Shown: positions 1 to 64,000 of the stretch, piece after piece
How the letters are laid out: each line of letters begins with the position of its first letter
How positions within the stretch are numbered: the first letter of the stretch is position 1
NCBI RefSeq assembly: GCF_003443615.1
Contig: NZ_CP031967.1
Location: 4,340,001 to 4,404,000 of the forward strand
DNA length: 64,000 nucleotides
Source of the DNA: Alteromonas sp. BL110
Lineage (GTDB): Bacteria > Pseudomonadota > Gammaproteobacteria > Enterobacterales > Alteromonadaceae
Direction of reading: 5' to 3'
Position numbers and translations under genes: made by a program
The notes under the pieces: generated by a model
What the model was told of the DNA's origin: nothing
Seen by the model: only the letters and a program-made list of their open reading frames with translations
Databases searched by the model: none

Positions 1-523
1 GATCGCTTGTCTTACCATAAACAAGCGACCCCTGCCCCGATGCATCAGTACTTATCATTCCGCCTAATGTAGCTCGGTTGCTAGTAGACAGGTCTGGTGA
101 AAAAAACAAGCCATGGGGACGTAAAACATCGTTAAGGGAATCCTTAATAATCCCTGTTTGTACTCTCACCCAACCTTCTTCCACATTTAGCTCAATCACT
201 TTATTGAGATAACGACGAATATCTACCACGATACCATCGGTGAGGCTTTGTCCGTTGGTACCTGTACCTCCACCCCGAGGAGCAAACGACACGTCAGGGT
301 ACTTAGCCCCTAGTCGTCCAATAAGCTGACAGTCTTGGTTACTTCTAGGGTAAATTACGGCTTGAGGGAGCTTATAATAAACGGAATTGTCAGTAGCTTG
401 CGCTACGCGGGCACCGTAGCTAGTTTCAATATCACCGGTAAACTCGCTCGCCCGCAGTTTTTCAATGAATGCGCGGTACTGAATGGCTAAATTTGAATCA
501 GATTTTATGGCGGGGAGAGTCAC
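1..523 (-). CDS. ydiJ: YdiJ-type FAD-linked oxidase, N-terminal part (cut by the left window edge)
   Basis: The first 174 or so codons of a large FAD-binding oxidase of the YdiJ/glycolate oxidase D type are visible; the rest lies outside the window. The reading shows TGDIETSYGAR, then the FAD-binding (PCMH) signatures PRGGGTGTNGQ and STSNRATLGGMISTDASGQG, closely resembling E. coli YdiJ, a D-2-hydroxyglutarate dehydrogenase with a C-terminal Fe-S part. The start is GTG at 523, preceded by AAGGAAATTAAGGTA; a TAG stop lies upstream in frame with no ATG between. It is divergent from the COG0523 gene, with a Zur-box palindrome in the shared upstream region, so zinc control of this side is possible but not shown. 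Confidence 0.85.
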   Translation of the reverse strand, partial: MTLPAIKSDSNLAIQYRAFIEKLRASEFTGDIETSYGARVAQATDNSVYYKLPQAVIYPRSNQDCQLIGRLGAKYPDVSFAPRGGGTGTNGQSLTDGIVVDIRRYLNKVIELNVEEGWVRVQTGIIKDSLNDVLRPHGLFFSPDLSTSNRATLGGMISTDASGQGSLVYGKTSD

Positions 524-598
524 TACCTTAATTTCCTTGTTAAGACGGATGAATAAATGTTGAGATAACTAGTAAAACTGGGCATGCTTGGCCCTCAA

Positions 599-615
599 AT
601 GTTATATTATAACAT
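599..615. promoter_or_regulatory. Zur box candidate between ydiJ and the COG0523 gene
   Basis: A perfect 17-bp palindrome, ATGTTATATTATAACAT, lies about 95 bp before the ATG of the COG0523 GTPase gene. It matches the known gammaproteobacterial Zur operator core (ATGTTATAnTATAACAT). A zur gene is 3 kb away, which makes zinc-dependent repression of the COG0523 gene the best reading. Confidence 0.8.
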
Positions 616-708
616 ATCTGGTTTGTATTATGGGGCTAAGCCTATTGGTGTGATAGCCTATAGTTCTACATATCAACAACTCGTCGCATAGTGAGAGCAA
701 CTATAAAT

Positions 709-1728
709 ATGATTAAAGCAGTACCTACTAACATCATTACGGGCTTTCTAGGTGTGGGAAAAACATCCGCTCTACTACACTTTTTAAAGCAAAAACCTTC
801 AAACGAGCGTTGGGCCATTCTAATAAACGAGTTCGGCGAGATAGGTATTGATGGTGCGCTTGTACAAGGTATGCAAACTGGAAAGTCTACTTCCGCTTTT
901 GAAAATGCGCAGAAAGTATTTATAAAAGAGGTGCCAGGCGGCTGTATGTGCTGCGCCGCAGGCTTACCTATGCAAATAGCATTAAATCAATTGCTCGCCC
1001 AGTCTAAACCCGACCGTTTACTGATTGAACCCACTGGGTTAGGACACCCTGTAGAAGTTATGCAAACCTTAAGCGCTGAACACTATCAAGACGTGCTGGA
1101 TATTCAGCGTACTATCACGTTAGTTGATGCAAGAAAGCTAACCGACCCTCGCTATACCAGGCATGCTACGTTTAATCAGCAAATTGATATTGCCGATGTA
1201 ATTGTAGGAAATAAATGCGATCTTTACGGGCAAAATGAAGAAGAAAACTTAACGCACTATGCCGTAAATAGAGGCAAGCAGAACACACCTATAGTACTTT
1301 GCGAACATGGTGAAATACCGTTTGCTGTATTACAGGGAAAATCGGATGCGCTTTTAGAGATGAATGCACATGCCCACCATCACCACAATAGCGAGCCTAC
1401 ACTTTCAATTAACGAACGACCTTTTCCCGATTCAGGCTTTTTAAAAATCGAAAATGAAGGGGAAGGTTTTAAAACTGTGGGATGGCGCTACTCCCCCTCC
1501 ATAGAATTCGATAGAAATGCGCTATTAACCTGGATAAATAAGCTAGAAGTAGAACGCTTAAAAGCGGTAATGATCACAAGCACAGGCATATTTAGCTACA
1601 ACCTTGCAGACGGCGACTTAGTTGAAAGTGAGCTAAGTGAATGTGCTGAAAGTAAAATTGAAATTATTGCTGCTAACGTTAATACCGATTGGGATGATGA
1701 ATTAGCCGCCTGTGTTCATATCGGATAA
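709..1728 (+). CDS. COG0523 (CobW/YeiR/ZigA-type) GTPase, probable zinc metallochaperone
   Basis: A 339-residue G3E-family GTPase. Visible motifs are the P-loop GFLGVGKT (residues 12-19), the metal-binding CxCC (GGCMCCA, about residues 79-82), the EPTGLGHP switch region, NKCDL for guanine recognition, and a histidine-rich loop HAHHHH near residue 221, followed by a CobW C-terminal domain. The family hands metal ions to target enzymes; members controlled by Zur act in zinc starvation. An upstream in-frame GTG at 691 has no ribosome site; ATG 709 is preferred. The 599-615 palindrome and the neighbouring zur and dihydroorotase genes support a zinc role. The exact client protein is unknown. Confidence 0.88.
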   Translation: MIKAVPTNIITGFLGVGKTSALLHFLKQKPSNERWAILINEFGEIGIDGALVQGMQTGKSTSAFENAQKVFIKEVPGGCMCCAAGLPMQIALNQLLAQSKPDRLLIEPTGLGHPVEVMQTLSAEHYQDVLDIQRTITLVDARKLTDPRYTRHATFNQQIDIADVIVGNKCDLYGQNEEENLTHYAVNRGKQNTPIVLCEHGEIPFAVLQGKSDALLEMNAHAHHHHNSEPTLSINERPFPDSGFLKIENEGEGFKTVGWRYSPSIEFDRNALLTWINKLEVERLKAVMITSTGIFSYNLADGDLVESELSECAESKIEIIAANVNTDWDDELAACVHIG

Positions 1729-1750
1729 TCACGCACTCCACAGACGTGAC

Positions 1751-3073
1751 TTAAGGCCTTGCATATTTTATCTCTCCGTTCACCAATGTATAGTATGTTT
1801 CGCCATACAGGGTTTTGTTGATAAAGGGCGAGTTTTGTGACTTGGAAGCAAAAAATGAAGGCGTTACTGTAAACGGCGTATTTAAATCAAATAGCGCCAA
1901 GTCTGCGTTTGCGCCTTCTTTAATTCGTCCGCATTTAATATTAAATATCGCACCAGCTTGCTTACTCATAAGATCAATAGCAGTATTTAAATTAAGCTTT
2001 CCTGTTTTAACAAAATGCGTGTAGATAAGCGCAAATGCGGTCTCTAACCCTATAATACCAAAGGGCGCTTTCTCAATAGGCAAGGCTTTTTCATGAGGAG
2101 CGTGGTCAGTTGCAATAGCATCAATTATCCCTTCTGTTAACGCCTCTCGACACGCAAGCATATCGTGTTTAGAACGAAGGGGCGGGTTCATTTTCCAATT
2201 TGCGTCAAGCGTACCATCAGCCTTAACGAGTATATCTTCATCGCAAAGCAATAAATGATGAGGTGAAACCTCTACAGTTACATTAGCCCCTTTTGCTTTT
2301 GCCTGTCTAATAGCCTCTATCGAGTCAGCGGTAGAAACGTGTAAAACGTGATAATGCCCACCTGTTTCTGCACTGTAATCACACCCCCGCTTTACATGTA
2401 CCGACTCTGAGGATGCCTTAATCCCCTTAACATTATGTTTTCTAGATACATCTCCTTCGTGGATAGCGCCGCCGTTTGATAACCTTTCATCTTCGCTATG
2501 ATCGAGCACTGGTATCCCAAGCGCTTTGGCGTTGATAAGTGCCTGCTTAAACAAGCTGTTATTTTGAACGCCTTTACCATCGTCAGTAATGGCAACGGCG
2601 CCTGCTGCTTGGAGAGTTTCAAAATCTGTTATCTCTTTCCCTTCTAACCCCTTTGAGAGCGCCCCTGTCGGATAAACTTTACACAGCCCCGTCGTGCTGG
2701 CTTTTTCTACCATAAAGGCAATTGTATCTTCATTATCAGCTGTGGGCGTTGTATTTGGCATTGATACTACCGAAGTAAATCCGCCTTTTACTGCTGCGCG
2801 GCTACCGGAGGCAATATCTTCTTTGTACTCCATGCCTGGCTCTCTAAAGTGTACTTGGGGGTCAAGCAAACCGGGAGAGAGGAATAAACCCGTCGCATCA
2901 ATTACTTTTTCAGAAGGTTTTTCGGTAGAAGTTCCTTGTGGCGCGGGTAATGGACATTCTGAAATCTGGACAATTTTGCCCTTTTCAATAGCAAGTGAAA
3001 TGCTGACAAGGTCGTGGCCATTTCCTCCCAACAAATGAGATGTAGTTAAAGCGTTATTAATTATGATCTTCAT
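1751..3073 (-). CDS. pyrC: Dihydroorotase, class I-like, probable zinc-responsive paralog (PyrC2)
   Basis: A 440-residue amidohydrolase catalysing reversible cyclisation of carbamoyl aspartate to dihydroorotate in pyrimidine synthesis. Motifs seen: DPQVHFREPG, SMPNTTP, VLDHSEDE, VEVSPHHL, HVSTADS and ATDHAPH. The first histidine of the usual HxH metal pair is glutamine here (codon at 2855-2857), while the other ligands appear kept. Start ATG 3073 has GAAGGGA five bases upstream; an earlier TTG at 3094 only includes that site. It sits 34 bp behind zur in the same direction, so the two form an operon. Zur-linked PyrC paralogs are known in other proteobacteria. Catalytic activity is inferred from the family. 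Confidence 0.82.
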   Translation of the reverse strand: MKIIINNALTTSHLLGGNGHDLVSISLAIEKGKIVQISECPLPAPQGTSTEKPSEKVIDATGLFLSPGLLDPQVHFREPGMEYKEDIASGSRAAVKGGFTSVVSMPNTTPTADNEDTIAFMVEKASTTGLCKVYPTGALSKGLEGKEITDFETLQAAGAVAITDDGKGVQNNSLFKQALINAKALGIPVLDHSEDERLSNGGAIHEGDVSRKHNVKGIKASSESVHVKRGCDYSAETGGHYHVLHVSTADSIEAIRQAKAKGANVTVEVSPHHLLLCDEDILVKADGTLDANWKMNPPLRSKHDMLACREALTEGIIDAIATDHAPHEKALPIEKAPFGIIGLETAFALIYTHFVKTGKLNLNTAIDLMSKQAGAIFNIKCGRIKEGANADLALFDLNTPFTVTPSFFASKSQNSPFINKTLYGETYYTLVNGEIKYARP

Positions 3074-3107
3074 AGGTCCCTTCGTATAAAGCAATTAAAA
3101 TTTGGGA

Positions 3108-3560
3108 TTATTGGCAGCGCGCGCAAATACATGCGACTTCTAGGTGAGGCGTTATAATCTCGCATTTAAACGCTTGCGCTTGTTGGACAAGATGTTCATA
3201 AACAACAGGCTCTACAATAGACTCTTCTACTGCGCCACAGCGAACACAAATTAGAAACTGAGAATACCCATGGTGTTCACAGCATTTAGCACGAGCACAT
3301 CCAATATACTTATTATTGAGGTTAAGTTTGTGAACTAAATTTGCCTCTGACAGGAATTCAAGTGCTCGATAAATAGTCATTGGTTTGATATTTTCGTTAT
3401 GCTGCTTTGCGCACAAATCTTTTATTTCATAGGCCGAAAGTGGAGAAGACGCTTCAATTAATATATTGAGTACCTGCTTGCGCTTCTGAGTTAAACGCAA
3501 TCCGTCTTCCTCACATTTATCCTGAGCTATAGCAAGTAAGTTTTGAAATCGTTGATCCAT
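3108..3560 (-). CDS. zur: Zinc uptake regulator Zur (Fur family)
   Basis: A 150-residue Fur-family repressor with the winged helix region (RLTQKRKQVLNILIE, PMTIYRALEFL) and structural zinc cysteines CVRCG and CICARC near the C terminus. The extra cysteine/histidine stretch GCARAKCCEHHGY is typical of Zur rather than Fur. The start is ATG 3560, preceded by GAGGATAG; a longer reading from 3686 would translate through the operator-like palindrome at 3636-3650 and is rejected. The two palindromes and the zinc-related neighbours all point to Zur. It probably represses itself plus the dihydroorotase behind it. Confidence 0.87.
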   Translation of the reverse strand: MDQRFQNLLAIAQDKCEEDGLRLTQKRKQVLNILIEASSPLSAYEIKDLCAKQHNENIKPMTIYRALEFLSEANLVHKLNLNNKYIGCARAKCCEHHGYSQFLICVRCGAVEESIVEPVVYEHLVQQAQAFKCEIITPHLEVACICARCQ

Positions 3561-3635
3561 TCTATCCTCAATCTGAAAGCGGCGAACGTAATGACCTAAG
3601 GCCCCTCGGTTGAAGGCAAACAACCAAACATCTAC

Positions 3636-3650
3636 TGTTACAGTATAACA
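3636..3650. promoter_or_regulatory. Second Zur box candidate, upstream of zur
   Basis: TGTTACAGTATAACA lies about 76 bp upstream of the zur start. It differs from the core of the 599-615 palindrome at only two of 15 positions, one of them the centre. This suggests autoregulation of the zur-pyrC operon. Confidence 0.65.
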
Positions 3651-3886
3651 TAACAACAGCATTATAAAATGAGTTGTATGAAACATGTCCGCATTTTGAT
3701 TAACTACTACCTAAGCGCTTTTGTCGTGGCAGTTCGGGCTCGCCTAGGGTTAACTAATAACGCTTTTACCCACTTTTGATATAAAGATACATACCAAAGT
3801 ATTAGCTAACGTATTTTTCTTAATTCAGCTTTATCGTTTAATTATCCCAACAAAAACAACTATTAAATTTACTTGAGGAATTAGCC

Positions 3887-4279
3887 ATGTTGAAAATAGT
3901 TAAAGCTTCTCTTGTTATTGCTGGGACTTTCGGTGTGTCATCAGTAGCACACGCTGATGTTGGCGAGGCATTGGCAAATATATGTACCATTGTGCAGGCC
4001 GACGATAAAGGCGAGCTTAGAAAGAAGATGCGTGCAGTTCAGTCTGATTATCGAATGAAACTAAAAGACTACTATTCGGGCGTAAGCTGCAGCGGTAATA
4101 GCCTTATCCGTACAGCGATGTTAAATAATGCAGTAGAGGCCGGAGAATTGCTGGTTAAAAAGATGCCAAAAAGCGACCTGCAAGCCCCTGAAGCTGACGG
4201 TAAAACCTTGCAAGCATGGGTGGCCGAAAACGGCTTGCAAGACAGTCCTATTGCAGCAGTACTCAACGAGCGGCTGTAA
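3887..4279 (+). CDS. Small exported protein, DUF3718-like, paralog 1
   Basis: A 130-residue protein with a signal peptide ending at VAHA/D and a mature part of about 107 residues with two cysteines (NICTIV, GVSCSG), which may form a disulfide in the periplasm. It contains the conserved block LANICTIVQADDK-ELRKKMR and a C-terminal DGKTLQAW segment. Two more copies lie at 10138 and 10847; this one is the most divergent. I believe the family is DUF3718, of unknown function, but could not check. Start: GAGGAATTAGCC before ATG. The 3' UTR carries a hairpin whose descending arm is complementary to the start region, followed by a terminator. Confidence 0.85.
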   Translation: MLKIVKASLVIAGTFGVSSVAHADVGEALANICTIVQADDKGELRKKMRAVQSDYRMKLKDYYSGVSCSGNSLIRTAMLNNAVEAGELLVKKMPKSDLQAPEADGKTLQAWVAENGLQDSPIAAVLNERL

Positions 4280-4291
4280 GACAATTTCACA

Positions 4292-4314
4292 CCATGTGAA
4301 CCAGTTCAACATGG
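4292..4314 (+). promoter_or_regulatory. 3' UTR hairpin with anti-start arm, copy 1
   Basis: CCATGTGAAC and GTTCAACATGG form a stem with one bulged A. TTCAACATGG (4305-4314) is the exact reverse complement of the start region CCATGTTGAA at 3885-3894; adding a G-U and an A-U pair gives 12 continuous pairs. The ascending arm is the start region with one T missing. Equivalent elements follow the two paralogs. Confidence 0.75.
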
Positions 4315-4340
4315 TTGCAGAGAAATCTGCACTTTAAGAA

Positions 4341-4361
4341 GCGACCTTCGGGTCGCTTTTT
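4341..4361 (+). terminator. Rho-independent terminator of DUF3718-like gene 1
   Basis: GCGACC-TTCG-GGTCGC followed by TTTTT: a GC-rich stem with a stable tetraloop and a T run, 62 bp after the stop codon. Confidence 0.88.
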
Positions 4362-4380
4362 CTTTGCAGAAAGGAAATAA

Positions 4381-4410
4381 AAAAGGAGAGTTAATATTAA
4401 CTCTCCTTTT
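4381..4410. terminator. Perfect 30-bp palindrome, probable terminator of the mannitol dehydrogenase gene
   Basis: AAAAGGAGAGTTAAT and its exact reverse complement follow each other without a spacer, ending in TTTT on both strands. It lies 24 bp beyond the stop of the minus-strand dehydrogenase gene and between convergent genes, so it can act in both directions. Confidence 0.7.
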
Positions 4411-4433
4411 GTTTATCTATGAGTAACTAATAC

Positions 4434-5951
4434 CTAACTAGCTTTAGCCACCGCTAGCTTATCTTCAGAAACCGTTTCACTTATTGAAAGCACTGGCTCA
4501 TTTTGGTAAATACGCGCTAAGAAAGCTTTATACCCTTTTGCAAATTCTTCGTTTTGAGCAAGCTCGCCAAACACTTCCTCTATCTTCAAGAAGCTTAAGC
4601 TGTCTGTCTCATTTTTCTGAGCAGCGCGATGAAGCATATCAGACAATACGTCGTTAATTTCTAGCGGCTTTCCATCTTGAGACGCGTGTTTATCTGAATA
4701 ATACGACCAACACGCGACGACTAAGGCACTAATACTTACATCGCGCCCTGCTGCTAAGTTATCTCGCACCGTAGGCAGCAAAAATACCGGTAGTTTGGCT
4801 GAACTTTCTAAACAAATACGCGCCAATGTATCTTTGATGAAAGGGTTTGAAAAACGAGAAATTAACGTATCGCGATAATCAAATACATCAATGCCTTCAA
4901 CTTGATCAAGCGTAGGCATTACCTCTTTTTCCATAAAAATAGACAATAGTTGCTTTAACTGCGCTGCTTCTACACTCTCGTGGATAGTATCTAGGCCGGC
5001 AACTGAACCAACTAACCCTAGAACTGAATGCCCGGCATTGAGCATGCGTAGCTTTAACTTTTCATAAGGCGCTACGTCGCTAACAAACTGTGCACCCACT
5101 TCGTCGAATTGTGGCTTAGTGTTACAAAAGTCATTTTCAATAACCCACTGATCGAAAGGCTCACACACTACAGGCCAGCTATCTTCAATACCCTGCGCTT
5201 TTAATGTAACAATATCTTCGCTTGTGGTAGCAGGTGTAATTCTGTCTACCATAGAGTTAGGAAAACTGACATTTTCGTTAACCCATTGCGCTAATGCTTG
5301 ATCAAATAGCTCAATGTAGGCTAGCAGCATCTTCTTCAATACATGGCCATTGTGCTGGATGTTGTCACAAGACATAACGGTAAAAGGCTTAACGTTATTT
5401 TCCTTACGCTTTTTAATAGCAGCAACTAAATAACCAAACACTAGTCTTGGATTTTTGGGGTTTTCAATGTCATGAATAACGTCTGGGTTAGTGGTAATAA
5501 ACTCCCCCGTAGACGCATCAAAGTTATAACCACCTTCCGTAATAGTCAAAGAAACAATACGTACCTCAGCCTCAGACATTTTATCTATAACTGCTTGAGG
5601 GTCGTCTGGCGCCATCATAAATCCAGTCATTGCACCTATAACTGATGCAACGCGTGAGCCGTCATTGTGTTTTTCAACTAGGGTATAAAGGTTATCCTGC
5701 TCATCGAACACTTTTTTCATTGCTCGGTCGTTTTCACGAAGACCGACGCCGCAAATGCCCCAAGACAAATCGCCGGTTTTTGCCATCAGCCTGTCTACGT
5801 ACATGGCTTCATGTGCACGATGAAATCCGCCTACCCCAATGTGAATGATACCTGTTTGAACATTCTCCACATCATAGGCTGGGCCCTGAATACCAGCCGG
5901 TAACGACGGTAAATTAGCTTTATTTAATAAAATAGACGTTTGAGATTGCAT
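4434..5951 (-). CDS. mtlK: Mannitol 2-dehydrogenase family polyol dehydrogenase
   Basis: A 505-residue NAD(P)-dependent long-chain polyol dehydrogenase that would oxidise mannitol or a similar alditol to a ketose. The N-terminal cofactor region reads IIHIGVGGFHRAHEAMY, with SLTITEGGY and FTVMSCDN following; the catalytic Lys-Asn-His set is seen in LKLRMLNAGHSVL (about residues 297-310). It is closer to Pseudomonas MtlK (mannitol/arabinitol) than to UxuB fructuronate reductase, judged from GVGGFHRAH and GICGVGLR. The usual LNGSH is LNAGH here, so the substrate may differ. It starts 10 bp behind the permease gene and is probably co-transcribed with it. Confidence 0.85.
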   Translation of the reverse strand: MQSQTSILLNKANLPSLPAGIQGPAYDVENVQTGIIHIGVGGFHRAHEAMYVDRLMAKTGDLSWGICGVGLRENDRAMKKVFDEQDNLYTLVEKHNDGSRVASVIGAMTGFMMAPDDPQAVIDKMSEAEVRIVSLTITEGGYNFDASTGEFITTNPDVIHDIENPKNPRLVFGYLVAAIKKRKENNVKPFTVMSCDNIQHNGHVLKKMLLAYIELFDQALAQWVNENVSFPNSMVDRITPATTSEDIVTLKAQGIEDSWPVVCEPFDQWVIENDFCNTKPQFDEVGAQFVSDVAPYEKLKLRMLNAGHSVLGLVGSVAGLDTIHESVEAAQLKQLLSIFMEKEVMPTLDQVEGIDVFDYRDTLISRFSNPFIKDTLARICLESSAKLPVFLLPTVRDNLAAGRDVSISALVVACWSYYSDKHASQDGKPLEINDVLSDMLHRAAQKNETDSLSFLKIEEVFGELAQNEEFAKGYKAFLARIYQNEPVLSISETVSEDKLAVAKAS

Positions 5952-5961
5952 AAAAACCTTA

Positions 5962-7677
5962 TTAGCTTTGAAGCGCTTTCTGACGACGCATCGCCCAATA
6001 CGCTGTAACGAAATAGATAACGGTGCACGCGAACCCTATATTGAAAAATAGATCTCGGTTCGACTCGTACACGGCAAGCGTGTCACTAAGAGAAAAAGTT
6101 TTAATTGCAAGCGCAATGGACACAAGCAAGCTAGCCACAGATGTAAGGCGCAATAATTTAGTTACCGCGCTGATATCTTCAACGTGATCGTTTTCTAACG
6201 CCGCTTCTTGCTGTTGGTGTGCTTCAACGCGCGCATCGAAAGCCTCTACCTGCGCTTCTTGTTCTGGGTAAGACTGTTTTGCACCATACTTGGCTGCAAG
6301 CACCGTATATACCGCAATAGTAAAGAACCAGGTTGGTATAAACAGGTAGTAGAATGAAATAACATCTAGCGCATTTAAACCAAAGCCGAACACAAGTCCC
6401 AAGCCCCAACTAGCAACAGCTGGCGTACTATGGGTAAGACTTTGATAGTGAGCCCAGTAGCGTGTATATCCAATGCGTGGGAAAATCATATGCTCTGCAA
6501 ATACTATTGCACCCACTGGAACAACCAGTAGCCCAGCATAAGTTAATAGTGGTAACAACTTGGTAAATACGAATGGGAAACAAGCAATAGCTACCGTGAC
6601 CATACCTACAATCGCCGTGGTTTTGGTGCGTGATTTATCTTTAAAAATAGCTTGTGCAGCAAGTCCAGCACGATAAAGGTTAGCGTTTGCGGTTGTCCAA
6701 CCTGCAACGATAACGATAACAAGACCTGATAAACCTAGCGCGTGGAAAGCAACATCGCCTGGGTCGAGTTCAACAATAGATTTTTGAACGATAACCGCAG
6801 TTCCAGCCCCCATAATTCCTGCTGAAATCCATGCAACATAGTGGCCAAATAACATACCAGCTGATGTGCAAAGGCCGTAGCGTTTGCGCTTTGCAAATCG
6901 AAGTAGCGCCATGTCGATAAGACCGAAATGGGTGATGGTATTTGCTGCCCACGAGAAGCCAATAACTTCTAATAAGCCGATACCTGGTTCACCACTTTGC
7001 GTTAATCCCGTCCATACCGACGTACTTCCGATATGCATAAAGTCATCCCATGATGTTAAAAAGGTTTGCCCTATTACTGATTCGGCCAAAGCAGGCATAA
7101 GGATAAGTGGTCCACAGATAAACATTGTGAATAACCAAGGTGCACAAATGCGAGAGAAGTCCGATACGGCGTTAAATCCGTACATGGCAACAAACACAAC
7201 GATAACGCCTACTGCTAACACTACAGCAACAAAGGCTAAATTAGTCGGGTACCAGTTCAACTGCGCAGGGATATTTAAGGCAAAGCGCACCGCCGTTGCC
7301 GACACGGTAATCATCGCAGCGGATATCACGGTAAATATGACCACATTCGCCCAATTATAGAGCTTGGTCATTGAGTCACCTGCTATCTTCTGAAGATAAG
7401 AGTACAGGCTCAAACGGGTTTCAACAGCTATAGGTGTTGTGATAAGTGTCCAGCTTAAAACAGCCAGTAGGTTACCAATAAGTAAGCCTAACAAGATATC
7501 GGTCATGGTGGCGCCTAAGGCGACAAACGTTGCACCAAAAACAAATTCTGTTGCAGCAACATGTTCACCGGCATACAAGCCCATGAAATGCTTCCATCCC
7601 TTTAATTTATGTTTAGCGACAGGGAGTTGCTCATCGCTTACTTGTGAAATATCAATATCGCTCGACGTTGACTTCAT
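5962..7677 (-). CDS. NCS1-family (purine-cytosine permease-like) transporter, probable polyol permease
   Basis: A 571-residue integral membrane protein with about twelve hydrophobic segments and an N-terminal GWKHFMGLYAGEHVAATEFVFGA block of the nucleobase:cation symporter-1 type. A long charged loop (about residues 465-500) precedes the last membrane pair. ATG 7677 is used; the TTG two codons earlier has no better site. The family normally moves nucleobases, hydantoins or vitamins, but this gene leads directly into a mannitol-type dehydrogenase and faces a SorC-type sugar regulator, so a polyol or sugar substrate is inferred. I cannot assign the substrate from sequence alone. Confidence 0.8.
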   Translation of the reverse strand: MKSTSSDIDISQVSDEQLPVAKHKLKGWKHFMGLYAGEHVAATEFVFGATFVALGATMTDILLGLLIGNLLAVLSWTLITTPIAVETRLSLYSYLQKIAGDSMTKLYNWANVVIFTVISAAMITVSATAVRFALNIPAQLNWYPTNLAFVAVVLAVGVIVVFVAMYGFNAVSDFSRICAPWLFTMFICGPLILMPALAESVIGQTFLTSWDDFMHIGSTSVWTGLTQSGEPGIGLLEVIGFSWAANTITHFGLIDMALLRFAKRKRYGLCTSAGMLFGHYVAWISAGIMGAGTAVIVQKSIVELDPGDVAFHALGLSGLVIVIVAGWTTANANLYRAGLAAQAIFKDKSRTKTTAIVGMVTVAIACFPFVFTKLLPLLTYAGLLVVPVGAIVFAEHMIFPRIGYTRYWAHYQSLTHSTPAVASWGLGLVFGFGLNALDVISFYYLFIPTWFFTIAVYTVLAAKYGAKQSYPEQEAQVEAFDARVEAHQQQEAALENDHVEDISAVTKLLRLTSVASLLVSIALAIKTFSLSDTLAVYESNRDLFFNIGFACTVIYFVTAYWAMRRQKALQS

Positions 7678-8136
7678 CTTCAAATCTCTTGTTGTAGGTG
7701 GCCGTCCCTTATTTAAAAATCACTTTTGAGCATTCGCTCACTATATGGGACATATCTCATTTCGGTAGATATTTGCACATGGAAGTACAATTGTAAATAC
7801 CTATTAACAAAACAAAGTGCGATGTTAGTACATTTTTAACACAGTATTATTTGCTATTTTTTCGCCAAAATAGCGCTTATACGAAGCTAATCCTTTGAAC
7901 TTACGAGAAAATGGCGAGACAGTAATTGTTAAAAAGTTGAATAATAAAGATACGCTTTCACTATGCTCTTTACCAAAGTGTTTTAAAAGGTAGAAAGCAA
8001 AGCACCAATTCCTTTACACTTAGGCAAATGTACACGCTGTTTTATTATGTCATTACCAACCTGATGGTATGTTCTTTTCCTTTTGGTAGTGAAGTCTTCG
8101 TATAACTGGTGTTTTTGATATGAGGAAAAGTAACCT
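7678..8136. promoter_or_regulatory. Divergent control region of the polyol cluster, no gene seen
   Basis: The 459 bp between the permease and the phosphatase/regulator pair hold no credible coding frame. An inverted repeat ATATCT-9-AGATAT at 7752-7772, about 75 bp before the permease start, is a possible operator for the SorC-type regulator. The region is A+T-rich and presumably carries both promoters. Confidence 0.4.
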
Positions 8137-8832
8137 TTGCAAACAACTACCGTAAAGTTAGTGATCTTTGATTGTGACGGTGTACTCATTGATAGCGAAG
8201 TGTTGTCTATGGAAGCTTGGCAGGAAGTTCTAACGGACTATAACATTTCTTTATCGAAGCAGTACTTTATCGATCACTTTCTTGGTAAAAGCGTAGAACA
8301 CGTAGAGAAGATACTAACAACCCACTTTTGCTTTGAGTTGACTGACGCAGTTATAGAGGGCTTTCATGCTCTGCTCTATGAAAAGTTTGAGCACTCATTG
8401 CGAAGGACGCCAGGCGTCATTAACGTACTGTCAAATCTTGATGCCCATAACATTCCCTATTGTGTCGCCACGAGCAGCTCTCCCGAAAGGACGACTAAAG
8501 CGTTAAAAAGCACCGGCCTTTTCTCTTATTTTGAGGGACGTATTTTCACGCGCTCTATGGTAAAGAACGGTAAACCAGCACCAGACCTGTTTTTACATGC
8601 TGCGGCAACAATGGGGATAAAACCTGAAAACTGCTTAGTTATTGAAGACTCTCAGCCCGGTTTAGCCGCAGCAGTAGCCGCCAAGATGAACTCCTTTCAT
8701 TTTACCGGTGGTGCACATTTACATAGCGATATAAAAGCTGGTACTACAAATGACAGCAAATCTCTCAATTCATGGGACGAATTTTATTCTCTTCTCCCTG
8801 ACATTTTCGACGCGAGAAAAATAAATGAGTAA
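8137..8832 (+). CDS. HAD-superfamily phosphatase (beta-phosphoglucomutase/YieH-like)
   Basis: A 231-residue haloacid-dehalogenase-fold hydrolase. The nucleophile motif is FDCDGVLIDSE, motif II is ATSSSPER, the motif III lysine is in NGKPAPDLF, and motif IV is VIEDSQPG. An alpha-helical cap lies between motifs I and II. The start is TTG with GAGGAAAAG seven bases upstream; no ATG gives a full motif I. It overlaps the regulator gene by 8 bp. In polyol operons such enzymes remove phosphate from sugar or polyol phosphates, but a mutase-like role cannot be excluded. Confidence 0.82.
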   Translation: MQTTTVKLVIFDCDGVLIDSEVLSMEAWQEVLTDYNISLSKQYFIDHFLGKSVEHVEKILTTHFCFELTDAVIEGFHALLYEKFEHSLRRTPGVINVLSNLDAHNIPYCVATSSSPERTTKALKSTGLFSYFEGRIFTRSMVKNGKPAPDLFLHAAATMGIKPENCLVIEDSQPGLAAAVAAKMNSFHFTGGAHLHSDIKAGTTNDSKSLNSWDEFYSLLPDIFDARKINE

Positions 8833-9781
8833 GAAAGCACAAAACGAACTCAACAAACTAGACGAAGCCGCAAGAGCAGGATGGATGTATTACGTTGGGG
8901 GCAAAACACAAGACGAAATTGCGAAGACACTCAACACATCACGCCAGAGCGCTCAGCGTCTTGTGGCATTATCTATGTCAGAAGGCTTGGTTAAGGTGCG
9001 TTTAGAGCATCCCATAGCCAGATGCATGGAGCTGGCGCAAGGCATTAAAGAAAAGTTTGGGCTCACGTTTTGCGAAGTGGTACCCAACGTCGATGAAGAC
9101 CCAAACTCTACTCAGGGTCTCGGCCAAGCAGGAGCTGCGGCCATAGAGCGTGCCCTTAAATTTGATACGCCACAAACTATTGCTTTTGGCACAGGGCGCG
9201 TTCTTCGAGCGTGTGCAGATGAACTATCTATTCTTCATTGTCCCCAGCATAAAATAGTGTCGCTTGTAGGCAATATTGCAGATAACGGCGAAGCAACACG
9301 ATATGATGTTGCCGTTCACGTTGCTGATAGAGTAAAAGCGCAGCATTACCCCATGCCGACACCGGTTATAGCCTCAAGTAAATCAGAACGCGAAGTGTGG
9401 CAGCAACAACAGCATATATCACGCATTCACTCGCTTGCCGAGCAGGCAGATATTAGTTTTGTTGGTATCGGCAATTTAGGGAGCGTATCGCCGCTTTACA
9501 AAGACGGCTTTATCGGTGATGACGAATTAGGCGTATTGTCTGACTCTGGCGCGTGTGGCGAAATAATAAGTTGGATCTTTAATGAAGAAGGCGCACTCAT
9601 AAAATGCGATATTAATGAAAGAGTGACAAGCTTTAAATTGAAAGCTACGCCAGAAAAGCCTGTTATTGGCGTGGCAGCGGGCGATAGTAAATTTAAAGCA
9701 ATAAGGGGCGCACTTCGCTCTAAGTTTTTGAATGGCCTTATCACAACAGAACGTACAGCATCAGCATTACTCGAAATTTAA
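8825..9781 (+). CDS. SorC/DeoR-type sugar-binding transcriptional regulator
   Basis: A 318-residue regulator with an N-terminal helix-turn-helix (QDEIAKTLNTSRQSAQRLVALSMSEGLV, about residues 28-56) and a C-terminal effector domain related to ribose-5-phosphate isomerase/DeoR C domains (FGTGRVL, VGIGNLG, DSGACGEI, GVAAGDSKFKAIRGAL). Members respond to sugars, polyols or their phosphates. It is translationally coupled to the phosphatase and divergent from the permease-dehydrogenase operon, which it probably controls through the 7678-8136 region. Confidence 0.87.
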   Translation: MSKKAQNELNKLDEAARAGWMYYVGGKTQDEIAKTLNTSRQSAQRLVALSMSEGLVKVRLEHPIARCMELAQGIKEKFGLTFCEVVPNVDEDPNSTQGLGQAGAAAIERALKFDTPQTIAFGTGRVLRACADELSILHCPQHKIVSLVGNIADNGEATRYDVAVHVADRVKAQHYPMPTPVIASSKSEREVWQQQQHISRIHSLAEQADISFVGIGNLGSVSPLYKDGFIGDDELGVLSDSGACGEIISWIFNEEGALIKCDINERVTSFKLKATPEKPVIGVAAGDSKFKAIRGALRSKFLNGLITTERTASALLEI

Positions 9782-10137
9782 CACTATCTCTCACCGAGTA
9801 AACAAACAAATTTGATGAACTATTAGTGCCAACCTACTAAGACTAACTGGGCGCTAATTCGCTTTTCGACATAGTTAAAATGCAAAAAAACGGCATCAAA
9901 CGCTGTTTTTTTGCACTTTATTTGATGCTTTAACAATTGATACTCAAAAGCCCTCTATCTCGCCAACGCCTTTAATACTAAAGGCTATAGCGCTCCCCTA
10001 CCCACTTACACCTTTAGTATAAGGTATTAGCCGATATACTTAGTTATTTCAGTGAGTATTTTTTAAGCGCTTTGGTTGTTTTTTAATTAATCCCGAACAA
10101 ACAAACCGATTAATAAAACAAACGAAGGAATTTAACC
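9782..10137. other. Intergenic region with terminator and promoter of DUF3718-like gene 2
   Basis: No coding frame is supported in these 356 bp. They contain the terminator of the SorC-type gene, the inverted repeats CCTTTA-ATAC-TAAAGG (9970-9985) and a GTATAAGGTATTAGC segment (about 10018-10031) that resembles sequence upstream of the first paralog, and the AAGGAATTTAACC ribosome site of gene 2. Confidence 0.4.
9881..9914 (+). terminator. Terminator of the HAD/SorC operon
   Basis: TGCAAAAAAACGGC and GCTGTTTTTTTGCA pair over 14 positions with one G-U, around a short CATCAAACG-type loop. The descending arm is T-rich. Confidence 0.7.
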
Positions 10138-10536
10138 ATGTTGAAAATCGTTAAAACCTCTCTAGTAATTGCAGCCTCTACTCTAGCTTTTTCTAACACA
10201 GTTCATGCTGACGACGTAAACGAGGCTTTGGCAAATATCTGTACTATTGTACAAGCTGACGATAAGAGCGAACTGCGAAAAAAAATGCGTCGCGTTCAGT
10301 CTGACTTCAAATTGAAACTACGCGATTATTACGCAGGTGTTTCTTGCGGTGGACAAAGTCTTATTCGAACAGCACTTACTAGTAACGCTGTGGAAGTAGG
10401 CACATTGCTTGTGAAAAAAATGCCTAGTAAAGACCTAACGCAACCAGAGTCGGACGGTAAAACCTTGCAAGCATGGATTGCAGAACAAGGCTTACAAAGC
10501 TCGCCAATCTCAGCGGAGCTTAACGACAGGATTTAG
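10138..10536 (+). CDS. Small exported protein, DUF3718-like, paralog 2
   Basis: A 132-residue protein with signal peptide (cleavage near VHA/D) and the same LANICTIVQADDK and DGKTLQAW blocks and the same two mature cysteines as the copies at 3887 and 10847. Proteins 2 and 3 are very alike, yet their codons differ at many third positions, so the tandem duplication is not recent and both proteins are under selection. Start: GAAGGAATTTAACC before ATG, shared with copy 3. It has its own 3' UTR hairpin and terminator, so it is a separate transcription unit. Function unknown. Confidence 0.87.
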   Translation: MLKIVKTSLVIAASTLAFSNTVHADDVNEALANICTIVQADDKSELRKKMRRVQSDFKLKLRDYYAGVSCGGQSLIRTALTSNAVEVGTLLVKKMPSKDLTQPESDGKTLQAWIAEQGLQSSPISAELNDRI

Positions 10537-10553
10537 ATACCGTTTTCACAACG

Positions 10554-10576
10554 CCATGTGAACCAATTCAACATGG
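10554..10576 (+). promoter_or_regulatory. 3' UTR hairpin with anti-start arm, copy 2
   Basis: CCATGTGAA-CCAA-TTCAACATGG forms a stem with one bulged A. TTCAACATGGT (10567-10577) is the exact reverse complement of ACCATGTTGAA at 10135-10145, the start of the same gene, and equally of the start of gene 3. Confidence 0.75.
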
Positions 10577-10596
10577 TAGCAGTACACGCTGCGCTC

Positions 10597-10624
10597 AAGG
10601 CCCCTCTGCTACGGGGCCTTTTTT
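10597..10624 (+). terminator. Terminator of DUF3718-like gene 2
   Basis: AAGGCCCC-TCTGCTAC-GGGGCCTT followed by a T run. Confidence 0.88.
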
Positions 10625-10846
10625 ATTGCCTTTTCTCTACAGCTTACCCTTTGTAGTTTAATACGAATGCTTTGGTAGCAAAAACGTCGACTGAGATAAT
10701 TAGCGAAGGAGCAAACGTATATTTGAAAGGTATACTTTGGTATACCCTGTTATTTTACAACATGTTTTTCAGTAACTTAGATTCAGGTTTAATACATCTC
10801 AACGAACAAACATAATCTTAATAACAACAAACGAAGGAATTTAACC

Positions 10847-11245
10847 ATGTTGAAAATCGTTAAAACTTCTCTAGTAATTGCGGCATCTACTTTAGCTTTT
10901 TCTAACGCAGCTCAGGCTAATGACATCAACGAAGCACTTGCGAACATCTGTACTATTGTTCAGGCAGATGACAAGGGTGAACTTCGTAAGAAAATGCGTA
11001 GCGTTCAGTCAGACTACAAACTTAAACTTCGCGACTACTACTCGGGTATTTCATGCAATGGTCAAAGCCTTATTCGCACAGCGATCACAAACAATGCAGT
11101 TGAAGTAGGTACTCTGCTTGTAAAGAAAATGCCGAGTAAAGACTTAGCTCAGCCAGAGTCAGACGGCAAAACGCTACAAGCTTGGATTGCAGAGCAAGGT
11201 CTACAAAGCTCACCTATTTCAGCTGAACTTGACGGCAGAATTTAA
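10847..11245 (+). CDS. Small exported protein, DUF3718-like, paralog 3
   Basis: A 132-residue third copy: the signal peptide MLKIVKTSLVIAASTLAFSN is identical to copy 2, cleavage is near AQA/N, and the mature part keeps both cysteines and the DGKTLQAW block. The ribosome site GAAGGAATTTAACC is identical to copy 2. Codons such as CGT, CTT and GCA dominate, possibly a sign of higher expression. It ends in the same hairpin-plus-terminator arrangement. It is followed by a decayed hydrolase and the beta-oxidation genes on the other strand. No function can be assigned. Confidence 0.87.
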   Translation: MLKIVKTSLVIAASTLAFSNAAQANDINEALANICTIVQADDKGELRKKMRSVQSDYKLKLRDYYSGISCNGQSLIRTAITNNAVEVGTLLVKKMPSKDLAQPESDGKTLQAWIAEQGLQSSPISAELDGRI

Positions 11246-11263
11246 TACAACAAATTAATCACA

Positions 11264-11289
11264 CCATGTGATACAGCAGTTCAACATGG
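11264..11289 (+). promoter_or_regulatory. 3' UTR hairpin with anti-start arm, copy 3
   Basis: CCATGT(GA) pairs with (TC)AACATGG around a longer loop than in copies 1 and 2. TTCAACATGGT at 11280-11290 is the exact reverse complement of ACCATGTTGAA at 10844-10854. Loop changes with preserved arms suggest the arms matter. Confidence 0.72.
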
Positions 11290-11310
11290 TAGCGGCAGGA
11301 CGCCGCACTG

Positions 11311-11331
11311 GAGGCCCCTTTTAGGGGCCTC
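11311..11331 (+). terminator. Terminator of DUF3718-like gene 3
   Basis: GAGGCCCC-TTTTA-GGGGCCTC is a strong stem; the T run after it is weak (ACCCCTTTCT). Confidence 0.6.
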
Positions 11332-11339
11332 ACCCCTTT

Positions 11340-11575
11340 CTAAGCCTCTATAAAATCTATCACTTCTTTTTATAACCATTCAGGCTTTTCCCCGTGTAAC
11401 CAATGCGACGCGCTGGAACTAAACCACGTTGTAATGAGCGGTACATGGTGTTCAATTCTATCTCACACACTTATATCAAACGCATCATCCTGCTCTCCCC
11501 ATAATAATAGCGTTGGGCAATGATCAACCTTTGAGTATTGAGAGAAAACCAATGTACTCTCTTTCTCTAAGTTAC
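11340..11575 (-). pseudogene. Remnant of an alpha/beta hydrolase gene (3' end only, two in-frame stops)
   Basis: Reading the minus strand from about 11575 in one frame gives SNLEKESTLVFSQYSKVDHC, then PTLLLWGEQDDAFDISV, a stop, DRIEHHVPLITTWFSSSASH, WLHGEKPEWL, a second stop, KEVIDFIEA and the final stop. LLLWGEQDD is the acid-residue strand and ASHWLHGEKPEW the catalytic histidine segment of alpha/beta hydrolases. The catalytic serine part is missing: upstream there is only a stop and then the nested hairpin at 11589-11664. This is a truncated, decayed gene rather than an active one. Confidence 0.75.
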
Positions 11576-11588
11576 TTTAAAAAACAAA

Positions 11589-11664
11589 AAAGGCCGAGTG
11601 AAAGAACATAGCCAATGATTAATGGTTCAATCATTTTCTCGGCTACGTTATTTTCTCGGCCTTT
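11589..11664. terminator. Nested 76-nt inverted repeat after the acyl-CoA dehydrogenase gene
   Basis: Three nested arm pairs: AAAGGCCGAG/CTCGGCCTTT outside, ATAGCC/GGCTA in the middle, ATGATT/AATCAT inside. On the minus strand the outer arm runs into TTTTTTG, so it should end the acyl-CoA dehydrogenase transcript. It is unusually long for a simple terminator. Confidence 0.65.
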
Positions 11665-11705
11665 AGTACGTTTTATATTAGCGCACTTTTTTCAACTTTA
11701 TGTGG

Positions 11706-13505
11706 TTACTCTATGGCAAACATACTCTCTGGCATAGACATTAGGTTGTCAGCGCCTGACTGCATTGCAGAAACCAGTGAGCGAGTGCGTGTCAACAAGC
11801 GGTCAAAATAGAACCCTGTTGTTAGGATCTTGCTTTTGTAGAACTCAGTTTCTGTACTACCCGCATCAAGTTGCTCTTGCGCTTTCACCGCCATTTTAAG
11901 CCAGAAGTAAGCCACGGTTACGTAGCCCGAGTACATTAGGTAGTCAACAGATGCTGCACCAATCTCATCAGGGTTTGACGCCGCAGCTTTACCAATATCC
12001 ATGGTAATTTGTTGCCACTCATCAAGATGAGAGTTCAGGGCATTCGTCCAAGCGCTAAACTGCGCGTTATCGCGAAGTGAGTTACAGTAGTCGCGTACTT
12101 CTTGTACAAATACATTAAGCAGCTCACCGTTAGACCCCATCACTTTACGTCCCAGCAGGTCTACTGCTTGAATACCAGTGGTCCCTTCGTACATGGTACA
12201 AATGCGTGTATCCCGCGCCAGCTGCTCCATGCCCCATTCTTTAATAAAGCCATGACCGCCGTAAACCTGCATGCCATAGCTAGTTGCTTCTTGAGCCGTT
12301 TCGGTCAAAAACGCTTTAACAATAGGCGTTAAGAAAGCAAGTTTAGCTTCTGCGACCTGCTTTGCTGCTGCATCATCGCCGTAGAGCGTGACATCAACCA
12401 TTTGCATGCAGTACGCCGCTAACGCTCGGTTGCCTTCAGCAAACGCTTTTTGTGTTAGTAGCATACGGCGCACATCAGGGTGCACAATAATTGGATCGGC
12501 AGGGCCATCAGGGTTTTTACGTCCAGTTAGTGAGCGAAACTGGATGCGGTCTTTTGCGTAGCGCAATGCGCCCTGGAAAGATGCTTCAGATGCAGCAAGA
12601 CCTTCTAGTCCAGTACCAATACGCGCGGTATTCATAAAAGTGAACATGCAGTTTAAGCCACGGTTAGGTGGACCAATTAAGAAGCCTTTAGCACCATCAA
12701 AGTTGATGACACAGGTAGCACTGGCTTTAATACCCATCTTATGTTCAATACTGCCACAGGCCACTGCGTTTCGATCTTGTTTTTCACCATCTTCAGATAC
12801 GTTGAACTTTGGTACAACAAACAGCGAAATACCTTTTGTACCCTCTGGCGCATCAGGTAAGCGCGCCAACACAATGTGTACGATATTCTCAGACATATCG
12901 TGCTCACCGGCAGAGATAAAGATTTTTGTGCCTGTTAAGCTGTAGCTGCCATCTTCTTGAGGTTCGGCACGGCATTTAAGCATACCTAAATCTGAGCCAC
13001 AGTGTGCTTCAGTTAGGCACATTGTGCCTGTCCACTCACCGCTAACCAGTTTTTCAAGAAACATTTTTTGCTGCAGCTCAGTACCGTGCGCTTTTAGCGT
13101 TTCCATACAGCCCTGACTTAGGCCTGGGTACATAGCCCAAGAATGGTTAGCGCCAGAAAACCATTCCGCGATAATAGAAGATAAAGAGTAAGGTAGCGCC
13201 TGGCCACCGAACTCTTCTGGATGAGACATACTTGGCCAACCACCTTCAACGTAGGTCTGGTAAGCTTCTTTAAAACCTTTTGGCGTTGTTACTTCACCGT
13301 CAACCCACTGACACCCTTCTTCATCGCCTGATGCATTAATTGGTGCAAGCGTGTTTTCCGAAAATTTAGCCGCTTCAGCAAAAATAGCAGACACTAAGTC
13401 TTCAGACGCTTCATCGAAACCCAGTTTTTGATAGTGACTTTGATAATCTAATAGCTCATGTGTTACAAACATGGCGTCACGTTGTGGAGCTTTATAACCT
13501 TCCAT
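11706..13505 (-). CDS. Acyl-CoA dehydrogenase (long form, AcdA/DmdC-like)
   Basis: A 599-residue FAD enzyme oxidising acyl-CoA to enoyl-CoA. It has the substrate/FAD segments MCLTEAHCGSDLG and GTKIFISAGEHD, the catalytic glutamate in MYEGTTGIQ (around residue 435), and an added C-terminal domain of about 130 residues that separates this long class from ordinary 380-residue forms. The class includes methylmercaptopropionyl-CoA dehydrogenase DmdC, but also general fatty acyl enzymes, so the chain specificity is open. ATG 13505 lies 9 bp behind the thiolase stop; a TTG two codons earlier is less likely. It forms an operon with the thiolase and ends at the nested hairpin. Confidence 0.86.
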   Translation of the reverse strand: MEGYKAPQRDAMFVTHELLDYQSHYQKLGFDEASEDLVSAIFAEAAKFSENTLAPINASGDEEGCQWVDGEVTTPKGFKEAYQTYVEGGWPSMSHPEEFGGQALPYSLSSIIAEWFSGANHSWAMYPGLSQGCMETLKAHGTELQQKMFLEKLVSGEWTGTMCLTEAHCGSDLGMLKCRAEPQEDGSYSLTGTKIFISAGEHDMSENIVHIVLARLPDAPEGTKGISLFVVPKFNVSEDGEKQDRNAVACGSIEHKMGIKASATCVINFDGAKGFLIGPPNRGLNCMFTFMNTARIGTGLEGLAASEASFQGALRYAKDRIQFRSLTGRKNPDGPADPIIVHPDVRRMLLTQKAFAEGNRALAAYCMQMVDVTLYGDDAAAKQVAEAKLAFLTPIVKAFLTETAQEATSYGMQVYGGHGFIKEWGMEQLARDTRICTMYEGTTGIQAVDLLGRKVMGSNGELLNVFVQEVRDYCNSLRDNAQFSAWTNALNSHLDEWQQITMDIGKAAASNPDEIGAASVDYLMYSGYVTVAYFWLKMAVKAQEQLDAGSTETEFYKSKILTTGFYFDRLLTRTRSLVSAMQSGADNLMSMPESMFAIE

Positions 13506-13514
13506 ACCCAATAC

Positions 13515-14696
13515 CTATATAACTTCAAATAGACCAGCGGCGCCCATGCCGCCACCGATACACATGGTGCAAACTACATATTTTGCACCGCGTCGTTTAC
13601 CTTCGATGAGTGCGTGACCCACCATGCGAGCACCGCTCATGCCGTAAGGGTGACCGATAGAAATGGCACCACCGTTAACGTTTAATAATTCGTCTGGAAT
13701 GCCTAACTTATCGCGACAATACAGGACCTGTACTGCAAACGCTTCATTAAGCTCCCATAGACCGATATCGTCCATGGTTAATCCATGCTGCTTTAATAGC
13801 TTAGGAATGGCGAACACTGGGCCAATTCCCATTTCATCTGGCTCACAGCCTGCCACTGCAATACCGCGATAAATACCAAGGGGCTGGGCACTACCTATTG
13901 CCGCCGACTGTTCATCCATAATTACTGTTGCACTCGCGCCATCAGAAAGCTGGCTTGCGTTACCTGCGGTAATACAACCACCTTCGATAACTGGATTAAG
14001 TGACTTAAGCCCTTCCAATGTTGTTTCTGGGCGATTGCCTTCGTCTTTTGACAAAGTCACTTCTCGCTCAGAGGTTTCACCAGTTTCTTTGTTAAATACC
14101 GTTTGAACTGCGGTAATAGGAACAATTTCATCGTCAAATTTACCCGCTTCTTGGGCCGCTGCCGTGCGCATTTGGCTTTGATAACCGTACTCATCTTGTA
14201 CATCGCGGCTAATGTTATAGCGCTTACCCACCACTTCTGCGGTTTGAAGCATAGGCATGTAAATGTCTTTGTGCTTAGCAACGAGTGCAGGGTCAACGGC
14301 GCGGAACATATTCATGTTCTTGTTCTGTACTAATGAAATTGAATCTAAGCCACCTGCAACCATAACATTGGTGTCGCCAGTGCGAATTGAGTTTGCAGCT
14401 GTAGCAATTGCGTACATACCAGAGCTACATTGACGGTCTAGCGTCATGCCAGCTACAGTCACAGGTAATCCACCAGCAAGACCAGCTAAGCGACCTATAT
14501 TCATGCCGCCGCTACCTTGAGTAAGTGCCGCGCCCATGACTACATCGTCTACGCTGGCAGGGTCGATACCCGCACGAGCAACAGCATTTTGAATGGCATG
14601 ACCACCTAAAGAAGGGGCCGGCAAGTTGTTTAGCGCACCTTTATAGGCGCGGCCAATTGGCGTACGTGCTGTACTTACAATAACTGCATCGCGCAT
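13515..14696 (-). CDS. fadA: Acetyl-CoA acyltransferase (thiolase)
   Basis: A 393-residue thiolase cleaving 3-ketoacyl-CoA. The nucleophilic cysteine is in DRQCSSG (about residue 90), the histidine in [16 protein letters not shown], and the second cysteine in [11 protein letters not shown] near the end. It is the standard degradative length. AAAGGAAC precedes ATG by seven bases. A perfect 16-bp palindrome lies about 20 bp upstream of the start, and a terminator separates it from the hydratase/dehydrogenase gene, so this pair seems to be regulated on its own. The symbol is by similarity of role only; it may be a second thiolase in the genome. Confidence 0.88.
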
Positions 14697-14716
14697 TGTA
14701 ATGTTCCTTTCAGTTG

Positions 14717-14732
14717 GGCTGAACGTTCAGCC
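14717..14732. promoter_or_regulatory. Perfect palindrome upstream of the thiolase gene, operator candidate
   Basis: GGCTGAACGTTCAGCC is its own reverse complement and lies just upstream of the thiolase ribosome site, where a repressor would block transcription start. The TGAAC-GTTCA core is typical of TetR-family operators. No regulator gene for it is present in the window. Confidence 0.5.
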
Positions 14733-14819
14733 TAAATTTTGCTAGCGCTCTTTTTTTAGAATCAGCTTCCTGACCAGTTTCTTACATCGGGCGCATAGCG
14801 TTATTTAAAATTTTTTAAA

Positions 14820-14849
14820 ACGGCGTAAAGCATTCGATGCTTACGCCGT
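14820..14849 (-). terminator. Terminator of the two-domain beta-oxidation gene
   Basis: On the minus strand ACGGCGTAAGCAT-CGA-ATGCTTTACGCCGT forms a long stem with one bulge, followed by TTTT. Confidence 0.8.
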
Positions 14850-14866
14850 CAACGTTTCACTTATGC

Positions 14867-16990
14867 CTACTTAGGTTGGTAACTTTTAAATGTGCCGCCT
14901 TCCTGCGCTAACTTCACAAGTAAGTCACTCGGCTCGAGCCACATTTTTCCGTACTCACCTAGCTGATCGCGATAGGTCGTTAGCTTATCTAAAATAGTGC
15001 CAAGCCCTACTTCATCGGCGTATTGCATCGGGCCGCCGCGATACACAGGGAAGCCGTAGCCGTAAACATAGATCACGTCAATATCGCTAGATTTAGCTGC
15101 AATGCCCTCTTCTAATATGGCAGCACCTTCGTTAATCAATGAGTACATAACGCGGACAAGAATTTCTTCATCGCTAATGTCTGAGCGCTGAACAACACCT
15201 AAGCGCTCTGCTTCTTGCTTAGCAATTTCTAATACATCAGGGTCTGGAATAGGGACTCGACTGCCCGGCTCATAGTTATAGGCACCACGACCGGTTTTTA
15301 GACCGTTGCGGCCCATTTCAACAAGGCGATCTGCTACTGCGCCATACGCCGGGTCGTGAGAAATGTGCTCTTGTCGAGACTGGCGAACGTAATAGCCGAT
15401 ATCTAACCCTGCCATATCTCCCATGGTGAAAGGTCCCATTGGCATGCCAAATTCGGTAAGCACGCGGTCGACCTGTTCAGGCGTTGCTCCTTCTAGCAAT
15501 AACCGGTTGGCTTCGCGGCCGTAAGGCTCGATCATACGGTTGCCCACAAACCCGAAGCATACGCCTACTAAAACAGCGACCTTCCTGATTTTCTTAGCCA
15601 TCTTCATACAAGTTTTAATAACTTCAGCAGACGTCTTTTCAGCCTTAACGACTTCAAGTAGCTTCATTACATTGGCTGGCGAGAAGAAGTGAAGCCCAAT
15701 GACATCTTCAGGGCGCGATGTGGCTGTCGCGATTTCGTCAATATCTAGGGTAGATGTGTTAGAGGCGAGTATAGCGCCTGGCTTGCACACTCTATCAAGG
15801 GTCGAGAATACTGTTTTCTTTACTTCCATCTTTTCAAAAACAGCTTCAATTACCAGGTCGACATCGGCCAGGTCGTCATAAGAGGTAGTGCCAGAAAGAA
15901 GCGCCATTCGACTCTCTACCTGCTCTTGGGTCAACTTACCTTTCTTCGCCGAATTTTCGTAATTCTTACGAATTAGAGCGAGCCCTTTTTCTAACGCTTC
16001 TTCTTTGAGCTCTAGCATGGTGACTGGAATACCCGCGTTCGCAAAGTTCATAGCGATGCCGCCACCCATAGTGCCTGCACCGATAATCGCGACTTTTTCT
16101 ATACTGCGCTCGGGCGTATTTTTATCGAAATCACTTACGTGACCCGCAGCACGCTCGGCAAAAAAGAAATGCTGCTGGGCACGCGCCTGTGGCGTGTTCA
16201 TACATTCCATGAAGAGTTTGCCTTCATTTTTAAGGCCGCCCTCAAATGCTAGTGTGTACGCACCGCGCACAGCTTCAATACATTTTAATGGCGCAAAGAA
16301 ACCACGAGTCGCTTTTTTCGTTTGTGCAGTTACTGCATCAAATACCGCCTGCGTTTCATCTGACATGGTTAGCGTTATATCACTCGTTCGCTTAACCGCT
16401 TTATCTGGCGTTAATGATTGTAAATACGCTTTTGTATCTTCAAGCAAATGTTCAGGCTTATCGGAAATTTTGTCGAACACACCTGGTAATTTAACAACAG
16501 AAGTTGGTTTACCCGTGACAATCATTTGCAGTGAGGTTTGCGCGTCTGCTAGGCGTGGGAGTCGCTGGGTGCCGCCGGCGCCAGGGAGAATACCAAGGTT
16601 AACTTCCGGCAAACCGACTTTATTGTCGGCAAAAGTAATGCGATGATGACACGCTAGCGCCACTTCCAAACCACCACCGAACGCAGGCCCTGGAAGCACA
16701 GCGATTACGGGTTTCGACGCATTCTCTATCTTGTCTAACACTTCAGGCAGCATGGGAGATAGGTCGCCGCCAGAGAATTCACTAATGTCAGCGCCACCCG
16801 AAAAAATAGGGAGTGAAGAAGTAATAACAATTGCACTGACACTTTCGTCGTTAAGTGCGCTATCTATACCTTCTATTAGCCCTACTCTAATAGCGCGGGA
16901 TAGCGCATTCACGGGCGCACTTTGCATTGTCAGTGTGGCAACGCCTTCTTGTACTGCATATTCTACGGCTTTATTTTCCATCTCGGTCAT
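14867..16990 (-). CDS. fadJ: Enoyl-CoA hydratase / 3-hydroxyacyl-CoA dehydrogenase, two-domain (FadB/FadJ-like)
   Basis: A 707-residue fusion: N-terminal crotonase domain (SGGADISEF oxyanion region, PGPAFGGGLEVALACHH, PEVNLGILPGAGGTQRLPRL) and C-terminal NAD-dependent dehydrogenase (GAGTMGGGIAMNFANAG, ASNTSTLDI, LHFFSPANVMKLLEVV). It hydrates enoyl-CoA and oxidises the 3-hydroxy product. It lacks an alpha-subunit-specific pairing clue, so FadB or FadJ is open. AGGA lies seven bases before ATG 16990; the ATG at 16996 is too close to it. It is followed by its own terminator, then thiolase and acyl-CoA dehydrogenase in the same direction, together covering a complete beta-oxidation cycle. Confidence 0.87.
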   Translation of the reverse strand: MTEMENKAVEYAVQEGVATLTMQSAPVNALSRAIRVGLIEGIDSALNDESVSAIVITSSLPIFSGGADISEFSGGDLSPMLPEVLDKIENASKPVIAVLPGPAFGGGLEVALACHHRITFADNKVGLPEVNLGILPGAGGTQRLPRLADAQTSLQMIVTGKPTSVVKLPGVFDKISDKPEHLLEDTKAYLQSLTPDKAVKRTSDITLTMSDETQAVFDAVTAQTKKATRGFFAPLKCIEAVRGAYTLAFEGGLKNEGKLFMECMNTPQARAQQHFFFAERAAGHVSDFDKNTPERSIEKVAIIGAGTMGGGIAMNFANAGIPVTMLELKEEALEKGLALIRKNYENSAKKGKLTQEQVESRMALLSGTTSYDDLADVDLVIEAVFEKMEVKKTVFSTLDRVCKPGAILASNTSTLDIDEIATATSRPEDVIGLHFFSPANVMKLLEVVKAEKTSAEVIKTCMKMAKKIRKVAVLVGVCFGFVGNRMIEPYGREANRLLLEGATPEQVDRVLTEFGMPMGPFTMGDMAGLDIGYYVRQSRQEHISHDPAYGAVADRLVEMGRNGLKTGRGAYNYEPGSRVPIPDPDVLEIAKQEAERLGVVQRSDISDEEILVRVMYSLINEGAAILEEGIAAKSSDIDVIYVYGYGFPVYRGGPMQYADEVGLGTILDKLTTYRDQLGEYGKMWLEPSDLLVKLAQEGGTFKSYQPK

Positions 16991-17234
16991 AACCATGTCC
17001 TGTTTATCACGTTAACTGGATGTTATTGCAGTGTTGTTAATCATCCAAGTTTATTGGTGTTATAGACATTTATCATAATTTTTAATAATGACCGCTACCC
17101 CTTTTATAAGCTCATCTTCCCGTGTAGCCCCTGACATAGCTTGCTTAAGCTTTAATTGACAGTTTCGCTTACCAATGTTTTTGTTAACAGCAATAGTGAG
17201 AATATTACATTTGATTTACAAGGGGTGTTTAATT

Positions 17235-18149
17235 ATGCAGGTCCGTAAAACGCCAGAGAGTGCTTTTGACAATATTAATGATTTTCCTTACCCCCCTAAG
17301 TTTGCAGAAGTCACTGATACTATCAGTAGTGAGATTGCGATGGCGTACTATCAGTGCGGCCCTCAAGATGGACATACCATTTTGTTAATGCATGGCGAAC
17401 CCACATGGGCCTACCTTTATCGAAAAATGATGCCGCTGCTAGCTGACGCAGGGTTTAATGTCATAGCACCAGATCTAATTGGATTCGGCCGTTCTGACAA
17501 GCCTGTAAGAAAGGAAGACTATACCTACGCGCGTCACGTGATATGGACAAAAGACTGGTTTACGCAGGTCGTTAAAGGCCCTGTGACCTTGTTTTGCCAA
17601 GATTGGGGAGGGCTGATAGGTCTGCGACTCGTTGCAGATATGCCCGAACGCTTTTCCGGCGTAATGGTGTCTAATACTGGATTACCGACAGGAGATCACA
17701 CGCCAAGTGATACTTTTATTAAATGGCGCCGGTTCTCGCAAGACGTACCGGTTTTTCCAACGTCAAGTATTATCCAAAATGCAGCGACAACCGAGTTAAA
17801 TCAAGCAACACTTGCTGCCTACGATGCCCCCTTCCCTGACGAGAGTTACAAGGCTGGTGCGCGTATGTTCCCCCTACTTGTTCCTACAATCTCAGACAAT
17901 GCAGAGGCGCAAGCGAACAGAGATGCTTGGGAAAAACTCAAGCACTACAAAAAACCATTTGTAACGGCTTTCGGTGATAGTGACCCCATCACTAAAGGCG
18001 GCGATAAGATATTTCAAAAGCTGGTACCGGGCTGCAAAGGTATGCCTCACACCGTAGTGAAAAACGGCGGGCACTTTATTCAGGAAGATAAAGGCGAAGA
18101 GCTAGCTAATCTACTCATTCAGTTTATTAAACAAACACAGCGTAAATAG
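17235..18149 (+). CDS. Haloalkane dehalogenase (DhlA-like, HLD-I type)
   Basis: A 304-residue alpha/beta hydrolase cleaving carbon-halogen bonds by water. HGEPTWAYLYRKM forms the oxyanion segment, the nucleophile aspartate and first halide-binding tryptophan are in FCQDWGG (about residue 123), a cap tryptophan is in FIKWRRF, the acid residue in FGDSDP and the histidine in NGGHFIQED. Order and spacing fit Xanthobacter DhlA. ATG 17235 follows AAGGGG; the longer reading from 17175 is not supported. A short-chain dehydrogenase follows 60 bp later, so the alcohol product could be oxidised next. The natural substrate is unknown. Confidence 0.87.
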   Translation: MQVRKTPESAFDNINDFPYPPKFAEVTDTISSEIAMAYYQCGPQDGHTILLMHGEPTWAYLYRKMMPLLADAGFNVIAPDLIGFGRSDKPVRKEDYTYARHVIWTKDWFTQVVKGPVTLFCQDWGGLIGLRLVADMPERFSGVMVSNTGLPTGDHTPSDTFIKWRRFSQDVPVFPTSSIIQNAATTELNQATLAAYDAPFPDESYKAGARMFPLLVPTISDNAEAQANRDAWEKLKHYKKPFVTAFGDSDPITKGGDKIFQKLVPGCKGMPHTVVKNGGHFIQEDKGEELANLLIQFIKQTQRK

Positions 18150-18209
18150 CTTAATAACAAACCATCGATAGTCATAACATTAACAAATATTAAACACTAG
18201 GAGTTTACC

Positions 18210-18974
18210 ATGGACGCGCTACTCGACTTTACCGGACAAGTTGTATTGATTACAGGTGCAGGCAGCGGTTTTGGCCGCTTATTGTCGTTAGGCCTCGCTA
18301 ACAGAGGCGCAAAACTAGTGCTTTCTGATATAAATCAAACCGCCCTTGAAGAAACGCAGAACGAAATAAATGCGGTAACAGATGTGGTGGTGCTAGCAGG
18401 CAATATAGCAAGCGAATCACTCAATAAAGCATTAGTTGATAAAGCTATGGAAACCTTCGGTAGACTAGATATAGCCGTAAATAATGCTGGCATTGCCCAT
18501 AATCCCGCGCCTGTGCATCAGATGACAGAGGAGATTATTGATTCACAGTTTGCGGTAAACGTTAAAGGGGTAATGTTTGGAATGAAATATCAAATTCCGG
18601 TAATGCTCGCACAAAAGCAGGGCCACGTACTTAATGTAAGCTCGCTAGCAGGGTTAGGCGGTGCACCTAAAGGCGGAGCCTACGCCGCAGCAAAACACGC
18701 AGTGTCGGGCATAACCCGCACTGCAGCTGTAGAATACGGCCGTAAAAATGTTCGCGTTAATGCTATATGCCCCTTTTATTCACCCACTAATATTTTAAAC
18801 GTGGATGGTTACAACACCCCTGAAGCGCGGGAACAGCTCGGCATGGGCAGCCCAATGAAACGTTTGGGCGAGCCCCAAGAAATCGTAAATACCATGATGC
18901 TAATGTTGTCGCCAGGCAATAGCTATATGAATGGGCAAACAATAGCCGTAGACGGCGGTGTAACTGCATGGTGA
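18210..18974 (+). CDS. Short-chain dehydrogenase/reductase (SDR)
   Basis: A 254-residue classical SDR. The cofactor motif is TGAGSGFG, with LSDIN after the second strand (Asp suggests NAD), NNAG, the catalytic Ser in NVSSLAG and YAAAK. AGGAG precedes ATG by seven bases. It follows the haloalkane dehalogenase gene in the same direction with 60 bp between and is probably co-transcribed; oxidation of the alcohol released by dehalogenation is a plausible but unproven role. Confidence 0.83.
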   Translation: MDALLDFTGQVVLITGAGSGFGRLLSLGLANRGAKLVLSDINQTALEETQNEINAVTDVVVLAGNIASESLNKALVDKAMETFGRLDIAVNNAGIAHNPAPVHQMTEEIIDSQFAVNVKGVMFGMKYQIPVMLAQKQGHVLNVSSLAGLGGAPKGGAYAAAKHAVSGITRTAAVEYGRKNVRVNAICPFYSPTNILNVDGYNTPEAREQLGMGSPMKRLGEPQEIVNTMMLMLSPGNSYMNGQTIAVDGGVTAW

Positions 18975-19098
18975 TGCGTAAAAAAGCCAAGTAACACCTT
19001 AAACGTAAGTATAAGAAGCTATACCTTTGTATAACACAGTGTCTTTAGGTTTTTCTCTACTTTAGGTGTAATGAACAAGAACAAACAACGTCGATTAA

Positions 19099-19120
19099 GG
19101 AGGCGAGTGCAACCGCCTCC
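19099..19120 (+). promoter_or_regulatory. Leader hairpin that covers a strong ribosome-binding sequence
   Basis: GGAGGCG-AGTGCAAC-CGCCTCC pairs seven bases on each side. The ascending arm contains the AAGGAGG ribosome-like sequence in front of GTG 19107, which is in frame with the small exported protein beginning at 19155. The stem would hide this site. Confidence 0.5.
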
Positions 19121-19154
19121 GCGATCTTTTCTTAGTGTGAAAGAGAAAAATGTG

Positions 19155-19430
19155 ATGAAAAACCTGAGTAAAAACATTTTTTCCACTGCGGGGCTTCTCG
19201 CCGTAATAGGAACCTCTACTTTCAGCATCGCACAAGAAACGACGCCTTCAATATCAGGCCTTAAGGTAACTACCGCTTCTCAGAGTTTTAAGAAAATCCG
19301 TCAAAACAAATCACTAGCGCTAAGCAAGCTGAAACGTGGTGATCTTCTGCCGTCTCAAAGCCCCACTAAAATGAAAGGTCAATATTTAGTCCACGACGCT
19401 TTACCTAGCGATAGCTTCACCAGCAAATAA
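19155..19430 (+). CDS. Small exported protein of unknown function
   Basis: A 91-residue product with a clear signal peptide (MKNLSKNIFSTAGLLAVIG, cleavage near IAQ/E) and a mature part of about 65 residues, basic in its centre (KKIRQNKSLALSKLKRGD), without cysteines. The start is uncertain: ATG 19155 gives a normal signal peptide but only a weak GAGAAAA site; GTG 19107 has AAGGAGG that is locked in a hairpin; ATG 19071 is the longest reading. I do not recognise the family. It stands alone between the dehydrogenase gene and a minus-strand membrane protein. Confidence 0.6.
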   Translation: MKNLSKNIFSTAGLLAVIGTSTFSIAQETTPSISGLKVTTASQSFKKIRQNKSLALSKLKRGDLLPSQSPTKMKGQYLVHDALPSDSFTSK

Positions 19431-19450
19431 TCAGCTTCGATAAATAGCCG

Positions 19451-19792
19451 TTAACGTCTATTATTTTCAAGCCCTTCATTCCACCTGCGAACGAATTCGT
19501 CAGACCATGCATCCCAGCCAATGGTAGTCAGTGTCCAAATTGTGACACCTAAAATAGCAACGTTTAATACTAAACCTATGTAAGCAATAATTTTTCCTTT
19601 GGTAAGCGTCGATGAGTTTGTATATTGCTCGTAAGGAAGGAGTAGGCTTTTCTTAGCGTTGCGAGCCATAAACAGTGACAGCAAAGAGAACACAATAGCA
19701 AATCCACCAAAGATAAATAAGGTACAGCTCAGTACCGCAGACCAATAAACAGCACTAGCGCCAGGAATGTTATTATCTGTTTGATTTTGCAT
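19451..19792 (-). CDS. Small membrane protein, DUF4190/CD225-like
   Basis: A 113-residue protein with two hydrophobic segments (about residues 15-43 and 67-92) separated by a basic-polar loop (MARNAKKSLL, TLTKGKIIAYIGLVLN). The GKIIAYIGLVLNVAILG helix and the AKK loop resemble small two-helix DUF4190/CD225 membrane proteins. It lies 77 bp after another small membrane protein on the same strand. No catalytic motif is visible; function unknown. Confidence 0.65.
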   Translation of the reverse strand: MQNQTDNNIPGASAVYWSAVLSCTLFIFGGFAIVFSLLSLFMARNAKKSLLLPYEQYTNSSTLTKGKIIAYIGLVLNVAILGVTIWTLTTIGWDAWSDEFVRRWNEGLENNRR

Positions 19793-19869
19793 TGTGCTTC
19801 TCTTCCTTGATTGACAGTTACATCTTTAGCCGGTTAAGTGTTTAAAATGCAGGCACCTTACCGTTATTA

Positions 19870-20235
19870 CTAGCGTTTAATAAACTGAAAGCTTAGCGGG
19901 TATACCCACAGCTCGCCTTTATTAGCTTTTACCGCGGCCACTATCGCAAAGATAATGTTCATCAAACCAAGTACGATAAACCCTAATGCGCCAATAATGA
20001 TAAAAGTTAGAATAAAACAAATCACCGAATAAACGAGCAAGCTCAGCAGCCAATTTGCCGTTACTCTACCGTGCTGGTTGATATCTTCATTCTGATCTTT
20101 ATGCGCTATCCAAAGCACAATAGGCAGAACAATGCCTAAGCCAGGAATAACAAAGCTGGATAATTGAGAAACATGTATAAGTGTGCAATAGCTGCGGGCA
20201 TTTAAACCCCAGTAGAGCGGTTCTTCCGTTGACAT
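19870..20235 (-). CDS. DUF4870-type small membrane protein
   Basis: A 121-residue membrane protein with three hydrophobic segments. The pattern HVSQLSSFVIPGLGIVLPIVLWIAHKDQ, then HGRVTANWLLSLLVYSVICF, then a final helix rich in Ile/Leu/Gly, fits the DUF4870 family. It is probably co-transcribed with the 19451-19792 gene behind it. Role unknown; possibly envelope-associated. Confidence 0.75.
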   Translation of the reverse strand: MSTEEPLYWGLNARSYCTLIHVSQLSSFVIPGLGIVLPIVLWIAHKDQNEDINQHGRVTANWLLSLLVYSVICFILTFIIIGALGFIVLGLMNIIFAIVAAVKANKGELWVYPLSFQFIKR

Positions 20236-20420
20236 AATTTTCCTTACTGTTTAGTTGGTATTATTTGATAAATATAGGCGCTTTCAATGTAACCGACATA
20301 TAACTTAACACGGGCAATATCAATTTTATTTTACAAAACCTACGCTGCGTTACACAATGCTACCGCATGTCTATGTGAACGTCGATTCACTTTAAAATCA
20401 AAATAATTAAAGGACAAAGT

Positions 20421-22241
20421 ATGCTAAATCATAAACGTACTCTGATAGCGGCATTAGTAAGCGTATCGCTTATGGGGTGTGGTGAGAGCACAGCACAGAC
20501 AGAACACAAACCTGAACTTACCGCGCAAGACGCAAAACAATTCTTACAGCAAGCGCAAGATGATATCGCGAAAATGCAAGTGCCGGCTGCCCACGCACAG
20601 TGGAGCTATGCGACCAATATCAATTTTGATACTGCTGCGGTCAGCGCCTACTTCAGTGAAGTGCTATCAACAAAAGTGGCTAAGTTAGCAAAAGAAGCGG
20701 CTAAATTTAATGATGTAGAGGTTGATACAGATACTCGCAGGCAGCTTGATTTGCTCAAAAACAGCTTAACCATGCCTCCTCCGGCAGATGCCCAAAAGGC
20801 AGAGCGCTTGGCTAAAATAGGGTCAGAACTTAGCGCCATGTATGGGTCGGGTGAATACTGCAGCGATGAAGGTAACTGTAAAAGCTTAGTTGAAATGAGT
20901 GCAGAAATGGCCACACTACGCGACGCCGACAAACTATTAGAATACTGGACAGGCTGGCGCGAAGTCTCTAAACCCATGGCACCACTTTATGCTGAACAAG
21001 TTTCCCTTGCCAACGAAGGTGCAGCAGAACTTGGGTTTGAAAACGTAAGTGCGCTATGGCGTGGTAAATATGACATGCCTGCAGACGACTTCCCAAAAGA
21101 ATTGGATCGTCTGTGGGCGCAGGTTGAGCCTTTCTACGAGTCTCTTCACTGTCATGTTCGAGCTAAACTTGGTGAGCATTATGGTGAAGATATAGTACCG
21201 CAAGACAAGCCAATTCCGGCCCATCTATTGGGCAACATGTGGGCACAGTCATGGGGAAACATCTACGACATCGTCAAGCCTCAACAAGAAATGAAGGTTC
21301 CTGACGTAACGAGTGCACTTGCCGCACAAGGGTATGACGAAATAGCCATGGTTAAGCAGGCTGAGTCATTTTTCTCATCCCTTGGCTTTGAAGAACTGCC
21401 GGAGACTTTTTGGGAACGTTCAATGTTTCAAAAGCCTGAAGGCCGGGACGTGCAGTGTCACGCTTCCGCATGGGATTTGGATGATAAAGACGATCTTCGC
21501 ATAAAAATGTGCATTCAAAAGACAGGCGAAGAGTTTAACGTCATTCATCATGAATTAGGCCATAACTATTATCAACGCGCCTATAAAGACCAGCCTCTAC
21601 TTTATCGTGGCTCAGCAAACGATGGCTTCCACGAAGCCATTGGCGACACAATAGCTCTATCAATTACGCCTAAGTACCTTAAGCAAATTGATTTAATAGA
21701 TGAGATCCCTGACGCATCAAACGATATCGGTATGCTGATGCAAGTAGCGCTTGATAAAATTGCCTTTATACCTTTTGGTTTGATGGTTGATCAATGGCGT
21801 TGGAAGGTCATGTCTGGAGAGGTTACGCCTGAACAATATAACCAGCTTTGGTGGGAATTAAGAGAAAAGTATCAGGGCGTAATGGCGCCAGTTGAGCGTA
21901 GTGCTGGTGCCTTTGACCCTGGTGCTAAATATCACGTCCCAGCTAACGTACCTTATACGCGCTACTTCCTTGCTCATATTCTTCAGTTCCAGTTCCATAA
22001 GGCGCTGTGTGATATCGCAGGTGATGAAGGCCCGTTGAACCGCTGTTCTATTTACGGCAGTGAAGAGGCAGGTAAAGCACTCAACGAAATGTTGGAAATG
22101 GGAATGAGTCAGCCTTGGCAAAATGCCCTTAAGACACTAACAGGCTCGCCCCAAATGGATGCCAGCACCATTACTGACTACTTTGCCCCTCTTAAAACTT
22201 GGCTGGATGAGCAAAACGCAACGCGCCAGTGCGGTTGGTAA
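20421..22241 (+). CDS. M2-family peptidyl-dipeptidase (angiotensin-converting-enzyme homolog), lipoprotein
   Basis: A 606-residue zinc peptidase. The N terminus has a lipoprotein signal (SLMGC, lipidated Cys at residue 20), so it should be anchored in the envelope. The zinc motif HELGH lies near residue 376 within VIHHELGHNYY, and the third ligand glutamate is in DGFHEAIGD about 24 residues later. PYTRYFLAHILQFQFH and FDPGAKYHVPA are further M2 hallmarks. Members remove C-terminal dipeptides from peptides. AAAGGACAAAGT precedes ATG. It is followed by its own terminator, so it is a single-gene unit. Confidence 0.9.
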   Translation: MLNHKRTLIAALVSVSLMGCGESTAQTEHKPELTAQDAKQFLQQAQDDIAKMQVPAAHAQWSYATNINFDTAAVSAYFSEVLSTKVAKLAKEAAKFNDVEVDTDTRRQLDLLKNSLTMPPPADAQKAERLAKIGSELSAMYGSGEYCSDEGNCKSLVEMSAEMATLRDADKLLEYWTGWREVSKPMAPLYAEQVSLANEGAAELGFENVSALWRGKYDMPADDFPKELDRLWAQVEPFYESLHCHVRAKLGEHYGEDIVPQDKPIPAHLLGNMWAQSWGNIYDIVKPQQEMKVPDVTSALAAQGYDEIAMVKQAESFFSSLGFEELPETFWERSMFQKPEGRDVQCHASAWDLDDKDDLRIKMCIQKTGEEFNVIHHELGHNYYQRAYKDQPLLYRGSANDGFHEAIGDTIALSITPKYLKQIDLIDEIPDASNDIGMLMQVALDKIAFIPFGLMVDQWRWKVMSGEVTPEQYNQLWWELREKYQGVMAPVERSAGAFDPGAKYHVPANVPYTRYFLAHILQFQFHKALCDIAGDEGPLNRCSIYGSEEAGKALNEMLEMGMSQPWQNALKTLTGSPQMDASTITDYFAPLKTWLDEQNATRQCGW

Positions 22242-22293
22242 TTCGTGTTGTAAGACTAAATCGCAGCATTATTGCTAACATTTCTAAATAATT

Positions 22294-22319
22294 AAGCCCC
22301 GCTAAAACGGGGCTTTTTT
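22294..22319 (+). terminator. Terminator of the M2 peptidase gene
   Basis: AAGCCCCG-CTAAAA-CGGGGCTT followed by TTTTTT. Confidence 0.92.
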
Positions 22320-22403
22320 GTACGATTTAAACTTTTGTTCTATTGAAAGTCTTCAGCAATAGCGTAAGTTACACCTAAGAATAAACCTTAATGTTGCAAC
22401 GTT

Positions 22404-25358
22404 ATGCGCCGCCCTTCAGCTTACCTCTTTTTTATCCTTGCTTTATTGGTTAGCTGGAACCTTTGCGCACACGCTCAAATTGGTGCTCCCGCTTTTAATA
22501 CATTCGATATGGAAAGCGGCATCACCCACGTTACTGTTTCTGACGTCGCAGAAGATAAATACGGCTTTCTATGGTTAGCGTCACAGTCAGGAATTGATAA
22601 ATTCGATGGTTATACCTTTAGAAATTTTGGAATGTGGGGCAAGGATAAGTCTACAGGCCTTCAAACACTTAGTGTTCTTCAATTGGAAGCAAGCTTAGAT
22701 GGCCAGTTTATTTGGGTGGGTACGTTTAGTGGTCTGAGTCGTTTAAATGTCGACACTGAAATGTTTATACATTACGCCCTTCCCGTTTCATCGTCATTCG
22801 ACAAACAGATTATCAATAGGCTGAAAACCACGCATGACGGCATGCTGTGGATAATATCTGAACGAAATTTGTATCGGTACCACGATAAAACGGACAGTAT
22901 AGAGTTAGTTAGCTATCTTCCTGACACTACGAGCACACTTACCGATGTAGAACTCATTGGCAATACAATTTATGTAACCTCCACTTCAGGTCTTTACAAG
23001 CTTGATCCTTTTAAAAGTTCACTAGAGTTGATTGCTTATAAGGGCGTGAACTTCACCCGTCTCGTCGCTGCCGAGCGTTCCAGGTTTTGGTTAGGGACTT
23101 CTACTTATGGTATTTGCTTGTTCAACCCCAATTCAGAACCTGAGGACATTACCAAACAGTGTACCAGTGAAGTACAGGGGCTATCGGATAACTCGGTTAC
23201 GGATATTTTACTTCAGCGCAATGGTAACGTTTGGGTAGCAACCGAAAGAGGTTTAAATCTTTTAACAGCCCATAGCCCGTTCACGGTGTTGCGCTTTCCT
23301 ATCAGTGACAAAGATTCAGGAGACGAGCGCGTTTCAAGTCTATACCAAACAAAGTCAGGTCTTGTGGTCGTCGGAACCAAAGATGATGGTTTTGCAATAA
23401 GCAACCCTGAGCTAAGCAACTTTTATACTACCGAAGTGGGAAATGGCCGTATTGTAGGCTCGATGACCGAATACAAGGGAAATAAAGTATGGCTAACCAA
23501 CGAAAAAGGGCTATGGATTTACGATGCCGTCAATAAAGCTTACCAAGGGCCATTTACGTCAGATAGCGCTCGAACAACCGACGGTAGTGCAAGCGATAAG
23601 CTAACCAGTGTTTATTATGATAAACATAGCGACACGCTCTGGGTTTCGACACGCAGTGGGCTGGCAAAATTAAATAATGAAACAAAACAGCTTGATATTG
23701 TCGCATTACAGGGTAAATCTGGCTACAGCGTAAACATGGATGCTCAGGGTGATATCTGGTTCGGTGGCTATAGCGATGGTGTATTCGTTTATCGCCCGTC
23801 CGAGGGGCGTGTTATCAAGCAGTGGCCCCTTTCCCTCACTACTCGCATTCTTTTTGAAAATAACGAAAGTGCATGGCTAAGCACGGTAACAGGCTTACAC
23901 TTTGCTAATAAACTTACTGGTGAGTTAACGAGCATTAGTGACTACACGGACAAAATAACAGACAGTACAGTGGTGACGTGGATTTCGCGCTCAAAACGCG
24001 GTGGCTACTGGGTAGGAACTCAAGCAGATGGCTTATTTTTTGTCACCAAAAATAACGATGATCTATCTTCTATCAACGTTACCCAAATAAAGCCAGAGAG
24101 TAGACTGAGTAAGATTTCAATTGGTGCCATTGTCGAAGATGATGAATATGGCTTGTGGATTTCAACTATAGTAGGCATTTCTTATTTAGCGCCTGATCTC
24201 GATACAATTTATTACTATGGCGCAGAGAATGGTGCCCTTTCTACTGGTTACTACATTGGCTCTGTAGCCACTACGGAAAATAACACTATTCTTTTTGGCG
24301 GAGCTGAAGGGCTCACTCAGTTTAATCCCTCTGACGTTACCAACGTAAAATGGTCTCCTGACGTTCACCTCACTAAAGTAGAAACAGTAAATCGAGATCA
24401 GAACAATGGCACTAGCGTTCAACAGCGTCTCAACTTAGGTGAAAAGATAGAACTTACCCATAATAATATTGCGCTTTCCATTAAGTTTGCAGCAACTGAT
24501 TACATGAATGCCAATGAACTGCGCTACGCTTACAAGTTGGTAGATTTCGAAAATAGTTGGCGATTTACCGATTACAAAGCGCGTGTGGCGACCTATACGA
24601 ATTTAGAGCCCGGACACTACCGTTTTACAGTAAAAGCGATAAACCAAGAAAACGTCTGGAGCAGCGATGAGGCCCAACTCGAAATTATTGTCATACCGCC
24701 ATGGTGGGATAAGCCAGTTTGGCGTGGTGTACTGTTACTCTCTATTTTATTATTCATTACTTCGGTAGTTTGGCTGAGAATTTCGGCACTAAAAGCGCGT
24801 TCAGCAGAGCTCTCACTAAAGGTAGAAGAAAAAACGCGAGACCTTGAAGCCATGGTTGAGAAATTGACGCTTTTATCTTCTCAAGACTCATTAACGGGGC
24901 TTAAAAACAGACGTTATTTCACCCAACGTGCCAAAGCACAATGGCACGAATTTAAACGACACAACCGAGCATTTTCTTTACTCATTGTAGATATCGACTT
25001 TTTTAAGAAAATTAACGACGAGTATGGCCATCACGTAGGCGATGCCGTTTTGGTTAAAATAGCTAACACCTTGGAAAATAACCTACGGGAAAGTGATGTT
25101 ATTGCACGCTGGGGTGGAGAGGAATTTTTGATATTGTTGCCTTCACTAAATGTACGAGAGGCGTATTGGGTCGCTGAAAAGTTACGTAAAAGTGTAGCGG
25201 AACAAGTTGTTGAGGCACCGCCTCATTTAGTCAACGTAACCATCACGTGTGGCGTCGCAGATATAAAAGACTATGACAGTGTAGATGCCTGTATTCATGC
25301 AGTAGATAAAAAGCTCTATGCAGGTAAAGAGTCTGGTCGAAACGCCGTTGTAAAATAA
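22404..25358 (+). CDS. Two-component-type propeller sensor with diguanylate cyclase (GGDEF) output
   Basis: A 984-residue membrane sensor. It has a signal peptide (1-24), a periplasmic beta-propeller of regulator repeats (about 40-640, repeated DKYGFLWLAS and GNVWVATERGLNLL patterns), a Y_Y_Y domain (about 690-765), one membrane helix (about 772-791), a short coiled coil and a GGDEF domain. The active-site loop reads GGEEF (about 903-907) with the inhibitory site RESD five residues before it, so an active, product-inhibited cyclase making cyclic di-GMP is expected. No clear ribosome site precedes ATG 22404. Ligand unknown. Confidence 0.9.
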   Translation: MRRPSAYLFFILALLVSWNLCAHAQIGAPAFNTFDMESGITHVTVSDVAEDKYGFLWLASQSGIDKFDGYTFRNFGMWGKDKSTGLQTLSVLQLEASLDGQFIWVGTFSGLSRLNVDTEMFIHYALPVSSSFDKQIINRLKTTHDGMLWIISERNLYRYHDKTDSIELVSYLPDTTSTLTDVELIGNTIYVTSTSGLYKLDPFKSSLELIAYKGVNFTRLVAAERSRFWLGTSTYGICLFNPNSEPEDITKQCTSEVQGLSDNSVTDILLQRNGNVWVATERGLNLLTAHSPFTVLRFPISDKDSGDERVSSLYQTKSGLVVVGTKDDGFAISNPELSNFYTTEVGNGRIVGSMTEYKGNKVWLTNEKGLWIYDAVNKAYQGPFTSDSARTTDGSASDKLTSVYYDKHSDTLWVSTRSGLAKLNNETKQLDIVALQGKSGYSVNMDAQGDIWFGGYSDGVFVYRPSEGRVIKQWPLSLTTRILFENNESAWLSTVTGLHFANKLTGELTSISDYTDKITDSTVVTWISRSKRGGYWVGTQADGLFFVTKNNDDLSSINVTQIKPESRLSKISIGAIVEDDEYGLWISTIVGISYLAPDLDTIYYYGAENGALSTGYYIGSVATTENNTILFGGAEGLTQFNPSDVTNVKWSPDVHLTKVETVNRDQNNGTSVQQRLNLGEKIELTHNNIALSIKFAATDYMNANELRYAYKLVDFENSWRFTDYKARVATYTNLEPGHYRFTVKAINQENVWSSDEAQLEIIVIPPWWDKPVWRGVLLLSILLFITSVVWLRISALKARSAELSLKVEEKTRDLEAMVEKLTLLSSQDSLTGLKNRRYFTQRAKAQWHEFKRHNRAFSLLIVDIDFFKKINDEYGHHVGDAVLVKIANTLENNLRESDVIARWGGEEFLILLPSLNVREAYWVAEKLRKSVAEQVVEAPPHLVNVTITCGVADIKDYDSVDACIHAVDKKLYAGKESGRNAVVK

Positions 25359-25551
25359 CTGTCCCTTTATCTCTTTTCAGCGCTAAACATCTGGCTGGCA
25401 ACGCTAATCACTTGCCACTTATCGATTTATGCAGTCAATCTCTTGAGCATGGCATTCCATCGCAGTTTGTGATCGCTAATAGCACTAGCTTCCTATGCAA
25501 CCATGTATCGATAAACGATAGACATTTTTCAATTGCAAGGAGGATAGCATT

Positions 25552-26184
25552 ATGGCTAATGTATTGGTAATTGGCGCTTCAGGACAGATTGGCAAACAAG
25601 CTACCGTCAAACTTTTAGATGCGGGACACAAGGTTTTAGCACCAGTGAGAAGTCCTGACAAACTATCTGACATACAAAATGATAATCTTAGTGTTGTTGA
25701 GCAAGACCTCGAAAAAGACTTTTCTTCGCATTTTGAAGGAATTGATGTGGCAGTATTCACTGCGGGCTCAGGTGGCAATACAGGCGCTGACAAGACGCTT
25801 TTGATTGACCTATGGGCTGCACGCAACGCGGTAAATTACGCCAAAGCGGCAGGTACATCCAAATTCATCATGGTGAGCTCTATTGGTGCAGGCGACCCTG
25901 ATAGCGTAGATTCAGCAATTAAGCCCTACTTAGTTGCTAAGCACATGGCAGATGAGCACCTAATTAACAGTGGTTTGCATCATATTATTTTACGCCCAGG
26001 TACGCTACAAAATGAACCAGGCACCCATTTAGTTCGCACCGATATGCCAAGCAATAAAGATGATACTGTAATTCCTAGGGAAGATGTGGCTACAGCTATT
26101 GTTGAGAGTGTTTCAAAAGAGAGTAGTGAAAACACTATTACTTACCTGTTCAAAGGCGACACGCCAATCTCGCAAGTTTTATAG
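25552..26184 (+). CDS. NAD(P)-binding oxidoreductase, atypical SDR (YwnB/NmrA-like)
   Basis: A 210-residue single Rossmann domain with GASGQIGKQ at residues 8-16, a basic residue after the second strand (PVRSPDKL) suggesting NADP, and YLVAKHMADEHL in place of the SDR active site, followed by LRPGTL. Members are flavin-reductase-like or sensor proteins rather than ordinary dehydrogenases. A strong AAGGAGGATAGC site precedes ATG. It stands alone; the 193 bp before it hold no recognisable gene. Confidence 0.8.
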   Translation: MANVLVIGASGQIGKQATVKLLDAGHKVLAPVRSPDKLSDIQNDNLSVVEQDLEKDFSSHFEGIDVAVFTAGSGGNTGADKTLLIDLWAARNAVNYAKAAGTSKFIMVSSIGAGDPDSVDSAIKPYLVAKHMADEHLINSGLHHIILRPGTLQNEPGTHLVRTDMPSNKDDTVIPREDVATAIVESVSKESSENTITYLFKGDTPISQVL

Positions 26185-26195
26185 AGCCTAAAGCT

Positions 26196-26232
26196 CCCTC
26201 CCCTGTTTACTAACGCTACTACAGCGGGAGGG
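26196..26232. terminator. Inverted repeat between convergent genes, possible terminator
   Basis: CCCTCCC and GGGAGGG lie 23 bp apart between the converging 25552 and 26255 genes. No good T run follows, so this is a weak call. Confidence 0.35.
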
Positions 26233-26254
26233 ATACTATTATGCAAAAGGTATC

Positions 26255-26812
26255 TTAGGGAATTAGAGATTGACTCACCCAGTTACCGTTAGCGTCTTTT
26301 TGATGCCATTCTCGGCTTTGCGGGTTGCCTCTCAAATTTAGGTAATCTACGGTTTCAATAGCCAGTAATATCACACAAAAATGAGGCGGCACTTTATCAA
26401 AATCGCCTTCTATCTGTAGCGCCGTGCCGTCATTTCGCGGCGTACCCGGCTCGCCCCATAGAAACTGCTTTTTCCCAGCGTCCGACAATTTATTCCAGTG
26501 CTGTTTAACTAAGTTAATATCTTGGTTTGCCGTTATTAGTGTAGCAAGGCAAGAGAAACGGTATTGCTCTCTGCTTTTGGAAAAATACCAACAGACTTGT
26601 GCATGTGCGTTTTGCTCAAGTTGACTGAACTTTTCTGTGCGGGTATCAGAGATTACAACTAGCTGATTTTCCTCCGTTAACCCTCTAAATACCACGGTGC
26701 GGCAAAACGGTGTGCCGCTGCCATCGACCGTGGCTAACTGAAAGTATCGACTTTCTGGCATACTGCGGGTTTGGTGAAGACTTTTCGTCAGGCCCTGTCG
26801 CCATTGGGGCAT
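26255..26812 (-). CDS. FMN-binding split-barrel protein (pyridoxamine phosphate oxidase Alr4036-like)
   Basis: A 185-residue protein of the PNPOx-like fold: YFQLATVDGSGTPFCRTVVFRG, then DTRTEKFSQLEQN and VCWYFSKSREQYRFSC are the FMN-contact strands, and the C terminus RGNPQSREWH matches the PNPOx dimerisation tail. ATG 26812 follows AGGAGG with five bases between; the GTG at 26818 is part of that site. Likely an oxidoreductase of unknown substrate rather than the true PdxH. It lies 35 bp upstream of... the tatD gene is on its 5' side in the same direction. Confidence 0.8.
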   Translation of the reverse strand: MPQWRQGLTKSLHQTRSMPESRYFQLATVDGSGTPFCRTVVFRGLTEENQLVVISDTRTEKFSQLEQNAHAQVCWYFSKSREQYRFSCLATLITANQDINLVKQHWNKLSDAGKKQFLWGEPGTPRNDGTALQIEGDFDKVPPHFCVILLAIETVDYLNLRGNPQSREWHQKDANGNWVSQSLIP

Positions 26813-26847
26813 ACCCACCTCCTGATGTAAACCAACTGCTATCTTCG

Positions 26848-27630
26848 TTACGCTGCTTTTTTCTTATCAGCTAAAGAAAACAATGTATAAAAGTTGCGCG
26901 TAGTGATGTCGGCAAGCTCTTTTACCGATACACCTTTAAGCTCTGCAATAAATTCAGCCACTTCCACTACATAACCGGGTTGGTTTTGTTTACCGCGATG
27001 AGGCACAGGTGCAAGCCAAGGAGAATCAGTCTCAATTAATAACCGTTCTAAAGGTATAGCTTTCACCACTTCACGTAGTTCATCTGCAGAATTAAAGGTC
27101 ACAATCCCGGAAATGGAGATGTAAAAGTCCATCTCTATAGCCGCTTGTGCCATCTCTAACGATTCAGTAAAACAATGTAAAACGCCTTTGGTGTGCGCAG
27201 CTTTATGTTCACGGAGTAGATTGATAGTGTCTTCTCTAGCGTCTCGCGTGTGAATAATAAGCGGCTTTCTGGTTTCATTAGCGACCTTTATGTGGTCTAC
27301 AAAAGAAGTAAGCTGAATATCTTTGCTTTCTGGACTGTAAAAATAGTCTAGCCCTGTCTCCCCTATCGCGACAACTTCTTCACGCTGCGCCTTCTCTAGC
27401 AGTTCTTCATAACTGCATGCTTCATCTTGATGCAGCGGGTGCACACCACAAGATACTGACACGTCATCAAACTGGCTTACAGCATCTAACATGCTGTCGT
27501 AATCGCTAACCGATACGCACACGCAAAGAAAGTGCTCTACACCTCGTGTTCTAGCAAAATTTAACGTTTCAGCCAGCTCTTCTGGCCCTTGCTTCAGTCG
27601 GTCTAAGTGACAATGAGAATCTACGAACAA
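26848..27630 (-). CDS. ycfH: TatD-family metal-dependent DNase (YcfH-like)
   Basis: A 260-residue TatD-type hydrolase. Metal ligands are seen in DSHCHLD near the N terminus, GETGLDYFY, IIHTRDA, LHCFTES and ETDSPWLAP. It belongs to the tmk-holB-tatD gene group, as in other gammaproteobacteria; the small pilZ gene often found between holB and tatD is absent here. The ATG is at 27630. The gene for an FMN-binding protein follows closely. Confidence 0.9.
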   Translation of the reverse strand: MFVDSHCHLDRLKQGPEELAETLNFARTRGVEHFLCVCVSVSDYDSMLDAVSQFDDVSVSCGVHPLHQDEACSYEELLEKAQREEVVAIGETGLDYFYSPESKDIQLTSFVDHIKVANETRKPLIIHTRDAREDTINLLREHKAAHTKGVLHCFTESLEMAQAAIEMDFYISISGIVTFNSADELREVVKAIPLERLLIETDSPWLAPVPHRGKQNQPGYVVEVAEFIAELKGVSVKELADITTRNFYTLFSLADKKKAA

Positions 27631-27691
27631 ACTACACCTGTATTAATAATATTGCTTTCAAAAAAAGGAATTAAAAACCTATATTTGTCTG

Positions 27692-28579
27692 CTAACGTTG
27701 AAACTGTTTTAACAGCCCAAAAAGTACCATCGATTTATTCACCCCAGCGTGTTCGAGGGTTTTTACTGCCTCTACACACGCTATATAGCGTTCAAAGTCG
27801 ACGGCCTGTTGACGTTTTATGTATTCGTCATGGGCCATTTGTTGGCACCACAATGCGATTTGTTGCGCATTGCTCTGCCACTTATTTGCAAGTGCTTGCA
27901 CCTGCGTGTTGGCATCACCTGCTAAAAGCGCCTGCATACCATCGCTAAAATTTCGATAGCTAATATCTTCGTCACCAGAGAGCGCCTCTTCTACACGAAG
28001 AGGGGCATAGCCATAGGCAGCTAACAATGCCTCGCTTGCATCTTCTACGCCTTTAGCCTTTAGGTAGTTCAAACCGTCTGATACAGACGGAAGCGCAAGT
28101 ATCTGCCGTTCACACCGGCTCAGTATAGTTGGCATGATCTTGTTAATACTGTCTGTTATCAGTAGTAGGAAAGTATTATTTGTGGGCTCTTCTAAGGTTT
28201 TCAATAGTGCATTAGCCGCCGCTTCTGTCATGGTATCGGCTCGGGGGATCAGCAAGACTTTGTTGCCACCCATTTGCGCAGTACCTGAAAGCTTAGCAAT
28301 ACCTTCGCGAATTTTGTCCACGCCAAGCTGCTTTTCACTTTCTAAAACATGAAAGTCTGGGTGATTCCCCGCTTGCCTCAGGTGGCAACTTTGACACTGC
28401 TCGCATGGTCCATCAGTACTAGGTTGCTTACACAATAACGCACTGCTTAATCCTAACGCGAGTTGGTATTTCCCAATACCTTTTGGACCTGTCAGCAGCA
28501 AGCCATGGTGCAGTTTCTTTGCTATATATCGCGATAGTAACGTTGAGAACGTTGCAGCAAACCAAGGCATAACTTGCAT
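27692..28579 (-). CDS. holB: DNA polymerase III delta' subunit
   Basis: A 295-residue clamp-loader subunit. TGPKGIGKYQLAL is the P-loop-like segment, a zinc module shows CEQCQSCHLRQAGNHPDFH, and ANALLKTLEEP followed by LSRCER is the sensor region. Its ATG overlaps the tmk stop (TAATG), so translation is coupled. The C-terminal domain is divergent, as is normal for this subunit. Confidence 0.9.
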   Translation of the reverse strand: MQVMPWFAATFSTLLSRYIAKKLHHGLLLTGPKGIGKYQLALGLSSALLCKQPSTDGPCEQCQSCHLRQAGNHPDFHVLESEKQLGVDKIREGIAKLSGTAQMGGNKVLLIPRADTMTEAAANALLKTLEEPTNNTFLLLITDSINKIMPTILSRCERQILALPSVSDGLNYLKAKGVEDASEALLAAYGYAPLRVEEALSGDEDISYRNFSDGMQALLAGDANTQVQALANKWQSNAQQIALWCQQMAHDEYIKRQQAVDFERYIACVEAVKTLEHAGVNKSMVLFGLLKQFQR

Positions 28580-29253
28580 TAGCCTTTCCCCTGCTGGCTT
28601 TCATTTCTCGCTATGTTAGCGCTTTCGCTGCTTGAGGTCGTAACATAGTCATTGATGATAGCAATCACGTCTTGATGAACCTTGTCCATAGGCTGCATGG
28701 CGCTAATTACTACAATAGATTCATCTTGTTCAGCTAACGACAAGTATTTAGCGCGGGTACGCTCGAAAAAGGCGAGCCCAGCTTGCTCAATGCGATCAAG
28801 CTCGCCGCGGCCTCGAGCGCGCTCTAGCCCAATCGCAGGCTCAACATCCAAATATAGGGTTAAATCTGGCTTAAACCCTTTAAGGGCGATATCGCTGATG
28901 GCAGACATGGTTTTTTCACTGACGCCCCGACCGCCCCCTTGATAGGCTTGTGAGGATAAATCGTGTCTATCTCCTACTACCCACACACCTGCGTCGAGTG
29001 AAGGAAATATTTTATTAGTAAGCAGTTGAACGCGAGCGGCGTACATAAGAAGCAGCTCAGTTTCTTCACTAACGGCTTCATCCCAGTCGTGCTTTACACA
29101 TTCTCGTATGGCTTCCGCCATAGGTGTACCACCTGGTTCACGAGTCTGCTCAACGCGCTTTCCAGCATCTTTTAATGCTTGAACAATTAGCCCTATTACA
29201 GAGCTTTTTCCTGCCCCTTCAAGGCCCTCAACTACAATAAACTTTCCGCGCAT
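28579..29253 (-). CDS. tmk: Thymidylate kinase
   Basis: A 224-residue kinase forming dTDP from dTMP. P-loop [10 protein letters not shown], the DR(H) segment [15 protein letters not shown] and the TREPGGTP motif are present, and [21 protein letters not shown] is the lid. It overlaps holB by one base. It sits between mltG and holB as usual. Confidence 0.93.
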
Positions 29254-29334
29254 TACTTTTTAAACTCTGTTTTTATTTAGCTATAACGTACTGGCCCGAT
29301 AACTGCTGTTTTCAATGTAGCTGCATCAGTACGA

Positions 29335-30354
29335 TTATCGTTTTAACTGGTATTTTCGCACAGCTGCATTGTGTTCAGCTAGCGTGGTAGAGAATTGATG
29401 GCTTCCGTCACCTTTCGCTACAAAATATAAAGCATCAGTGGATAGCGGGTGCAGTGCTGCATGAATTGCCGCCTTGCCAGCCATGGCTATTGGCGTTGGC
29501 GGTAAACCCTTAATAACATACGTATTGTAAGGCGTTGCTGTGCGAAGGTGTTTACGCGTAATATTTCCATCGAATGTTGGCCCAATACCGTAAATCACCG
29601 TCGGGTCGGTTTGAAGACGCATGTTTTTGTTGAGTCTATTAACAAATACCCCGGATATCATGTCACGCTCTTCAGGTACTGCCGTTTCTTTTTCGATAAT
29701 ACTCGCCAAGATAAGTGCTTCATAGGGTGTCGCTAACGGAAGGTCCATGTCCCGTTGTTCCCACTCATGAGAAACAAACGCGATGAGCGCACGGTGTGCC
29801 CTTTTCAAAACTTCACTGGCTGTAGTACCTTTAGTAAAAAAGTAAGTGTCCGCCAAATACACCCCTTCAGTCTGAGACACGTCTTCGCAGCACCAGTCAA
29901 CACCGTTACCTTGCGTTAGCTCACCTAATTTATCGTCGTTTAAATCGAAAACAAGATGGGTATTTTGCTTAAGCGTTTCAATCCATTGAGAGAGGGTTAG
30001 CCCTTCGACCAAGCTTACCGTAAAGAAATGCTCGTCACCTTGAGTAAATAGCGTGAATACATCCACTAACGATTGGTCAGGGCGTAACATGTATGTTCCT
30101 GATTTAACCGATGTGCTGCCTGCAAAAAATTTGAGCCACACTTTGGCCACAAACGGCGGCACATCAGTTATTTCTGCTTCTCGCAAATGCTTTACCGTGC
30201 GATAAGCATTACTTCCGCTTTCTATCGTAAATAAGGTTTCACTTTCCAGTGTTAAGTCTGCAGTGACTTTTCCAGACACGTACATTATGCCAGATGCAAC
30301 ACCAATTACTGCAACCATAACAAGGGACAGCAAAATAATAACAGCCCGCTTCAT
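29335..30354 (-). CDS. mltG: Endolytic murein transglycosylase MltG
   Basis: A 339-residue membrane-anchored lytic transglycosylase. One N-terminal membrane helix (about residues 4-26) is followed by a LysM-like region and the catalytic domain: the glutamate is in LASIIEKETAVPEERDMISGVFVNRL, and QTDPTVIYG and TPYNTYVIKGLPPTPI follow. It cleaves nascent peptidoglycan strands at the inner membrane. Placed between pabC and tmk, as in other gammaproteobacteria. Confidence 0.93.
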   Translation of the reverse strand: MKRAVIILLSLVMVAVIGVASGIMYVSGKVTADLTLESETLFTIESGSNAYRTVKHLREAEITDVPPFVAKVWLKFFAGSTSVKSGTYMLRPDQSLVDVFTLFTQGDEHFFTVSLVEGLTLSQWIETLKQNTHLVFDLNDDKLGELTQGNGVDWCCEDVSQTEGVYLADTYFFTKGTTASEVLKRAHRALIAFVSHEWEQRDMDLPLATPYEALILASIIEKETAVPEERDMISGVFVNRLNKNMRLQTDPTVIYGIGPTFDGNITRKHLRTATPYNTYVIKGLPPTPIAMAGKAAIHAALHPLSTDALYFVAKGDGSHQFSTTLAEHNAAVRKYQLKR

Positions 30355-30502
30355 ACTTGGGCTTCCCTTTTGTATATTGTTTTATATTCCATTCTGCTTC
30401 GTTCTACGCCTAATTCTTCAATTCATACAAGAGTGCATGGGCTTTTTTGTTTGCGTTTATGATATCAATTTTTGTACTAGCTTTTTTGTAAGCTGCCTTC
30501 AC

Positions 30503-30558
30503 TCTCTTTTTACTGTTCGCTTTTCACTGCCTACTTTTTACTGCCCACTTCCCACTGC
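30503..30558. repeat. Tandem 14-bp (7-bp-based) repeats running into the pabC stop
   Basis: On the minus strand four 14-bp units follow one another (GCAGTGGGAAGTGG, GCAGTAAAAAGTAG, GCAGTGAAAAGCGA, ACAGTAAAAAGAGA). Each splits into two heptamers of the form RNAGTRR. The first one and a half units encode the last residues and the stop of pabC. Confidence 0.75.
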
Positions 30559-31392
30559 AATATTAAAACGTGCCTTCAGGGCAGCAACTGCATCGCTTTT
30601 AACATCAAAATCAACCACAGAAAAATCAGTCAATCGTACCTGTTTCACCGGCATAACACCCATCAACGCGTTAGTAATTACCACCGCGCTGGCTTTTCGT
30701 AAAAAAGAAAGATCGTAACTCCCAACGTGGAGTGCACAGTTATCGTTTAACAGCGAATCAACGAGACACTGCCTTACAACACCATTTACCCCGCTTCCCT
30801 TTAACGAGGGGGTATACCATTCGTCATTAAGATAAAAGAAAAGATTACCCGCACTAGCTTCAATAATACTATCTTGGGTATCGCAAACGATAGCGTCATG
30901 GGCTCCAGCTTCTTCTACTTCATGTTTTACAAGTACTTGCTCTAGCCTATTCATATGCTTCACGCCAGCAAGCAGTGGCTGAATGGCTAGCCTGGTTTGC
31001 GCACAAATAACCGTCACCCCCTCATCAGCAAGACTATCGTAATGACTTGGGTGTGGGTGCTGACTAAATCTTACTCGTGTTTCGCTGTCTTTACTTCGCG
31101 CGTAACCTCTACCCGCCTGACCACCAGAAATGTGGACTTTTAGCACATACTTAGACGCGTTCTCATCTGAGGCATTTTTTATCGCACTAACTTGTTCAGC
31201 GATAGCTGTTTCTAGGGTATGGATATCGATATCGAGTTTGATGGCAGCAGTATCGTGCTCTAAACGGGAAAGATGATAAGGTAATAATTCTACTTTGTGT
31301 TCGTTCACCATCAATGTGGTAAACACACCGTCTCCGTAATTAAACGCCCTATCACTTGGTGAAATAGGCGTAGCGCTGGGAATAATTATCAC
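30538..31392 (-). CDS. pabC: Aminodeoxychorismate lyase
   Basis: A 284-residue fold-IV PLP enzyme making 4-aminobenzoate for folate. The PLP lysine is in GVKHMNRLEQVL, with AIVCDTQDSIIEASAGNLFF and the N-terminal RAFNYGDGVFTT typical of the class. The last residues (AVGSGQ) and stop are made of the tandem heptamer repeats at 30503-30558, so the tail may have been reshaped by repeat slippage. Located between fabF and mltG as in relatives. Confidence 0.9.
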   Translation of the reverse strand: MIIIPSATPISPSDRAFNYGDGVFTTLMVNEHKVELLPYHLSRLEHDTAAIKLDIDIHTLETAIAEQVSAIKNASDENASKYVLKVHISGGQAGRGYARSKDSETRVRFSQHPHPSHYDSLADEGVTVICAQTRLAIQPLLAGVKHMNRLEQVLVKHEVEEAGAHDAIVCDTQDSIIEASAGNLFFYLNDEWYTPSLKGSGVNGVVRQCLVDSLLNDNCALHVGSYDLSFLRKASAVVITNALMGVMPVKQVRLTDFSVVDFDVKSDAVAALKARFNIAVGSGQ

Positions 31393-31544
31393 TGCCTACT
31401 CTTGTTCGCCGTTATTATCTTTGAGGGAAGTATACCAACTTGCATTGGTCAAACAACTTATAGCTGTGACCAATTGTTTGACTCGCCAATAAAGAAAGCC
31501 TGAAACGTACAATTTTCGACGTTATATTTCTTTATAAAAACAAC

Positions 31545-31568
31545 AAAAGGCAGCCGAAGCTGCCTTTT
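31545..31568 (-). terminator. Terminator after fabF
   Basis: AAAAGGCAGC-TTCG-GCTGCCTTTT on the minus strand, 44 bp after the fabF stop; a stable tetraloop stem with a T run. Confidence 0.88.
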
Positions 31569-31611
31569 ACATATAAGTGAAAAACACTCATATTGTATTA
31601 GATACGGTGCG

Positions 31612-32850
31612 TTAGATACGCTTGAAAATCAATGAACCGTTTGTACCACCAAATCCGAATGAATTACATAGTGCATAGTCTTCATTGAATGCTTTCGCTT
31701 TGTGTGCAACAAAATCTAAGTCGCAACCTTCACCTGGCTCATCTAAGTTAATGGTTGGCGGCGCCATTTTGTCACGCAGTGCCAAAATAGTGAAAATTGC
31801 CTCAACCGAACCCGCGGCACCTAGTAAATGACCTGTCATTGATTTAGTAGAGCTAACAAGTAGCTTATAAGCATGATCATTGAACACGCGTTTTACCGCA
31901 GCCACCTCAGCAATGTCGCCAGCAGGCGTAGACGTACCATGTGCATTAACGTAGCCAATATCGCTTGCGTCCATCTTTGCATCATTTATTGCATTTTGCA
32001 TAGACGCAGCCGCACCTTCACCATCTTCAGGTGGAGAGGTCATGTGGTATGCGTCACCGCTCATGCCGAATCCAACCAGCTCAGCATAGATGGTAGCACC
32101 ACGTGCCTTAGCTGCTTCGTATTCTTCTAGCATTACCACGCCAGCGCCCTCACCCATGACAAAACCATCGCGGTCTTTATCCCATGGGCGGCTTGCTGCC
32201 TGTGGATCGTCATTACGAGATGACAACGCACGTGCTGCGGCAAAGCCCGCCATACCTAACGGCGTAATCGACGCTTCTGCGCCACCGGCCAGCATGGCGT
32301 CAGCATCGCCATAAGCAATCGTTCTTGCGGCAATACCTATGTTATGAACGCCTGTTGTACACGCAGTCACAACGTTTAAATTCGGTCCTTTCAACCCTTC
32401 CATGATAGACAAAAAGCCAGAGATCATGTTGGTAATGGTTGAAGGTACAAAAAATGGCGATACGCGTTTAGGGCCACTATTCGTCAGTTTCAAATGGTTT
32501 TGTTCGATTTGCTCTAAACCACCGATACCTGAACCAATAGCTACACCTATGCGATGCGCATTATCCTGTGAAACAGTTAAACCAGAATCGACCAAGGCTT
32601 GCTTGCCTGCTGCTATACCCAGCTGGATAAAGCGGTCCATCTTCTTGGTTTCTTTCTTTTCAATGTATTCCTGCGGATCAAAATCGTTAATTTGACCTGC
32701 GAAACGGGTTGAATAGTTACTACAATCGAAATGGGTGATTTCACCAATGCCGCTCTCGCCTGCGAGCAGTTTGCGCCATGTGTCTTCGCTATTAAGACCT
32801 AATGGTGAAAGCATTCCAAGACCAGTAACCACTACGCGACGTTTTGTCAC
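31612..32850 (-). CDS. fabF: Beta-ketoacyl-ACP synthase II
   Basis: A 412-residue condensing enzyme of fatty acid elongation. The active cysteine is in [13 protein letters not shown], the two histidines are in [11 protein letters not shown] and [11 protein letters not shown], and the lysine lies in STKSMTG. It is a single full-length copy downstream of acpP in the fab cluster. A hairpin lies in the 80 bp between them, so its level may be reduced relative to acpP. Confidence 0.94.
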
Positions 32851-32888
32851 AAAAAGCCCTCGCTTTGGAACTAAGGTAGGAGATACAA

Positions 32889-32912
32889 AAACGGCTCTGT
32901 AAGAAGAGCCGC
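32889..32912 (-). terminator. Hairpin between acpP and fabF, partial terminator
   Basis: On the minus strand CGGCTCT-TCTTA-AGAGCCG is followed by TTTTTG. It probably stops many transcripts after acpP, which is needed in large excess. Confidence 0.8.
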
Positions 32913-32930
32913 TTTGTCGCTACTTAAGAC

Positions 32931-33170
32931 TTAAGCGTCTTTATTAGCGTTGATGTAGTCAATTGCAGACTGAACAGTAGTAATTTTTTCTGCTTCTTCG
33001 TCAGGAATTTCAGTGTCGAATTCTTCTTCCAAAGCCATCACTAGCTCAACAGTGTCAAGTGAATCAGCGCCTAAATCGTCAACGAATGAAGCTTCTGCTT
33101 TTACTTCTTCTTCTTTCACGCCAAGTTGTTCAACAATGATTTTCTTAACGCGTTCTTCAATGTTACTCAT
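32931..33170 (-). CDS. acpP: Acyl carrier protein
   Basis: A 79-residue acidic protein with the phosphopantetheine serine in [21 protein letters not shown] (Ser about residue 37). Carries acyl chains in fatty acid synthesis. The 200-bp leader region before it holds a FadR-like site, a 21-bp inverted repeat and the fabG terminator, so acpP very likely has its own promoter. Confidence 0.97.
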
Positions 33171-33224
33171 AATTCTAGGTTTCCCTTAAACGTCACTAGA
33201 TAATAAAAGTGCCGCTAGTTTATT

Positions 33225-33245
33225 TTGCAAGGTACATCCTTGCAA
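33225..33245. promoter_or_regulatory. Inverted repeat in the acpP leader
   Basis: TTGCAAGG-TACAT-CCTTGCAA, perfect 8-bp arms, about 55 bp before the acpP start. It could be a protein-binding site or a leader RNA hairpin. Confidence 0.5.
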
Positions 33246-33266
33246 GCACCAGTTTAAACAAATTTT

Positions 33267-33279
33267 CTGGTCAAACCAG
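33267..33279. promoter_or_regulatory. FadR-like binding site upstream of acpP
   Basis: The minus-strand reading CTGGTTTGACCAG matches the established FadR core CTGGTCnGACCAG at all defined positions but one. It lies about 97 bp before the acpP start, a position suited to activation. Confidence 0.4.
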
Positions 33280-33348
33280 CGACATTCGAAATTCGTAAAA
33301 TACTATTTTTACATCCAAGTTCGGGTAAATACCACCCCAAACTAAGGA

Positions 33349-33371
33349 AAATTCGCAATTTTTGCGAATTT
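33349..33371 (-). terminator. Hairpin overlapping the fabG stop codon
   Basis: AAATTCGCAA and TTGCGAATTT pair on the minus strand, starting within the fabG stop codon and ending in TTTT. It is a probable terminator separating fabG from acpP. Confidence 0.65.
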
Positions 33372-34110
33372 ACCCCATATACATACCACCATTTACATGG
33401 ATGGTTTCGCCTGTAATATAGGCTGCACCATCGCTCACTAAAAAGGCAACAGTGGCTGCAATTTCATCAGGCGCACCTAAGCGGTTCGCCGGAATATCTT
33501 TGAAAATGGCTTCTTTTTGGTCATCGGTCAGCGCTTTTGTCATATCGGTATCGATAAAACCAGGCGCCACAACGTTGATGGTAATTCCACGAGAAGCTAC
33601 TTCACGAGCCATCGATTTGGAGAAACCAATAACCCCTGCTTTGGCCGCGGCATAGTTTGCCTGACCAGCGTTCCCCGCACTGCCCACCACTGAACCGATA
33701 TTTACAATGCGACCACAGCGCTTCTTCATCATACCGCGAAGTACCGCTTTTGACATTGTAAAAATAGAGGTTAAGTTAGTGTCAATAATATCTTGCCACT
33801 CGTCATCTTTCATGCGCATTAGCAGATTATCACGGGTGATACCTGCATTATTGACCAAAATATCGATGCTACCAAACGCTTCGTTAATTGCTTTTAATGT
33901 TGCATCAACGCTTTCTTTGTTGGTGACATTTAGCGCAAAGCCTTTGCCGCCAAACTCAGAAAGATAGTCGCTGATTGTTTGTGCACCGTTTTCACTGGTT
34001 GCAGTTCCAATAACCGTAGCACCTTGCTGGGCAAGCTGCGTGGCAATCGCTTTGCCTATACCTCGGCTTGCGCCGGTAACAAGCGCAATTTTACCGTCTA
34101 ATTGACTCAT
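33370..34110 (-). CDS. fabG: 3-oxoacyl-ACP reductase
   Basis: A 246-residue SDR reducing ketoacyl-ACP with NADPH. TGASRGIG at the N terminus, NNAGITRDNLLMRM, the Ser in NIGSVVG and YAAAKAG are the family marks. It starts 9 bp after fabD and ends in a hairpin before acpP. Confidence 0.95.
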   Translation of the reverse strand: MSQLDGKIALVTGASRGIGKAIATQLAQQGATVIGTATSENGAQTISDYLSEFGGKGFALNVTNKESVDATLKAINEAFGSIDILVNNAGITRDNLLMRMKDDEWQDIIDTNLTSIFTMSKAVLRGMMKKRCGRIVNIGSVVGSAGNAGQANYAAAKAGVIGFSKSMAREVASRGITINVVAPGFIDTDMTKALTDDQKEAIFKDIPANRLGAPDEIAATVAFLVSDGAAYITGETIHVNGGMYMG

Positions 34111-34119
34111 TGCGTTTCC

Positions 34120-35049
34120 TTATAGTTTTAATGCTTCAACACCGTCAGGTGTATTAACTGCTAGAGACGTGAGGCTCTTATCGATACGTTTGTTCAATCC
34201 GGTAAGTACTTTACCAGGACCTACTTCAATAACGCGCTCAACGCCCGCTGCCGCTAAATATTCAACAGTACGAGTCCACTGAACAGGGCAATAAAGTTGT
34301 CTCACTAATGCGTTTTTGATTGCATCGCCTTGAGTTTCAATAGTCACATCTACATTGTTGACAATATTGATTGCAGGCTCATTAACGTTCAATGACGATA
34401 ACGCGTCTTCTAACTTGTCTGCCGCTGGGCGCATTAGCTCACAGTGTGAAGGCACACTTACCGCAAGAGGAAGTGCGCGCTTAGCACCCGCCTCTTTACA
34501 CGCATTCGCGGCCTGCTCGGCGGCGTTCTTTTCGCCAGCAATAACTACTTGGCCCGGAGAGTTAAAGTTAACTGGCGCAACCACATCACCTGTAGCAATG
34601 GCGGTTTGCTGGCAAATATCAGCAATGGCAGCATCATCTAATCCGATAATGGCGTACATGGCACCCGCACCGGCCGGTACAGCTTCTTGCATATATTTAC
34701 CGCGGGCTTCTACAAGCTTTATAGCATCAGCAAAATCCATGGCGCCGCCGCACACTAGCGCTGAATACTCACCAAGGCTGTGACCCGCTAAGTAATCTAC
34801 GTCTATACCCTGCTCGCGTATAACACGCCATATTGCAACACTCGCGGCAAGTAACGCTGGCTGCGTGATATGCGTTTCATTGAGTTTACCGTCTGCATCG
34901 TTTTGCACTAAATCCCACAGATCATACCCAAGTGCGTCAGACGCTTCTTTAAACGTCGCTTCGATAATAGGAGAGGTCTCGGCGAGCTCCTTAAGCATAC
35001 CTACGCTTTGCGAACCTTGTCCTGGAAATACACAGGCTGTCTTTGTCAT
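34120..35049 (-). CDS. fabD: Malonyl-CoA:ACP transacylase
   Basis: A 309-residue enzyme loading malonate on ACP. FPGQGSQSVGM at the start, the nucleophile serine in AGHSLGEYSALV and the histidine in VPSHCELM are present, as is the GPGKVLTGL tail. Spaced 85 bp after fabH and 9 bp before fabG. Confidence 0.95.
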   Translation of the reverse strand: MTKTACVFPGQGSQSVGMLKELAETSPIIEATFKEASDALGYDLWDLVQNDADGKLNETHITQPALLAASVAIWRVIREQGIDVDYLAGHSLGEYSALVCGGAMDFADAIKLVEARGKYMQEAVPAGAGAMYAIIGLDDAAIADICQQTAIATGDVVAPVNFNSPGQVVIAGEKNAAEQAANACKEAGAKRALPLAVSVPSHCELMRPAADKLEDALSSLNVNEPAINIVNNVDVTIETQGDAIKNALVRQLYCPVQWTRTVEYLAAAGVERVIEVGPGKVLTGLNKRIDKSLTSLAVNTPDGVEALKL

Positions 35050-35134
35050 GTCGATTCCTTATTATTTTTAATTTACTAGAAACGAGAAAACGTCGAAGTT
35101 GGAATGCCCTTTAACAAGGCAAACAGCAGCAAGG

Positions 35135-36100
35135 CTAATAGCGAACAAGCGCTGATGCCCAAGCAAATCCGCCTCCGAATGCTTCTAGTAATAAATGCTG
35201 TCCGCGTTGAATGCGGCCGTCTCTGATAGCTGTATCAAGTGCTGTAGGTACGGTAGCAGCAGAGGTATTACCATACTGCTCTAACGTAAGCACTACTTGA
35301 TCAAGAGACATATTCAGCTTTTTAGCTGTTGCTTTAATAATTCTAAAGTTTGCTTGGTGAGGTACTAACCAGTCAAGATCTGATTTTTGCATACCATTAG
35401 CGGCAAGGGTTTGTTCAACCACTTCTGAAAGCTTTGTTACCGCAACTTTAAAAACTTCATTGCCGCGCATCACACCCCAGTTCTCATGAACGGATTGTTC
35501 ATCACCTCGTGTTGGATTGCCCACGTACAATAGGTCTCCATATGAACCGGCGGCATGAATATGTGTAGACAAGATGCCTGGCTCATCACTGGCTTCTATA
35601 ATGGTCGCGCCTGCTGCGTCACCAAACAGAATTACCATAGTTCTGTCTTCTGGGTCTATTAGACGGCTTAAGCAGTCGGTTCCGATTACAAGAATGCGTT
35701 TAGCCATTCCTGATTTAATGTATTGGTCAGCAACACTCAACGCGTAGCAATAACCTGCACACGCAGCTGCTACATCAAATGCAGGGATGCCGTCTAAATC
35801 AAGGATGCGCTGAATTTCACATGCTGTGCTTGGAAGCGCATAGCGACCACTTGTGGTAGCGCACACAATCATGTCAATAGATTTTGGGTCGATGCCCGCC
35901 ATTTCGATGGCTTTTTTACTGGCTTCTGCCCCCATGGTAGCAGCGGTTTCATCTGCTCCAATAATACGTCGCTCTTTTATCCCGGTACGGTCAGTGATCC
36001 ATTCGTCACTGGTGTCCACCATTTGCTCTAAATCTGCGTTTGTACGCACGTCGCTGGGATAATAGCTACCTGTTCCTATAAAGCGTGAATATTTGCTCAA
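35135..36100 (-). CDS. fabH: Beta-ketoacyl-ACP synthase III
   Basis: A 321-residue enzyme starting fatty acid synthesis from acetyl-CoA and malonyl-ACP. The active Cys is in [11 protein letters not shown] (about residue 113), His in VPHQANFRI and Asn in [10 protein letters not shown]. The start codon overlaps the plsX stop by 4 bp, so the two are translationally coupled. Confidence 0.95.
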
Positions 36101-37122
36101 AGCTGCTCCAACAATACCGTTTCTATCTTAGTCTTTATCTTTTCAGGTAAATGCATTTTTGCTTCTTTCATTGCTTGCACGATGGCGTAATAAAAGGCGT
36201 CTTTTTGTGCATTTCCGTGACTCTTGATAACAATGCCGCGCAATCCTATCAGACTCGCACCGTTATACTGGTCGGGGTTCACGCTGTTATAGATAGATTT
36301 CAGTAATGGGAAGGCAATTTTTGCCAATAAACGGGTATAAAAGTTCTTCTGTGACTGGCGTTTTACTTCATTTATTACCAGCTTAGCCAGTCCTTCGCTC
36401 GATTTAAGTGCTACATTTCCGGTAAAGCCGTCTGTAACCACTACATCAGCATGATCGGTGAAAATGTCGTCGCCTTCTACATAACCAATGTAATTAATAC
36501 CTGGTGCATCTTTAAAAAGCTGGTCGGCAGATTTTACCTGCGCGTTACCTTTTATGTCTTCTTCACCTACGTTCAATAGGGCAACCCGTGGCGATGCTAT
36601 GCCGGCCACCTCTTGGGCAAGCACTGAACCCATCACACCATATTGGAAAAGTATTTCAGGCGTACAGTTTACGTTAGCGCCTAAATCTAGAAGAAAAACG
36701 TTATGGTTCCCTGTTGTGGGCATCATGTTAATAAGCGCGGGCCTATCAATGCCTGATAAGGTTTTGAGTAGGTAGAAGGACAAGGTGAGTAATGCACCAG
36801 TATTACCTGCGCTTACGCACGCATCAGCTTCGCCGTTTTCGACAAGTTCGATAACACGACGCATAGAAGAATCTTTCTTGTAACGTAATGCTGATGTAGG
36901 TGCTTCGCCCATTTCAACCACTTGCGAGCAATGCTTTATCGTAACGCGGTTGCGTTCAGCATCGGTAAGCGACTGTAGGCTAGAATTGATAATTTCTTCG
37001 TCACCGCACAATGTGAAATGCACATCGGGATGGAGTTGGATAGCCTTTACGGCCGCAGAAAGGATAACAGGGGGACCATGATCGCCCCCCATGATATCTA
37101 ACGCTATGGTTAGTGTAGACAA
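36097..37122 (-). CDS. plsX: Phosphate acyltransferase PlsX
   Basis: A 341-residue enzyme making acyl-phosphate for phospholipid synthesis. [15 protein letters not shown] near the start, SAGNTGALL, and [13 protein letters not shown] are typical. It is placed between rpmF and fabH in the usual order and overlaps fabH. Confidence 0.94.
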
Positions 37123-37137
37123 AATGTAGTCGCCGTA

Positions 37138-37308
37138 TTACGCGCCGATTACTTTCTTGCCTTTATAATAACCGTCAGCAGTCACGTGGTGACGACGGTG
37201 AGTTTCGCCTGACGTTGAATCGACAGACAAAGTCGCGCCTGTCAATGCATCGTGTGAGCGACGCATACCGCGCTTAGAACGCGTTTTACGATTTTGTTGT
37301 ACTGCCAT
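37138..37308 (-). CDS. rpmF: 50S ribosomal protein L32
   Basis: A 56-residue basic protein beginning [20 protein letters not shown] and ending [11 protein letters not shown]. It is the zinc-free form: the four cysteines of the zinc-binding variant are absent, as in enteric L32. Its ribosome site (AGGAG) lies in the last codons of yceD three bases upstream, so the two are coupled. It lies between yceD and plsX in the standard order. Confidence 0.96.
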
Positions 37309-37311
37309 AAC

Positions 37312-37845
37312 TTACTCCTGGTCTCGCTTAAGTTCTTTCAAAACCGCGAAAGGGTTTTGTCGCTCTTGTTCCGGTTCAATCTTTCCAAACGACATATCGT
37401 CTTGCTTCACCGTACACTCCGACTCTGCATGAAGGGGTACAATTGGCAAAGATAACAGTAGCTCGTCTTCAAAAATTCGAAGCAGATTAACTTCTCCGTG
37501 GTCGTTGACCTCTACCGGTTCGTAAGCCTCGGGAATGATGTCGTCGCTTTCTTGTTCTTCTCCCTGCACTGGAGTAAAACAGAATTCCGCTTCCACGGGA
37601 TAATCGAGTTCACCATTACACCTTTGACAGATAAGTGTTACCTGCGTGGCTAAATGACCGTGAAAGACAGTAAGACCCTGCGCGTCTTTTTCGAACTGTA
37701 CTTCTGCGTCCACATAGTCACTGCATCGGACAACTGCTTCACTCAATCGTTCCATATCTTTAGACGCAATCACGCCCCGATAATCGGAACGTTTCATGGC
37801 ACTTTTAGTCGGTTCAACCGAATGAGGGAGTTTCACTTTCTGCAT
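37312..37845 (-). CDS. yceD: YceD (DUF177), large ribosomal RNA accumulation protein
   Basis: A 177-residue protein starting MQKVKLPHSVEPTKSA as in E. coli YceD, with the two cysteines LICQRCNG, PEAYEPVEVNDHGEVNL and the NPFAVLKELKR tail. It is needed for 23S rRNA accumulation in other bacteria and is always next to rpmF. No ribosome-binding sequence precedes ATG 37845. A good sigma70 promoter places the transcript start only a few bases before it, so the mRNA may be leaderless. An in-frame TTG at 37869 lies inside that promoter and is rejected. Confidence 0.88.
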   Translation of the reverse strand: MQKVKLPHSVEPTKSAMKRSDYRGVIASKDMERLSEAVVRCSDYVDAEVQFEKDAQGLTVFHGHLATQVTLICQRCNGELDYPVEAEFCFTPVQGEEQESDDIIPEAYEPVEVNDHGEVNLLRIFEDELLLSLPIVPLHAESECTVKQDDMSFGKIEPEQERQNPFAVLKELKRDQE

Positions 37846-37854
37846 AGGGCGCGC

Positions 37855-37883
37855 ATGATATAGGGTCAACCCCTTCCTGTCAA
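37855..37883 (-). promoter_or_regulatory. Sigma70 promoter of the yceD-rpmF-plsX-fab operon
   Basis: On the minus strand TTGACA (37883-37878), a 17-bp spacer and TATCAT (37860-37855). The expected transcript start, about 37848, is within a few bases of the yceD ATG at 37845. Confidence 0.6.
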
Positions 37884-38081
37884 AGCAAAATTGCGTTTTA
37901 ACCTACAATAAAAGGCTGTATGTCGTCCGCAGTGATAATGTAACATTGTGCATGAGGGTCGGTTAACCTTTGAAATACGTATTTGGGTCTAAATGGCACA
38001 CGGACCGCTGCAAAAAATGTACATCAAAGTTTAATAAGCCTTAATGTTATGCAACATAATGATTTTATAAAAGGAGTATTT

Positions 38082-38711
38082 GTGGCCTCTCTTATCCTCG
38101 CTTCGTCATCGCAATACCGCAAAATGCTGCTTGCCAACATTGGTATTTATGTAGACACCCACACACCTGATATAGACGAAACTCCCTTCGCTAATGAGAG
38201 TCCTACTGCGTTAAGCTTTCGTCTTGCGCAGCAGAAAGCGCATAAAGTAGCCGCAGATATAGGTAGACTAGATAATGTAGAAAGCGACACCATTATTATT
38301 GGTAGCGACCAAGTGGCTTTGGTACAAACCGACACAGGGCCTCAGTTACTCGGCAAACCAGGGACATCTAAAAATGCAGTTAATCAACTTATGGCGTGCC
38401 AAGGTAAGCAAGTGTCATTTTATACTGCACTTAGTCTTTATCAGCCTAGTACCAATAAGACAATAACGCAGGTAGATGAAACCCGAGTTCTCTTTCGTCA
38501 TAACAGCGAAGCTGTCATTCGCGCCTATGTAGAAAAAGAGCAGCCGCTAGATTGCGCCGGTAGTTTTAAAAGCGAAGGATTAGGTGTATTACTGTTTGAT
38601 AAAATAGAAAGCCGAGACCCGAATAGCTTAATCGGCCTTCCTATTATGCTATTAAACGAGCTATTGGACGCGCACTTCAATATCAATTTATTAGCTATGG
38701 CAACTCAGTAG
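38082..38711 (+). CDS. yceF: Maf-like nucleotide pyrophosphatase, YceF type
   Basis: A 209-residue Maf-fold hydrolase; the YceF group hydrolyses 7-methyl-GTP and related nucleotides. ASLILASSSQYRKMLL at the N terminus, GSDQVA, LGKPGT and AGSFKSEGLGVLLF are present. The GTG start at 38082 has AAGGAG six bases upstream and matches the family N terminus; longer readings from 38049 or 37983 are not supported. It is divergent from yceD. Confidence 0.88.
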   Translation: MASLILASSSQYRKMLLANIGIYVDTHTPDIDETPFANESPTALSFRLAQQKAHKVAADIGRLDNVESDTIIIGSDQVALVQTDTGPQLLGKPGTSKNAVNQLMACQGKQVSFYTALSLYQPSTNKTITQVDETRVLFRHNSEAVIRAYVEKEQPLDCAGSFKSEGLGVLLFDKIESRDPNSLIGLPIMLLNELLDAHFNINLLAMATQ

Positions 38712-38742
38712 TAGTTAATACAAATGAAGGAATACGCCGACA

Positions 38743-38774
38743 AGAAGCAGGGCTATTAAAATAGCGCTGCTTCT
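38743..38774. terminator. Hairpin at the convergent ends of yceF and the HAD gene
   Basis: On the minus strand AGAAGCAG-C-GCTATT and AATAGC-C-CTGCTTCT pair with one symmetric mismatch around the HAD stop codon. It can end both converging transcripts, though the T run is poor. Confidence 0.55.
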
Positions 38775-39460
38775 AGCTCCTTAATGGAATGAACAAGCGC
38801 CACTGGTGACAGTGCTTCTAAATATACCTGCGCATGTACGCCGTATGACACCCCTATTCTGTCCATTCCAATGGTTTTGGCCATCTGCATGTCATAGGTT
38901 GTATCACCTATCATCACAGCATCTTCTACTTCAAACCCAAGCTCATCAAGAAGCTGCAACAACATATCTGGCGAGGGTTTTGATTCTGCGTCGTCAGCTG
39001 TGCGCGACGCACTGAAAAAAAGACCGGTTCCTGTTTGTGCCCATGCTCTATCAAGGCCACGGCGCGCTTTCCCCGTAGCAACGGCTAACGTGCACCCCGC
39101 TTCTTTTAAATTACCGAGAAGCTGCTCAACGTCATTAAACAGTGGGCACGGTGTAGTATCACGGGTAACAAACGCTTCTTTATAAGCTGCAACTAAACGC
39201 TCAGCTAATTCATCATCTTCAATTTTAAAAAGCTGCTTTATGGCCGGCCTTAAACTTATGCCGATAATATGCCCTACCTCATCATAGGTAGGAATTGGCA
39301 TACCACACTGCTCTGCTGCTAGCTGCATGCAGCTGACGATTTTCGCCGCCGAGTCCATTAAGGTGCCATCCCAATCAAAGATGACTAATTTATATTTGGG
39401 GTTATTTTCGTTTAACGAGTCAATAGACTGTGCTGCCACAGCCTGATTCTTTGAATACAT
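38756..39460 (-). CDS. HAD-family phosphatase (phosphoglycolate-phosphatase-like) linked to rluC
   Basis: A 234-residue HAD hydrolase with the nucleophile motif FDWDGTLMDS after a 24-residue N-terminal extension, a helical cap, AVATGKARRGL (motif II), KPSPDML (motif III) and MIGDTTYDMQMA (motif IV). It begins 3 bp after the rluC stop, so the two are co-transcribed; this pairing is common in gammaproteobacteria. Substrate unknown. Confidence 0.85.
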   Translation of the reverse strand: MYSKNQAVAAQSIDSLNENNPKYKLVIFDWDGTLMDSAAKIVSCMQLAAEQCGMPIPTYDEVGHIIGISLRPAIKQLFKIEDDELAERLVAAYKEAFVTRDTTPCPLFNDVEQLLGNLKEAGCTLAVATGKARRGLDRAWAQTGTGLFFSASRTADDAESKPSPDMLLQLLDELGFEVEDAVMIGDTTYDMQMAKTIGMDRIGVSYGVHAQVYLEALSPVALVHSIKELEAALF

Positions 39461-39463
39461 AAA

Positions 39464-40405
39464 TTACAGCGCTTTGAGTGTATTTGAGAGTGTGTTGTCT
39501 AGTGGTGCCGTGAACGTAACCCGCTCTTCAGTTGCTGGATGTACCAGCGAAATACTGCGAGCGTGAAGGAACAGTCTGTTTAGCCCTCTTTGGCGCATTG
39601 ACGCATCGAAATTCGCATCTCCATATTTTGAGTCGCAAGCAATAGGATGACCTGCGTGTAGGCAATGAACGCGAATTTGGTGCGTTCTACCCGTAATCGG
39701 CGACGCCTCAACTAAGGTAGCCCCTGCGTATTCTTCTAATATGCGGTAGCGCGTTTCAGACGGTTTACCATCGTCACTTACACTTACCATGCGCTCGCCC
39801 GATTGAAGTACGTTCTTGCGAAGCGGCGCCTTAACTTTAAATCGAGTTTTAGGCCATTCACCTGCAACCAGTGCATTATAGCGCTTGTCCATTTTGCCCG
39901 TGCGAAGTTGCTCGTGCATATGACGAAGGGCAGAACGCTTCTTAGCAATTAAAATACAGCCAGAGGTATCGCGGTCAAGTCTATGTACCAATTCCATAAA
40001 CTTAGCTTCGGGGCGCAAGGCTCTTAAGCCCTCAATTAAACCAAAGCTTAAACCACTGCCGCCGTGCACCGCCATTCCAGACGGCTTGTTTATAACAAGT
40101 ATTCGGTCGTCTTCAAAAAGAATATGAGACTCAAGCGCTGCAATTTTATCTAGTTTAGGCGAAGGCGCAGGTGCGCCTTCCGACACACGAACAGGTGGAA
40201 TTCTGACTAAATCGTCGGCTTGTAGCTTGTATTCAGGCTTTACACGACCTTTGTTCACTCGCACTTCACCTTTGCGTAAAATGCGATAGATCATACTTTT
40301 AGGCACGCCTTTTAACTGCGTACGCAAAAAGTTATCGATACGTTGACCAGCCAAGTCGGCTTCAACCGTTACAAAACGTACTTTTTTGGGAGCTTCTTCT
40401 TTCAT
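39464..40405 (-). CDS. rluC: 23S rRNA pseudouridine synthase RluC
   Basis: A 313-residue enzyme that in E. coli makes pseudouridines 955, 2504 and 2580. The N-terminal S4 RNA-binding domain reads QRIDNFLRTQLKGVPKSMIYRILRKGEVRVN, and the catalytic aspartate is in VHRLDRDTSG. ATG 40405 matches the E. coli start (MKEEAP versus MKTETP); ATG 40423 is also possible. It is divergent from rne, as in enterics. Confidence 0.93.
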   Translation of the reverse strand: MKEEAPKKVRFVTVEADLAGQRIDNFLRTQLKGVPKSMIYRILRKGEVRVNKGRVKPEYKLQADDLVRIPPVRVSEGAPAPSPKLDKIAALESHILFEDDRILVINKPSGMAVHGGSGLSFGLIEGLRALRPEAKFMELVHRLDRDTSGCILIAKKRSALRHMHEQLRTGKMDKRYNALVAGEWPKTRFKVKAPLRKNVLQSGERMVSVSDDGKPSETRYRILEEYAGATLVEASPITGRTHQIRVHCLHAGHPIACDSKYGDANFDASMRQRGLNRLFLHARSISLVHPATEERVTFTAPLDNTLSNTLKAL

Positions 40406-41217
40406 GCCCAGAGTATACCTCATTGCTATTTCTCTGGGCTAATTGAAAGTGAGAAATAATTTAAAAAAGCATTTATCGCCGCAATTTTAACCAAAGGCGG
40501 TTTTTCGCCATTCATCTGCGCTCAGTGAACAGCCTACTTATTGAGATATACACAATTTATTCACTTGCTTTCCTTGCTAAATTTGCAGTTTTGGTGCGAT
40601 AATTAACGTCGTTTTTTGAACGGTAATATTCACATTTTAGTTTTTGATAGTAAGTGGTAAACAAACGCCCTTCCAGAAACGTGAAACTCAGCGTTATAAA
40701 AACAACAATCGAGAACGAGATAGCAATCTATAAAGAACGACGATGCTACTCACACTTGTAAAACGAAAAAGTATGGCGTTCGCGTTGGTAGCATCCGCAA
40801 TGAAAAAATATTTTTCAGACCAACCAAGCTAGAGAGGCAACGACTACACTGCCGTAATAAAGCAACCGCCATTGCTTGCGAACATAAAATAAGTTTGCCG
40901 TTAACTAACAGAATTAAATGACTAGCGAGCATATAAAATTGCTCGTAAAAAAGAATACAGTAATAAGGGCTAGTCGCTCCCGACATCCTTAAAGCAGTGT
41001 GGCCATTACCATTCGCTTGCGAATTTGTCTGAAAATAAGACACAAGCGGAAACAGTTGAAATTGAGCACTAAAAACGGTGCTGACATGGCCAACCACCAA
41101 GGATAATGCGACGAAACAACAAAGTCCCCGTCCAGCCGTGAGGTTGCGCGGTGAGGGTTTGCACATGTCACTTTAATTTTGTGTCTTAACGGCTGTACTA
41201 AAACAGAGTTAGATACA
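40406..41217 (+). promoter_or_regulatory. Long, structured 5' leader region of rne
   Basis: The 812 bp before rne hold no convincing gene. Hairpins are seen: GATGCTAC/GTAGCATC (40742-40795), AAGCAA/TTGCTT (40860-40877) and GCGAGC/GCTCGT (40925-40946). In enterics the rne leader contains hairpins through which RNase E controls its own mRNA; this region is a candidate counterpart. The rluC promoter must also lie here. Confidence 0.5.
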
Positions 41218-44200
41218 ATGAAAAGAATGTTAATTAATGCAACTCAGCAAGAAGAGTTGCGCGTTGCCCTTGTTGATGGGCAACGGTTGTACGATTTAGA
41301 TATTGAAAGCCCAGGGCACGAGCAGAAAAAAGCGAACATCTACAAGGGTAAAATTACTCGCGTTGAACCAAGCTTAGAAGCTGCTTTTGTCGACTACGGC
41401 GCAGAGCGCCACGGTTTCCTTCCACTCAAAGAAATTGCCCGCACTTACTTTCCTAAAGGTTACAAATTCGAAGGCCGCCCTAACATCAAAGATGTGATCA
41501 AAGAAGGCCAAGAAGTTATTGTTCAAATTGATAAAGAAGAACGCGGTCAGAAAGGCGCAGCCTTAACTACATTCCTATCGCTTGCGGGTAGCTATTTGGT
41601 GCTTATGCCAAACAACCCACGCGCTGGCGGTATTTCACGCCGCATTGAAGGCGACGAGCGTACTGAGCTTAAGGAATCACTAAGCAAGTTAGACCTTCCT
41701 GAAGGTATGGGCCTAATTGTTCGTACTGCCGGCGTAGGCAAGTCGTACGAAGAGTTAGAGTGGGATTTAAAAGTCTTACTTAAGCATTGGGAAGCTATTT
41801 CAGAGGTAGCTGAAGAGCGCGAAGCGCCTTTCCTAATTCACCAGGAAAGTAACGTTATTGTACGCGCTATTCGTGACTACCTGCGTCGCGATATCGGCGA
41901 GATCCTTATCGATAAAACCAGCATTTACGAGCAAGCCTTACAGCACATTCAGTTGGTTCGCCCTGACTTTGCAAACCGCGTAAAGCTTTATCGCGGTGAA
42001 GTTCCGTTATTTAGCCACTATCAAATAGAAAGCCAAATTGAGTCTGCGTTCCAGCGTGAAGTACGCTTACCGTCCGGCGGCTCAATTGTTATCGACCCAA
42101 CCGAAGCACTAACATCAATTGATATCAACTCTGCCCGCGCAACTAAGGGTGGTGATATTGAAGAGACTGCTCTTAATACTAACTTAGAAGCGGCAGACGA
42201 GATTGCTCGCCAATTGCGTCTTCGCGACTTGGGCGGCTTGGTTGTTATTGACTTCATCGACATGACGCCAGTACGTCACCAACGTGAAGTCGAAAACCGC
42301 ATGAAAGACGCGGTAAGAAGTGACAGAGCCCGTGTACAGCTTGGTCGTATTTCTCGCTTTGGTCTATTGGAGATGTCTCGCCAGCGTTTGCGCCCTTCTC
42401 TAGGTGAATCAGCGCACCACGTGTGCCCGCGATGCTCTGGTCACGGCACCATTCGCGGTACTGAATCTTTAGCACTGTCTATTCTTCGTATTTTGGAAGA
42501 AGAAAGCATAAAAGAAAATACAGGGCAGATTGAAGCACAGCTACCTGTTCCAGTTGCAACTTATTTACTTAACGAAAAACGTAAATCAATTCAGCTTCTT
42601 GAAAAGCGTCATGGCGTAGATTTACTGCTTATTCCTAATGCAAACTTAGATACACCTCATTACCAGGTGTTGCGCCGACGTCCGGACGACGTTGTGTCTG
42701 AATCAAGCTACGACGTAGAGCTAATGCCTGCGGTAGAAGCTGAAACAGAAACGACAACCACGGCGCCAGTTAAGCGCGAAGAGCCTGCGCTTAAAGGGCT
42801 AGTTGCGCCAACGGCTGCACCTGTTGTACCGCCTAAAGAAGAGCCAGCAAAGCAAGCTGACGACGTGCCTTCGCTATTTGCTCGCTTTGGCAAATGGATC
42901 AGTGATTTGTTTGGTAGCGAAAGCGAAGAAGAAACCAATAAAGACAAGAAAGCACAGTCTGGTAACCAAAATAGAAATAACCGCAGTCGCAATAACGACG
43001 ACCGTCGTCGTAAGCCGCGCAATAAAAACAATCGCCGTGGCAGCCAGTCTAAAGGCCGAGACCAAGATAAAGATCAAAATCGTGATGGCGAACAGAAAGA
43101 CAATCGCAAAGCTCGCGGCGATCAACGAAGAGATCAGAATCAAGAACAGCGAAGAGACCAGCGCCAGGACCAAGACGACAAGCGCAATAGCAAAGGCCGT
43201 AAGCCGCGTAAAGCCCAACAACCTCGCGATGAGCAACAAAAGCCTAAGCAAGATCAACACGAAGGCGAGCAGCAAGAAAACCAAGCGCAGAAGAAGCGTG
43301 AAGTGGCTGAACGCAGAAAACGCCGTGACAAGCGCCGTAGCGTTCGTGTGAAGAAAGACGACACTGTCGTAAATACTGCAGAACAAAACGAAACCCAGTC
43401 GGCCCCTGCACCAAAAGAGACACCGGTGCAGCAAAAGCCTAAAGCACCGAAAGTAGAGAAAACAAAAGCGCCAGCTGAAAATAAAAGCGAGTCTAAGCAA
43501 GACGCTAAGAAGCCAGTGCCGCAAGCGGAACAACAAGTAGCTGACAAACCTGTTGACGCTAAGCCAGTTAGTGCTGAATCGGATGTGACTAAGGGTGATA
43601 GTCAAGCTCCAGTAGCTAACGAATCGGTTGAAGGCGTTGAAGCGACTGCTGATAACAACACTGAAGCTCACAACGAAGAACAAGGTCAAAAACGTGAAGG
43701 TCGTGGCCGTTCGCGCCGTTCACCTCGCCATGTTCGTGCAGCTGGTCAACGTCGCAAGAAAGAAGCGCAGCAAGTTGACGATGCAGATACTCAAGCTAAG
43801 CAACCTGGCGAGCTTTCACCGCAAGCACCTGAGGTTGAAGTTGCTGCGACAGCTAAAGCTGAAGCGCCTGTTGTTGAAGAAACGCAAGCACAGGAGCCTG
43901 GTCAACTAGCGCCAGCCGACGAGCAGCCAGCATCTAACCAAGGCAAGCAAGAAAAAGCCAAGCTTGATGTTGAAGCCGTTCAGGACGAACTTCAGTTTGA
44001 TGCAGAGCCTTCAGCGGAAGATAAGCCTTCAGCGGAAGATAAGCCTTCAGCGGAAGATAATTCTTCTACGACTGAAGCAACTTCAGCAGAAGATAACGCT
44101 ACCGCTAAAACCGAACAGGCTAAAGAAGCACAAAGTGCTGAGCGAGCAAGTGCACCTGAAGAAACCTCGTCTGCAGTAGACACTGAATCGACAGGTGAAG

Positions 44201-44628
44201 CTATCGATACCGAGAGTGCAAGCCCAGCGTCAGAAGCAAAAGATGAAACAACATCGCCAGAACAAGTTGAAATTAACTTGGCAGATGCACCTGCAAAAGC
44301 AGGATCTGAAGCTCCAGCGCAAGATGTAAAAGCCGCTAAGCCTGCTGCTAAAGAAAAGCGCACTGTGAAGGCAGCACCTGTTTCGACTAGCCTGGCCGCT
44401 AGCGGAAAAGGCAAGCGTGGTGCATCTCACCCTATGGCATTGCCTGCGGTAGTAGACGACACATTTGTTGATGTTGCACTTACAGCAAAGGCTGACGACA
44501 CACGACCTGCACTGGCAGTATCGGGTAAGACTGCGGCCATGTCGCACGTAAACTCGCACGCATCAGCGACTACAACACTTCCTCAATCAGTAAGTGACGT
44601 TGTTAAAGACGCAACAGTGGTTGAATAA
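41218..44628 (+). CDS. rne: Ribonuclease E
   Basis: A 1136-residue endoribonuclease and degradosome scaffold. The N-terminal half has the S1 domain (about 35-125), the catalytic aspartates in [11 protein letters not shown] (about 302) and VVIDFIDM (about 345) and the zinc-link CPRCSG (about 403-406). Next comes the membrane-targeting amphipathic helix [17 protein letters not shown] (about 551-567), then a long arginine- and glutamate-rich disordered region for RNA and partners, and a terminal [21 protein letters not shown] PNPase-binding tail. The start is ATG 41218 ([17 protein letters not shown]), identical in style to E. coli; the frame from 41179 is only upstream readthrough. Three identical-length 18-bp repeats lie at 44008-44061. 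Confidence 0.96.
44008..44061 (+). repeat. Three 18-bp tandem repeats in the rne C-terminal region
   Basis: CCTTCAGCGGAAGATAAG occurs three times head to tail (last copy ends AAT), coding [18 protein letters not shown] in the disordered scaffold. Copy number probably varies among strains. Confidence 0.9.
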
Positions 44629-44664
44629 ATCTCAGCCGCTAGTGTTTTACTAGCTAATGCATGT

Positions 44665-44690
44665 AAAAGCCGCTTTCGAGCGGCTTTTTT
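44665..44690 (+). terminator. Terminator of rne
   Basis: AAAAGCCGCT-TTCG-AGCGGCTTTTTT, a symmetrical stem and T run 37 bp after the stop. Confidence 0.93.
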
Positions 44691-44734
44691 GTTTGTTAGT
44701 GTACTTTTAAAATAGAGTCGGAATTGAGAATAAA

Positions 44735-45880
44735 ATGTCAGGCACGGTAAACCAGCAATATATCGATTGGTTAAGCCAAGTGTGTAACGCACGAATATTA
44801 AACACACAACTAATTCAGCCCCTTTGGAGTGGTTACGGTGCGTGCTTTCGTGCCACGCTAGACTATTCCAGTGACGGCACCGTAAATGACAGTAAAAATA
44901 ATGGCTCTGTTCGTGCAGAACCAAGTCAGCAATCGCAAGAAAGCTCAAGAGCCTTACACAAAGTCAACCACCACAAACGGGTTACCCAGGTTGTGGTAAA
45001 ATGCGCCACACCGCCAAACACGCTATCACACCCCAAAGGCTGGAACGGCGACGCGAGCCACGACCGCAAGTGCCAATCTTTTAAGGTAGAAAACTGTTTT
45101 TATAGCCAAGTACAAACGCAAATTATTAGTGGCTGCCCCACTGCCAAATATATAAGACACGACCTACACGGCGAATCCTCCCTTCTTGTTATGGAGGACT
45201 TAGCAAGCATTGGTTATTCTCGCACCGCGACTTCACTTACCGCAGCGCAATGCAAAACCGTTTTAAAATGGCTAGCTCACTTTCACGCATGTTTTCTTAA
45301 TGTAAGAAGTGAATTTGATAGCCGAAATTTACAATTGTGGCCTGAAGGTACTTATTGGCACTTAGCTACACGTGAAGATGAGTTCCAAGCCATGCCAGAG
45401 GGTCTGTTAAAACAAAACGCCGTTACTATAGCTAAAACTTTAGCCAGTGCTCACTATCAAACACTAGTGCATGGCGATGCTAAAGTGGCTAACTTCTGTT
45501 TTACCGAAGATTTTTCTGACTGTGCCGCCGTCGACTTTCAGTATGTTGGTTATGGTGTTGGAATAAAAGATGTGGCTTACTTTTTGGGTAGCGCATTACC
45601 CACTGAGACCCATATAGCCCATAGGGACGCTTTACTCAATACGTATTTCGTTGCACTAGAAGGCGCACTACAAGCTCGCCTGTCACACCATGATGCTCCT
45701 TCTTATTTTACAAGCATTGACATTCAGTACGTTATTGCTGAATGGAAAATGCTGTATCCCTTTGCCTGCGCTGACTTTTATCGTTTCTTATCTGGCTGGA
45801 GCCCAAAACACTGGAAAATAGATGCAGAGCTTCAGTACCAAACTAATATCGCCTTAGCCGCCTTAAAGCAGAAAGTGTAA
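44735..45880 (+). CDS. Phosphotransferase, aminoglycoside/choline kinase-like (EcKinase-like)
   Basis: A 381-residue kinase-fold protein. The nucleotide lysine is probably in TQVVVKCA, the catalytic loop is LVHGDAKVANF and the metal aspartate is in AAVDFQYVGYGVGIKDVAYFLG, matching the choline/ecdysteroid-kinase-like class. An unusual insertion rich in Ser/Asn/His (about residues 48-82) splits the N-lobe. Substrate unknown. It begins just after the rne terminator and has no obvious operon partner. Confidence 0.8.
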   Translation: MSGTVNQQYIDWLSQVCNARILNTQLIQPLWSGYGACFRATLDYSSDGTVNDSKNNGSVRAEPSQQSQESSRALHKVNHHKRVTQVVVKCATPPNTLSHPKGWNGDASHDRKCQSFKVENCFYSQVQTQIISGCPTAKYIRHDLHGESSLLVMEDLASIGYSRTATSLTAAQCKTVLKWLAHFHACFLNVRSEFDSRNLQLWPEGTYWHLATREDEFQAMPEGLLKQNAVTIAKTLASAHYQTLVHGDAKVANFCFTEDFSDCAAVDFQYVGYGVGIKDVAYFLGSALPTETHIAHRDALLNTYFVALEGALQARLSHHDAPSYFTSIDIQYVIAEWKMLYPFACADFYRFLSGWSPKHWKIDAELQYQTNIALAALKQKV

Positions 45881-46149
45881 ACCAAAGCCCTTAATACATA
45901 GTGAGGTAAGCCCTTAACCCGCAAAAACGGTAAAAGCTCGCAAAAAGCCTTCATCGGCGCCTTATAGTCGCTTTTACTCAGCAGGATGGATAAAAACTTC
46001 AAAGCAAGGACGCCAAATTTATCAAAACATTAAGGGTAATGGGGATCGGTTAACCATCAGAAAACCGTCATTTCGTCTCATTAGCTATTGCATTAAAGCC
46101 TTATCCATCTTATTTTGAACACTCGTTCAAATATTAATTAAGGATAATC
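45881..46149. other. Intergenic region upstream of the haloacid dehalogenase gene
   Basis: No gene is seen in 269 bp. Near its end lies an operator-like palindrome (46114-46131) and then TAAGGATAATC, the ribosome site of the dehalogenase. Confidence 0.4.
46114..46131. promoter_or_regulatory. TetR-like operator candidate before the haloacid dehalogenase gene
   Basis: TTTGAAC-ACTC-GTTCAAA, perfect 7-bp arms, ends 18 bp before the start codon. The TGAAC/GTTCA arms are shared with the palindrome upstream of the thiolase gene (14717-14732) but with a 4-bp spacer. Confidence 0.45.
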
Positions 46150-46959
46150 ATGGCTCGTTCACCTTCATCATTACTATCACGGATATGTTGTGCAACCGCT
46201 TTAGGCCTAGGTCTGCTGTCATCACCTGTTTTTGCGCAAACAGGAAATACCGATGCAATTCAGGTAGATAAGAAAGAATTGCGCGCGCCCAAAGTTATCT
46301 TTTTTGATGTAAACGAGACCCTTCTTGACCTTACCGCTATGCGCAGTTCGGTGGGTGAAGCATTAGGAGGGCGAGATGATTTGTTACCGCTTTGGTTCTC
46401 TACCATGCTGCATCACTCGCTGGTCGACTCAACCACTGGTCGCTTTCACACCTTTGGAGAGATTGGCGTTGCCTCACTATTGATGGTCGCTGAAATTGAA
46501 GGTATTGAATTAACTAAAGAGCAGGCTAAAACGGCGATTGTCACGCCTTTGCGTAGCCTTCCCCCTCACCCAGACGTACGCGATGGCTTGCAGGCGCTAA
46601 AAGACAAGGGCTATAAACTGGTCAGCCTTACCAATTCGTCTAATAAAGGCGTGTATACTCAGTTTAAAAATGCAGACCTACTGTCTTACTTCGACGAGCG
46701 ACTTAGCGTTGAAGATATTAACTTGTACAAGCCCGATACACGCACTTATGAGTGGGCTATTGAAAAAATGGGCATAGCAGCAGAAGACGCTATGTTGGTC
46801 GCGGCTCACGGGTGGGATATTGCTGGGGCTAAACAAGCGGGCTGGCAAGCTGCATTTATCGCTCGCCCCGGCAAAGTGCTCTATCCTTTAGCGCTATCAC
46901 CTGACACTGTAGTGAGCGGGTTGAATGAGTTGGTATCTCAACTACCAAAAGCGAAATAA
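46150..46959 (+). CDS. Exported L-2-haloacid-dehalogenase-type HAD protein
   Basis: A 269-residue protein with an apparent signal peptide (CCATALGLGLLSSPVFA, cleavage before QTG) and then a type II haloacid dehalogenase-like domain. The nucleophile is in IFFDVNETLLDL (about residue 55), followed by SLTNSSNKG, NLYKPDTRTYEWA and AAHGWDIAGAKQAG, the last a hallmark of haloacid dehalogenases. The known enzymes are cytoplasmic, so export is unusual. No internal ATG can start the domain, since its catalytic motif is close behind the signal. A real dehalogenase or an exported phosphatase relative are both possible. AAGGATAATC precedes ATG. Confidence 0.78.
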   Translation: MARSPSSLLSRICCATALGLGLLSSPVFAQTGNTDAIQVDKKELRAPKVIFFDVNETLLDLTAMRSSVGEALGGRDDLLPLWFSTMLHHSLVDSTTGRFHTFGEIGVASLLMVAEIEGIELTKEQAKTAIVTPLRSLPPHPDVRDGLQALKDKGYKLVSLTNSSNKGVYTQFKNADLLSYFDERLSVEDINLYKPDTRTYEWAIEKMGIAAEDAMLVAAHGWDIAGAKQAGWQAAFIARPGKVLYPLALSPDTVVSGLNELVSQLPKAK

Positions 46960-47109
46960 GCATTCGGTTTTTAATTGATAGTATATAGGTGCATATAAAA
47001 GCACCACTTATCGGTGGGCATGAGTAACCAAGGCCGCTTAATACTCTGGCTATACGCCTGAGCCAAAGCTACAGGTCATGCCAACCGATTTTTCGAGCTA
47101 GACACCGAA

Positions 47110-47574
47110 TTACGCTTTTGCCGTACCTGCTCTTTTCATATCTATATGAGGGATGTCATCTTCCAAATACATGGTTGATGTGGCTTCAAAACCAAAACTC
47201 TCATAAAAGCGTTTTAAATACTCTTGGGCGCCAATTTCAATATCGCAGCCTGGCCACAATGCTTCACAGTGATCAATGGCTTCACGCATAAGGGCTTTAC
47301 CCGCTCCTTTCCCCCGAAAGGCTTTACTCGTCGCAACACGGCCGATACTGACAGATGGATAACTGACACCTTCACCAAGTAATCGTGCACACGCCACAAG
47401 TTTATTATTTTCAAAGCCCATTAAGTGATGGGTTTGCGAATGACGGTCTTTTTCATCTAGTTCTGGATAGGGGCAGTTTTGCTCAACAACAAAAACATCG
47501 ACTCGCAGCTTAAGCAGGTCGAAGAGTTGGTGATTCGTAAGTTCATTAAAAGTGAGTGATTGCCAAGAAACCAT
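47110..47574 (-). CDS. elaA: GNAT acetyltransferase, ElaA family
   Basis: A 154-residue acetyltransferase. LFDLLKLRVDVFVVEQNCPYPELDEKD at the N terminus and IGRVATSKAFRGKGAGKALMREA, the acetyl-CoA pyrophosphate loop, are closely ElaA-like; YESFGFEATSTMYLEDDIPHIDM ends it. The substrate is not known. It stands alone between the haloacid dehalogenase and the LysR gene; the 242 bp before it show no gene. Confidence 0.86.
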   Translation of the reverse strand: MVSWQSLTFNELTNHQLFDLLKLRVDVFVVEQNCPYPELDEKDRHSQTHHLMGFENNKLVACARLLGEGVSYPSVSIGRVATSKAFRGKGAGKALMREAIDHCEALWPGCDIEIGAQEYLKRFYESFGFEATSTMYLEDDIPHIDMKRAGTAKA

Positions 47575-47816
47575 ATTACCCCGATGAATTTCTATTATTA
47601 ACGTTCTTATATTGCACGGTAACGTTTGTTGTTAAAAGCGCGATAGTAAAAGACTAAAGCTCATGACCTGTCGTAGTAGTGTACCCCATTGGTATTTACC
47701 CACAAAGCGTATCAAGCTCACTTTAAACAGAATCGCTTTCGCTTAGCACAACGGTTTTATTTTGTGATGGTAAGCAGCTTTCCCCATCGCAATTCCCCTA
47801 ACCTTTTGGATGCTCA

Positions 47817-48719
47817 CTAAGGGTTAAGATATTCGTTATTTGCTAATCCGGCCTTTACATAGTCGATGAAGGTTTTAATTTTGGTGAGTTTTTTTCGTCC
47901 TTCAACACTCACCACTTGGATAGGCAACTTGTTATCTTCCACATCTTCTAACAAGCTAACCAATTCACCACTTTTAAGCGCATCAGCAACCTGGTAAGAC
48001 ATAAGCCGTACAACACCTACACCATCTTTTGCAGCATTAATTGCCGCTCTATTTTGGTTAGACTGAAAGCGAGGCGTAAGCTTAACAGGTATAGCTTTGC
48101 CACCTTTGTGGTAGGTCCATATGGCAGGTTCGTTGAATCGTGTAGGAAACAAAATGCTATGCTGTTTTAAATCTTCCGGTTTCTTGATGGGCCCGCTGCT
48201 TTCTAGGTAAGCAGGTGCTGCGCAGGTTACGCGCCTTACATACCCAACAGTAACACCATAAAGCGATGAATCTTTCGGCTTACCAATTCGTATTGCTACA
48301 TCAATATTATTATCAATCAGATTCACGACGTCATCGTGAAAATGACCGTTAATTGAAATATTAGGATAATCCTTTAGGAACTGAGAAATAATCGGCGTTA
48401 TGTAACGCTCTCCGAATAATATAGGCGCAGTTATATTGAGTTCACCTCGTGGCGCGAGATCTAAGCCAGATACGGCAGCTTCACTTTGTTCAATGTCGTT
48501 CAATATACGTGAGGCATGACTTAAGTAATGCTCTCCCACTTCGCTCAGCTTTATTTGCCGTGTTGTGCGATGAAAAAGCCTTGTATTTAACTGAGATTCC
48601 AACTGTGCAATACAGCGAGTAATGGCAGGCGCTGACATCGACAAAGTGTCTGCAGCCCCTACAAAGCTACCCGATTTAGCCGCCTCGACAAACACTTTCA
48701 TACACAAAAGCTTATCCAT
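47817..48719 (-). CDS. LysR-family transcriptional regulator
   Basis: A 300-residue regulator: N-terminal helix-turn-helix (FVEAAKSGSFVGAADTLSMSAPAITRCIAQLE), linker RLFHRTTRQIKLSEVGEHYL, and a periplasmic-binding-like effector domain. The subtype is the common MDKLLCMKVFVEA group, often a local activator or repressor of redox genes. It is divergent from the 48864-53543 genes, with an operator-like inverted repeat at its own start, so it probably controls both sides. Inducer unknown. Confidence 0.88.
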   Translation of the reverse strand: MDKLLCMKVFVEAAKSGSFVGAADTLSMSAPAITRCIAQLESQLNTRLFHRTTRQIKLSEVGEHYLSHASRILNDIEQSEAAVSGLDLAPRGELNITAPILFGERYITPIISQFLKDYPNISINGHFHDDVVNLIDNNIDVAIRIGKPKDSSLYGVTVGYVRRVTCAAPAYLESSGPIKKPEDLKQHSILFPTRFNEPAIWTYHKGGKAIPVKLTPRFQSNQNRAAINAAKDGVGVVRLMSYQVADALKSGELVSLLEDVEDNKLPIQVVSVEGRKKLTKIKTFIDYVKAGLANNEYLNP

Positions 48720-48722
48720 ATT

Positions 48723-48739
48723 ATTTCACTTTTTGAAAT
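48723..48739. promoter_or_regulatory. Operator candidate at the LysR gene start
   Basis: ATTTCA-CTTTT-TGAAAT, perfect 6-bp arms with a T-N11-A core as expected for LysR-type sites, directly upstream of the regulator start codon and about 125 bp from the divergent gene. Confidence 0.4.
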
Positions 48740-48863
48740 TATGAATTTTAAAAATAGCCAATTATTAAATAAAAGGAAAGCATTAGTATTCCCATAACCT
48801 TATTCGCACTTTCAATTAAAACAATATTGATAAACCACAGACCGATAACAAGGGGAGACATTT

Positions 48864-49325
48864 ATGAGAGCGCCAACACCACCATTTTCACTTAAAACCG
48901 CTGCGCAAAAAGTGCGCCTTGCTGAAGACGCTTGGAACAGTAAAGATCCGGTAAAAGTTGCGGGTGCTTATACCTTTGACTGTAGCTGGCGCAACCGCGC
49001 AGAGTTCATTGAAGGGCGAGCTCAAATAGTAAGTTTTTTAACGAGAAAGTGGAACAAAGAGCTTAATTATAAACTGGTAAAAGAGCTATGGACGTTCAAC
49101 GCAAACCGTATTGCGGTCCGCTTTGCCTATGAGTACAAAAACGATTCTGGACAGTGGTTCAGAGCTTACGGCAACGAAAATTGGCAGTTCAACTTAGAAG
49201 GCCTAATGGAAAAGCGTATAGCCAGTATTAACGAACTTCCTATTGCTGAGGGTGATAGAAAATTTACCTGGGATGGTAACCGACGCCCCGACGACTTTCC
49301 TTCACTGTCGGAGCTTGAACTATAA
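48864..49325 (+). CDS. NTF2-like protein, DUF1348 family
   Basis: A 153-residue single-domain protein of the SnoaL/NTF2-like fold: [41 protein letters not shown] and [18 protein letters not shown] are the conserved cores of DUF1348, and GNENWQFN a third strand. AAGGGGAGACATTT precedes ATG. It is the first gene after the LysR divergent promoter. Function unknown; such folds bind small hydrophobic ligands. Confidence 0.82.
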
Positions 49326-49378
49326 ACAAGTTCAGTGACGGCATTAATCTAACTATGTCTATTGTGAGAAGTAAACCC

Positions 49379-50041
49379 ATGACGCACCAAATAAATAAAG
49401 TTAAACCCCAACGTCCTATTACTTTGATTCAAAACCCTAAGTCTGGCCACTGTCATAAAGTTTCGCTATTTATGGCGCTCAACGCCATTCCCTTTATAAC
49501 CGTTGAACCTGATATGGCTAGTGGCGAGCACAAAAGTGAGCGCTTTAGTGTACTTAATGTTTTCAAACAAGTCCCCGTGATAACAGACGGCGATATTACT
49601 CTAGCTGACTCAAATGCCATTCTGGTTTATTTAATCCACGCATACGCAGACAGCGATTATTGGCTGGGAAAGGATGCCGAAGAAAAAGCGCGTATCCAAC
49701 GCTGGCTGTCCGTCTCGGCAGGTGAACTTGCCAAGGGGCCCGCCGCCGCTCGCTTGGAATACGTGTTTGGCGCAACAGTTCATGTTCCCACTGTACTTGC
49801 TACAAGCGCTACATTGCTTGAAAACATGGAAGTATATCTATCAAACTCAACAAGTATTTTTCTAGTAGGAAATCACGTCACCGCCGCAGACATCGCTATG
49901 TATTCGTACATGGCTCACGCCCCTGAAGGTGGCATATCGCTGGAAAAGTATCCTTACATAACTGAATGGCTAAACGCTATCGAAAGCTTAAACGGTTTTG
50001 TTCCAATGCCATCATCCGACATTGCGCCAGCACGCAATTAG
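49379..50041 (+). CDS. Glutathione S-transferase family protein
   Basis: A 220-residue protein with an N-terminal thioredoxin-like domain (NPKSGHCHKVSLFMALNAIPF, then QVPVITDGDITLADSNAILVYL, the cis-Pro and glutathione gamma-glutamyl site) and a helical C-terminal domain (HVTAADIAMYSYMAHAPEGG). ATG 49379 is preferred because GAGAAG lies seven bases upstream; ATG 49355 has no ribosome site. It ends 9 bp before the FMN-binding gene, so the two are co-transcribed. Substrate unknown; detoxification of electrophiles is usual. Confidence 0.87.
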   Translation: MTHQINKVKPQRPITLIQNPKSGHCHKVSLFMALNAIPFITVEPDMASGEHKSERFSVLNVFKQVPVITDGDITLADSNAILVYLIHAYADSDYWLGKDAEEKARIQRWLSVSAGELAKGPAAARLEYVFGATVHVPTVLATSATLLENMEVYLSNSTSIFLVGNHVTAADIAMYSYMAHAPEGGISLEKYPYITEWLNAIESLNGFVPMPSSDIAPARN

Positions 50042-50050
50042 GAGGTCGTT

Positions 50051-51088
50051 ATGTCACTACCTAAGCTATCGTCAATAAACCCTGCGTTTCACTATGGTGA
50101 AATCGCCCTGCAAAAGAAGCTGGGTATTGATAAGGAAATCGGCGAGCGAACCAATGGCTTTATCCGTAGCTACATGCCAGAGCAACACAGGCTGTTCTTC
50201 ACATCAAGTCCGTTCACCGTTTTCGCTTTGGTAGATGACGAAGGCTACCCTGTAGCCATGCCAATTTGGGGAGAGGATGACTTAATAGAAAGCCCTTCTC
50301 CCACACAATTAAGATTTCACCTGCCAGATGAAGTCTTAAACATGATACAAAACTCACTGAACTTAGATGTGATGGCAGGAAGCAAAATCGGCATAGTCGG
50401 GATTGAATATGCCACGAGGCGGAGAAATCGCCTAAACGGTACGATAAGCCACGCGAAAAAAGGCAATCTTACGGTACTGGTGGATCAAAGTTTTGGTAAC
50501 TGCCCTCAGTATATTCATAAACGAAACACGACAAAAAAGCGACGTCTTGTCATAGGTGGACAGCCAGAGAGTAACGTGTTTTACAACGTCAATATGACCA
50601 CTACCACAACAAATGTAATAGACACCAGAGCTCGCACAATAATAGAAAGCGCTGAGACATTTTTTATTGCTTCAAGGCATAGTTCTCTGGGACAAGAAGC
50701 AAACGAAGGATTGGACGTTTCTCACAGAGGGGGCAAAGCAGGCTTTGTTAACGTGAAAGGAAATACAATAACCTTCCCAGATTTTAGCGGAAATAAGTTC
50801 TTTAATACTTTGGGCAACATCCTACTGGACCCGCGCGTAGGTTTGTGTTTTTGGGACAATAAGACAGGTGACCTTTTTTTCGTAAAAGCTAAAGCTAAGG
50901 TCGAACCGATTGAATCTAAAGCTTCTGTGTTTAAAGAGACTGAGTTCAAAGGAACTGCGTTTAAAGGAGCGGAGCGTTTTGTGTCCTTATCGGTAGTATC
51001 GGTTACACATATTGCGGGAATATACCCCTACTCCCATGAGATAACGGAAAGGTCTCCCTATGCACTTCAGACTGGCGACTGGAAATAA
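50051..51088 (+). CDS. Pyridoxamine phosphate oxidase-like FMN protein, double-barrel form
   Basis: A 345-residue protein with two PNPOx-type split barrels: the first around FTSSPFTVFALVDDEGYPVAMPIWG, the second around TFFIASRHSSLGQEANEGLDVSHRGGKAGFVNV and LGNILLDPRVGLCFWD, which carries the FMN-contact pattern. Near the end is a short internal repeat (FKETEFKGTAFKGAERF). The site AGGAGG of GTTATG precedes its ATG. Placed between the GST and the YdeP-type gene. A redox or flavin role is inferred; this double form often occurs with ferredoxin or GST genes. Confidence 0.8.
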   Translation: MSLPKLSSINPAFHYGEIALQKKLGIDKEIGERTNGFIRSYMPEQHRLFFTSSPFTVFALVDDEGYPVAMPIWGEDDLIESPSPTQLRFHLPDEVLNMIQNSLNLDVMAGSKIGIVGIEYATRRRNRLNGTISHAKKGNLTVLVDQSFGNCPQYIHKRNTTKKRRLVIGGQPESNVFYNVNMTTTTTNVIDTRARTIIESAETFFIASRHSSLGQEANEGLDVSHRGGKAGFVNVKGNTITFPDFSGNKFFNTLGNILLDPRVGLCFWDNKTGDLFFVKAKAKVEPIESKASVFKETEFKGTAFKGAERFVSLSVVSVTHIAGIYPYSHEITERSPYALQTGDWK

Positions 51089-51218
51089 GCGTTTAATTGA
51101 TGAACCCTATAATTTAGTCGGCGTAATTAATTGGAACACCATTTAAAAATAGTTAAGGTACTTTGCTACTAGGTCTTGTATACATGAGCAAACACCCGCG
51201 CGGGCACAGGGGCAGAAT

Positions 51219-53543
51219 ATGAGTGATAAGCGCAACATCAAAACTTACGACAAACCCGCTGGTGGATGGGGCGCTTTAAAAAGCGTAACTCAAAGCTGGA
51301 TCCAAAGTGAGAAGCCGCTAAAAAATTTACGGGCAATGCTTAAAACTAATCAAGATAAAGGTTTTGACTGCCCGGGCTGCGCGTGGGGAGAGTCACCAGA
51401 AAGTGGATTAGTCAAATTCTGCGAGAATGGCGCTAAAGCAGTGAATTGGGAATCTACTGGTCGTCATGCTGATCCTGCATTTTTCTCAAACCATTCTGTA
51501 AGTTCACTAAAAAAACATACCGACTACTGGCTGGAGTCACAGGGAAGGCTTACCCACCCTATGCGCTATAACGCTGAGACTGATCATTACGAACCCGTTT
51601 CCTGGGATAATGCGTTTGCACTCATCGCCAAACATTTAAATAATCTAAGCTCACCACATCAAGCCGAATTTTATACGTCGGGTCGAGCAAGTAACGAAGC
51701 CGCTTACCTATATCAACTTTTTGTACGTGCATTTGGCACCAATAACTTTCCCGATTGCTCGAATATGTGTCATGAAGCCTCGGGGCAAGGTATGAAACCC
51801 ACCATAGGCGTAGGTAAAGGCACAGTCACTTTCAACGATTTTGAAAAGGCGGATACGATATTTGTTATCGGGCAAAATCCGGGCACTAACCACCCACGCA
51901 TGTTAGAGCCTCTGCGCGACGCTGTGCGAAGAGGCGCCCAGGTAATTTGCTTAAACCCATTAAAAGAGCGCGGGCTAGAAAAGTTCCAGCATCCTCAACA
52001 CCCCATAGAAATGCTAACCAATGGCTCAACGCCAACTAATACCGCTTACTTCAGGCCTGCCCTTGGCGGCGATATGGCAGTCATGCGGGGCATTGCGAAA
52101 TGGTTGCTAACCTGGGAGCAGGAAGCAAAAGCGGAAAACGCTTCTCCTGTGTTTGACCACGATTTTATCAATACGCATACCAACGGCATGGACGACTATT
52201 TAGCTGTAGTCGACAATACAAGTTGGGAACATATTGAAGCACAAAGCGGTTTATCTAAAGACGACATCCGCCACGCGGCTACTATGTACAAGCGTGGAGA
52301 GCGGGTGATCATGTGCTGGGCAATGGGAATTACACAGCACAAACATTCCGTTGCTACGGTTCAAGAAATTGTGAATGTTCAGTTATTACGAGGAAACGTT
52401 GGCAAACCTGGCGCAGGACTATCGCCGGTGCGGGGTCATAGCAATGTGCAAGGTGATAGAACAGTAGGTATTAACGAAGCGCCGCCTAAGGCGTTACTCG
52501 ACGCGTTAGAAGATAAGTTTGATTTTGCGGTACCGCGAGAAAATGGCCATAACACCGTACAGGCCATTCAGGCAATGGAGAAAGGCGAAGCCAAGGTATT
52601 TATCGGATTAGGAGGTAATTTTGCCCAAGCAACACCAGATACGCCTCGTACACATGCTGCCTTATCAAAATGCGACTTAACGGTACATATCGCCACCAAA
52701 CTAAACCGCTCTCACCTTACCACCGGCAAAGATGCACTTATTTTGCCTTGCTTAGGTAGAACTGAAGTGGACATGCAGGCCAATGGACAACAGGGCGTAA
52801 CCGTTGAAGATACGTTTTCTATGGTTCATATATCCTACGGTCAGCTACCGCCGAGCTCGCCTGAACTTCGCTCGGAACCAGCCATAATCGCGGGTATCGC
52901 GAAAGCGACGCTGGGTAACACGCCGGTAGACTGGGATGTCTTAATTAGCGACTACGATAACATTCGCGAACTTATTGCCGATACGATAGACGGCTTTAAA
53001 GACTTTAATAACAAACTTGCGCAACCCGGCGGCTTTCACCTAGGTAACGCAGCTAGCGAACGGCACTGGTTAACACCTTCAGGCAAGGCTGAATTTGCCG
53101 TTAACTCGCTGCCAAATTCACTGTTAAATGCAGACCTAGTTACTCAAGGGGAAAAGCCTGACCTTATTTTGCAAACGCTGCGCTCTCACGATCAATACAA
53201 CACCACTATCTATGGTATGGACGACCGTTACAGAAACGTGTTTGGCGCCCGTGATGTCCTTTTTGTTAACGAAAGTGATATCGAAAAACTGGGATTTAAA
53301 GACGGCGATAAAGTCGACATTACCTCTATGTGGAACGACGGCAAAATACGCCAGATTAAACAATTTATGTTAGTGGCTTATGACATACCGCCCGGCCAAG
53401 CCGCCGCGTACTACCCAGAAACAAACCCGTTAGTGCCACTGGAAAGCTATGGTGACGGCACCTTCACGCCAACTTCAAAGTTTATTGCTATCAAGCTTTC
53501 AAAGTCCGAGTCGGATGGACGAATAGCAGTATCTGCAGTATAG
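51219..53543 (+). CDS. ydeP: YdeP-type molybdopterin oxidoreductase (formate-dehydrogenase-like)
   Basis: A 774-residue catalytic subunit, closely like E. coli YdeP. The N terminus has the Fe-S cysteines CPGCAW and FCENGAK. Next come YTSGRASNEAAYL and FPDCSNMCHEASGQG, where the Cys of NMCHE takes the place of selenocysteine in FdhF, then GQNPGTNHPRML, RGHSNVQGDRT, HVATKLNRSH-like and SHDQYNTTIYGMDDRYR for the bis-MGD cofactor. No membrane helix or signal peptide is seen, so it is cytoplasmic. Real substrate unknown; in E. coli it is linked to acid resistance. Converging mobA and fdhD genes nearby supply cofactor and sulfur. Confidence 0.9.
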   Translation: MSDKRNIKTYDKPAGGWGALKSVTQSWIQSEKPLKNLRAMLKTNQDKGFDCPGCAWGESPESGLVKFCENGAKAVNWESTGRHADPAFFSNHSVSSLKKHTDYWLESQGRLTHPMRYNAETDHYEPVSWDNAFALIAKHLNNLSSPHQAEFYTSGRASNEAAYLYQLFVRAFGTNNFPDCSNMCHEASGQGMKPTIGVGKGTVTFNDFEKADTIFVIGQNPGTNHPRMLEPLRDAVRRGAQVICLNPLKERGLEKFQHPQHPIEMLTNGSTPTNTAYFRPALGGDMAVMRGIAKWLLTWEQEAKAENASPVFDHDFINTHTNGMDDYLAVVDNTSWEHIEAQSGLSKDDIRHAATMYKRGERVIMCWAMGITQHKHSVATVQEIVNVQLLRGNVGKPGAGLSPVRGHSNVQGDRTVGINEAPPKALLDALEDKFDFAVPRENGHNTVQAIQAMEKGEAKVFIGLGGNFAQATPDTPRTHAALSKCDLTVHIATKLNRSHLTTGKDALILPCLGRTEVDMQANGQQGVTVEDTFSMVHISYGQLPPSSPELRSEPAIIAGIAKATLGNTPVDWDVLISDYDNIRELIADTIDGFKDFNNKLAQPGGFHLGNAASERHWLTPSGKAEFAVNSLPNSLLNADLVTQGEKPDLILQTLRSHDQYNTTIYGMDDRYRNVFGARDVLFVNESDIEKLGFKDGDKVDITSMWNDGKIRQIKQFMLVAYDIPPGQAAAYYPETNPLVPLESYGDGTFTPTSKFIAIKLSKSESDGRIAVSAV

Positions 53544-53553
53544 ATTTATGCCT

Positions 53554-53612
53554 AAAGACCCCGATAAAACGTCTATGATAATTAACTGTCTTGAGCCCTA
53601 TCGGGGTCTTTT
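53554..53612 (+). terminator. Terminator of the YdeP-type gene
   Basis: AAAGACCCCGATA and TATCGGGGTCTTT make a perfect 13-bp stem with a 33-nt loop and a following T run. Could also act from the fdhD side, since the stem starts with AAA. Confidence 0.8.
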
Positions 53613-53651
53613 TTCGTTTTAGGGGTCAGTTAGCTTGAGGTAATCTATTTG

Positions 53652-53699
53652 GCTTGCGGCGACTTAATTAGCTTGCGGCAACTTAATTAGCTTGCGGCG
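53652..53699. repeat. 19-bp tandem repeat overlapping the fdhD stop codon
   Basis: GCTTGCGGCGACTTAATTA is followed by a copy with one change (GCTTGCGGCAACTTAATTA) and a third partial copy of ten bases. The fdhD stop lies within the second copy, so copy number change alters only the 3' flank. Confidence 0.85.
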
Positions 53700-54465
53700 C
53701 ATAGGCCCTCGGAGGGTCATACTTAGGCACGTGAATAAGGGTGACACCATAGCGGTTAGCCCACTTGACGGATAATGCAGTAGGTGCTGAAAGGGTTACA
53801 AGCAAAGGTAATTTTGCTCTTATCGCCTTCTGCACTAATTCTAAACTGCAGCGACTGGTTAGCACTACAAGGCAATCCTTTTGATAAAGTTTATTAGCCG
53901 CAATTGCCCCAATTAACTTATCAAAAGCGTTATGCCTTCCTATATCTTCACGACACGCCAGTACATTGTGCTTGGCATCAATATAGAGCGCGCCGTGCAC
54001 TGCTCCGCTTTGCTGCGCTAGGGCTTGCGCTTGCGAAATTAGGTCTCGCAACCCTTCAAACCAGCTTGCTTCTGGTAGAGGCAATGGATCTAAAGGTTGG
54101 AGTTGAGGCAAAGCGTTATCCAACGCTTCGACACCACAAAGCCCACAGCCCGATGCCCCTGCCAATTGCCGTTTATTTTCTTTTAACTTCCAAAAAGCTT
54201 GGTTAGCAATATCCACTTCAGCATTGATGTGTTCTTCGTGGTATGTCAATTCAATACCATAAAGCTGGCGGGGGTGTTCAATAATGTCGTTACTTAAACT
54301 GAAGCCAACAATAAAGTCTTCAATATCTTTGGGCGTAACAAGCATTACTGCATAGTTAATACCGTTGTAACTGATGCTCAATGCGACCTCTTCAGCAAGA
54401 GTAAAGCGCTGAGTTTTAGATACGCCATCTAAAACTAATGCTTGGTATTCGGTGTTATTTGTCAT
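53683..54465 (-). CDS. fdhD: Formate dehydrogenase accessory sulfurtransferase FdhD
   Basis: A 260-residue sulfurtransferase that inserts sulfur into the molybdenum cofactor of formate dehydrogenase-like enzymes. The sulfur-carrying cysteines are in GASGCGLCGVEAL (about residues 105-117), with GAVHGALY, CREDIGRHNAFDKLIG and LTSRCSLELVQKA following. The start ATG 54465 overlaps the mobA end by 11 bp. The final residues and stop lie in a 19-bp tandem repeat. It serves the YdeP-type enzyme here, which has the matching Cys. Confidence 0.92.
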   Translation of the reverse strand: MTNNTEYQALVLDGVSKTQRFTLAEEVALSISYNGINYAVMLVTPKDIEDFIVGFSLSNDIIEHPRQLYGIELTYHEEHINAEVDIANQAFWKLKENKRQLAGASGCGLCGVEALDNALPQLQPLDPLPLPEASWFEGLRDLISQAQALAQQSGAVHGALYIDAKHNVLACREDIGRHNAFDKLIGAIAANKLYQKDCLVVLTSRCSLELVQKAIRAKLPLLVTLSAPTALSVKWANRYGVTLIHVPKYDPPRAYAPQAN

Positions 54466-55123
54466 CAGGCCAATCATCTGGCGTATTAACATTCAGCCAT
54501 TGCGCTTCATTCACTCGGGTTATCTCATCGCTCTGTTTTTCTTGATCGCCATTTACTCTTTTTGTGCGCGTAAAATTAGCTTCTTCAAGAGCAACGGCAT
54601 CTAGGGTTTCTAAGAAACCCACCACACGCCGCTTGTTTTGGTCAACCAAGTAATGAGTTAACATGGCGTTAGTATTGTGCATAACAGACAAGTAAAAAGG
54701 CAAAAAGCGGTTTTCCACATAAACCGAACGCTGGGCTTCCCGCCCTGCTGACACTAGCGCCTTCAAAAGCTGAGGCGTCATCTGGGGCATATCCACAGGA
54801 AGGACAAGCAATTCAATAGCGCTACCCTTGCCCGCATTTGAATTACATAAAACTTCCAGTGCTGCATGCACACCACCTAGTGGACCTGCATCGTCAATTT
54901 TATCATTTAAAAAATTTGGCGCATTGCGGCTGATTAACACCTCATCACACCCTGCAGCCTTTAACAGCGATGAAGCATGCTCAATAAGCGTGGCTCCCTG
55001 ATAACGCATAAGGGCTTTATCTTGTCCCATTCTGCGCGATTGGCCACCCGCTAACACTAGTCCGATAAGAGCTTTATTCACTTTATCTACTTCTCGTTTC
55101 TCTCTTATCAAGCTTTCCCTCAT
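54455..55123 (-). CDS. mobA: Molybdenum cofactor guanylyltransferase MobA
   Basis: A 222-residue nucleotidyltransferase joining GMP to molybdopterin. GLVLAGGQSRRMGQDKALMRY is the GTP-binding signature (from about residue 22), then DDAGPLGGVHAAL and LPVDMPQMTP. It is a little longer than usual because of a charged C-terminal insertion (TKRVNGDQEKQSDEITRVNE). The start could be ATG 55123 or GTG 55081, which is nearer to the family N terminus. It is co-transcribed with fdhD by overlap. Confidence 0.9.
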   Translation of the reverse strand: MRESLIREKREVDKVNKALIGLVLAGGQSRRMGQDKALMRYQGATLIEHASSLLKAAGCDEVLISRNAPNFLNDKIDDAGPLGGVHAALEVLCNSNAGKGSAIELLVLPVDMPQMTPQLLKALVSAGREAQRSVYVENRFLPFYLSVMHNTNAMLTHYLVDQNKRRVVGFLETLDAVALEEANFTRTKRVNGDQEKQSDEITRVNEAQWLNVNTPDDWPDDK

Positions 55124-55280
55124 TATTTCCGCTTAAAAATGTAAAGCACTGCTTAGCAATAGGAGCGCCTGTTTTTCTATTGTTTATTGCAAGCCCAAGA
55201 GGTGATTTTTCTCTATAATCAAGAATAACGATGACACGCAACTTCATAAACGCACCATAGCACTAAGTGAAGATATTAGG

Positions 55281-56096
55281 TTATACAATTTGCAGAAAGC
55301 GCGCACTAGACCGTATGGGCTTTTTTCTTATTATAAACCCTAAAGAAAGTAGAAACAGCCATATCGTTGTGGCTTCGCTGACAGGGTGCGTGACGGTAGT
55401 TAAATAACCAATGTCAGCAAACGAAGCGACAGTAGTATCACTTAGGGTAATTGGATAGGGCCCCAAATAGCCGGTCATTAAGTCTGATGCGCCACCAGGC
55501 CAAGGCTCGTCCCAATGACTATTGGCAGTACCGTCTCCACCGCCGAGTTCAACAGGAATAAAGGTGGCGTCTTCGACAAACTCACGGCGGTAGATTTCCA
55601 AAGCGTATTCTCCAGTGTAGCGCCCTGTGCCATTGACGTAATTAGATTGGCTCCCTGCGATAAAAAAATCAGTCGTCCACAAAGTGCCAAACCCGATAAC
55701 ATGAGCCATTTCGTGCACGATAACATCGAAAAGTGTGCCGTTATTTTCCATGTTATTTAAATCTGCTGTATCGAAGCGCATGCGACCTTTATTTGCATAA
55801 ACGTAAGTGCTGTCGGAAAGCTGAGTAACACTCGACGGACCAGCACTACCTAATATTCCGCCCGCTCCATCAATTGGCGCACCGCTGGCATCGATAACAA
55901 TACTATGATCAAACGAGCTTTGAACGCCTATTAAGTAAGACTCCCAATACATAATTGCATCATCAAACGCACTTGATTGTGAAGGCGTTAGCCCTCCAAG
56001 ATTATTAATAGAGATGTTGAATAGCCCAGCATTTACAGGTAGTGACATGCAAAGTGATATTACGACACCTAGGACCAGCTTCGGTAAACCCTTCAT
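55281..56096 (-). CDS. Exported zinc metalloprotease, M8-like, with PEP-CTERM-like C terminus
   Basis: A 271-residue secreted protein. A signal peptide (VVISLCMSLPVNA) is followed by a metzincin-like domain with HEMAHVIGFGTLW (about residues 127-139), matching HExxHxxGxxxxW of leishmanolysin-like enzymes; the third ligand may be the His of ANSHWDEPWP. The C terminus has VSEATTIWLFLLSLGFIIRKKP, a short motif, membrane stretch and basic end resembling a PEP-CTERM sorting signal in which the proline is absent. It could be anchored in the envelope or sorted by an exosortase. AGGAGGGAAGCC precedes ATG. Confidence 0.75.
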   Translation of the reverse strand: MKGLPKLVLGVVISLCMSLPVNAGLFNISINNLGGLTPSQSSAFDDAIMYWESYLIGVQSSFDHSIVIDASGAPIDGAGGILGSAGPSSVTQLSDSTYVYANKGRMRFDTADLNNMENNGTLFDVIVHEMAHVIGFGTLWTTDFFIAGSQSNYVNGTGRYTGEYALEIYRREFVEDATFIPVELGGGDGTANSHWDEPWPGGASDLMTGYLGPYPITLSDTTVASFADIGYLTTVTHPVSEATTIWLFLLSLGFIIRKKPIRSSARFLQIV

Positions 56097-56462
56097 GGCT
56101 TCCCTCCTGAATTAAGAAACAACACCTAACGAAAATAATGTTGGACAGCGATACTTATGCGCATTAATAACTATAGCCTAGAAAGTAGAAGTAACATCTT
56201 TCCTTGATATTTAAATCTTACGGCCGAAATAAGATTTTCTGAAGAGAACTATTTATATATTTTCTTTCATAATTACAAAATGTTAGAAAAAAAACATCGA
56301 TAACAATGAAGTACCTTTGAAGTTCAATTGCGCTAAAAACATGAAAATAGAGAACGGGTATTAGGAAAGGTTGTTAAAACGTTAGTGAGTGAAATAATGG
56401 TTCTAAGCATTTACTCACCACCTAGCTTTGCTAAAAGACAAAAGGTGGTGAGTTTAGAAAAA
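56097..56462. other. Intergenic region between metalloprotease and yaiL
   Basis: 366 bp, A+T-rich, without a credible gene. It presumably holds the metalloprotease promoter and, at 56413-56453, the hairpin that ends yaiL transcription. Confidence 0.4.
56413..56453. terminator. Hairpin after yaiL
   Basis: ACTCACCACCT and AGGTGGTGAGT, perfect 11-bp arms with a 19-nt loop, 10 bp after the yaiL stop. The T run is weak on the yaiL side. Confidence 0.55.
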
Positions 56463-57014
56463 CTACCAGGTTAAATCGTCTGGGATTTCGTAGTCGGCAT
56501 ACCAGTCGTCTTCATCTTCGTCTTTTCCGTCGCTACCACTTTTATCTAAATCGGCGCGATATATAATTGAAGATTCATCACGCTGAGCAATCTTGTCAGC
56601 CACTGGCGTTGGAACCAGTTCGTAAGCATCATCGAGTAATACCACAGTCAAACGACCTTTTGTCACTTGCTTGTGCATTTCTTCACTCACGTACATGCGT
56701 TTTACCACGTTATCGTGAGTAAAATTAAGTACAGTTTCACCTTTTCGAGGCTGCTTATTAACGTTGATAAGCTGTCTTACTTGAGCCGCGATAGAACGTT
56801 TTTCACGTTCTTCCTGCTGCAATTGGTTTAACTCACGAGAGCGAGCTTTTTTCTCTTCCGCCGCTTTCTGAGCCGCCAAAGTTGCCTCATCTACCACCGG
56901 CTGCTTTTGCTTATTTTTCTGTTTTTGCTTTTTACGTTTGTCAGCGCGTGCTTGCTTTGCAGACGCTTTATCAGCCAATCCGGCTTTAAGAAGTTGATCT
57001 TGTAAAGAGGCCAT
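56463..57014 (-). CDS. yaiL: YaiL (DUF2058) protein
   Basis: A 183-residue, highly charged protein. MASLQDQLLKAGLADKASAKQARADKRK and a lysine/glutamate-rich coiled coil (about residues 20-80) lead into VRQLINVNKQPRKGETVLNFTH, all typical of DUF2058/YaiL, and an acidic C terminus (DEDEDDWYADYEIPDD). The family acts as a nucleoprotein/polysaccharide-associated factor of unknown role. It stands behind topA, with a terminator-like stem between. Confidence 0.88.
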   Translation of the reverse strand: MASLQDQLLKAGLADKASAKQARADKRKKQKQKNKQKQPVVDEATLAAQKAAEEKKARSRELNQLQQEEREKRSIAAQVRQLINVNKQPRKGETVLNFTHDNVVKRMYVSEEMHKQVTKGRLTVVLLDDAYELVPTPVADKIAQRDESSIIYRADLDKSGSDGKDEDEDDWYADYEIPDDLTW

Positions 57015-57089
57015 AACTCACTCTCTATTAATGTAGTAGTAAACCTTGCATGAAGCGTATTGCAAGTCTCTAAAAATTTCTCAAAACGT

Positions 57090-57117
57090 AGTAAGCCCGA
57101 ATAAATTCGGGCTTACT
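57090..57117 (-). terminator. Terminator of topA
   Basis: On the minus strand AGTAAGCCCGAAT-TT-ATTCGGGCTTACT, perfect 13-bp arms, followed by ACGTTTTG. Confidence 0.7.
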
Positions 57118-57150
57118 GCTTAGGCTTCAAAGTATTATATTTGCTTTGAA

Positions 57151-59811
57151 TTACTTTTTCTTGGCTTTTGACTTAGCCGCAGGCTTTTTCGCTGCTTGCT
57201 CCTGCCATTTACCATTGTCATACCATGCTGACCAACCCGTTGCTTTTCCGCTGTCATTTTCAGACATAACATACTGTTGTTTGGTCTTTCTGCTGTAGCG
57301 AACTATCGCAGGGTTACCGTCAGGGTCTGTTTTTGGCGCATCAGCAAGATAATAGAATTTCGGCGAAATTCTATCTCTAAAGCGTGCAAGTTCTTCCACT
57401 TTCGGCGCACGAGTTTCGCGAGATTTAGGGAAGTTATGCGCTGCCAAGAAAATTCCCGAGGCCCCATCGCGTAGCATGAAGTGGGCATCTGACTTTTCAC
57501 AAGGAAGTTCAGGCAAATCGACCGGATCTTCTTTCGGTGGCGCTGCTTCCCCGTTTCTGAGCAGCTTACGGGTATTCTTACACTCTTCATTAGTACAGCC
57601 GAAGTATTTACCGAAACGACCGTTCTTAAGCTCCATGTCACTGCCGCACTTATCGCATTCGATAATTGGGCCGTCGTAGCCTTTAATTTTAAATGTGCCT
57701 GCCTCGACTAAGGTTCCATCACAGGTAGGTGTATTACCACAAACGTGAAGCTTACGGGTTTCGTCTACCAAGTAACTGTCCATAGCAGTTCCGCACTTAG
57801 GACAACGCTTTTTAGAGCGAAGCGCTTCCGTTTCAAGCTCTTCTTCATCATCCACCTTCACCACTTCATCGCCAGGCGTTAGGTTCATGGTATTGGTGCA
57901 GCGCTCTTTAGGCGGTAAGTTATAACCTGAACAGCCTAAAAATACGCCGGTTGAAGCCGTTCTCACATTCATTTCGCGGCCGCATTTATCGCATTCAATA
58001 CCCGCAGGTATGGCCTGATTTAGGCGCATACCGCCCTCTTCAGGATCTTTTTCCGCGTTTAGCAGTTTTCCATAGAATCCGCTGTAGAACTCATTAAGAA
58101 CATCTTTCCAATCTTTGTTGCCTTCAGCGATATCATCTAGATGCTGCTCCATGTTGGCCGTGAAGTCATAGCTCATCAGATCGTCGAAGTTTTCCATCAG
58201 GCGATCATTTACGATTTCGCCCATTTTCTCGGCATAGAAACGCTTATTTTCTAATCGCACATAGCCACGATCTTGTATCGTTGAAATGATGCTAGCATAG
58301 GTTGAAGGGCGGCCAATGCCCCGTTTTTCAAGCTCTTTTACCAAAGACGCTTCATTAAATCGCGCTACTGGCTTAGTGAAGTGTTGCTTAGGGTCGAGCG
58401 CTTTTAAGTCCAGAACATCGCCTTTTTGCACATCAGGCAACATAAGCTCTTCATCGCCTTTTTTGCGAAGCTGAGGCTGTACACGCGTCCAACCGTCAAA
58501 CTTAAGTACGCGACCTTTTGCTGTGAGCTCATAGTCTCCTGCCGCCACTTTAATGGTGGTTGCATCGTACTTCGCAGGCGTCATCTGACAAGCCAAGAAC
58601 TGGCGCCAGATAAGCTCATAAAGACGCTGTGCATCGCGCTCCATATCACCTAGGCTCGCCGCACTAATGCTCACATTTGAAGGACGAATTGCTTCGTGCG
58701 CTTCTTGCGCGCCCTCTTTACTACCGTAACGAATTGGCGAATCAGGTAAGTATTTTCCACCAAAATTGTCTGAAATGTACGCACGCGCGCTGTCTACTGC
58801 CTCTTGGCTCAAATTGGTCGAGTCAGTACGCATGTAAGTGATGTAACCCGCCTCATAAAGACGCTGTGCCATCATCATGGTTTTCTTAACACCGAAGCCC
58901 AGACGCGTGCTCGCAGCTTGCTGCAGCGTAGAGGTAATAAATGGCGCTGAAGGTCGACTCTGCGTTGGCTTCGACTCACGGCTTTCCACCGTATAGTTCG
59001 CACCCTCAAGGTCAGCGAGCGCCTTGTCTGTTTCAGCTTTGTTTTTTGGCTTAAACGCACTGCCCTGATGTTTGGCAACCAACATGCGAAGTGCTGCTTT
59101 TTGCTGGCTGGTCAAATCAGCGTGTACGTCCCAGAACTCTTCTGGTACGAAGGCTTTAATTTCGCGCTCTCGCTCGACAACAAGCCTAACCGCTACCGAT
59201 TGAACACGCCCCGCTGAAAGACCGCGCGCAATCTTTTTCCATAGCAGTGGAGACACCATAAAGCCCACAACTCGGTCTAGGAAACGGCGTGCTTGCTGCG
59301 CATTAACGCGAGATATATTTAGCTCACCGGGATCTGAAAACGCGTCTTGAATGGCATTCTTCGTAATTTCGTTGAATACCACTCGCTGATAAGTCTTATC
59401 TTTCTTGCCTAACAGTTCTTGCAAGTGCCAAGCAATCGCCTCTCCCTCGCGGTCCAAATCCGTTGCGAGATAGATAGTGTCAGCATCTTTTGCAAGCTTT
59501 TTGAGTTCGTTGACGACCTTTTCTTTGCCCTGTAGCACTTGGTAGTGAGCTTTCCAGTCTTTCTCTGGATCCACACCCATTCTGTCTACAAGCTTCAAAT
59601 ATTCGTGGCGACGAAGATATTCTTGACGCTCTTCATCGCTTAGAGTTTTGAGTTCTTTAGCCGGTTTTTTAGGCTCTACTTTGCCTAATGCCTTTGTCGG
59701 AAGATCTCGCACATGGCCAACCGAACTTTTTACGATAAAATCTTTGCCAAGATATTTATTTATCGTTTTTGCTTTGGCTGGTGACTCGACTATGACCAGT
59801 GATTTTGCCAT
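57151..59811 (-). CDS. topA: DNA topoisomerase I
   Basis: An 886-residue type IA topoisomerase relaxing negative supercoils. [17 protein letters not shown] is the Toprim start, [13 protein letters not shown] carries metal-binding acids, and the DNA-linking tyrosine is in [11 protein letters not shown] (about residue 327). Three C4-type zinc ribbons follow ([27 protein letters not shown]), then a lysine-rich tail ending [11 protein letters not shown]. The length is close to that of E. coli (865). Confidence 0.96.
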
Positions 59812-60207
59812 ATAATTGAACTAAACCTATTGATTTTTAATGACTATTTACGTCAAATTCTGAAAATTGGAGCAGCCCGACACTATATATAGGGTACTCG
59901 CTCTTTTTTAACATATATCTACAAAGTGAATGGAAAACAAGATCTTCTTCATACTTATTCTTCCCACCGCTCTAAACACGCACAAAAACTGTACATATAA
60001 TGACCACCGCGATTGGCATCGGTCTTAAAAGCCGTATAATGCCAGCCATTCCAACCTGACCTAACAACGCGCTCAGGTTTAAAGAAGTGCTGCGTTTGCC
60101 CCCTGTACGAAAGCGAAAGCGCTACCACTGCTATCAAATTAATCGCAGTGTCTGTAAGAATGTAGCATATGGGGTCAACAGCAAAAACTACAAGAATGAG
60201 GGAAAGT
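59812..60207. other. Divergent region between topA and astB, no convincing gene
   Basis: 396 bp. It must hold the promoters of topA and astB. A minus-strand frame at 59955-60137 could encode about 60 residues but has no ribosome site and only a TTG start. GAATGAGGGAAAGT is the astB ribosome site. Confidence 0.4.
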
Positions 60208-61548
60208 ATGAAGCAGTTTGAAGTTAACTTTGATGGTCTTGTTGGACCTACCCATAACTATGCCGGATTATCCTTTGGCAATGTTGCTTCCCTGAACAAT
60301 GCGAATGCAAAGAGCAGTCCTAAACAGGCGGCAAAACAGGGTCTAGCAAAAGCAAAAGCGTTGGCCGATATGGGAATGGTTCAAGGTGTGTTAGCGCCGC
60401 AAGAACGTCCTGATATTGCTGCACTGCGTCGCTTAGGCTTTACTGGTTCTGATGCTCGCGTGCTAGAAAGCGCTGCAAAGCAGTCTCGCGAGATTTTCCT
60501 AGCTTGTTGCTCTGCTAGTAGCATGTGGACTGCAAATGCCGCCACTGTGTCTCCTAGCGCCGATACTGCCGATGGTCGCGTTCACTTTACCCCTGCAAAC
60601 TTAACGAACAAGTTTCACCGCTCGTTAGAGCCTCAGGTGACAGGCAATATTTTGCGCGGCACATTCGCCAATGAAAAACACTTCGCCCATCACCAGCACC
60701 TGCCAGACAACGAGCATTTTGGTGACGAAGGGGCGGCCAACCATACGCGGCTTTGCAGCAATTACGGGCAGGCTGGCGTAGAGCTGTTTGTGTATGGTCG
60801 CCATGCCTTTGATACCAGCAAACCTGCACCAACCAAATACCCGGCTCGCCAAACACTAGAAGCATGCCAAGCCGTAGCGCGTTTGCATGGCCTAGATGAC
60901 GAGGGCGTGGTTTACATGCAGCAAAACCCTGATGTTATCGACCAAGGTGTATTTCACAATGATGTAATTGCCGTAGGTAACCAAAACGTGTTGTTTTTCC
61001 ACGAACAAGCGTTTTATCAAAAAGAAGAGGGCTTTAAAGAGCTTCAAGCCAAATTTGGCAGCGAGCCACTTCACTTTATTGAAGTCCCGACCGCGGAGGT
61101 GTCTGTTCTAGATGCTGTTAAAACCTACTTGTTTAACACGCAAATTATAACGCTTCCAAGCGGCGACATGACTATAATCGCGCCTACGGAATGTCGGGAA
61201 AATGAAGCGGTCAAACGTTATTTAGACAAGCTAGTAACAATGGGTACTCCCATTAAGTCGGTTAACTATTTCGATGTTAAACAGAGTATGCGCAACGGCG
61301 GCGGACCTGCTTGCCTGCGTCTGCGTGTTGCTATGAACGACCAAGAGCTTGAAGCAGTAAATCAGAACACGCTAATCAACGATACACAGTTTACGCGCTT
61401 AAACGAGTGGGTCGATAAACATTATCGCGATGAATTGAGCGAAGACGACTTGCGCGACCCTCAGCTACTCATTGAGTCTCGCACTGCCCTTGACGAGCTT
61501 ACGCAAATACTGAAGATTGGTTCGGTTTATCCGTTCCAGCAGGGGTAG
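60208..61548 (+). CDS. astB: N-succinylarginine dihydrolase
   Basis: A 446-residue enzyme of the arginine succinyltransferase pathway that converts N2-succinylarginine to N2-succinylornithine, ammonia and CO2. [22 protein letters not shown] at the N terminus, [12 protein letters not shown], and the catalytic Cys in [12 protein letters not shown] (about residue 365) are diagnostic. ATG 60208 has GAGGGAAAGT before it and gives the usual length; the frame from 60169 is upstream readthrough. The other ast genes are not in the window. Confidence 0.94.
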
Positions 61549-61577
61549 GCGATTTAACGTTTAGAAAACTAAAAAGA

Positions 61578-61602
61578 AAGCCGGCTATCAGCCGGCTTTT
61601 TT
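61578..61602. terminator. Shared terminator between astB and the Ig-repeat gene
   Basis: AAGCCGGC-TATCA-GCCGGCTT with T runs on both strands, between convergent genes. Confidence 0.88.
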
Positions 61603-61625
61603 ATGCTTTGTATTAGCGCATACCC

Positions 61626-64000
61626 TTAAGGGGTAACAAGCGTACACTGATCAGTCACACCAAATGGATTGGCTGGCGGTGACGCTCCTTCATCGGTCAC
61701 ATCGTCTGCCGAAATACTTAACGTGTAGTTCATTGATGCCTGCGCCTCGCTCCCTGTGGACTGGCCAAAAACAGAAATAACTGCATCGTACCAAATCGCA
61801 TAGCTGCTTGGGTAACGATACTCCAGTTCTGCATAACCATTTTCGTCTGTTTCGGCGTTGCCGTTAGCAAAGGTTATGGTTCCCACCAATCCAGGGGTAA
61901 GCATCTCGTCGCCATTGGTATCTTCATTAGTTGGTGTTGTATCCAAGATGCCGTTATCGTTAACATCTTCAGTGAGGCAGTTTTGATTAATTATTGCTAT
62001 CCATTGTGATTCATCGTCATCATAGACCCAGAACCCTGTGCGATATTCGCCATTATCCACATATTTTGCCGGCGCCACTGATGCAGTTAGACTCACGCCG
62101 CTAACGGGTTGGCCAGCAGAGTCAGAGACAAATACACTGAAACGCTTCAAGTAAGATGTAGAAGTAGGTTCTTCTAGCTCATTACCCGTGCCCAAAGAAA
62201 TATCGAATGCACGAGCGCCCACAGTCAAGGTGACTTGATCATCAATCGCTGAATCATCAGCAACAAACGCAGTAATCACTACGGACTCTAAGGTCGAAAC
62301 TGAGCCAGACGTAAAGACTGTTGTCGCTATTCCCTTGCTATCAGTGGTTGCTTGAGACGGTGATACAAATCCGGTAGACACGTCAGAGACAGTAAAATTG
62401 ACCACGCTGTTTTTTACCAAATTACCATCTACATCGCGAACCACCGCGCTAATAGTGCTGGTTTGTCCATCAGGACCTAAAATGTCAGGCGATGCATCAG
62501 CAATAAGTGTATGCGGTGTAGTAGCGATAAACTCAATTTGAGTAAGTGCTGAAACCAACACATTGCCGCTTCCGTCGCTTGCCGTTGCCGTGATTGAAGA
62601 AATACCAGCATTGTTGGCGCTGATATCGATACTTGCCTGTCCTTCTGCATCAGTTTGTACTGTTGAGTTGCCGTCAATTACGCCACGAGAGGCGCTAAAA
62701 GTAACTTCTTCACCCACTACTGGCGTATTGTTTTGACGCCACTGCACAGTGATTGTCTGTACTTGGCCCAACGGCACTTCTTCAGTGGGCAAGTTAACGA
62801 AGTTAAATTCGTCTTGCTGAACCTGTACCGTAAAACTTGTTTCAGCATTAAGCGCTGATGCCGTGATGGTATTTTCTCCAGAAGCGGAGGCTGTATAGGA
62901 TACCGTTGCTTGACCATTAGCCCCGGTATTTACCGTGGTACTGCCAAGGGTACCGTTTGTTGCACTTAAGACAACGTCTTCGTTTTTGATAGTCTCGCCA
63001 TCGGAATCTTGAAGACGAATTGTGTATTCAACGGTATCGTTTAAAATGACCGACGATGATCCGTTGATAGTCACTTCTGTCCCAGTAATAGTGATATCAA
63101 CAGATTCAGTGAGGCTACCTGCCCCAGCAGTGATAGTAATAGTACGGTTTGATTTGTCGTTTTGCGATGTCAGTACTGCACGAGCTGTTCCATCGGCAAG
63201 GGTTTCAGGCTGTGTTAATTGAAGTTCAACGCCATCACCTGTTGCTGCAGAAAAGCTCACTTCGACCCCTTCCATCAACACGCTTTGCTCATTTTTAACT
63301 AACGCTATAAGTTCGACTTCATCACTACCGCTAGATGCCAGCTGAATACTGTCAGCGAAAAGCTCAAGAGACGCAGGCTCTTCACTTACTGTGGTACTAC
63401 CTTCAGAACTAAAGGTCGTAGAGTCTGTCTCGCCAGTAGGTAGAGTAGCCGTTACTTCGCCGTCGCCAGAGGCACTTCCAACCGACATGTCTATTGTCGC
63501 AATACCTTCGGCATTTGTTAACGCCGTCGCCGTATCGTTTGAGAAGGTGGCAAGCTCATCATTACTTAACGAAAAGGTAAGCAGAAGGTCGGCCTGAGGC
63601 TCACCCAATGAATTAGTTACTGTTGCCACTGCCGTTAAAGCATTGCTAGATGAAAGGTTATTATCGGCCTCTCCACTTCCATTTTGCAACGATAGAGCAA
63701 CACTAATAGTAGTAGGTTCTGTCGCGCTTACCGCTGTAGCAGAAAACGTCGTACTTCCTGTTTCGCCACTGCCTAGCGCTGCGGTAATTTCACCATCGCC
63801 CGAAGCCGTACTGGCGTTTAAACGAATTCTGGCGACACCACTTGAGTTGGTGCGCGCAGTACCCGTGTCGTTGCCAAACTCGGCAAGTTCCTCGTTGCTC
63901 AACGTAAAAGTTAGCAATGCATCAGAGTACGGGTTTCCTTCGTCATCCGTTACCGTTGCTACTGCATACAAGCTGTTGTTTTCTGATAAGTTGTTGTCGC
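61626..64000 (-). CDS. Large surface protein with bacterial Ig-like (Big_1/invasin-type) repeats, C-terminal part
   Basis: About 790 residues are visible, entering from the right edge without a start. The first two modules are close repeats of each other (both start DNNLS..N.L.AVATVT, then LLTF(T/S)LSN(E/D)ELA.F.NDT, ending SGDGE(I/V)TA.L..GET.STTF). Several more divergent Ig-like modules follow, each with an alanine/threonine/valine-rich beta pattern and a G(Q/I)A.(V/I) end. Near the C terminus is a calcium-loop-like stretch (DVNDNGILDTTPTNEDTNGD). Expected to be exported and to build a long adhesive or stalk structure; the anchor and signal lie outside. Confidence 0.85.
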   Translation of the reverse strand, partial: DNNLSENNSLYAVATVTDDEGNPYSDALLTFTLSNEELAEFGNDTGTARTNSSGVARIRLNASTASGDGEITAALGSGETGSTTFSATAVSATEPTTISVALSLQNGSGEADNNLSSSNALTAVATVTNSLGEPQADLLLTFSLSNDELATFSNDTATALTNAEGIATIDMSVGSASGDGEVTATLPTGETDSTTFSSEGSTTVSEEPASLELFADSIQLASSGSDEVELIALVKNEQSVLMEGVEVSFSAATGDGVELQLTQPETLADGTARAVLTSQNDKSNRTITITAGAGSLTESVDITITGTEVTINGSSSVILNDTVEYTIRLQDSDGETIKNEDVVLSATNGTLGSTTVNTGANGQATVSYTASASGENTITASALNAETSFTVQVQQDEFNFVNLPTEEVPLGQVQTITVQWRQNNTPVVGEEVTFSASRGVIDGNSTVQTDAEGQASIDISANNAGISSITATASDGSGNVLVSALTQIEFIATTPHTLIADASPDILGPDGQTSTISAVVRDVDGNLVKNSVVNFTVSDVSTGFVSPSQATTDSKGIATTVFTSGSVSTLESVVITAFVADDSAIDDQVTLTVGARAFDISLGTGNELEEPTSTSYLKRFSVFVSDSAGQPVSGVSLTASVAPAKYVDNGEYRTGFWVYDDDESQWIAIINQNCLTEDVNDNGILDTTPTNEDTNGDEMLTPGLVGTITFANGNAETDENGYAELEYRYPSSYAIWYDAVISVFGQSTGSEAQASMNYTLSISADDVTDEGASPPANPFGVTDQCTLVTP

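Follow-up and report, generated by a model that had tools for sequence, protein, structure and literature searches.

The DUF3718 genes of Alteromonas sp. BL110 end in a short element complementary to the translation start of their own family, and we consider it probable that this element acts as a feedback small RNA (sRNA) common to the paralogs, blocking their start codons much as OppZ and CarZ would but family-wide. Three such genes lie in the 64,000-nucleotide window (the whole stretch of DNA analysed), where they and all features given below are on the forward strand: gene 1 at 3887..4279 (130 aa, predicted exported), gene 2 at 10138..10536, and gene 3 at 10847..11245 (132 aa each). Their products score 74.5, 70.8, and 77.3 bits against PF12514 (DUF3718; cut-off 22.5 bits), and a PDB sequence search returned no DUF3718 relative.

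In each of the three genes, the 3' UTR contains TTCAACATGG(T), which is complementary to the gene's start. The antisense arm, or seed, TTCAACATGGT occupies 4305..4315 (with TTCAACATGG at 4305-4314), 10567..10577, and 11280..11290; the target boxes are CCATGTTGAA over the start codon of gene 1 (3885..3894) and ACCATGTTGAA in gene 2 (10135..10145) and gene 3 (10844..10854). The complementarity that the original prediction placed at these six sites holds letter for letter, and in gene 1 it extends to 13 contiguous pairs when G-U is allowed. The 10-mer occurs six times in the window, exactly at the start and tail sites, compared with a mean of 0.14 and a maximum of 1 in 100 shuffles. As a background we used 351 ORFs from the window and 78 loci (150 codons or more from stop to stop, with a simple start choice), comparing the 130-nt 3' UTR of each with its own start (-15..+15). 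A match of at least 10 nt is found in 26 of them, and all 26 listed starts belong to DUF3718 genes; by this measure the earlier chance estimate of a few in ten thousand has the correct magnitude for a single gene. Between genes 2 and 3, 54 of 133 codons show synonymous and 16 non-synonymous differences, so that their constant arms, to which attention had already been drawn, do not reflect a recent copy.

The match is conserved well beyond the window, which makes chance untenable as its explanation. Among 117 relatives picked regardless of the arm, 95 have a perfect 10-14 nt match between the 3' UTR and their own start. The longest control matches in this test are at most 8 nt for the middle of the ORF and at most 9 nt in the sense orientation; an upstream control (-300..-170) gives matches of at least 10 nt in 14 genes, which we take to be the tail of a preceding tandem copy. 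The core CAACATGG is present in 100 of 122 MLK-type genes, and the unselected letters beside it are nearly fixed (T in 94, T in 100, and T in 99 of the 100). All 100 arm-bearing MLK genes can form 9-15 contiguous pairs including G-U, and the five starts in which position -1 or -2 is T (L080, L069, L126, L160, and L120) still pair via G-U. The arm begins 5-124 nt, usually 25-45 nt, from the stop codon. At the other end of the gene, TTG is the second codon of 116 of the 117 relatives, while elsewhere in these genes it accounts for 225 of 1561 Leu codons. These sequence comparisons support a conserved pairing of the arm with its own and sister mRNAs, always in antisense, and an element kept across genera.

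Covariation between arm and start, to which the original prediction had looked for confirmation, did not appear: no two-sided compensatory change was found among the 122 MLK and 114 other DUF3718 genes. Both arm and start are nearly invariant, and deviations are one-sided. In non-MLK genes (117, three added), k-mers shared by tail and leader are not more frequent in antisense than in sense orientation (own matches, antisense versus sense: 9 versus 12 for 9-mers, 3 versus 4 for 10-mers, and 1 versus 1 for 11-mers), so antisense tails are no general DUF3718 trait. Three non-MLK genes containing the core were set aside by eye, L069 and L013 having wrongly assigned or contig-cut starts and L096 being a Shewanella-like single case.

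The arm is followed by a second conserved feature, stem-loop 2, located at 4316..4331, 10579..10592, and 11292..11306 in genes 1 to 3 and starting no more than 5 nt from the arm in 95 of the 100 arm-bearing genes. Its covariation score is 0.420, compared with 0.178 +/- 0.027 in shuffles, a value reached by none of 500, and versions slid along the sequence score at most 0.125; two further measures are unremarkable (4 pairs changed versus 2.4, 8 pair types versus 6.8). Of the alignments, A4 comprises 25 rows, mostly from Alteromonas, picked for short stems from 41 such, and A1 omits one of 46 rows for length; A2, one row of which (L128) had incorrect coordinates, was set aside. A terminator hairpin with a T-rich stretch follows in gene 1 (4336..4361), a terminator in gene 2 (10597..10620), and a terminator-like hairpin with no T tract directly after it in gene 3 (11311..11331); 86 of the 100 arm-bearing genes satisfy a lenient terminator rule, which window gene 3 fails. 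The element thus falls after the stop codon and before the intrinsic terminator, the position that an OppZ/CarZ-type sRNA requires. The widely kept unit of arm, covarying stem-loop, and usually terminator is laid out like a 3' UTR-derived sRNA. From the stop codon to the arm, RNWUU sites of the RNase E type are weakly enriched (58 of 97 versus 42.5 expected), and an Hfq gene was found in the genome. The element belongs to no described Rfam family: a search of window positions 3000-12500 gave 13 weak matches, with E values up to 5 and none near its gathering score.

The original prediction pictured a hairpin that either folds locally or pairs with the start. The second half of this proposal is borne out by the conserved start pairing, while the local hairpin proves to be no general feature, strong in Alteromonas and weaker or missing elsewhere. 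Its ascending arm in the window is the Alteromonas-type CCATGTGAAC in gene 1 (4292..4301) and gene 2 (10554..10563), near copies of the start as described earlier; gene 3 fits that description less well because its ascending arm is CCATGTGATAC (11264..11274). Where a CCATG partner exists, the sequence upstream is biased towards pairing with the arm in 59 of 65 distinct cases (p<0.05, mean z -3.3), as would be expected if the hairpin itself were the working part, serving stability or termination, and the start match its by-product. We think this very improbable, since the arm is kept where the CCATG partner is missing and only 9 of 30 cases reach p<0.05, and since paired changes in the arm, which a hairpin would tolerate, are not observed. 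The tail box of Alteromonas is also a near palindrome, as might suit a DNA site bound by the same protein at start and tail, or a pair of recombination repeats. Such a reading has still less to recommend it, however, as the box is always antisense (a sense copy of the core occurs in none of 236 DUF3718 genes), precedes a stem-loop in every case, and faces starts whose deviations are those tolerated by G-U.

Homologs that have lost the arm and retained the start, which the original prediction would have counted against itself, exist in part of the family. The arm is missing from 22 of the 122 MLK genes, 15 of which retain ACCATGTTGAA exactly; for 18 of the 22, name matching places another fetched, arm-bearing copy in the same assembly, an arrangement that action in trans permits. 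In raw counts, start changes affect 7 of 22 arm-less versus 10 of 100 arm-bearing genes (p 0.014), and on the tree the association of arm loss with start change is not significant (10 independent pairs, median p 0.63).

Elements away from a matching start bear on whether the arm acts only within its own mRNA. A model of arm plus stem-loop gave 88 matches, spread over 39 of the 40 Alteromonas genomes; when the lists were compared, 85 of the matches proved to lie directly after a DUF3718 match. This census, which scored 150 of the 2145-3391 candidates per genome, is incomplete, since another search found elements at G299 and G339 that are absent from it. A pattern search of the 40 genomes gave 93 matches, nine of them away from DUF3718; eight of the nine were rejected as having neither stem-loop nor terminator, and one model match (G316) was rejected as a chance match. 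At L256 and L260, the element follows unrelated small-protein genes and has a 12-nt complement to the DUF3718 start, its match to the gene's own start being 7-8 nt, the chance level. The whole 3' UTRs of these two genes pair with their own start regions at -15.9 and -16.8 kcal/mol, compared with -19.5 kcal/mol when the partner is DUF3718. At L212/L257, the element stands without any ORF. The trans cases are few, namely three loci and one ORF-less element. Pfam and NCBIfam searches of the small proteins gave nothing usable; the UniRef name of one is DUF3019, without confirmation by Pfam.

Because these elements follow non-matching starts or no ORF at all, we think it likelier that the element acts in trans on the DUF3718 family than that it is a purely intramolecular switch. 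In a switch of that kind, as in icaR, the tail would fold onto its own start and block translation or invite RNase III, sparing the sister mRNAs. It has a tested precedent in icaR (PMC3868564), and arm and start do share a transcript nearly always, in the 85 of 88 model matches. Minimum-energy folds of the three approximate, naked, full-length window mRNAs also place the arm on its own start in 3 of 3, so that pairing in cis could occur as well. An exclusively intramolecular switch nevertheless seems unlikely to us: it would need a matching start in cis every time, which L256, L260, and L212/L257 lack and which a trans-acting sRNA does not need, and fold-back calls for neither a stem-loop nor a terminator after the seed, both of which are sRNA-like. 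Moreover, OppZ, when tested, lost its cis effect when RNase E cleavage was blocked (PMC7398697).

The sRNA might instead act mainly on other mRNAs, with DUF3718 starts only resembling its targets. The window's genome offers two candidates, a seed match in a 5' region some 45 nt upstream of an ORF for another exported protein (L085), and a 10-nt match at the start of a 184-aa ORF (L204). We rate this as improbable, given that the conserved pair is the seed and the DUF3718 start, and that three of the five genomic places combining a Shine-Dalgarno-like sequence with CCATGTTG are DUF3718 starts.

For the family-wide feedback sRNA that we prefer, the following mechanism may be proposed. Each DUF3718 mRNA would end in an sRNA module in which the antisense seed UUCAACAUGGU is followed by a stem-loop and, as a rule, by an intrinsic terminator. 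Its 3' end would be freed, probably by RNase E, and stabilised by Hfq, and the seed would then pair with ACCAUGUUGAA across the start codon of its own and paralogous mRNAs, blocking 30S binding. The effect would be repression, a negative feedback independent of the product that would hold the summed output of the paralogs in check. Where the module follows other co-regulated small genes or stands by itself, it would act purely in trans on DUF3718 starts, and the local hairpin of Alteromonas, which covers the seed, may tune or delay it.

A broader and more tentative reading, to which we give rather less than even chances, is an antisense feedback network in which one start-codon seed in the tails of several paralogs targets them all. 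Together with a shared promoter box, the module would have reached unrelated genes for small proteins; in one genome it would have become a stand-alone sRNA gene after decay of its ORF, an sRNA gene born from a 3' UTR. In the window, the promoter-region box of gene 1 is ATACCAAAGTAT (3791..3802; family box near ATACCTAAGTAT), and the palindrome GGTATACTTTGGTATACC upstream of gene 3 (10729..10746) is of the same kind. If the proposal is correct, an abundant marine genus restrains a whole protein family through antisense tails that sense transcription and not protein, and regulation common to paralogs would buffer gene duplication. Conserved over a long time, the family would also serve as a natural test set for the origin of 3' UTR-derived sRNAs, the retention of their seed, and their conversion into genes of their own.

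A literature search found no described 3' UTR-derived sRNA for these bacteria. The original prediction had thought that the kind of regulation might be undescribed, which it is not, since OppZ and CarZ of Vibrio cholerae are autoregulatory 3' UTR-derived sRNAs (PMC7398697). In icaR of Staphylococcus aureus, as in the DUF3718 genes, a motif in the 3' UTR is complementary to the region of the same mRNA where the ribosome binds. The icaR motif is a 7-nt UCCCCUG, located 260 nt downstream of the stop codon and directed at the Shine-Dalgarno sequence, and RNase III is involved (PMC3868564), whereas the DUF3718 arm covers 10-14 nt over the start codon at its usual short distance from the stop, is followed by a covarying stem-loop, and comes with evidence for trans action. 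OppZ and CarZ are closer counterparts: they too are transcript-ending 3' UTR elements complementary to their own translation initiation region, and by analogy a feedback dependent on RNase E and Hfq may be expected for the DUF3718 element. OppZ and CarZ belong to polycistronic operons and hit one transcript, whereas DUF3718 genes are single-gene paralogs with one common start-codon seed. Unlike in those systems, the target persists in arm-less DUF3718 paralogs, and the module is also present behind unrelated genes.

The window carries three DUF3718 (PF12514) genes, gene 1 (3887–4279), gene 2 (10138–10536) and gene 3 (10847–11245), identified by their DUF3718 matches, in a 4.46 Mb, Alteromonas-like genome; the closest named copies in the homologue scan are in Alteromonas portus, abrolhosensis and marina. 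All three genes have the start box and, in the 3' UTR, the antisense arm (seed) that the original prediction had described, and 3' of each arm lie a hairpin, here called stem-loop 2, and then a terminator-like hairpin (each tail folds with a z between −4.9 and −6.0). The sequence TTCAACATGGT occurs seven times in the whole genome: in the three arms, over the gene 2 and gene 3 start codons, and in two other places. The three remaining DUF3718 copies of this genome carry neither start box nor arm box. The gene 3 product has an all-helical predicted structure (pLDDT 85.8), and ankyrin-repeat proteins make up most of its top PDB fold matches, at a TM of about 0.5; because E is 0.12 or worse, we take this likeness of the model as a hint only.

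The pairing is widely conserved. One homologue scan yielded 78 loci with 123 genes, of which 117 were kept once five window duplicates and a short fragment had been removed. Tail and start are perfectly complementary over 10–14 nt in 95 of these 117, the arm not being a selection criterion, while matches reach at most 8 nt for the ORF middle and 9 nt for the sense strand of the tail. The Leu-2 codon is TTG in 116/117, and starts deviating by C to T at −1 or −2 retain a G-U pair with the arm. Going by record titles, genes in the scan span genera including Alteromonas, Aestuariibacter, Marisediminitalea, Salinimonas, Aliiglaciecola and Paraglaciecola. In a wider set of 236 distinct genes (scan genes, 80 regions from other genera and family-search loci), the core CAACATGG is present in the tails of 100 of 122 MLK genes, whose proteins start MLK, and 3 of 114 others; in sense orientation it occurs in none of the 236. 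Constancy of the core is by construction, because the core itself served as the selection rule, but the unselected letters beside it are T in 94, 100 and 99 of the 100, and columns farther upstream mostly hold less than 0.4 bits.

As to structure, the local hairpin of the original prediction stood in part: its upstream partner CCATG is present in 71/103, and when the arm was held fixed and the 30 nt upstream were shuffled, the real sequence gave the better fold in 59 of the 65 distinct cases that have CCATG, but in only 9 of the 30 that lack it. At three loci (L060, L063, L071), almost nothing separates stop codon and arm. Stem-loop 2 begins within 5 nt of the arm in 95/100 and covaries, showing that the element functions at the RNA level. 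Of 100 tails, 86 satisfy a lenient terminator rule; that of window gene 3 does not, because it lacks a T tract. The kept unit is thus seed, stem-loop and terminator.

Homologs that keep the start region and lose the arm had been named as evidence against the switch, and such genes exist to a degree: ACCATGTTGAA is kept in 15 of the 22 arm-less genes, and for 18 of the 22 the assembly also contains a copy with the arm. Across a protein tree of the 122 genes, arm presence changes 11 times, at least 10 of them forced by supported branches, which indicates repeated loss. An association between arm loss and start change is gone after tree control (122 genes). Arm-less genes may be targets in trans, or their starts may be held by other constraints.

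We also applied a model of arm plus stem-loop 2 to 40 Alteromonas genomes, obtaining at least 88 matches in 39 of them. Compared by eye, 85 of the 88 listed matches lie directly 3' of a DUF3718 match, including three where a contig end truncates the gene. At L256 (taken as A. salexigens) and L260 (taken as A. antoniana), the element instead follows a small exported protein of 88–90 aa; the two proteins are related to each other (32% identity, E 1e-6), and HMM comparison found no relation to DUF3718. By eye, their leaders carry the DUF3718-type promoter box, GTTTAAT and GAACAAAC motifs, while their tails match their own starts over 7 or 8 nt vs 12 nt for the DUF3718 start. A third genome (L259) has an altered arm, TTTCATCATGGT, that matches either start over 6 nt; downstream of a DUF3718 copy it also has an additional element without an ORF. 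Genome G106 has an arm, stem-loop and terminator with no ORF upstream (L257, about position 818, minus strand), flanked by the two genes that also flank the L260 locus; this element may be a remnant, since its full stretch is absent from all others of 58 genomes searched. Elements such as these at L256, L260, L259 and G106 cannot act on an own start and point to action in trans; fold-back in cis is also possible.

Boxes were also observed near other genes. In the window's genome (L085, around 1501), AACCATGTTGAAA lies about 45 nt upstream of another exported-protein ORF start, a possible extra target, and in three related genomes (L239, L241, L245) AACCATGTTGAAAAAG is on the opposite strand just upstream of another gene's start.

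Upstream, a palindromic box resembling ATACCTAAGTAT, at 3791–3802 for gene 1 and 10729–10746 for gene 3, is found in 107/122 genes vs 17/122 in shuffles (up to 3 mismatches), mostly 95–135 nt before the start. It is probably a regulator site, and such common control would raise the tails along with the mRNAs they damp.

In MKK-type DUF3718 genes of another genus (L261 and two genes at L265; genomes G172 and G183), the tail hairpin is a different one: its loop, TCTTGACGCCTC, is complementary both to a box in the leader, CGTCAAG, and to the Shine-Dalgarno region, GAGGC. The CGTCAAG box is exact in 5/7 leaders (including L262, L263 and L264), and the L261 tail matches its own Shine-Dalgarno region over 14 nt. 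This hairpin is possibly a second antisense tail, unrelated in sequence to the MLK arm; no general enrichment of antisense tail matches was found outside MLK genes.

Our literature search returned no mention of DUF3718 or DUF3019, and Alteromonas together with small RNAs, Hfq and UTR-derived RNAs in one review. The nearest kind to the Alteromonas element is that of OppZ and CarZ of V. cholerae, which derive from 3' UTRs, pair with their own transcripts and depend on Hfq and RNase E, cleavage rather than fold-back having been shown necessary for OppZ (PMC7398697); the nearest intramolecular case is S. aureus icaR (PMC3868564).
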